24,452 bases of DNA from a virus, in the IMG/VR virus record IMGVR_UViG_3300025310_000023, positions 1-24,452 of that record; one strand, written 5' to 3'. A program made the position numbers and the translations under genes. The notes under the pieces were generated by a model. It saw only the letters and a program-made list of their open reading frames with translations. It was not told where the DNA came from and did not search any database. This document shows, piece by piece, positions 1 to 24,452 of this stretch (position 1 is its first letter; each line of letters opens with the position of its first letter).

Positions 1-1286
1 GGCCGGCTTGCTATGACGTGTACGACAGGATGCGGCTTTCGGACGGGCAGGTCGCGGCGGCGCTCGCCGTGATCAAACTCCCAATTCTGCGGGCGCACTG
101 GCAGGTTGAGCCGGCGTCGGACAGCGCGCAGGATCGCGAGATCGCGGAGTTTTGTGAGAGCGACCTGCGGAGCATGACGACAAGCTTTAATTCGACGCTG
201 CGCCAAATCCTCTTGCACCTAGATTACGGTTGCTACACGTTTGAAAAGGTCTGGGAATATCGCGAGGACGGGAAAGTGCACCTGCGAAAGCTCGCTCCGC
301 GATCGCCGCGGAGCTTGCTGGAAATTCAGGTGGATGAATTTGGCGGATTTGCCGGGGTGAAACAGGGCACGATCACGGCCTCTGGGTACAGCGTGAGAGA
401 GATCGCCGGCAATAAACTCGCGCACTTCGTCAACGCGCAGGAGGGCGCCAATTTCTGGGGGCATTCGATTTTGCGGCCGGCGTACAAACACTGGTACTAC
501 AAGGACGGCCACTACCGCATCGACGCGATCGCCAACGAACGGCGCGGTGTTGGTGTCGATATCGGCACGATCAAAGCCGGCGCCGCCGATAAAGGCAACA
601 TCAAAGCGCAGCTCGAGCGCGCGCTGATGACGCTCCACGCGCATGAAAAGCAGTACTTCGTCGAGGACGAGGAGAACTACACGTATCGGGTGGACGCCGG
701 TGGTGCTAGGGGTGCGACAAACGCGATCATGGCGACGATCGAGCACCATGATCTGCGCATTTTGCGGGCTGTGATCGCCGAATTTGTGGCGATGGGCGCC
801 GGTTCGACGGGTTCGCTCGCGATGCACAAAGACAAGACGGGCTTTTTCCTGATGGCGTTGGAGGCGACATCGGACAACATCGCGGACACCGCCACGGACC
901 ACATTTTGCGGCCGTTGGTGACTTACAATTGGGCCGTGCGCGATTATCCGCGGCTGAAATACAGCCGATTGGACACCCGAAATGTCGGCGAAATCGCGGA
1001 ATCGGTCACCAAGCTGGTGAGCGTCGGCGCGCTCACGCCGGGCGCAGACACCGAGCGCGAGCTGCGCGTGTTGCTCGATGTCCCGGAGGAGAAAAAACCG
1101 TACAAAGAGCCCGAAATCGCGCCTGCGGAGCCCAAAAATGCGTCGGAAGAGGACGAAATCAGAGCCATACAGGCCCGCCAAGTGGCGGCGGTGCGCGAGC
1201 TACTAGCCGCCGGCGTGGCGCCGGCGGATATCCGTCTCAGGTACAAGGAGGAGCTGATCGCCGCCATCGCGAAGGCGGGTGTATGA
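1..1286 (+). CDS. Portal protein, DUF935 / Mu gp29-like (5' truncated by window edge)
   Basis: The portal forms the dodecameric ring at the capsid vertex through which DNA is packaged and ejected. The reading frame is open to the left edge (codons from position 3), and residues before the first GTG at 18 (PACYDVYDRM) continue the family pattern, so the N-terminus lies outside the window. The stretch YDRMRLSDGQVAAALAVIKL, then LRAHWQVEP, is typical of the start of the DUF935 core. The middle carries the YTFEKVWEY and RGVGVDIG stretches and the end a charged tail. About 427 residues are visible, while Mu gp29-like portals are usually near 500, so roughly 70-100 residues are missing. It is first in the head operon, directly before the prohead protease, as expected. 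Family assignment is by remembered pattern and is fairly sure. Confidence 0.85.
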   Translation, partial: PACYDVYDRMRLSDGQVAAALAVIKLPILRAHWQVEPASDSAQDREIAEFCESDLRSMTTSFNSTLRQILLHLDYGCYTFEKVWEYREDGKVHLRKLAPRSPRSLLEIQVDEFGGFAGVKQGTITASGYSVREIAGNKLAHFVNAQEGANFWGHSILRPAYKHWYYKDGHYRIDAIANERRGVGVDIGTIKAGAADKGNIKAQLERALMTLHAHEKQYFVEDEENYTYRVDAGGARGATNAIMATIEHHDLRILRAVIAEFVAMGAGSTGSLAMHKDKTGFFLMALEATSDNIADTATDHILRPLVTYNWAVRDYPRLKYSRLDTRNVGEIAESVTKLVSVGALTPGADTERELRVLLDVPEEKKPYKEPEIAPAEPKNASEEDEIRAIQARQVAAVRELLAAGVAPADIRLRYKEELIAAIAKAGV

Positions 1287-1321
1287 CGGCACTTGACAGC
1301 ATGCTGATGCGCGTCGTGTAA
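1283..1321 (+). other. 12-codon linker mini-ORF between portal and protease
   Basis: An ATG at 1283 overlaps the portal stop (ATGA), and the mini-ORF ends in TAA at 1319-1321, which overlaps the protease ATG (TAATG). It encodes MTALDSMLMRVV. No Shine-Dalgarno sequence precedes the protease start at 1321, so a ribosome finishing the portal could reinitiate here and be delivered to the protease start. It could equally be a chance arrangement. A similar linker lies at 12129-12158. Confidence 0.3.
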
Positions 1322-2064
1322 TGTCGCCGATGGATAATAAGCAGTCCTGGTACGAGATCAAGGCAGCCGCGCGGGGCCCGGCGACGATCCGCATCTACGG
1401 CGAGATCGGTAGCCATGGTGTGTCGTCGGAGATGTTCGCGCAGGCGCTCGACAACATTAAAAACGAGTCGATCGAGCTCTACATCAACTCGCCGGGCGGT
1501 TCCATTGATCATGCCAAGGCCATCTACAACTCGCTGCTGCGTCATCCGGCCTATGTGAAGGGCACGGTGGACGGCATGGCGGCGTCTAGTGCGAGCCTCG
1601 TCTTGCAGGCGGCCGACAAGCGCGTGATGGCGCAGGGGGCGACGCTGATGGTGCATGCGCCCTGGCTGTTCGTGCAGGGCAATAAGGCCACGCTCGAGAA
1701 GGCGATCGCGTACCTGGATACTGAGGCTGCGGCAATCGCCGACATCTACGCATCGCGCAGCGGAAAATCGGCCGAACACTGGCTCTCCGTCATGAACGAA
1801 GAGGTTTGGTACAGTGGAGAGGAAGCTGTGGCCTCCGGTTTGGCGGATGAGGCGGCTGACAACGTGCAGGCGCGGAGCTTCGCGGCGTTCAATCTTTCCA
1901 ACTTTTGCAATGTTCCAGACTGGGTAGTGAAGGCGGCGACACCCGCGCCTCCGCGCGCCGCAGTCGTCACCGCCGAAGAGCAGATTTTGCGGATGAAGAT
2001 ACCAGCTGCTAGTAAGAGGCGGGCCATCGCGTACCTGAGGGCGCATGCGGGCGTAGCCGCGTGA
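1321..2064 (+). CDS. ClpP-like prohead maturation protease (peptidase S14 family)
   Basis: This 247-residue serine protease is expected to cleave the scaffold and capsid proteins during head maturation. The ClpP/SppA fold is recognisable: ELYINSPGGSIDHA at about residues 56-69, the nucleophile motif GMAASSAS with Ser at about 89, and the histidine motif MVHAPW with His at about 112, followed by the usual GLADEA segment near 175. Genuine phage S14 prohead proteases have this length and place. The C-terminal ~60 residues are alanine- and arginine-rich and have no clear family match. It is followed 19 bp later by a separate scaffold gene, so protease and scaffold are not fused as in Mu gpI. The start has no Shine-Dalgarno sequence and depends on coupling from upstream; ATG 1330 is an alternative. 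Confidence 0.9.
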   Translation: MSPMDNKQSWYEIKAAARGPATIRIYGEIGSHGVSSEMFAQALDNIKNESIELYINSPGGSIDHAKAIYNSLLRHPAYVKGTVDGMAASSASLVLQAADKRVMAQGATLMVHAPWLFVQGNKATLEKAIAYLDTEAAAIADIYASRSGKSAEHWLSVMNEEVWYSGEEAVASGLADEAADNVQARSFAAFNLSNFCNVPDWVVKAATPAPPRAAVVTAEEQILRMKIPAASKRRAIAYLRAHAGVAA

Positions 2065-2083
2065 TGTGGTACAGGAGGAACCC

Positions 2084-2656
2084 ATGAATGAGGCAGAGAT
2101 CAGAGCAGCGCTGGGCATTGATGAGGACGCCGACATCGCTGAGGCGATCGCGAGCATGAAGGCGACCATCAACGCCCAGGCGGCGGTGATCGCGACGGAC
2201 AGCGGCAAGTCTGACACGGCGGAGGTTATGAAGCTCCGCGCCGAGCTCACAGCCGCGCACCAAAAACTCCTCGCGCTTGAGAGCGAGAATGCAGCGAAAA
2301 TCCGTCAGCTCCAGGAAGAGCGGCGCAAGGAGCAAGCGCAGGCGAAGGTGGAGACGCTCATCGCGAAGGGCCGCATCGTCCCGGCTATGCGCGAGACGGC
2401 ACTTAATCTCGCTGAGATGCTCAGTCCGGAAAAGTTTGACGAGTTCGTCGCGACACTTCCCGCCATCGACATGACCGAGCGCGGTGTGGCGAGCAATCAC
2501 GAACTCGCCGAGCTCGAAGTCACGCCGGGAGAGATCGCGGTAGCGAGGCAGCTCGGAATCTGGAACGACGCCGACCCGGCGAAGTCCCGTCTCGCCATTA
2601 TGCGCCAGAAGGCCGCGAGCAAAGGGCTCACGCTGCCGGCTGAGATTGCGGGGTAG
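2084..2656 (+). CDS. Head scaffolding protein, similar to the C-terminal part of Mu gpI
   Basis: The protein is about 190 residues and mostly helical. A predicted coiled coil (about residues 40-95, rich in Lys, Glu and Ala) is followed by the segment VTPGEIAVARQLGIWNDADP, which matches the conserved tail of Mu-like I proteins (T.EEIAVCRQLGIS). Such proteins act as internal scaffold for capsid assembly and are removed by the prohead protease. The start at ATG 2084 is chosen because CAGGAGGA (2072-2079) lies five bases upstream; an in-frame GTG at 2066 lies before that ribosome site. It sits between protease and decoration genes. In Mu the protease and scaffold share one gene; here the protease is a different, separately encoded enzyme. 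Confidence 0.75.
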   Translation: MNEAEIRAALGIDEDADIAEAIASMKATINAQAAVIATDSGKSDTAEVMKLRAELTAAHQKLLALESENAAKIRQLQEERRKEQAQAKVETLIAKGRIVPAMRETALNLAEMLSPEKFDEFVATLPAIDMTERGVASNHELAELEVTPGEIAVARQLGIWNDADPAKSRLAIMRQKAASKGLTLPAEIAG

Positions 2657-2658
2657 AT

Positions 2659-2892
2659 GTGGATTGCGAGCGCTGTCGCGCCCGAGATGGGCGCGAAACG
2701 AAGGCATACGAGATCGCGGGCAAGCCGGGCAAGCGCCAATTGTGCGAGCCCTGTGCCTTGATTACGCATGAGGTGTACAAACTGACACCGTTGCCGCGGG
2801 CGGCGACGGTCAAGGAATCCGCCAACGAGCCGCCGGCGGCCGTAGAGGCGGGCGACGCGCTCCGCAAGAGACGCGCAGAGTCAAAGGAGTGA
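2659..2892 (+). CDS. Small zinc-knuckle protein of the head operon, function unknown
   Basis: The 77-residue protein opens with two CxxC pairs (CERC at residues 3-6, CEPC near 31-34) separated by a basic stretch, which suggests a treble-clef or zinc-ribbon fold. The second half is charged and probably disordered. The start is GTG at 2659, two bases after the scaffold stop; an ATG at 2657 is in another frame. Similar small Cys4 proteins occur between scaffold and capsid genes in some phages. No family is recognised; a role in assembly is inferred only from position. It could also be a minor regulator. Confidence 0.6.
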   Translation: MDCERCRARDGRETKAYEIAGKPGKRQLCEPCALITHEVYKLTPLPRAATVKESANEPPAAVEAGDALRKRRAESKE

Positions 2893-2899
2893 GTAGCAA

Positions 2900-3307
2900 A
2901 TGGCTGCGATTACTACGGCAGTCAACCGGCAGCGGCGAGGCCAGTGCAGGACGCGGAGGTACGCGATGGCGCCCTCGACCACGATCCCCAAGGGGGCGTT
3001 GGTCGGTATCCTCGCGTCGACCGGCCTCGCCGTGAACGCGGTAGCCGGTACGTCGATCACGGCGCCGATCGTCGGCGTGGCGGCAGAGACAGTCACGACA
3101 TCGGCCGCGGGAGGTTTTATCGAGGTCGAGTACGACGCTGACTGGTTGTTCGCGGCCTCGTCGATCGCGCAGGTGTCGGTCGGCTTGCCGATGCTTGTGG
3201 TCGACAACAACACCGTCGATGAGACATCCGCGGGCTCGGCCGTCGTCGGCAGGCTCGTCGAGTTTGTGTCGACGACGCAGGGCTGGGTGCACATCCCTGG
3301 CACATAA
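2900..3307 (+). CDS. Head decoration / stabilisation protein
   Basis: The 135-residue protein has a basic N-terminus, then APSTTIPKGALVGIL, which matches the start of capsid cement proteins of Mu-like and DUF2190-like phages. A small beta-rich, Gly/Ala/Thr/Val-rich body follows with segments such as IVGVAAETVTTSAAGG and LPMLVVDNNTVDE. Such proteins bind the outside of the expanded capsid as trimers. It lies immediately before the major capsid gene, its usual place. A clear ribosome site, AAAGGAGTGA (2883-2892), precedes ATG 2900. The N-terminal 22 residues are unusually arginine-rich compared with the rest; ATG 2966 is an alternative internal start. Confidence 0.75.
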   Translation: MAAITTAVNRQRRGQCRTRRYAMAPSTTIPKGALVGILASTGLAVNAVAGTSITAPIVGVAAETVTTSAAGGFIEVEYDADWLFAASSIAQVSVGLPMLVVDNNTVDETSAGSAVVGRLVEFVSTTQGWVHIPGT

Positions 3308-3321
3308 GCGCTGAGGTTGAA

Positions 3322-4251
3322 ATGGCAATCGTAACGTCGGATTTTCTCAATTACGTCCTCACGAACTTCCGTGTGCTCTTCGCGGATTCGTTTGCCGCTG
3401 CACAGAATTTGCAGCCGTGGCGCGAGCTCGCGATGACCACGACGTCGACAAAGGACATCGAGTCCTACAACTGGCTCGGCACGCCGCCCGTGATGGTGGA
3501 TGTGACGAGGGGCGAGCTCCAGATCGAGGGCGCGCACGCGTTCCAGTACAACCTTGCGAACCGCACGTTCAAGTCGGCGGTCGAAGTGAAGCGGTCAGCC
3601 TTTGAAGACGATACGTACGGGACGATCGCAACACACATCCGTCAGCTCGCCAACGAAGCCGCTCGCTACCCGGGGCAGCTGCTGTTCCAGCTGTTTACGA
3701 GCGGCGGGCTCGCCTTTGACGGTGTGGCTTTTTTCTCGGACACACGCACCATCGGTCGATCCGCTAACATCGACAACATCATGGCGGGCACCGGGACCAC
3801 AGTTGCGCAGTTCCAGACTGATCTCGGGACTGCGCGCGGCGTCATGAGGAAATTCCAGGACGACCAGGGGCGCCCGATGAATCTCGTGGCGAACACGATC
3901 GTCGTGCCGCCCGAGTTGGAACAGGTCGCTTTCCAGGCGCTGAACGCCAACCAAGGCTCGATCGCCAATCCGGCGATTCCGGCGACCGCGGACGGCTCCT
4001 TCCAGGCGGCGGGCTACCTGGTGATGGTCAATCCGTATCTCACGGATGCCAACGACTGGTACCTGATGTGCCGTAGCGGGGAGATTCGCCCGTTCATTTT
4101 CCAGGAGAGGATCGCTCCGACGCTGGAGGGCGTCACCAGTCCCAACAGTGATGAGGGCGTCATCCGTGATCGGTTCATTTACTCCGCTCGAACACGCTTC
4201 GAGGTCGGCTACGGTGACCCGCGGTACGCGATCAAAATTACGAACCCGTAG
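3322..4251 (+). CDS. Major capsid protein, Mu gpT-like
   Basis: The 309-residue protein matches the Mu major head subunit (gpT) family in length and layout. The N-terminal segment LTNFRVLFADSFAAA is typical, followed by a TTTSTKDIESYNWLGTPP stretch near residue 40, the VEVKRSAFEDDTYGTI motif near residue 90, and LVVPPELE-like and RDRFIYSARTRFEVGYGDPR segments at the end. It builds the icosahedral shell. Unlike many HK97-fold capsids there is no long N-terminal delta domain, which agrees with a separate scaffold gene. It follows the decoration gene by 14 bp with TGAGG as a modest ribosome site, and is followed by a strong hairpin that may protect or terminate its mRNA. Confidence 0.92.
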   Translation: MAIVTSDFLNYVLTNFRVLFADSFAAAQNLQPWRELAMTTTSTKDIESYNWLGTPPVMVDVTRGELQIEGAHAFQYNLANRTFKSAVEVKRSAFEDDTYGTIATHIRQLANEAARYPGQLLFQLFTSGGLAFDGVAFFSDTRTIGRSANIDNIMAGTGTTVAQFQTDLGTARGVMRKFQDDQGRPMNLVANTIVVPPELEQVAFQALNANQGSIANPAIPATADGSFQAAGYLVMVNPYLTDANDWYLMCRSGEIRPFIFQERIAPTLEGVTSPNSDEGVIRDRFIYSARTRFEVGYGDPRYAIKITNP

Positions 4252-4282
4252 CGCCCCTTAGACCTGCCGGGGGCTGAAAGCA

Positions 4283-4308
4283 AGGGCCGGCCGGCAACGG
4301 CCGGCCCT
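4283..4308 (+). terminator. GC-rich hairpin with GCAA tetraloop after the capsid gene
   Basis: An 11-bp perfect stem (4283-4293 with 4298-4308; GGGCCGGCCG paired with CGGCCGGCCC, closed outward by an A-T pair) is capped by GCAA, a GNRA tetraloop. It sits 32 bp after the capsid stop codon. The following bases, CTTGCG, are not a T-run, so it may be a weak terminator, an RNase-stop that stabilises abundant capsid mRNA, or both. The next gene starts 21 bp downstream. Confidence 0.6.
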
Positions 4309-4328
4309 CTTGCGTTGGAGGGAGTGAT

Positions 4329-4790
4329 TTGAGCTACGCCACCATCACCGACGTGCAGGACTTGATCGCTCAGTTTCCGATCACGACAACGTCGAAGCCG
4401 AACACGACACAGGTGACGGCGATTATCGCCGACACATCTAACGAGATCGACGTGCGGCTGTCTGGTGCGGGCTTCGCCGTGCCGGTGACGACGCCGGGTT
4501 TTTTTCTCGCATGGCTGAAGAGACTCAACGCATACGGTGCTGCGGCTGCCGTTCTCAAGTCGATGTTTCCGGACGCTGTAGGGCCCGGAGACACGCCGGC
4601 ATATGCATTTTGGGAAGAAAGATATCAAGCGGGTTTAAAGGCGATCACGGATGGTACAGTGAGTCCGGAAGGTTGGGCTGCCGGCGCGAATCAGGTGATG
4701 CCATCGACGTATTTCACACGCAATCCTGATGCCGAAGAAGTACTCGGTGATATCGCCGAGCCAATGTTCTCGATCGGGAGGACGTTTTGA
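4329..4790 (+). CDS. Head-tail connector, DUF1320 / Mu gp36-like
   Basis: The 153-residue protein is helical. It begins SYATITDVQDLIAQF and continues with TAIIADTSNEIDVRLSGAGF, the pattern of DUF1320 (Mu gp36) neck proteins that bind under the portal. The start codon is TTG at 4329, supported by GGAGGGAG four bases upstream and by the family's usual MSYAT-like N-terminus; no ATG lies nearby in frame. The stop overlaps the next start (TTGA). It begins the neck gene group between capsid and tail tube. The assignment is good for the family, and its exact place in the neck is inferred. Confidence 0.75.
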   Translation: MSYATITDVQDLIAQFPITTTSKPNTTQVTAIIADTSNEIDVRLSGAGFAVPVTTPGFFLAWLKRLNAYGAAAAVLKSMFPDAVGPGDTPAYAFWEERYQAGLKAITDGTVSPEGWAAGANQVMPSTYFTRNPDAEEVLGDIAEPMFSIGRTF

Positions 4791-5110
4791 CGCGGCCGAT
4801 TGACGTCAACGTGACGCTGAAAGGCGGACTGTTTGAGAAGGATATCCCGCGCGTCGTGAAAAAGCAGATCATGCACGAAGTGTTAGGGAAGCTGGAGGAG
4901 CGGACGAAGCGCCAAGGGAAAGGCCTCGGGGCGCAGCGCAACCACATCAGTCACGAGCGCCGGGGGTTGGAGTTGATTGTCCGGAGCACCCTCATTAACC
5001 CGCGCGTCAAAGGCACCGCCTGGGTGCGAAAAAACGTCGGCATTGTGAGGGGCATGGCGCCTCGCTTAGTCAATAAGACGGCGCAACGCATCGCTGAGGA
5101 GCTGGGCTAA
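4787..5110 (+). CDS. Putative neck / tail-completion protein
   Basis: The protein is 107 residues, strongly basic (pattern KKQIMHEVLGKLEERTKRQGKGLG) with a C-terminal helix. Length, charge and position fit small HK97 gp10-like or minor-capsid-like completion proteins that link the head connector to the tail, but no signature is certain. The TTG start overlaps the upstream TGA, and the stop overlaps the next ATG (TAATG), so translation is tightly coupled on both sides. Confidence 0.55.
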   Translation: MTRPIDVNVTLKGGLFEKDIPRVVKKQIMHEVLGKLEERTKRQGKGLGAQRNHISHERRGLELIVRSTLINPRVKGTAWVRKNVGIVRGMAPRLVNKTAQRIAEELG

Positions 5111-5562
5111 TGGCCGATTACCGCGCAGCACGTGCGGCGATCGCGGCCACGCTCGGGACGGTCGCGATCACGTCGCCGATCTCCCTCTCCATTGCGCGGG
5201 TGTACGAGACGCGCCCCGACGCCGGCGAAGGCCTGCAGGATTGGCCGTGCATCCTCATCACCGGCGCGGCCATCGACAGGTGGTCGAGATCAGCTGGCCT
5301 GCGCGAGCGGGTGTATCGTGTCGGGCTCAGGCTCGGCGTCAGGTCATCGGGGCAGGGTGAGTCGATGCAGGATGTTGTACAGGCGTTCCGCGAGGCGATC
5401 GGCGCTAAATTCGACGCGGATTTAGCACTTGGCACGAGCGGTTTTCACGTGAGTGACGGCCCGATCTGGCCTGCGATAGAAGTGCAGGTTGATGGCGGCG
5501 CTGTGTGGGACGACGGCGAGATGCTGATCGAGGCCGTCGACGACGGCGCGTTCGCTGGATAG
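5110..5562 (+). CDS. Putative tail terminator protein
   Basis: The protein is 150 residues, starting at ATG 5110, which overlaps the previous stop. The alternating beta pattern with DWPCILITGAAIDRW and VYRVGLRLGVRSSG, then a helix (MQDVVQAFREAIGAKF) and a final beta region ending in DDGEMLIEAVDDGAFAG, resembles phage tail terminator folds that cap the tail tube and join it to the head. The position, last before the tube gene, agrees with this. The assignment rests on fold-like pattern and synteny rather than on a diagnostic motif. Confidence 0.5.
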   Translation: MADYRAARAAIAATLGTVAITSPISLSIARVYETRPDAGEGLQDWPCILITGAAIDRWSRSAGLRERVYRVGLRLGVRSSGQGESMQDVVQAFREAIGAKFDADLALGTSGFHVSDGPIWPAIEVQVDGGAVWDDGEMLIEAVDDGAFAG

Positions 5563-5572
5563 GAGGGCAATT

Positions 5573-5767
5573 ATGCTTTGGAAGTACATCGGCGACGGCA
5601 GCTTTGTTGCGGGGGTGCCGGCGCGAGACCTGAGCGGTCCCGAGGATGAGGCTGCGGTCAAGCGGTACGAAGAGCGCGAAGGTGTGCCGCTGGAGAAGAC
5701 TGGCCTCTACGAGCGCATCGACGGCAAGAAGAGCGGGCCGAAGGCTCCCGCAAATGATGAGGTGTAG
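5573..5767 (+). CDS. Small acidic/basic protein before the tail tube gene, unknown function
   Basis: The 64-residue protein opens with LWKYIGDGSFVAGVPARDL, followed by a charged helical segment (EDEAAVKRYEEREG) and a Lys/Gly/Pro tail. Short proteins with an N-terminal Y-x-G-DGSFxxGVPARDL pattern occur just before the tail tube gene in a number of phages, but I know no function. GGAGGGCAATT upstream of ATG 5573 is a clear ribosome site. Two bases separate it from the tube gene, so it is in the same operon. Confidence 0.65.
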   Translation: MLWKYIGDGSFVAGVPARDLSGPEDEAAVKRYEEREGVPLEKTGLYERIDGKKSGPKAPANDEV

Positions 5768-5769
5768 CG

Positions 5770-6825
5770 ATGGCAAACACAGTACCGATCCACGCGCTGA
5801 CTCTGCCGCAGTGGGGCCTCGAAACGAACACTGCTCCAGGCACGCCGTCGGCGCCGGTGGCGGCGACGAAAAAAATGGCGGTGAAGGATTTCTTGATCCG
5901 GCCGATCGACGCGATCGCACGTGAACAAATCCTCAAGGGACTGGCGATCGCTAACCGCGGCAATGAGGTTGTGCTGCAGCGCGGCGTCGACTGGGAGGTG
6001 CCGGAGACGTCGATGGTGTACGACGAGCTGCATTACTGGTTCGGCATGGCGGTCCCCGGCGCGCCCGTAAAGACTGGCACCGGGCCGTTCACCTGGACAT
6101 CCACCCTCGATCCGACAATGGCGTCGGCTTCGACCTCGTCGTACCACCTGCGGACGATCGAGCTGGGCCTTACGAGCCATGTTTCGAGCGACAATTCCGA
6201 CTGGGAAATCCCGGCTGCGTTTCTCAGAGAGATCGAGTTCGTCGGCGCCGCCAATAACGTCGTGAAAATGTCGGCGCGCGGCTCTGGCCGGCGTTTGCAG
6301 CCGTCGACGCGCACGGCTGCGCTAGCGCTGTTCCCGATCCAGGAGGTGCCGACCGCGCTGTCGAAGGTCTACATCGACTCGACGTGGGCGAGTCGTGGCA
6401 CGACGCAGATCACTGGTCAGATCATCGGCTGGCGCTTCAAAATCGCGACGGGACTGCACGGCCAGGTGACGGCGGACGGACGCAGCGACCTCGATTACTC
6501 GGTCGTGCTGCTAAATCCGGATGAGCGGCGGTGGTCCATCGAGATCGACATGAAAGCGCAGCTGAACACGGGTCAATGGCAGACGGAGAAGACCGCGGCT
6601 GAAGCGGGGACGCTCCGGGCGGTGGAGATTCGCACGGACTTCGCGGGCGCGGTGGCGTACCAGACGAGGTTTCAGGCGCTCTGCAAGCACACCGCGGGCT
6701 CGGTATTTCCGGATGGCCGAGAAAATGGCGAGGTGACAGTCAAGCTCTCGCTCGAGGGGTCGACGGACGATACGAACGCGCTCGCGATGATCGTCACCAA
6801 CAACATCACCGCCGCCATCGCGTAG
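5770..6825 (+). CDS. Major tail tube protein
   Basis: The 351-residue protein is rich in beta structure and Thr/Ser. Its position, directly before a frameshifted tail chaperone and tape measure, identifies it as the subunit of the tail tube. Features include GLETNTAPGTPSAPVAATKK near the N-terminus, EIEFVGAANNVVKMSARGSGRR in the middle, and a C-terminal segment (VKLSLEGSTDDTNALAMIVTNN) typical of siphophage tube proteins. It is longer than lambda V (246 aa), so an added external domain is possible. No sheath gene follows, which argues for a non-contractile tail. The ribosome site is GATGAGGTG just upstream. Confidence 0.75.
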   Translation: MANTVPIHALTLPQWGLETNTAPGTPSAPVAATKKMAVKDFLIRPIDAIAREQILKGLAIANRGNEVVLQRGVDWEVPETSMVYDELHYWFGMAVPGAPVKTGTGPFTWTSTLDPTMASASTSSYHLRTIELGLTSHVSSDNSDWEIPAAFLREIEFVGAANNVVKMSARGSGRRLQPSTRTAALALFPIQEVPTALSKVYIDSTWASRGTTQITGQIIGWRFKIATGLHGQVTADGRSDLDYSVVLLNPDERRWSIEIDMKAQLNTGQWQTEKTAAEAGTLRAVEIRTDFAGAVAYQTRFQALCKHTAGSVFPDGRENGEVTVKLSLEGSTDDTNALAMIVTNNITAAIA

Positions 6826-6845
6826 CGACGGAAGGCAGGACCAAT

Positions 6846-7139
6846 ATGGCGCTCATTAAGGATCAAAAAACGCGGTACGACATACCGCATGAAGAGGGGC
6901 AATGGATCGAACTGCGGCCGTTGCGGAACAGCGACCTGATCGGAATCGACGACGATGATCCTTACGCCAGTATGATCGCCACTTTGGAAAAGATCATCGT
7001 GGCCTGGAGCTACGACGAACCGGTGACACCTGAGACCGTGCGCTTGCTGGACATGCGTACGACCAACTGGCTCGGGCTCGTGCTCAAGGAGTCGATGGGA
7101 GATTTAACCGCAAAAAACGGATATACGACCAGCTCCTAG
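6846..7139 (+). CDS. Tail assembly chaperone, short (zero-frame) form, lambda gpG-like
   Basis: The 97-residue product is made when the ribosome stays in frame and stops at TAG 7137-7139. It is acidic and helical, with a DIPHEEGQWIELRPLRNSDLIG-type start often seen in chaperones that coat the tape measure before tube polymerisation. It lies between the tube and the tape measure. A slippery heptamer lies within its last codons, so a fraction of ribosomes would make the longer fusion described next. The ribosome site GGAAGGCAGG precedes ATG 6846. Confidence 0.8.
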   Translation: MALIKDQKTRYDIPHEEGQWIELRPLRNSDLIGIDDDDPYASMIATLEKIIVAWSYDEPVTPETVRLLDMRTTNWLGLVLKESMGDLTAKNGYTTSS

Positions 7140-7357
7140 CGGCCTTTGGAGTTGGTCGTGGCGACTGGCCGCCAGAATTGAACTACATCGTGGAGATGGC
7201 TTGGTGCCGCAAGCACGGCGTCTCGCAGACGTACTGGGAGTACCTCGATCTCCCGTATGCGGTGATCGAGGACTGCCGTATGGTCATGCGCGCCGAGGCC
7301 GAGATGCAGCGAGACGACTCACGTCCGACACAGGATTTGCTGGCCGGCGAACGCTAG
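6846..7357 (+). CDS. Tail assembly chaperone, -1 frameshift fusion (gpGT-like)
   Basis: A -1 slip at 7112-7118 moves ribosomes from the zero frame into an open frame that continues from CGG at 7118 to TAG at 7355-7357. The fusion is about 170 residues: 91 from the first frame plus 79 from the second. The second part reads RIYDQLLAAFGVGRG, then WPPELNYIVEMAWCRKHGVS, a helical domain like the T part of lambda gpGT, which recruits the tube subunit to the chaperone-coated tape measure. The second frame has no independent start with a ribosome site, so it is reached only by frameshifting. In lambda-type phages this ratio is essential for tail assembly. Confidence 0.85.
7112..7159 (+). promoter_or_regulatory. 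Programmed -1 frameshift signal: A_AAA_AAC plus stem-loop
   Basis: The heptamer A AAA AAC (7112-7118) is in the correct X_XXY_YYZ phase for the zero frame (codons GCA AAA AAC). Six bases downstream a 12-bp stem starts: 7125-7136 pairs with 7148-7159 with one G-U pair, around an 11-base loop whose first bases are the zero-frame stop TAG. Heptamer, spacer and stem-loop together are the canonical arrangement for efficient -1 frameshifting. Confidence 0.88.
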
Positions 7358-7380
7358 TCGTCGCGACGGGAGCGTAGCAG

Positions 7381-9351
7381 ATGACCGCGGCCGATATCGC
7401 TATCCGCATCACCGCCAAGGATGAAGCAAAGGCCGTCCTCCAGGAGGTGAAGGCCGCCGCGGTCGGCGTTGGCAAAGCCCTTGGCGATGTGTCGAAGATC
7501 GCTAGTGGTTTCGTGCTCGGGCAGGGGCTAATTGCCGCGCCTAACATCGTCAGCGATCTCCGCAACACGGCTCAACAGCTCGAGTTGCAAATGCAAAAGG
7601 CGAACGTCGTCTTCGGCGACCAGATCGGTGTCGTCAAAGAGTGGGCCGCCGAAAACGCTCACGCGATGGGAATGACAAAGCGTGAGGCGACGAACGCGGC
7701 GGCGAGCTTCGCCGACTTGTTGATCCCGATGGGTTTTACGCGCGAGGCTGCCGCGAAGATGAGCACCGACGTCGTGGGTTTGTCCGGCGCTCTCTCCGAG
7801 TGGTCGGGGGGAACGCGCAGTGCAGCCGAAGTGTCGAGAATTCTCGCCAAGGCGATGCTCGGCGAGCGTGAAAGCCTGAAGGAACTGGGCATCAGCATCA
7901 CCGAGGCTGATGTGCAAGCGCGCCTCCTGCAGAAGGGTCAGGCCGAGCTGACAGGGGAGATGCTCGCGCAAGCGAAGGCGGTAGCTACGCAGGAGCTGAT
8001 TTTTGAAAAATCGAAGGACGCACAGACCGCGTTCGCTCAGGGTGCTGGCACCGCCGCTCGTCGCCAGGCGGAGTTCAGCGCTGCGATCAAGGAATGGAAA
8101 GAAACGGCGGCGCTGGCTTTGGCGGAGGGTTTCTTGATGATGCAGGGCGCGGCCGCGCGTGCGCTCCCGGCGATCGAGGCCACCGTGAAATTTCTGGCCG
8201 ATCACAAAGAAATCCTCGCGGGTGTTGCGGCCACGATCCTCGCCGCCATGGTCCCTGCGATCGTCGCTTGGACTGCGGCGACGTGGGCGCACGTCGTTGC
8301 GCTCACCGCTCAAGCGGTAGCGTTCGCCGCTGCCAACGCCCCGCTGATCGCTCTTGCCGCTGCCATCGGTCTCGTCGCCGCCGGCGTCGTCCTCGCGATC
8401 AAACACTGGGACGAGATCAAACCCGTGATGATCGAGGTTGCGGAGGTCGTGCGTGGCAATGTGCTGAAGGCGTGGCGCGAGCTGGTGGATTTCGTCGACG
8501 AGCATCTGCATTTCCTTTTGACGATCGTAAAGGCAGTGTTCGAGGACATCCGCCTCCAAGTGCAATTAGCCATGAATGTTGTGATGGGGATCGTCAGGAT
8601 CGTCATGGCGCTTGTGCGCGGTGACTGGGAGGCCGCGTGGCACGCGCTGAAGCAACTCGCGACCGATGTGCTGGACGGCGTGCGCGCCATCGTCGCTCAT
8701 CGCTTGCAGGCCGTAAGGGATATCTTCATCGCAGCAATGGGTGGGGTACTGGATGTGGTGCGTTTTATCGGGGCCGCCATCATCAACTGGTTTCAGGCTT
8801 TTCCGGGCATGATCTTGGGCGCACTTGGCAATCTCTCACATCTCTTGTTCGGTGTCGGCAGGGACATCCTGGCGGGGCTCTGGAACGGAATGAAGGAGAA
8901 GTGGGAGGACGTGCGGGACTGGCTTGGCGGGATCGGCGGGAAGATAAAGGACGCGATTGGTGGGGCGCTCGGTGTGTTTTCGCCGTCGCGCGTGATGATG
9001 GTCCTCGGTAAAGACATCACGGCCGGCCTCCAAATCGGCATGCAGCAGGGCGCTCAGGGCCTTCTGACATCGCTGGGCAACACCGTCGCGCAAATCCGGA
9101 CGAAGATCGCCGAGGCGCAGGCTCCGGCGTCCGTCTCGGTCAACTTCCAGCGCGAGGTGACGAACGGTCAGCGCAACAACCACATCATCGGGCCCTTGCG
9201 TATCCGTGACGCCGACGAAATGCGAACGCGTGGCGACCAGCAGCGGGATAGCGGGCGCACCGAGCGGGCGATCACGCAGGTATTTCATATCGATACGGTC
9301 GTCTTAACTGGCGATCCGCAGGCTGCGCTCGCGAGCATGGGGATCGTGTAG
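7381..9351 (+). CDS. Tail tape measure protein
   Basis: The 656-residue protein sets tail length and is ejected ahead of DNA. It is helical. Residues 1-230 carry the TP901-like core (KANVVFGD, AMGMTKREATNAAASFADLL, LGISITEADVQARLL). About residues 275-340 form long hydrophobic segments that could insert in the host membrane. The C-terminus has GVFSPSRVMMVLGKDITAGL, a very common tape-measure ending. The length predicts a tail near 100 nm under the usual rule of about 0.15 nm per residue. No peptidase or lysozyme domain is seen. It lies directly after the frameshifted chaperone, confirming the assignment. Confidence 0.9.
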   Translation: MTAADIAIRITAKDEAKAVLQEVKAAAVGVGKALGDVSKIASGFVLGQGLIAAPNIVSDLRNTAQQLELQMQKANVVFGDQIGVVKEWAAENAHAMGMTKREATNAAASFADLLIPMGFTREAAAKMSTDVVGLSGALSEWSGGTRSAAEVSRILAKAMLGERESLKELGISITEADVQARLLQKGQAELTGEMLAQAKAVATQELIFEKSKDAQTAFAQGAGTAARRQAEFSAAIKEWKETAALALAEGFLMMQGAAARALPAIEATVKFLADHKEILAGVAATILAAMVPAIVAWTAATWAHVVALTAQAVAFAAANAPLIALAAAIGLVAAGVVLAIKHWDEIKPVMIEVAEVVRGNVLKAWRELVDFVDEHLHFLLTIVKAVFEDIRLQVQLAMNVVMGIVRIVMALVRGDWEAAWHALKQLATDVLDGVRAIVAHRLQAVRDIFIAAMGGVLDVVRFIGAAIINWFQAFPGMILGALGNLSHLLFGVGRDILAGLWNGMKEKWEDVRDWLGGIGGKIKDAIGGALGVFSPSRVMMVLGKDITAGLQIGMQQGAQGLLTSLGNTVAQIRTKIAEAQAPASVSVNFQREVTNGQRNNHIIGPLRIRDADEMRTRGDQQRDSGRTERAITQVFHIDTVVLTGDPQAALASMGIV

Positions 9352-12129
9352 ATGGCTGCGTACCAGTGGACGGTCATCAGCTTCGACGGCGTGGCAACGA
9401 CGGGATCGCCGTATGCCTCAGTGCATTTTTTGGTCGACGACGGCCCGCTGTCGATGATGAGCATGGACCCGGTGGAGGCGACGATCGCCGGCGCGGGTAC
9501 GCGCGACGTGCGAGCAGACCGCCGGCCTACGACGGCACGGATCAGGGTGCATCTGAGTAGTCTGGAGCTGGCGGACCTCCAGAATTTCTATTCGACGTTC
9601 AGCGAGGAGCGGGGGCTTGTTTACCTGCGATGCTCGGACGGGGCGACGACGTGGCGCATCCCCGTTCGCGTGGTGTCGATCGATGCCGAGTCCACTAATA
9701 TTTTTAATGTCGTGGTTCGAGTGCCGTACCCGGTGTGGGAGACGGACGTCGAGACGACGGTCACTGACCTCAACGTCACGGATGCGACGACGCCGCGCGT
9801 GCTGGTGTGCACAAATACAGGGTCGCGGAAAACGTACCCGAAAATAACGTTCACCGCGGATGCCGCGAAGTCTCAGAGCGCCGCGTACAACGACTGGCCG
9901 TGGGCGCTGCGGACGTTCGCCGTGTCGCGGATGCCGTTCGCCGGCCGCGTGCCGGTGTACCTGTTTGACCAGGCGGGAGCGGCGGCGCGACTGGCGACGG
10001 ACACGAGTGTTGCTGGCCACACGGTGCGACAGACGACGGGGGCGACGACGACGACGGAGGCGCTGGACGCGACGGAGACGGAGATCGACGTGACGAGCGC
10101 GGCGGCGTTCTCAGTCTCGGGGGGGATCGCCGTGATCGAGTATGCGAGCGGCGGTGGCGGCACCGAAGAGCAGATCATCTACAGCGGTCGGTCGGGCAAC
10201 ACGCTGACGGGGTGTGTGCGCGGGGCGGGCGGGACAACGGCGCAGTCCCACGCTTCGGGCGTGGAGATCGCGCCCTCAGCGACGTTCCGCGACGGGCGAG
10301 ATGTAGCCGTGTGGGTCAACGATGTGAGGCTCCCGGACGATCAGGTGTGGCCGGTGTCGTGGGGGTCGGCGGCGAGCGATGTGTGTATCAACCTCGATCT
10401 CCCCGCTGCAAGGTGGGTCAGTCTGGCGGCGACACTGGGGGCGACGACGACGGGCGTGGTGCGCGTCAACGAGAGCACGGCGCACATGCCTGACTCTGGA
10501 TTTTTGGCGCTCGAGAACGAGATCGTCCACTACGAGGGGAAGGTGGGACAGCACGGGCTGGCGATCGATGTGCGGGGGTGCTGGGGGACGACGGCGACGA
10601 GTCATGCGGCGGCGGTGAAAGCGTACGCGAACCCGGTGCGGATCGTCGTGGCGCTCGGATACGCGCAGGCGGGGCCGCGGCCGACGAGCACGCAATATCG
10701 ACCAGCGATTCAGCTGCCCGGGTCGAGTAACCAGACATACAAATGGGGTGACGAGTCGAACGATCCTAACACCATTTTCTTCGATCTCTCCGCGCCAGAT
10801 CGATCGATGCAGTGGCTGCCGGGATTCGACTTGGACGGCAACAAAGCGCCGCCGCCGATGTCGATCTCCGCGTCGAAGACGGTGCTGACTTTCAAGGACG
10901 ATGTACCGGGTGATGGGAACCCGGCATTTAATTTCGCTGAAATCAGCCTCCCGCAAGGGATCGACGCGGGGAATGCGACGGCGGTGATCGCGGACTGGAC
11001 GCCGTCGGCGGAAATCCTCAATTTGGAAATGTTTGCGCGCGATGCGGCCGGGGTCCTGAAACTCATCGACCAGCTGCAACAAGCAACGCCGGTGACAAAC
11101 CGATCGCCAGCGGCGTTCGCCAACAACATGTACGGCCTCAAGCTGAAGGGCCGCTACAACATCGTCACGGGCGTCCGCGGAAGCGACAGCGCCTTCGTGG
11201 GTCTCAACAGTTCTTCGGATAATGAGCACGCCGTCGGCAATCTCGGTCTCTCGTTCACGCTTGAGCAGCCCACCCTTGTCAACGCGATCTGGATTCGCAT
11301 GGCAAAGCAGACAGCGGGATCGCAGGATGTGCGATTCAAAGTCTGGGAGGACAGTAGCAATGCACCCAGCACGACGACGAAGGTGTGGCAGTACGGAGAG
11401 TACGGAGGCGTGATTCCCGTCTCTGGCACGACGCCTACCTTCTACAAGATTCCGATCACTCCACGGGGAGCGGTGTTCAAACCGGGGCGATATTGGGTGG
11501 TGCTGAACACCACGGCTGCCGTCCAAGTGAATGTGTACAAAACCGCTTCGGCGCATCAGGCATCGGCCCTGCTCGTCTACACCGACACCGCCAACGGTTA
11601 CATCGGCTACGGTGACGACTCGCCTTGGATGTACGTGGTGAGCGACTACAGCCGCGACTACACCGCACCGATCAACAGCGACCAGCCTGTGGTCGTGGAA
11701 AATACGGGTACCCGCAGTGGTGTGACCGCGTCGTTCGATGGCGTGGAGATTGTGCTGGAGCCGTCGCAGACTGTGTACGTGCACCGCAATACCGCCTTCG
11801 TGACGGGGACGACGACGGGTGCGATATACCACCTGCATGGGACGATCGCTAACACGACGACGGGCGACATCGCCACGCCGGACGTGTGGTTAAAGCTCAG
11901 CTCGACAGTGGAGATCGACTGTGGCTCCGATCTCGTCACCGGCACGCGGAAGGTAACGAAGATCGAGGACGGGATCGCCTACCCGCTTGCTGGGTGCGTG
12001 GATTTTAGCAACGCCGCAGAGTGGCTACCGATGCCGCCGGGCACGAACAATATTGCATATGAGGATGATGGGCTTGTTGGTGGCGGTCAGATTGACTGGT
12101 CTGTGTCGTACCGACCGAGGAAAATTTAG
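9352..12129 (+). CDS. Distal tail / adhesin fusion protein with repeated beta domains
   Basis: This 925-residue protein is probably a distal-tail (Dit-like) protein with long surface extensions. Residues 1-210 form a beta-rich N-terminal domain expected to bind the tube end. Two copies of a small domain follow, about residues 235-308 and 355-424, each with an E-x-I-x-Y element, then RG...GTT, then SHA; this module recurs in phage tail proteins. From about residue 620 a further beta-sandwich-like region (LGLSFTLEQPTLVNAIWIR, later FKPGRYWVVLNTTAAVQV) resembles carbohydrate-binding modules. The rest is Thr/Gly-rich. It starts directly at the tape-measure stop. The likely role is a baseplate ring plus host-surface binding. 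No enzymatic motif is seen. Confidence 0.65.
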   Translation: MAAYQWTVISFDGVATTGSPYASVHFLVDDGPLSMMSMDPVEATIAGAGTRDVRADRRPTTARIRVHLSSLELADLQNFYSTFSEERGLVYLRCSDGATTWRIPVRVVSIDAESTNIFNVVVRVPYPVWETDVETTVTDLNVTDATTPRVLVCTNTGSRKTYPKITFTADAAKSQSAAYNDWPWALRTFAVSRMPFAGRVPVYLFDQAGAAARLATDTSVAGHTVRQTTGATTTTEALDATETEIDVTSAAAFSVSGGIAVIEYASGGGGTEEQIIYSGRSGNTLTGCVRGAGGTTAQSHASGVEIAPSATFRDGRDVAVWVNDVRLPDDQVWPVSWGSAASDVCINLDLPAARWVSLAATLGATTTGVVRVNESTAHMPDSGFLALENEIVHYEGKVGQHGLAIDVRGCWGTTATSHAAAVKAYANPVRIVVALGYAQAGPRPTSTQYRPAIQLPGSSNQTYKWGDESNDPNTIFFDLSAPDRSMQWLPGFDLDGNKAPPPMSISASKTVLTFKDDVPGDGNPAFNFAEISLPQGIDAGNATAVIADWTPSAEILNLEMFARDAAGVLKLIDQLQQATPVTNRSPAAFANNMYGLKLKGRYNIVTGVRGSDSAFVGLNSSSDNEHAVGNLGLSFTLEQPTLVNAIWIRMAKQTAGSQDVRFKVWEDSSNAPSTTTKVWQYGEYGGVIPVSGTTPTFYKIPITPRGAVFKPGRYWVVLNTTAAVQVNVYKTASAHQASALLVYTDTANGYIGYGDDSPWMYVVSDYSRDYTAPINSDQPVVVENTGTRSGVTASFDGVEIVLEPSQTVYVHRNTAFVTGTTTGAIYHLHGTIANTTTGDIATPDVWLKLSSTVEIDCGSDLVTGTRKVTKIEDGIAYPLAGCVDFSNAAEWLPMPPGTNNIAYEDDGLVGGGQIDWSVSYRPRKI

Positions 12130-12158
12130 TGAACGTCGTCAAGGGATATGACGTATGA
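12129..12158 (+). other. 9-codon linker mini-ORF between two tail genes
   Basis: A GTG at 12129 shares its first base with the TAG of the 925-aa gene, and the mini-ORF ends in TGA at 12156-12158, overlapping the next ATG (12155). It encodes MNVVKGYDV. Only a weak AAGGGA element lies before the next start, so coupling through this linker is possible. The layout is the same as at 1283-1321. Confidence 0.3.
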
Positions 12159-13744
12159 CCGCCACCCTGCGGACGCTTCCGGGTAGCGCCGCAAACAATA
12201 CGGCTACTGGAACAGTCGCGTGGACCAACCCGACGAACGCCCTCAGCTCCGACGACAGCCGCGCGCAGGCGATCTTCGCTACTGCCGGATTTTCGAATTT
12301 CCTGGTGCTCACGAATTTCGGCTTTTCCATCCCCGTGGACGCCCGCGTGGACGGGATCAAGTGCGAGGTGGAGCGCCGCCGAACCGCGGGGACGATCACA
12401 GACGTCGCGGTACACCCGGTCAAGGCGGGCGTCATCCAGACGGCGCTGGGCAAGACGCGAGTGGAGGTGTGGGACACCACTGACGAAGTAGTGAGCTACG
12501 GCGGGCCGAACGACCTGTGGGGCACGACATGGACGCCCGCCGACATCAACAGCTCGGGCTTCGGGGTCGCGATCGTCGTCCGCAAGACGGACGCCGGCGC
12601 CGGCAACGCCGAGATCGACGCTGTCTGGGTGACGGTCTACTACACGCGACGCAGCGATGCGCAGCAGACCATCGTGCGCCTCCGCTCGGGGCGGCCACCG
12701 CACAGTGCACTGATCGACATCCCGGCCTCCGCCATCCGCTACGGGCAGCGGCTGAGGGGTGCGAACACGGCGTCGTTTTTGCTCCCAAAGTCGCACGCGC
12801 AGATCGGCGACATTTTCGACATCCTGTTCAGCGACCCGGACAATCCGCCGATGGTGACAGTGGAGCCGCCGGACGGCTACTTGCCCTACGTGGGATTCGT
12901 AACGGACCTCGATGACGACTACGGCGACGGGTACATCGATATGCGGGCGATGGATCACACGGTGCGGATCGCGGCCGGGCTCTGTCCGCAGTCCGGTGGC
13001 GGCGACATGGCGTCGGGTGATCTCCTGCGGACCGCCTTCGCGCATATCGAGACGCACTACCTCCCGCTGTACTTTGATTTCAGGGATATCAGGGGCGGAC
13101 CGGCGGCGTCGTATCAGTTCAAACTCGACCAGGGCGATCGACTTGTTCGCGAGATGGAAAATCAGACGGGCTACGACTTCGTGTTCGCCTACTTTATCGA
13201 CGGCGGGCGCGACGTGCTGACGGTGCCGCAGTGGAACGGCGCGGCAGGTACAGACAGACGCGATGAAGAAGTCTGGCAGGACGGCGTGCACTTCATAAAC
13301 CGGAGCTACGCGCTGCGCTTTCGGCAGGCGCGGTCGGGAGTGCTGGCTTTGGGCGGTGCGGGGGCCTTCGCCGATCGCGTTGGGCGCTTTGTCTCGACCG
13401 GCGGGCGCAGCCTCAGCTCGACGGTGACCGGCCAGCGGCGCGAGGGACAGCAGCGCGTAGGCTTTGGCGGCGCGACGGCATTGATTATGCCGCAGACGAC
13501 GAACGCGACGGTGCTGGCGCAGGCCGCACAGCAGAGGTTGCGTGCGCCAGAAAACGCGAGCGAGACGATCAAGATCACGCTGTTCGAGCAGGCCGTCGAT
13601 CGCTCGCGATTGGGGGTGGGCGACCGTCGGCGCGTGCGATTCTCATCGATGGGAAAGGACCTGGAGCGCGATATCCGCGTCATCGGCTATGACCTCATCC
13701 CCGGCGACGGCGTGATCGGTGTCGAGTGCGAGGTGATCGGATGA
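12155..13744 (+). CDS. Tail hub / tip protein with N-terminal carbohydrate-binding-like domain
   Basis: The 529-residue protein has two parts. Residues 1-165 form a beta-sandwich-like domain (ALSSDDSRAQAIF, then FSIPVDARVDGIKCEVERR, then AEIDAVWVTVYYT), a module found on phage fibres and tip proteins and likely to bind sugars. From about residue 169 the protein resembles gp27-like/Tal hub proteins: YGQRLRGANTASFLLPK, GYLPYVGFVTDLDDDYGDGY, a long middle, and a C-terminal region with LGVGDRRRVRFSS that suits the second barrel. A hub closes the tail tip and contacts the Dit ring upstream. No peptidase motif is visible. The stop overlaps the following start by ATGA. Confidence 0.65.
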   Translation: MTATLRTLPGSAANNTATGTVAWTNPTNALSSDDSRAQAIFATAGFSNFLVLTNFGFSIPVDARVDGIKCEVERRRTAGTITDVAVHPVKAGVIQTALGKTRVEVWDTTDEVVSYGGPNDLWGTTWTPADINSSGFGVAIVVRKTDAGAGNAEIDAVWVTVYYTRRSDAQQTIVRLRSGRPPHSALIDIPASAIRYGQRLRGANTASFLLPKSHAQIGDIFDILFSDPDNPPMVTVEPPDGYLPYVGFVTDLDDDYGDGYIDMRAMDHTVRIAAGLCPQSGGGDMASGDLLRTAFAHIETHYLPLYFDFRDIRGGPAASYQFKLDQGDRLVREMENQTGYDFVFAYFIDGGRDVLTVPQWNGAAGTDRRDEEVWQDGVHFINRSYALRFRQARSGVLALGGAGAFADRVGRFVSTGGRSLSSTVTGQRREGQQRVGFGGATALIMPQTTNATVLAQAAQQRLRAPENASETIKITLFEQAVDRSRLGVGDRRRVRFSSMGKDLERDIRVIGYDLIPGDGVIGVECEVIG

Positions 13745-13914
13745 GCGACGAGCGCGTCTACAGAGCAGAGGCGCGGGCGAGGATCAAGCAGCAGCAATAC
13801 GACCCGCTGATTGATCTGCGGCCGCGTAATGCTTTCGCACGCCGGCTGCGCGAGATGCTGGATCAAAGCGAGACGGCGATACGCAACGCTGAGGAGACCG
13901 CCGATGTGGGTTGA
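13741..13914 (+). CDS. Small basic helical protein in tail operon, unknown
   Basis: The 57-residue protein starts at ATG 13741 (overlapping the previous stop); an upstream in-frame ATG at 13726 would overlap the hub gene more deeply. It is highly charged with RARIKQQQYDPLIDLRPRNAFARRL, then a helix with MLDQSETAIRNAEETA. No family is recognised. Coupled overlaps on both sides make it part of the tail operon; a minor tail-tip or assembly factor is a guess. Confidence 0.55.
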   Translation: MSDERVYRAEARARIKQQQYDPLIDLRPRNAFARRLREMLDQSETAIRNAEETADVG

Positions 13915-14374
13915 GCCGCTGAGGGCCAGATCGTTCGATGTCGCCGAGCGTCTCCGCCAGGTGGAGGTGCGCGACGGCGCCGGCGAGCTCGTGCTCAGCG
14001 TCCGCATCAAATACTACGTCGAGCACTCGACTGCCGGCATGGGAGACATGATCCAGCATCGGACGGACGGCAGCGCGCGGCAACGCGTGCGCGCGTTTGC
14101 CCTCATTCTGCGCGAAAGCATCGAATCAATGCTGGCGCTTGGCATCACACACGGATTTGCGGAGGCACCGTGGGAGATGCATCCGCTGGTGGAGGTGCTG
14201 GTCGACAGGATGACGGACGTCGGGGGTCGCGCGCAGTGGGTGGGCAGACTCGACGACGTTCACGCCAAAATAATGGCCAAAACAGCGCCCGATGGCAGTC
14301 CGCGGAACATTACCCCGAGGAGGATAGCGGAGCTCATCGACCGACTTGATGGGGGCGTCCTTGGCCGTCAGTAA
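13904..14374 (+). CDS. Unknown protein of tail operon
   Basis: The 156-residue protein overlaps the preceding gene by 11 bases. The first half looks beta-rich (VEVRDGAGELVLSVRIKYYV), the second helical (RVRAFALILRESIESMLAL, later MHPLVEVLVDRMTDVGGR). No conserved domain is recognised. Position after the hub and before a surface-binding-like protein suggests a tail-tip accessory or chaperone, but the sequence alone does not show this. Codon use matches the neighbours. Confidence 0.6.
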   Translation: MWVEPLRARSFDVAERLRQVEVRDGAGELVLSVRIKYYVEHSTAGMGDMIQHRTDGSARQRVRAFALILRESIESMLALGITHGFAEAPWEMHPLVEVLVDRMTDVGGRAQWVGRLDDVHAKIMAKTAPDGSPRNITPRRIAELIDRLDGGVLGRQ

Positions 14375-14384
14375 GTGGGAGCTG

Positions 14385-15128
14385 ATGTCCGGAGGCCAGC
14401 GCGCGTATTCACCAAGTAGCCACGCGCCAGACACAAACCTTCATACGTGGAGCTGCGGGATTTTTCATTTTGGGGCTAAGGGCGACCTGCGCCGTGCGAT
14501 CATGGCCTTTGATCTTGCGTCCGCGCCCGTGGTTGGCTCACCGCTCGTCGGCGGCGAAATCATCACCGATGCGTATCTCGAGGGGGAGTGCACCTCCATC
14601 TTCGGCGCCGGCGGCCATTCGGCCTTCGTCGCGCGCATCACGCGCGACGACTGGGTCGAGACGGAGGGGACCTGGAACGTCTACAAAACAGGAAGTAACT
14701 GGACGACCCCGGGCGGCGATTACGACACGGTGACGCCGCCGTCCGTCTCATTCACGACTCCGACAGCGTTGGGGGCCTACAGCATCCCCGGACTGCTGGG
14801 GTTTGTGACAGACGCGATCGCGGCGCGATCGTCGCGCGTGCACCTGATCGCCCGTCTGACGAGTGAGGTCGATGACGGGCTCGACCGTTTATTTGCGATG
14901 CGGATCGGGCCGTACTCTGCTAATCCGACGACGCTATTGCTCTGCCTGCAGTACACGCCGGTAACGGTGGAGACTCCACGGCCGCGGCAGGGCATTCAAG
15001 TAGGACGGGCACCTGTGCTGCGGCCGGCGTACGATCATCTGGCGGACCTGCGGCAGTCGGAGGTGGGCCGGACGCTGCGGACGCTCGAGGAGGCTGAGCG
15101 GATGGCGGAGCGAGCGGTGCGCACGTGA
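14385..15128 (+). CDS. DNRLRE-like surface / fibre protein
   Basis: The protein is 247 residues from ATG 14385, which follows GGGAG and lies 10 bases after the previous stop; ATG 14349 or TTG 14346 would add 12-13 residues and overlap the upstream gene. The first ~170 residues follow the DNRLRE pattern: an N-terminal DTNLHTW segment, RRAIMAFDLASAP, then ITDAYLEGE, and the diagnostic RDDWVETEGTWNVY followed by WTTPGGDYD. DNRLRE domains are beta sandwiches common in secreted and cell-surface proteins. The last ~50 residues form a charged helix (SEVGRTLRTLEEAERMAERA), which may trimerise or attach it. It closes the tail operon, so a receptor-binding or decorative tail fibre is likely. Confidence 0.65.
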   Translation: MSGGQRAYSPSSHAPDTNLHTWSCGIFHFGAKGDLRRAIMAFDLASAPVVGSPLVGGEIITDAYLEGECTSIFGAGGHSAFVARITRDDWVETEGTWNVYKTGSNWTTPGGDYDTVTPPSVSFTTPTALGAYSIPGLLGFVTDAIAARSSRVHLIARLTSEVDDGLDRLFAMRIGPYSANPTTLLLCLQYTPVTVETPRPRQGIQVGRAPVLRPAYDHLADLRQSEVGRTLRTLEEAERMAERAVRT

Positions 15129-15153
15129 TACTGTCGTACACGAGGGAGGCGGT

Positions 15154-15495
15154 ATGGAGATCGGAGCTGCAACGGCGGCGGCAATGGTCACCGGGACGGG
15201 CGCCGTGATGGCCGCAGTGGGTGCCTATCTGGCGGATCGCCGCGCGCGCTCAGGACACATAGAGTCCAGCGAGGCAAAGGACCTCTGGGCGGAGTCAGCG
15301 CACCTGCGCCAGGAGCTGCGCGCCGAGATCGACAAGCTGCGCGCCGAGCTCGGTGACGTGCGTGTCGAAAACACCAAACTGCGTGCGGAGGTGGCGGCAC
15401 TCAAAGTTGAAAATTCGCAATTGCGCCGTGACAACGAAAAACTTACGGCGCAAATCGCGGAGCTGACGGCGCAAATGCGTGAAGGGAGGGCGTGA
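15154..15495 (+). CDS. Membrane-anchored coiled-coil protein of the lysis cassette
   Basis: The 113-residue protein has an N-terminal hydrophobic segment (about residues 3-27, Ala/Gly/Val-rich), a short basic linker (DRRARSG), and a long heptad coiled coil from about residue 40 to the end with repeated LRAE/LRRE units. A TM-plus-coiled-coil plan fits an inner-membrane spanin-like protein or a lysis regulator, but gene order (before holin and endolysin) differs from lambda Rz and no partner lipoprotein is seen. A strong ribosome site GAGGGAGG precedes ATG 15154. The stop shares a base with the holin start. Confidence 0.6.
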   Translation: MEIGAATAAAMVTGTGAVMAAVGAYLADRRARSGHIESSEAKDLWAESAHLRQELRAEIDKLRAELGDVRVENTKLRAEVAALKVENSQLRRDNEKLTAQIAELTAQMREGRA

Positions 15496-15782
15496 TGCTG
15501 GATATCCTGAAGGGGATCGACGTGCCGCCGCGGCTGGTCGGCATCGCGCGCGGCGCGGTCGAGGCGGCCGTGCTGGCGGCGCTTGCCGTCATCGGCGCGA
15601 ACGTCGACGAGATCGCGTCGTGGCTGCCGGCGCTGCCGCATCTCGACGGCGTGGACATCGCTACGGCGTCGCTGCTGTGGTTCGTTGTGCGGTGGCTCGA
15701 GTCGGAGGCCGATCAGCGCATCGATCCCGATCAAAACCGCCGCACCAATACCGGACAGCCGCCGCGACTGCTCGGGCTGTAA
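15495..15782 (+). CDS. Putative holin
   Basis: The 95-residue protein has two hydrophobic stretches, about residues 18-38 (IARGAVEAAVLAALAVIGA) and 53-68 (VDIATASLLWFVVRW), joined by an acidic loop and ending in a charged tail (DQRIDPDQNRR). Size, topology and its place directly before the amidase fit a class II-like holin that releases endolysin. The start ATG 15495 overlaps the preceding TGA; GTG 15492 would add one Met. A strong ribosome site GGGAGGG sits upstream. No sequence family is firmly recognised. Confidence 0.7.
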   Translation: MLDILKGIDVPPRLVGIARGAVEAAVLAALAVIGANVDEIASWLPALPHLDGVDIATASLLWFVVRWLESEADQRIDPDQNRRTNTGQPPRLLGL

Positions 15783-16664
15783 ATGCTGCCGCTGGACAGG
15801 CGGCGGGCGTTAGAGAAAATTGTCGCCATGAGTGAGCGTGGATGGTGCCCGTTTGCGCGTCAGCATCGTGGCTACGGCCGCGAGGGGCCGTTCGGCTATC
15901 CCGCCGGCAAACATGGGCAAAATCGCCCGGTGATATTCGTCGATCACCGCATGGCCGGCTTCAAACACACGCTCGATGATGACAGCTGGCGGCACCGAAA
16001 CGGAGTAAGCGTGCACTTTGGTATCGGCCGTGACGGCTCGGTCGATCAGTACATCAGCATCTTTGATGCGGGCTGGGGCAACGGCGTCGGCCGGCCGATC
16101 AGCCGCTACGACCGGAGCAACCCGCGGCTGGCCATGCTGGAGACGCTTGGCACCTGGCGTGCCGTGACGATGCGCGGGTACACGACGTACGCCCTTATCT
16201 CCGAGTCGGGGGTTAACGTCATCAACACGCACTCGATCAGCATCGAGCACGAGGACGAGGGCCGGGACCAGCCGTGGACAGATGCGATGATCGACGCGAC
16301 GGTGCGCGTCAAACGTTGGTGCCTCCACGAGTTGGCGCGGGCGGCGATGCCGATGACGGCGGACGAACACATGCTCGTCGGGCACCACCAGATCGACGCG
16401 ACCGACCGCGCGAGTTGTCCCGGCCGCCACTGGCCGCGGCAGCGCATCCTCGAGGAGCTCGTGAAAGGCGGGAAGATGCCGACAGCAGAATACGAAGAAC
16501 TGTATCGCCGGGATGAGGAGATCAAGACCGTGCTCGCGCTCGTGAACACGAAGGTGGAGCAGCTGCAAAACCTGATGAAGTTAGTGATCCCGCTGGTCGC
16601 GAAGGATGAGCCGGAGGAAAACGCGAAGATCAAGGAGCTGCTGGCGGCTCTCGGGGGCGGATGA
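15783..16664 (+). CDS. Endolysin, N-acetylmuramoyl-L-alanine amidase (Amidase_2)
   Basis: The 293-residue enzyme is predicted to cut the amide bond between N-acetylmuramic acid and L-alanine in peptidoglycan. Expected zinc ligands are visible: His in FVDHRMAG near residue 55, His in GHHQIDATDRA near residue 200, and Cys in SCPGRHWPR near residue 210. VSVHFGIGRDGSVDQYI and SISIEHEDEG are typical of the fold. Residues from about 235 to the end form a coiled coil (YEELYRRDEEIKTVLALVN) instead of a known wall-binding repeat, so it may oligomerise. It starts directly after the holin stop. No signal peptide is seen, consistent with holin-dependent release. Confidence 0.9.
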   Translation: MLPLDRRRALEKIVAMSERGWCPFARQHRGYGREGPFGYPAGKHGQNRPVIFVDHRMAGFKHTLDDDSWRHRNGVSVHFGIGRDGSVDQYISIFDAGWGNGVGRPISRYDRSNPRLAMLETLGTWRAVTMRGYTTYALISESGVNVINTHSISIEHEDEGRDQPWTDAMIDATVRVKRWCLHELARAAMPMTADEHMLVGHHQIDATDRASCPGRHWPRQRILEELVKGGKMPTAEYEELYRRDEEIKTVLALVNTKVEQLQNLMKLVIPLVAKDEPEENAKIKELLAALGGG

Positions 16665-16705
16665 GCCGGAAGGTGATCCGCTACAACGTGTACCCGTGAT
16701 GAAGC

Positions 16706-16822
16706 GTGCACGATATCGCGCACGGTATCAACGGCAACGTGCTTACCGTACGCGATACCGTGCACGGTACCGGCCTTAACGTGTTTACCGTGCACGATAC
16801 CGTGCACGGTATCACCGTTGCC
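16706..16822. repeat. 42-bp tandem repeat with nested palindromes (2.8 copies)
   Basis: Copies lie at 16706-16747, 16748-16789 and a partial one from 16790. Each contains a palindrome; the third is perfect over 18 bp (GATACCGTGCACGGTATC, 16796-16813), the others have one or two changes. The unit length is a multiple of three, so all frames stay open: one small frame (16699-16779) reads RARYR-type repeats and another (16706-16924) reads VHDTVHG-type repeats. Coding is not shown. It could be an operator cluster or a structured RNA at the end of the late operon. Confidence 0.75.
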
Positions 16823-16858
16823 GCGACGGGCCCCGGTGTGGTATCGAGAGTGCGCCTC

Positions 16859-16892
16859 GCACGCCGGCCCAGTGCCTGCCGGGCTGGCGTGC
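16859..16892. terminator. Hairpin 1 of double terminator between convergent operons
   Basis: A 12-bp stem with one G-U pair (16859-16870 with 16881-16892; GCACGCCGGCCC and GGGCTGGCGTGC) has a 10-base loop. It lies between the plus-strand late operon and the convergent minus-strand operon. No T-run follows, so termination may be assisted by the second hairpin. Confidence 0.5.
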
Positions 16893-16897
16893 GAGGG

Positions 16898-16921
16898 GAG
16901 GGCCGCAGGGACGCGGCCCTC
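16898..16921. terminator. Hairpin 2, probable bidirectional terminator
   Basis: A perfect 9-bp stem (GAGGGCCGC 16898-16906, GCGGCCCTC 16913-16921) encloses a 6-base loop. It lies five bases from the stop codon of the minus-strand gene and after the plus-strand late genes, as expected for a shared terminator. On the plus strand TAGCTTT follows, a poor T-tract. Confidence 0.65.
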
Positions 16922-16926
16922 TAGCT

Positions 16927-17142
16927 TTACAGCGGCCTCGTCTCCAGGCCGAGAGCCATGAGCTCGGCCTGGAGCGCGTCGTCGCCGGCGTCCGCCCGCG
17001 CGCGGGCGGCGTCATGCAGGCGCACGAGCTGCGCGACGTAGCGGCCGGAGCTCCAGCCGCGAGAGGCGGCGGAGCGCTTGATCCGCTCCACCATCTCGCG
17101 GGACAGGTCGGTGTCCGGTACGCGGATGTTGAGTGTGGCCAT
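16927..17142 (-). CDS. Ribbon-helix-helix-type DNA-binding protein
   Basis: The 71-residue protein begins with a short beta strand (TLNIRVPD) followed by helices (DLSREMVERIKRSAASRG and WSSGRYVAQLVRLHDAA), the strand-helix-helix plan of CopG/Arc repressors and RHH antitoxins. The C-terminus (ADAGDDALQAELMALGLE) is acidic. It is second in a two-gene minus-strand operon, six bases after the first gene, with GGAGG in the upstream gene's end as ribosome site. Likely roles are autorepressor of the operon or antitoxin to the upstream protein. It is the only clear DNA-binding regulator on this strand. Confidence 0.7.
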   Translation of the reverse strand: MATLNIRVPDTDLSREMVERIKRSAASRGWSSGRYVAQLVRLHDAARARADAGDDALQAELMALGLETRPL

Positions 17143-17148
17143 ATGCTC

Positions 17149-17466
17149 TTACGCCTCCTGCTCCTGTACAAACTCCGCGGCCACCTCGGCGGCGGAAATC
17201 CGCTCGAGTTGGCCGTCGACGACGCGGGCGAAGAACCGCTCAGTCCTGGACCAACTCTGGGGCAGGCTGATCTCGTACAGCCCGTCCCCGAGCGTCCAGA
17301 CCGTCACGATCCCGCGGCTCCCGACGGAGTTCGCCCGGGAGTAGTCCCGGACGCCAGTCAGGAACTCCCTCGCGAACCCGTACTTCGGGTCGCGCCCCTG
17401 GATGAGGGCGACCCAGGGCCGCGCGTTGCCGATCGTCTCGCCTTTGACTGTGACGGTGGTCTGCAT
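17149..17466 (-). CDS. Unknown 105-aa protein paired with RHH protein
   Basis: The 105-residue protein looks largely beta-rich: TTVTVKGETI, ARPWVALIQGRDPKYGFARE, VTVWTLGDGLYEISLPQSW, RFFARVVDGQLERIS, then a short acidic helix. I do not recognise the family. The start ATG 17466 is well supported by AGGAGGT seven bases upstream and a near-consensus promoter. It is co-transcribed with the RHH gene. Possible roles include the toxin or effector half of a toxin-antitoxin-like pair, a superinfection or anti-defence factor, or an early regulator; none is demonstrated by sequence. Confidence 0.7.
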   Translation of the reverse strand: MQTTVTVKGETIGNARPWVALIQGRDPKYGFAREFLTGVRDYSRANSVGSRGIVTVWTLGDGLYEISLPQSWSRTERFFARVVDGQLERISAAEVAAEFVQEQEA

Positions 17467-17503
17467 GGTGGGTACCTCCTACTTGGTGTCTGCTTACGTC
17501 GTC

Positions 17504-17532
17504 ATGATACGCCCGGATACACGAGGTGTCAA
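17504..17532 (-). promoter_or_regulatory. Near-consensus sigma-70 promoter for minus-strand operon
   Basis: Reading on the minus strand, TTGACA (17527-17532) is followed by a 17-bp spacer and TATCAT (17504-17509). The start codon lies about 40 bp downstream after a strong ribosome site. A second TTGACA lies 15 bp further upstream (17542-17547) with AT-rich DNA beyond it, which may be an operator repeat or an UP-like element. This is the strongest promoter visible in the window. Confidence 0.8.
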
Positions 17533-17609
17533 GGGGTAACCTGTCAACTAATTGTAAATTTTGGCGTTTCTAACCTCCGGGTACTGGCTGGTATGAGGCC
17601 CGTACCCTC

Positions 17610-17638
17610 TTGCGTCTGTCAGACATATATCTTATAGT
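17610..17638 (+). promoter_or_regulatory. Divergent early promoter giving a leaderless mRNA
   Basis: TTGCGT (17610-17615), a 17-bp spacer and TATAGT (17633-17638) lie six bases before ATG 17645. Transcription would start at or within a base or two of the A of the ATG, so the message is predicted leaderless; no ribosome site is present. It diverges from the minus-strand promoter across a ~110-bp control region that holds TGTCAA repeats and a GGGTAC/GTACCC inverted repeat. Confidence 0.6.
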
Positions 17639-17644
17639 AGGGCC

Positions 17645-17878
17645 ATGCCGACGATCACGATCTACGTCCGCGACGAGGATTACCAGTGGCTCCTGCGCCT
17701 GCCCAATCGCTCGGCCTTTGCCCAGGCGGCCTTTCGCGCCTACAGGAGGGCCCCTCTCGGCCCCTCAGAGAGGGCTGAGAGGGGCAAAAGGCGCGGACCC
17801 GCCTCCCCACCCGGGTCCGCGGCTAAGCGCCCCAGAAACGGCCCACAGGGCCCAAATCAGGAGCTGACGGGCCGATGA
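17645..17878 (+). CDS. Small ribbon-helix-helix-like protein, first early gene
   Basis: The 77-residue protein has an N-terminal segment TITIYVRDEDYQWLLRLPNR, then SAFAQAAFRAYRR, resembling the strand-helix-helix of RHH regulators. The remaining half is Arg/Gly/Pro-rich and seems disordered; its DNA forms strong hairpins (17750-17820). The start ATG 17645 has no ribosome site and sits just below a promoter, so translation is predicted leaderless. As the first gene of the rightward early operon, opposite the minus-strand RHH operon, it may be one arm of a lysis-lysogeny-type or early control switch. Function is inferred from pattern and position only. Confidence 0.6.
   Translation: MPTITIYVRDEDYQWLLRLPNRSAFAQAAFRAYRRAPLGPSERAERGKRRGPASPPGSAAKRPRNGPQGPNQELTGR
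17750..17820. other. Two strong hairpins inside the 3' part of the small RHH-like gene
   Basis: The first hairpin pairs GCCCCTCTC (17750-17758) with GAGAGGGGC (17777-17785), with an inner CCCTC/GAGGG stem. The second pairs CGCGGACCCG (17792-17801) with CGGGTCCGCG (17812-17821). They are unusual inside coding sequence and may act as an attenuator or mRNA-stability element after a leaderless first gene. Confidence 0.5.
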
Positions 17879-18081
17879 GCGTGCGGGAGCCCTACGTGTT
17901 GGATCGAGGGACGGGGGGCCTGTGCCACATCAGGCTCGTCGCGACGGGGCAGTGCCTCGCGTGTGTGCGAGTGGAGGCCGTGGACATCCTGACACAGATG
18001 GTGCGCCGGGAGACGATCGCCGAGATAGCTATGGCGTGTGACCGACGCCCAGAGGGGCACGATCACGTGAGCAGCCGATGA
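17875..18081 (+). CDS. Small unknown early protein
   Basis: The 68-residue protein contains two close cysteines (CLAC near residue 27) with another Cys (GLCHIRL) upstream and one downstream (MACDRR), so metal binding is possible. The segment VEAVDILTQMVRRETIAEIAMAC is helical. ATG 17875 overlaps the previous TGA, and its own TGA overlaps the methyltransferase ATG, giving a tightly coupled three-gene early operon. No family is recognised. Confidence 0.55.
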   Translation: MSVREPYVLDRGTGGLCHIRLVATGQCLACVRVEAVDILTQMVRRETIAEIAMACDRRPEGHDHVSSR

Positions 18082-19187
18082 CGCAGGCCGAGAGGATCGC
18101 CCGCTCGGAGGTACAGTATGTCCTACACGGCGACTGCGTTGATGTCATGCGCGGCATGGAGCCGGACAGCATCGACGCGGTGGTCACTGACCCGCCCTAC
18201 CACCTCACGACTGGCAAGACGGGCGGGCCAGTGACTGGATACATGCGCAAGGTGTGGGATGGCACGGGCATAGCGTTTGATCCGGCGATGTGGGCGGAGG
18301 CGCTGCGCGTCATGAAGCCCGGCGGTTATCTCGTAGCGTTCGGCGGTCGGCGCACCTATCACCGACTGACGTGCGCGATCGAGGATGCGGGATACGAGAT
18401 ACGCGACTGTATTTTGTGGTTGTACGGCTCGGGTTTTCCGAAATCACGGAATCTCGGCGACGGGCGAGGGACCGCGCTTCGGCCGGGGTGGGAGCCGTGT
18501 GTATTGGCACGCAAGCCGCTCGTGGGAACGCTGACGGAGAACGTCGAGCGATACGGCACTGGCGCGATCAACATCGGTGCGTGTCGATTTAAGAGCGCGC
18601 CGCGACTTCGAGGCACACGAGATGACGGGCACAAGCAGTACCAGCGGCGGCAGCGCGACGGTGGAAGATGGAGGATAGAAGACGGATACGGCGCTCTCTA
18701 CCGTCCATCTTCTACCGTCTACCATCGATATCGGCCATCATCTCGCCGCTGGCCGACGAACGTCATCCTCGACGAAGAAGCGGCGGCGATGCTGGATGCA
18801 CAGAGCTGTCAGGATGCAGGCGGGCCATCGCGTTTTTTTTACACCACGAAAGCGCCGAAATCAGAACGCGAAGCCTGGGGACGGCTGACGCTGCCAGCTC
18901 AGCGCCGCACCGCCGGCGGGATAAAAGACCAAGAGAGCCCGTACCTCCGTACCTCACCGCGCATCAACGATCACCCGACCGTCAAGCCACTGGCCCTCAT
19001 GGAGTGGCTGATCAGGCTCGTCACCCCACCTGGCGGGATCATCCTCGATCCGTTCTGCGGCTCGGGCTCTACGCTGGTAGCGGCAAAGCGGCTGCGCGTG
19101 CGCGCCATCGGCATCGAGCAAGACGAGCGGTCAGTCGAGATCGCCCGCCAGCGCATCGCAGCGCAGTGGGAGGTGCAGCTGCTATGA
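18078..19187 (+). CDS. Beta-class DNA methyltransferase (N4-cytosine or N6-adenine)
   Basis: The 369-residue enzyme transfers a methyl group from S-adenosylmethionine to an exocyclic amine in DNA, probably protecting phage DNA from host restriction. The catalytic motif DPPY is at residues 38-41 and the AdoMet-binding motif FCGSGST at about 326-332; this order with a long recognition region between them defines the beta class. HPTVKPLALMEWLIRLV near residue 300 is also typical. No restriction gene is adjacent. Residues of about 194-218 are encoded by a 74-bp repeat that recurs after the gene, within the variable recognition region just before RRWPTNVILDEEAA. The start overlaps the previous stop (ATGA). 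An 18-codon ORF (19184-19240) overlaps its stop. Confidence 0.92.
   Translation: MTQAERIARSEVQYVLHGDCVDVMRGMEPDSIDAVVTDPPYHLTTGKTGGPVTGYMRKVWDGTGIAFDPAMWAEALRVMKPGGYLVAFGGRRTYHRLTCAIEDAGYEIRDCILWLYGSGFPKSRNLGDGRGTALRPGWEPCVLARKPLVGTLTENVERYGTGAINIGACRFKSAPRLRGTRDDGHKQYQRRQRDGGRWRIEDGYGALYRPSSTVYHRYRPSSRRWPTNVILDEEAAAMLDAQSCQDAGGPSRFFYTTKAPKSEREAWGRLTLPAQRRTAGGIKDQESPYLRTSPRINDHPTVKPLALMEWLIRLVTPPGGIILDPFCGSGSTLVAAKRLRVRAIGIEQDERSVEIARQRIAAQWEVQLL
18659..18732. repeat. 74-bp interspersed repeat, copy 1 (inside methyltransferase gene)
   Basis: This copy matches the one at 19242-19315 in 70 of 74 positions, with no gaps. It is purine-rich on the left (GATGGAGGATAGAAGA) and pyrimidine-rich on the right (CCATCTTCTACCGTCTACC), and the two halves are imperfect inverted repeats able to form a hairpin. 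It is read in frame as part of the methyltransferase. Confidence 0.85.
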
Positions 19188-19241
19188 CCTGCGAGCTGGT
19201 GCGACTGATCGTGCGCACGGGATCGTCGCGGAGTCGGTAGA

Positions 19242-19315
19242 CGATGGAGGATGGAGGATAGAAGATGGATACGGCGCTCTCTACCGTCCATCTTCTACCG
19301 TCTACCATCGACATC
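19242..19315. repeat. 74-bp interspersed repeat, copy 2 (intergenic)
   Basis: This is the second copy of the element found in the methyltransferase gene. Here TAGAAGATGGA pairs perfectly with TCCATCTTCTA in the right half, forming an 11-bp stem. It starts directly after the stop of an 18-codon ORF that overlaps the methyltransferase end. It lies in the gap before the HTH gene. Confidence 0.85.
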
Positions 19316-19345
19316 AGGTCTCCCGTCTGCGGGGGTGATAACGTG

Positions 19346-19624
19346 ATGGATGATAAACAGAGCGCTGAGCGTGTGATGCTATTGACATTTCGCGAGGATC
19401 GCGATAATCTTTGTCGTATGACTGAGCTTGAGCAATGGGTGCCACGTCGCAAGGCGTGCAAGATCATCGCTGACGCACTTGGTGAGGACCAGCCGATCTC
19501 GGCGTACCGGCTCATGCGGCTGGCGGAGGCCCAACAGCTGAAGCTGAAAATCTTCAGCGCCGGGAAGAAGTCGAGGTACTACATCTCGGCGGCCAGTATC
19601 AAGGAGCTGCTGTCGGCTGAGTGA
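19346..19624 (+). CDS. HTH DNA-binding protein, excisionase / HTH_17-like
   Basis: The 92-residue protein has a helix-turn-helix of the MerR/excisionase style: VPRRKACKIIADALGE, ISAYRLMRLAEAQQLKLKIF, then the wing-like GKKSRYYISAASIKELLS. Such proteins act as excisionases or early regulators. Two starts compete. ATG 19346 gives the full length but has no good ribosome site. ATG 19418 (MTELEQW..., 68 residues) keeps the whole domain and lies seven bases after a promoter-like -10, so a leaderless shorter form is attractive. The next gene follows after two hairpins. Confidence 0.65.
   Translation: MDDKQSAERVMLLTFREDRDNLCRMTELEQWVPRRKACKIIADALGEDQPISAYRLMRLAEAQQLKLKIFSAGKKSRYYISAASIKELLSAE
19382..19410 (+). 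promoter_or_regulatory. Promoter-like sequence inside the HTH reading frame
   Basis: TTGACA (19382-19387) is followed at 17 bp by TAATCT (19405-19410) or at 15 bp by GATAAT (19403-19408), then ATG at 19418. The spacing of the -10 element to the ATG matches the leaderless arrangement at 17610-17645. It would drive a short form of the HTH protein. Confidence 0.45.
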
Positions 19625-19680
19625 GCGCCCCCCGGCGCTCGGAAAAGAAGACCGCCCGCCGCATTGCACGGCTGGCGGTC
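19623..19680 (+). promoter_or_regulatory. Two hairpins between HTH gene and next gene
   Basis: GAGCGCC (19623-19629) pairs with GGCGCTC (19634-19640) across a CCCC loop; it includes the end of the HTH stop codon. A 12-bp stem with one mismatch follows (19650-19661 with 19669-19680). The AAAGGAGGT ribosome site of the next gene comes right after. They may be an attenuator or processing site. Confidence 0.5.
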
Positions 19681-19703
19681 GTAGCGGCCAAAGGAGGTAC
19701 CCG

Positions 19704-19964
19704 GTGGCCACCGACTCCATCCTACCAAACACACCCGATGGCCACAATGACGGTGGGAACGCGAAGAGCTATATGCTCATCCCCCCGTGCGCGCGGTGCG
19801 GCGCTGTGCTGGACGGGGACCACCGCGATCCCGACGTACAGCGGAGGGTCGAGCTGCACCTACAAGCATGCCACCTCGCCGTGCTCGTCAGGATCGAGCG
19901 CCGGCTGCTGGAGCTAGGGGGGGTCATCGAGGACTGGCTGATCCCGGCCCTGGCGAGGCGCTGA
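19704..19964 (+). CDS. Small Cys/His protein, unknown function
   Basis: The 86-residue protein starts at GTG 19704, chosen because AAAGGAGGT lies five bases upstream. It contains CARCGA near residue 29 and HLQACH near residue 52, a possible zinc site, then an amphipathic helix (VLVRIERRLLELGGVIEDWL). The overlapping longer frame from 19621 is low-complexity and has no ribosome site. The stop overlaps the next start. No family is recognised. Confidence 0.6.
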   Translation: MATDSILPNTPDGHNDGGNAKSYMLIPPCARCGAVLDGDHRDPDVQRRVELHLQACHLAVLVRIERRLLELGGVIEDWLIPALARR

Positions 19965-20257
19965 TGGACCTGCAGGCCTTGATGTTCTGGGCGCTCGTGT
20001 TGTCGCTCCTGGCATTCGCAGTCGTGTACCTCGTGGCGCAGTTCATCCACGGTTTGCACGGCCTGTACGATGACACCCTCAGCGACGATTACACAGTCCC
20101 GGTGGATGTGATGCACATCCACATCTGCAGCGTTTGCAAGGCACGGCAGAGAGTCCCCAATGGGCGCTGCCACGATGAGCCGAGAGAGTACACATGGACG
20201 TGCAAGACGTGCCGCGTAAAAAAAGCGAAGGGAGGGACTATCCGAGCGAACGAGTGA
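19964..20257 (+). CDS. Small membrane protein with C-terminal zinc ribbon
   Basis: The 97-residue protein has one N-terminal transmembrane segment (about residues 5-27, LMFWALVLSLLAFAVVYLVA), an acidic linker, then two cysteine pairs (CSVC and CKTC, with a further Cys/His between) that suggest a zinc ribbon on the cytoplasmic side, ending in a basic tail. ATG 19964 overlaps the previous TGA. The open frame extends further upstream to 19787 but without ribosome-site support. A membrane-linked early function is inferred, with no known family. Confidence 0.65.
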   Translation: MDLQALMFWALVLSLLAFAVVYLVAQFIHGLHGLYDDTLSDDYTVPVDVMHIHICSVCKARQRVPNGRCHDEPREYTWTCKTCRVKKAKGGTIRANE

Positions 20258-20301
20258 GCACGCGCAGCATCGGCAAGTGATCAGCGAAGGAGTGATCCAA
20301 C

Positions 20302-20814
20302 GTGGAAAGCGAAATCGTGATCGAACAGACGGAAACCAGGGATGGCTACTACGAATTCGCGCCGGACGTGTACGACGCCGTCATCGTCAACATCAAGAAG
20401 GTGGACAACCCCTTCGAGGAGGGCAAGAAGCAACTGGAGTTCACCTTCGAAATCCCCGGCTACTACTTCGAGGACGGCAGCGTCGCCTTGAAGCGGGCGT
20501 GGGCCAACGCGGTCTGGAACCGAAGGAGCAAGCTATGGAGCTGGGCGACGGCCATCTTGGGGGCGGAGCCGGCGAAGGGCGAGCCCTTCCGCACATCGTC
20601 GCTGATTGGGAAACCATGCCGCGTGACGATGAACGTCGTCACCACCCAGAAGGGCGAGCGCGTCGTGAAGATCACCGACGTGCTCGGCGCCAAGGCGACG
20701 ACGAACACGCACGATGACATGGCGGACGCGCAGGAGACCTGCCGGGACTGCGACCAGCCGGCGACGCAATACACGACGAGGGGCACCCCGTTTTGCGACG
20801 CACACGCGCCATAG
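20302..20814 (+). CDS. OB-fold-like replication protein, candidate ssDNA-binding protein
   Basis: The 170-residue protein begins with a beta-rich domain: FAPDVYDAVIVNIKKVDNPF, KQLEFTFEIPGYYFEDGSV, then SKLWSWATAILG, and LIGKPCRVTMNV followed by VVKITDVLGA. This resembles a widespread phage protein with an OB-like fold placed near primases, thought to bind single-stranded DNA. A short C-terminal extension has CRDC and FCDAH, a probable zinc site. The start GTG 20302 is preceded by GAAGGAGTGATC. It lies directly before the primase-polymerase, which supports a replication role; the family's biochemistry is not established to my knowledge. Confidence 0.6.
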   Translation: MESEIVIEQTETRDGYYEFAPDVYDAVIVNIKKVDNPFEEGKKQLEFTFEIPGYYFEDGSVALKRAWANAVWNRRSKLWSWATAILGAEPAKGEPFRTSSLIGKPCRVTMNVVTTQKGERVVKITDVLGAKATTNTHDDMADAQETCRDCDQPATQYTTRGTPFCDAHAP

Positions 20815-20832
20815 ATTTGGCCCGCTCCAGGG

Positions 20833-21360
20833 ATGCTCGACATCACCTCGCCACTGGAGATGGCGTTGGCCTACGCCAGGCACGGCTGGGCGGTACTGCC
20901 ACTGCACAGCCTTGTGGATAGCCGCTGTGACTGCCGGAGAACGTGCGCGAGCCCCGCCAAGCACCCGCGCACGCTGCACGGCGTTAAGGATGCCACGACC
21001 GATCTAGACAAGATCGCCCGCTGGTGGGGCATGTGGCCGCAGGCCGGCGTGGGCATCGCTACAGGCGCGGTGTCGGGGATCGTGGTGTTTGACGTTGACC
21101 CTCGCCACGGTGGGCTAGAGACGATCGACAAGGTGCGCAAGAAGTACCCACTGTTTTTGCCGGAGACAGCGCGGGTGCGAACACAGGGTATGGACGGTGG
21201 GTACCATCTGTACTACGCCTATCGCGAGGGCATGAAGCTCCGATCTCCGGGGCCGGGGATCGACATCAAGAGCGACGGCGGCTATGTGGTGGCCCCGCCC
21301 TCGGTGGGGCCGGAAGGGCCGTACCGCTGGGAGGTGGCAATGGAGCTCACGCAGCTATGA
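20833..21360 (+). CDS. Primase-polymerase (bifunctional Prim-Pol domain)
   Basis: The 175-residue enzyme of the archaeo-eukaryotic primase superfamily is expected to synthesise primers for phage replication. Motif order is intact: GWAVLPLH near residue 15, GVGIATGAVSGIVVFDVDP with the metal-binding DxD at about residues 80-83, the nucleotide-binding His in GGYHLYY near 121, and GIDIKSDGGYVVAPPS near 140. A CDCRRTC pair adds a possible zinc site. Only the catalytic domain is present; the helical PriCT part and helicase are in the next gene, which overlaps by ATGA. Such parts are often fused in other phages and plasmids. Confidence 0.88.
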   Translation: MLDITSPLEMALAYARHGWAVLPLHSLVDSRCDCRRTCASPAKHPRTLHGVKDATTDLDKIARWWGMWPQAGVGIATGAVSGIVVFDVDPRHGGLETIDKVRKKYPLFLPETARVRTQGMDGGYHLYYAYREGMKLRSPGPGIDIKSDGGYVVAPPSVGPEGPYRWEVAMELTQL

Positions 21361-22820
21361 CAGACGACATTTCCGGTTGGGCCGATTTTTTGCTTGAGGA
21401 GGAAAAGCCGCCGGCCATCCCGGTCACGCGGACGGTGCCGGTCGGCTACCGGACGCGCATCTTCCTCGAGCGCGGAGCGCCCATTGGCGTACAACGGATC
21501 GAGGCGGTGCGCGCTGCAAGGAACCTGCTCGGAGCGGGATACGACGTGGAGGTGGTCGCGGCGAAGATTTGGGATGCGCTGGAAGTATCGCCGTACGACC
21601 CGGAGCGCGGGCCATGGACGTGGGACGAGGTGTACCGGATGGTGGCGGACGTGGCGTCTAAGCCCGCGCCACCGCTGCCGCCCTGGGAGACAGGCACGCT
21701 CATCGTGGACACGGGGCACACAGCGGTGCCCCTCGGCGATGTGGAGCACGCAGAGACAGATACGGGCACATTCACGTTTTGGTTCGCGGCCTACGACACA
21801 GTGCTGGAGATCAGTCAGGTGGTGGCGACGCCGCGAGGGACGACGGGATGGGTTCGCGCCCTGATAGGCGGCGCCGAGGTGGCAGCGGCGGAGTGCGAGC
21901 TCCGCACGGCACAGGGTGTACTCGTCATGCACCGGTTCTTCGAGGTCTTCCAGGGAGACAAGACAGTGCCGTGGGTGGCGATGCTCGAACATGCGCGCAG
22001 ACACGTGATCCGGGCGCGAAGGACGGGCGGCACGCCGGTGAGGATGTCGGCGATCAAGGTACCGGAGCGTCCCCGGCTGCGAGTAAGTCCGCTGATCGTC
22101 AACGGCGAGCTGAACGTGATCTTTGGCATGGGCGGATGCGGCAAGAGCTTGCTGATGCAACTGCTCGCCAGCCTCATCCAGGAGGGACGGAGCCATGCCG
22201 GGCTCACCGTTGAGCCCGGCAACGTGCTGTACCTGGACTGGGAGCAGGGTGGCGAGGATGCGCGAGAGACGCTGGACGCATTGGCCCGAGGGATTGGCGG
22301 GCATGGGAACTACCTGTACATGCGGTGCACAGGGACGCTGGTCGAGATGGCGGAGGAGATCGGGCGGATCATCCACGAGCAGGACATCGACGTCGTGATG
22401 ATCGACAGCCTGACGTTTGCCTTGGCCGGCGACAAAAACGACGCGCAGACGGTAACCGCGGGGACGAACGCGATGCGGCTATGGCGGGAGGGGACGACGG
22501 TGATCGCGCTTGATCACCAAGCTAAACAGCAAGGCAGACAGAAGCCTGAGGGGCCGTTTGGGTCGGTGTTTGTCCGAAATGCGGCGCGCAACATGCTCCA
22601 GATTGACGCCTACATGGACGCCGATGCGCACATTTTGCACCAGGTCATCGAGCAAAGGAAAACGAACAAAGGCATGTTGCCGAAGATAGGGTTGGCGTAC
22701 GTTTTCGAACCGGAAAGCTTCGCGCCGGAGCGGATCAGGGTGGAGCTGGAGGAGCCCCCGTTTGACATCGCCACGAAGCGGAAGTTGGACATGGAGCAGG
22801 AGTACGGGGCGCTGGGATAA
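21357..22820 (+). CDS. RepA-like replicative helicase (RecA fold) with PriCT-like N-terminus
   Basis: The 487-residue ATPase unwinds DNA at the fork, probably as a hexamer. Residues of about 45-105 (AVRAARNLLGAGYDVEVVAA, then WTWDEVYRMVADV) look like the helical PriCT domain normally attached to primases. Residues 110-250 are unassigned. The RecA core has Walker A GMGGCGKS at about 257-264, NVLYLDWEQGGED, Walker B VVMIDS near 346-351, and DHQAKQQG near 384. The layout matches RepA/RSF1010-type and phage RepA-like helicases. It overlaps the Prim-Pol gene, making a coupled primase-helicase pair. A long repeat-filled non-coding region follows. Confidence 0.88.
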   Translation: MTDDISGWADFLLEEEKPPAIPVTRTVPVGYRTRIFLERGAPIGVQRIEAVRAARNLLGAGYDVEVVAAKIWDALEVSPYDPERGPWTWDEVYRMVADVASKPAPPLPPWETGTLIVDTGHTAVPLGDVEHAETDTGTFTFWFAAYDTVLEISQVVATPRGTTGWVRALIGGAEVAAAECELRTAQGVLVMHRFFEVFQGDKTVPWVAMLEHARRHVIRARRTGGTPVRMSAIKVPERPRLRVSPLIVNGELNVIFGMGGCGKSLLMQLLASLIQEGRSHAGLTVEPGNVLYLDWEQGGEDARETLDALARGIGGHGNYLYMRCTGTLVEMAEEIGRIIHEQDIDVVMIDSLTFALAGDKNDAQTVTAGTNAMRLWREGTTVIALDHQAKQQGRQKPEGPFGSVFVRNAARNMLQIDAYMDADAHILHQVIEQRKTNKGMLPKIGLAYVFEPESFAPERIRVELEEPPFDIATKRKLDMEQEYGALG

Positions 22821-22852
22821 CGAAAACGTCGACTAACTAGCTCGCATGTGCG

Positions 22853-22873
22853 GTTAAAGTTTCGTTAAAGTTT
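22853..22873 (+). repeat. Direct repeat GTTAAAGTTT, two copies
   Basis: Perfect 10-bp copies at 22853-22862 and 22864-22873 are one helical turn (11 bp) apart in an AT-rich stretch. They may be protein-binding sites or part of an unwinding element. Confidence 0.7.
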
Positions 22874-22956
22874 TTGGAATACGCCGCATCCCGTCACCTT
22901 GTAATCGCTTCTCTGCGGGGTTTTGATAATGTATAAGCCCTTTATCCCCCGCTATA

Positions 22957-22966
22957 GTGTATACAC
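22957..22966. promoter_or_regulatory. Palindrome 1, GTGTATACAC
   Basis: A perfect 10-bp palindrome preceded by a TATAGT word, with a C-rich tract (CCCTTCCCC) a few bases after it. It shares its core with the palindrome at 22981, so it is a candidate site for a dimeric regulator or initiator. Confidence 0.6.
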
Positions 22967-22980
22967 GGACCCTTCCCCTA

Positions 22981-22994
22981 GAGTGTATACACTC
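22981..22994. promoter_or_regulatory. Palindrome 2, GAGTGTATACACTC
   Basis: A perfect 14-bp palindrome followed by TTACCCCTCC. It lies 24 bp from the first one (same core), which is near two helical turns. Confidence 0.65.
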
Positions 22995-23008
22995 TTACCC
23001 CTCCACTA

Positions 23009-23056
23009 ATGAGCTCACGAGCTGACGAGCTGATGAGCTAATGAGGTAATGAGGTA
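23009..23056 (+). repeat. 8-bp tandem repeat array 1 (6 units)
   Basis: Six units of the form A(T/C)GAG(C/G)TN: ATGAGCTC, ACGAGCTG twice, ATGAGCTA, ATGAGGTA twice, ending in ATAG. The array precedes large palindrome A by 18 bases. It shares a 27-bp identical block with array 2. Confidence 0.85.
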
Positions 23057-23058
23057 AT

Positions 23059-23072
23059 AGTGAATATACACT
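23059..23072. promoter_or_regulatory. Palindrome 3, AGTGAATATACACT
   Basis: A 14-bp palindrome with one mismatched pair, related to palindromes 1 and 2 and, like palindrome 2, followed by TTACCCCTCC. It directly adjoins the left arm of large palindrome A. Confidence 0.55.
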
Positions 23073-23074
23073 TA

Positions 23075-23149
23075 CCCCTCCCCCCTTCTGCTGCTGTGTG
23101 TGGTCCCTTCGAAGGGACCACACACAGCAGCAGCAGAAGGGGGGAGGGG
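23075..23149. repeat. Large palindrome A (36-bp stem, 3-base bulge)
   Basis: Arms 23075-23110 and 23111-23149 are perfectly complementary apart from one extra triplet in the right arm: CTG occurs three times on the left and CAG four times on the right. The centre is CCCTTCGAAGGG with no spacer. The outer arm is CCCCTCCCCCC / GGGGGGAGGGG. CTTA and TAAG can extend the stem past a two-base bulge. As DNA it could extrude a cruciform, as RNA form a long hairpin. Confidence 0.92.
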
Positions 23150-23178
23150 AGTAAGGAGCTCAGACACGGTGAGGAGTA

Positions 23179-23234
23179 ACGAGGTAATGAGCTGACGAGC
23201 TGATGAGCTAATGAGCTTATGAGCTTATGAGGTA
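23179..23234 (+). repeat. 8-bp tandem repeat array 2 (7 units)
   Basis: Seven units: ACGAGGTA, ATGAGCTG, ACGAGCTG, ATGAGCTA, ATGAGCTT twice, ATGAGGTA, ending in ATAG. It has the same style and partly identical sequence to array 1, and precedes large palindrome B by about 40 bases. Confidence 0.85.
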
Positions 23235-23271
23235 ATAGCGGATTGCGTTATGACTGTATTAGCTCCTTACC

Positions 23272-23350
23272 TACCTGTCCTCCCCTTGCTGTTGTTGTGT
23301 GTGGGTCCCTTGATGGGGACCCACACACAACAACAAGGGGAGGACAGGTA
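23272..23350. repeat. Large palindrome B (35-bp stem, 3-base bulge)
   Basis: Arms 23272-23309 and 23316-23350 are complementary apart from one extra CTG triplet in the left arm. The loop is TTGATG. It shares a design with palindrome A (C-rich outer arm with CCTCCCC, triplets CTG/TTG, TGTGTGG, GGTCCC) but differs in sequence, so it is an old duplication with both arms changing together. Confidence 0.92.
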
Positions 23351-23399
23351 AAGAGATTCCACACACCAGTGAGCACAGAAGTAAAGAGCTCATAGTGGA

Positions 23400-23413
23400 T
23401 ATAGTGCACTATA
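23400..23413. promoter_or_regulatory. Palindrome 4, TATAGTGCACTATA
   Basis: A perfect 14-bp palindrome followed by GGAGGGG, the complement of the CCCCTCC tract that follows palindromes 2 and 3; it is thus the mirror-image boundary of the region. It contains TATAGT, a -10-like word, on both strands, and lies about 50 bp before the next gene, so an operator-promoter role is possible. Confidence 0.6.
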
Positions 23414-23459
23414 GGAGGGGTAGCGCGCTGCGATTGCGGATGGTGCACCGGAGGCTGTG

Positions 23460-23693
23460 GTGAGCGAGGAGCTGACGGACACACGGATGCTCGTAGCGGG
23501 TATGATCCTCGGCGCAGGGCTAGCGCTATTTGCGCACCGAGTGGTTGATGCCCTTCACAGCGAGGGGGAGGTGCGCACGGCGAATGACCACCAGGTGACC
23601 ACGTCCGCTACGGACAGTGGCACCTTGTGGAGATGCCGCACCCCCGTGCGGACAGCGACGGTGGCAGGCCAGACGCTGCACGGATGCTGGTAG
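23460..23693 (+). CDS. Small membrane protein, unknown function
   Basis: The 77-residue protein starts at GTG 23460, five bases after GGAGG; GTG 23457 would add one residue. It has one hydrophobic segment near the N-terminus (MLVAGMILGAGLALFAH, about residues 10-26), then a Thr/Ser/Val-rich hydrophilic part. No family is recognised. It overlaps the nuclease gene by about ten bases. The C-terminal half has modest coding character, so the true protein may be shorter in function. Confidence 0.5.
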   Translation: MSEELTDTRMLVAGMILGAGLALFAHRVVDALHSEGEVRTANDHQVTTSATDSGTLWRCRTPVRTATVAGQTLHGCW

Positions 23694-24007
23694 TGGACAC
23701 GCAGTCGTACCTCGCGCAGGCGATGACCGAGGCGGAGCTGCAGGCCCGGATCAAAGAGCTGGCGCTTTGCCTCGGGTGGATGTACTACCACACCCGCGAC
23801 TCGCGTCGCTCCGATCTAGGCTTCCCGGATTTAGTGCTAGTGCGTGACGAAAACGTCATCATCGCCGAATTGAAGCGCGAGAAGGGCAGGCTCACTGCCG
23901 CGCAAGAGACATGGGGCGCCGCTCTCAGCAACTGCAAGACTGTGGACTACTACCTCTGGCGCCCAGCACACTGGTACGCAGGCGCGATCGAGGAGGCGCT
24001 TCGGTGA
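23684..24007 (+). CDS. VRR-NUC domain nuclease (PD-(D/E)XK)
   Basis: The protein is about 107 residues from ATG 23684; GTG 23627 or ATG 23633 would extend it, and ATG 23726 (MTEAELQ) would shorten it. The virus-type replication-repair nuclease pattern is clear: EAELQARIKELALCLGWMYY, RRSDLGFPDLVLVR with the metal-binding Asp, and VIIAELKREKGRLTAAQ with the E-x-K pair, then a W near the end. Family members from phages are dimeric and several cut Holliday junctions. Here it lies next to large cruciform-prone palindromes and follows the replication genes, so junction resolution or replication-repair is its likely job. Confidence 0.85.
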   Translation: MLVVDTQSYLAQAMTEAELQARIKELALCLGWMYYHTRDSRRSDLGFPDLVLVRDENVIIAELKREKGRLTAAQETWGAALSNCKTVDYYLWRPAHWYAGAIEEALR

Positions 24008-24041
24008 TGACTGAGCCGGCGCGTTTTGGGAGTACCGGACG

Positions 24042-24446
24042 ATGGTGGCACACTACGAGGACGATGATTGTCCGGGCGAGCAGCGGGTGACTGCGCTGGT
24101 ACCTGTCGTGCGATGGGCTGACTTCACGGCGCTGGCCGGCGCCCCGCACATCGAGATGCGGACGGAGGCGTGGCTGGCGGCGGGCGATGAGGATGCCGCG
24201 CTGCGCTGGATGGAGGTGTACAACGAGTCGTATCCCGTGGAGCTGCGCTGCGATCACTGCGGCGCCGTCAAGCGCTACATCGCTTGCCCTCGTGCTGACT
24301 ACGGCGAGTGGGATGAGGGGTTTGCACTGGCCGGCTTGGACGAGCGGATGCGTCCGTTTGTCGAGCGGCACGCCGGATGCCGATGGCAACTGCGGATGGC
24401 GCTGAACGGCGGCAACGACACGCCGGTCGCATCCATCGGAGCGTGA
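24042..24446 (+). CDS. Unknown protein with CxxC zinc-type motif
   Basis: The 134-residue protein starts at ATG 24042, 34 bases after the nuclease stop. The first half is acidic (YEDDDCPGEQ, AWLAAGDEDAALRWMEVYNE) and the middle has CDHCGAVKRYIACP, with a further Cys/His near the end (ERHAGCRW), suggesting a metal site. No family is recognised. No good ribosome site is seen; a 27-codon ORF at 24007-24090 overlaps the start and may couple translation. A possible further ATG at 24449 runs off the window. Confidence 0.6.
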   Translation: MVAHYEDDDCPGEQRVTALVPVVRWADFTALAGAPHIEMRTEAWLAAGDEDAALRWMEVYNESYPVELRCDHCGAVKRYIACPRADYGEWDEGFALAGLDERMRPFVERHAGCRWQLRMALNGGNDTPVASIGA

Positions 24447-24452
24447 GCATGC

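Follow-up and report, generated by a model that had tools for sequence, protein, structure and literature searches.

Twin inverted palindromes in a putative replication origin behind the Prim-Pol and helicase genes of a metagenomic phage

Closest described systems

Large stem-loops situated 3' of primase genes have been described previously. Replication of pRN1 depends on a 100-nt stem-loop that begins 54 bp past the end of the Prim-Pol-helicase gene; the stem-loop still works when moved, one stem mutant is rescued by restored symmetry, and the GTG motifs are dispensable. The authors of that study predicted that phage BIP-1 has a comparable stem-loop downstream of its replication gene, and stated that there is no direct proof that the stem-loop is the origin (PMC4234260). 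In RSF1010, which has iterons and the helicase RepA, replication starts at two hairpins, ssiA and ssiB, one per strand, with an archaeo-eukaryotic-type primase (PMC4434180, PMC6925257). Prim-Pols prime at GTG (ORF904) or GTGG (NrSPol), and the Prim-Pol of phage NrS-1 does so at the template motifs TTTGGTTA, GTG/GTGG (PMC8718748).

The locus analysed here lies in a virus record of 24,452 bases, a metagenomic contig that we refer to in its entirety as the window. Like pRN1 and BIP-1, the window has a Prim-Pol (PF09250) directly upstream of large stem-loops, here two palindromes called A and B, which occupy non-coding DNA just 3' of the replication genes, contain GTG motifs, and keep their structure through changes in sequence. 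It differs from the pRN1/BIP-1 type in having two near-perfect palindromes in inverted orientation and two octamer arrays, where pRN1 has no iterons and a single stem-loop whose loop is large, and in encoding its helicase, of the AAA_25 (RecA-like) class, as an ORF of its own, where pRN1 has an SF3 helicase with a winged-helix domain. An earlier note on this DNA, whose author knew of no described phage element with this layout, was too strong on that point, because stem-loops 3' of primase genes are known from pRN1 and BIP-1 (PMC4234260); for the twin face-to-face form with octamer arrays, no description was found in the literature searched.

On paper, the window also resembles the RSF1010/IncQ oriV in its archaeo-eukaryotic-type primase, separate helicase gene (hexameric in RSF1010), iterons, two hairpins (one per strand in RSF1010) and GTG near a hairpin, and its palindromes are inverted both by flank and by triplet (see below), to be compared with the opposite-strand hairpins of RSF1010. 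An ssi of RSF1010 is 40 nt with a 21-nt hairpin segment, in contrast to palindromes of 75-79 bp here; no RepC-like iteron binder was recognised in the window, octamer arrays being present, and by sequence its Prim-Pol matched none of the solved AEP chains, RepB' included. As with NrS-1, the Prim-Pol belongs to a phage, but TTTGGTTA is absent from the window palindromes, and an origin structure for NrS-1 does not appear in PMC8718748. By these comparisons the window joins features of pRN1 (place, primase type) with features of RSF1010 (two hairpins plus repeats). We file it under neither, because it departs from them in features that were tested, namely helicase class, iterons and hairpin form.

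The gap and its inverted pair of palindromes

Gene order in the window runs portal, protease, capsid, tape-measure and endolysin, then methyltransferase, Prim-Pol primase and RecA-like AAA_25 helicase. Between the helicase and a downstream nuclease is a gap of ~640 bp (22821-23456) without a plausible forward gene, in which A begins 255 bp and B 452 bp past the helicase stop. The features, from primase to nuclease, are as follows (a sign gives the strand; features without one are unstranded):

20833-21360, +, Prim-Pol (archaeo-eukaryotic primase/polymerase), 175 aa; PF09250, E 1.1e-39
21357-22820, +, RecA-like AAA_25 helicase, 487 aa; PF13481, E 1.8e-21; phrog_906 DNA polymerase/primase, 1.4e-11
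22853-22873, 11-bp direct repeat GTTAAAGTTTC, two copies, in a stretch of ~45-47% G+C
22956-22966, small dyad AGTGTATACAC
22982-22993, small dyad AGTGTATACACT then CTTACCCCTCC
23006-23058, +, octamer array 1, YGAGSTNA, 6.6 copies, iteron-like
23059-23072, small dyad AGTGAATATACACT, adjoining palindrome A
23075-23149, palindrome A, 36 bp stem, extra CAG triplet in right arm
23151-23166, +, A flank GTAAGGAGCTCAGACA, with an inverted copy beside B
23181-23236, +, octamer array 2, between A and B, about 7 copies
23255-23270, -, B flank TGTATTAGCTCCTTAC, inverted copy of the A flank, 14/16 identical
23272-23350, palindrome B, 35 bp stem, 6-nt loop, extra triplet in left arm
23401-23422, small dyad ATAGTGCACTAT plus GGAGGGGTA (inverted TACCCCTCC)
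23627-24007, +, VRR-NUC nuclease (Holliday-junction-resolvase-like), after the gap; PF08774, 1.9e-6; phrog_93/phrog_5702

The helicase start overlaps the primase stop (ATGA); the two are separate ORFs here (20833-22820) and one fused protein in relatives. Profile searches matched the helicase to AAA_25 (RecA-like) and to no SF3/D5 model, and its structure, predicted without an alignment, had a pLDDT of 37, too poor to judge other domains. Upstream of the palindromes, G+C is 45-47% in 40-bp bins versus about 62% for the genome, and the low-G+C stretch at the GTTAAAGTTTC repeats is a possible unwinding element. GC skew has no switch in the gap region.

Repeats also occur elsewhere in the window. 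A near-identical ~76-bp hairpin element of heptad repeats GGAAGATGGAGGATAGAAG...TCTACCGTCCATCTTCTACCGTC is present at 18656-18730 and 19238-19313, one copy within an N6/N4 methyltransferase ORF (18078-19187) and the other just behind it; it had no match in phage or plasmid records, and it may account for why the methyltransferase is longer than its PHROG profile. Behind the endolysin gene, at 16705-16814, is a 12-mer array GATACCGTGCACG with a 42-bp higher-order period and many inverted repeats.

Palindrome A consists of 23 inner and 13 outer Watson-Crick pairs around the centre TTCGAA, without a spacer, and B of 20 inner and 15 outer pairs closed by the 6-nt loop TTGATG. Four triplets in one arm oppose three in the other (right versus left in A, with CAG as the surplus; left versus right in B), so that the two ~35-bp palindromes of the earlier note, each with one additional triplet in one arm, are borne out. 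The folding that it proposed as a check gave -45.9 kcal/mol for A (z = -12.8) and -43.4 kcal/mol for B (z = -11.6) as single-stranded DNA, the z scores being relative to dinucleotide shuffles, of which 0 of 200 folded as well. A and B are the sole inverted repeats of such size within the window, and an identical scan of 1.6 Mb of related phage contigs found no stem longer than 20 pairs. Read off alignments, A and B differ by 4 substituted and 2 inserted base pairs, changed in both arms every time, as had been claimed. The GTG cluster GTGTGTGG is identical in the two; GTG occurs 3 times per 75 bp in the palindromes versus 21.7 per kb in the genome (one strand), and this is not an enrichment in count.

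Folded as RNA, A and B reach -76.9 and -72.8 kcal/mol, and both lie between two same-strand genes. Folds this strong in such a place would suit an RNA-level element in the helicase-nuclease transcript, either a terminator, an attenuator or a processing/stability signal, and yet we regard this as unlikely: both strands are symmetrical, Rfam gave no match, and G-U pairs, which an RNA constraint would tolerate, number 0 of 71 in A and B, all of them Watson-Crick, and are equally missing from nine hairpins of relatives (see below). Zero G-U pairs in A and B are expected for a constraint on DNA rather than on RNA. An intrinsic terminator was rejected as a candidate, because the T-tract after the hairpin is absent on either strand and the region has 0 terminator-like sites.

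The smaller repeats of the gap bear on another explanation, in which A and B would be dyad sites for a dimeric or oligomeric protein and function without hairpin formation: they might be operators, form a centromere-like site for partition, or block the fork. The small dyads AGTGTATACACT, repeated near the palindromes, have an operator-like look, and the octamer arrays fit protein binding. Against this, near-perfect symmetry over 36 bp far exceeds the usual pair of operator half-sites, and no ParA/ParB or repressor was recognised among the genes scanned, several small ORFs being without assignment; we consider the explanation improbable.

The palindromes had been described as independent, which was wrong: one element is present twice, the copies A and B being inverted and sharing 16 bp of flank, a relationship that is new relative to the earlier note. 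The 16 bp adjoining the right arm of A reappear inverted adjoining the left arm of B (0 of 2000 shuffles score as high), and the same flank comparison found no match in direct orientation; the palindromes alone give alignment scores of 30 inverted versus 28.5 direct, a difference that carries little weight alone. In both copies, 4 triplets lie in the arm adjoining the shared flank and 3 in the opposite arm. Because the flanks make A and B an inverted pair, the extra triplet is in the corresponding arm of both, an agreement expected half the time by chance; its placement in the right arm of A and the left arm of B was thus correct as to position, and these are the same arm of an inverted element rather than differing arms. 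Octamer array 2 sits between the two inward-facing copies.

Relatives of the locus and hairpins behind fused genes

Searches by DNA, helicase and core pattern found no close relative of the palindrome locus. Gap DNA gave short, chance-level matches only against phages and plasmids, the helicase as query found no relative in IMG/VR, phages or plasmids, and the core palindrome patterns were found in neither IMG/VR nor GTDB genomes (for the strict pattern, no further copy in 84,980 species genomes or IMG/VR). Six IMG/VR contigs (L196-L201) contain YGAGSTNA-like octamer arrays, with no detectable Prim-Pol of the window type and no such palindromes. The closest bacterial Prim-Pols (L173-L178) are mostly cut off downstream, or have no strong hairpin there.

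Of 14 relatives identified by portal, only 1 has a Prim-Pol, and the closest, L100, is a truncated contig that ends before reaching the gap. L100 bears on the suggestion that the palindromes are a packaging (cos/pac) or recombination site, for which the gap is suitably placed, with a nuclease gene following it and, going by the expected gene order, the terminase a few genes later. In L100 the genes run HNH, small terminase, large terminase, portal, without a palindrome there. No integrase was recognised near the gap, and we hold a site of either kind to be highly improbable.

Relatives of the Prim-Pol itself are mostly fusions with PriCT_1 and AAA_25, and both window proteins are collinear with the fused protein (hhalign E 1.5e-39 for the Prim-Pol, and 1.9e-7 for the helicase against the helicase half). 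In many of these relatives, direct repeats and then a hairpin come directly after the stop of the fused gene. Among 23 loci that were chosen for having a hairpin, its start ranges from +34 to +94 nt relative to the stop and is most often at +66 to +75; given that choice, the figure tells of position and not of frequency; in 13 of 32 non-redundant contigs, the region after the stop has the strongest local fold of the whole contig. An iteron-plus-hairpin region is present in L008, L011, L013, L016, L043, L047, L057, L066, L074 and L172, and the iteron sequence differs by lineage (GGGACA, GAACAG, GTAACC), L043 and L172 having the same layout with different iterons (GAACAG and GTAACC). These regions are candidate origins, widespread in environmental phages. 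The hairpin is absent in Prim-Pol lineages with longer proteins (L012, L018, L028, L030 and others), and none is present at the stop in MW202444, whose Prim-Pol is the best match among phage records (47%); the trait is therefore not universal.

The fused-gene phages (L008, L011, L013, L016, L043, L057, L172 and others) share with the window homologous replication proteins (by hhalign) and direct repeats with an unequal-arm hairpin, theirs having a bulge of 2-3 nt. Unequal arms recur among them, usually as a 2-nt bulge in the left arm, which differs in both position and side from the extra triplet of the window. Their hairpins have ~16-20 pairs near +70, compared with 35-36 pairs from +255 in the window; their arms are built from the iteron, whereas the octamers of the window lie outside the arms and are unlike them, and GTG is missing from some. 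Given this difference in where the repeats lie, we regard the layouts as alike without inferring homology, and A and B may resemble the hairpins of the relatives by analogy rather than by descent.

Among nine distinct, equal-length inner hairpins of relatives, both sides changed in 5 of 10 pairs and 97.8% of cells remained paired, without any G-U. Their covariation score was 0.356, versus 0.113 shuffled and at most 0.108 slid; because the nine sequences are related and were aligned with the hairpin in view, the score is to be taken as support and not as a probability. The absence of G-U in the 71 pairs of A and B, together with this covariation, suggests that it is probably the palindrome as a structure that is being preserved. 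To that extent the earlier note, which took compensatory change to mean that the hairpin is selected, stands, but A and B alone do not prove it, since template switching during replication is another process that can mend quasi-palindromes, with joint changes in the two arms as the outcome (PMC7202029). Selection on structure is one possible cause of the two-arm changes and template-switch correction another, and only comparison between phages separates them.

That correction, a known mutational process, also belongs to a further explanation, namely a mobile or self-correcting palindrome without a phage role, which was duplicated once as an inverted copy and whose symmetry is upheld by template switching. 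The presence of two such copies in a single gap would fit, as would the second duplicated hairpin element of this genome (18656-18730, 19238-19313). We think it very unlikely, given that the strict core pattern has no other copy in the collections searched and that other phages have a hairpin in the equivalent position, which speaks for a role.

The region as a putative replication origin

The reading we favour, and consider reasonably likely, is that region 22821-23456 is the replication origin of this phage. Counted in its favour are the location of the gap directly behind the Prim-Pol and helicase genes and the hairpin at the corresponding place in relatives, with its covariation, along with the pRN1 experiments, the priming of Prim-Pols at GTG, the RSF1010 parallel, the inverted arrangement of A and B, the zero G-U count and the missing terminator tail. 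Counted against it are the Prim-Pol lineages and MW202444 that have no such hairpin, the placement of the octamers beyond the arms, the GTG count, the lack of GTG in some hairpins of relatives and its dispensability in pRN1, and a GC skew that shows no switch. An origin of this sort would be a known kind of element, present here in an unusually elaborate form.

In such an origin, the Prim-Pol and AAA_25 helicase encoded just upstream would act on 22821-23456, with the octamer arrays as double-stranded recognition sites bound by an initiator, and the nearby A+T-rich upstream stretch would melt. Helicase loading would then expose A and B as hairpins, or the palindromes would extrude as cruciforms, and in either form they would be structure-marked priming sites near which the Prim-Pol primes. 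Since A and B are inverted relative to each other, each may be aimed at a different strand. The GTG motifs GTGTGTGG are candidate start triplets for the primase; their clustering as a priming signal is suggestive only. A bolder version, in which a tailed phage uses RSF1010-like strand-displacement replication that starts at two palindromes facing each other across a central iteron array, and the one-triplet asymmetry tells the primase each hairpin's strand, is speculative and in our estimate rather doubtful.

Start-site choice in primase-polymerase phages is largely unmapped, and this locus, together with the family of iteron-hairpin regions, provides concrete and compact candidate origins. 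The inverted pair in particular would offer a clean test of whether the primase reads hairpin structure, hairpin orientation or sequence.
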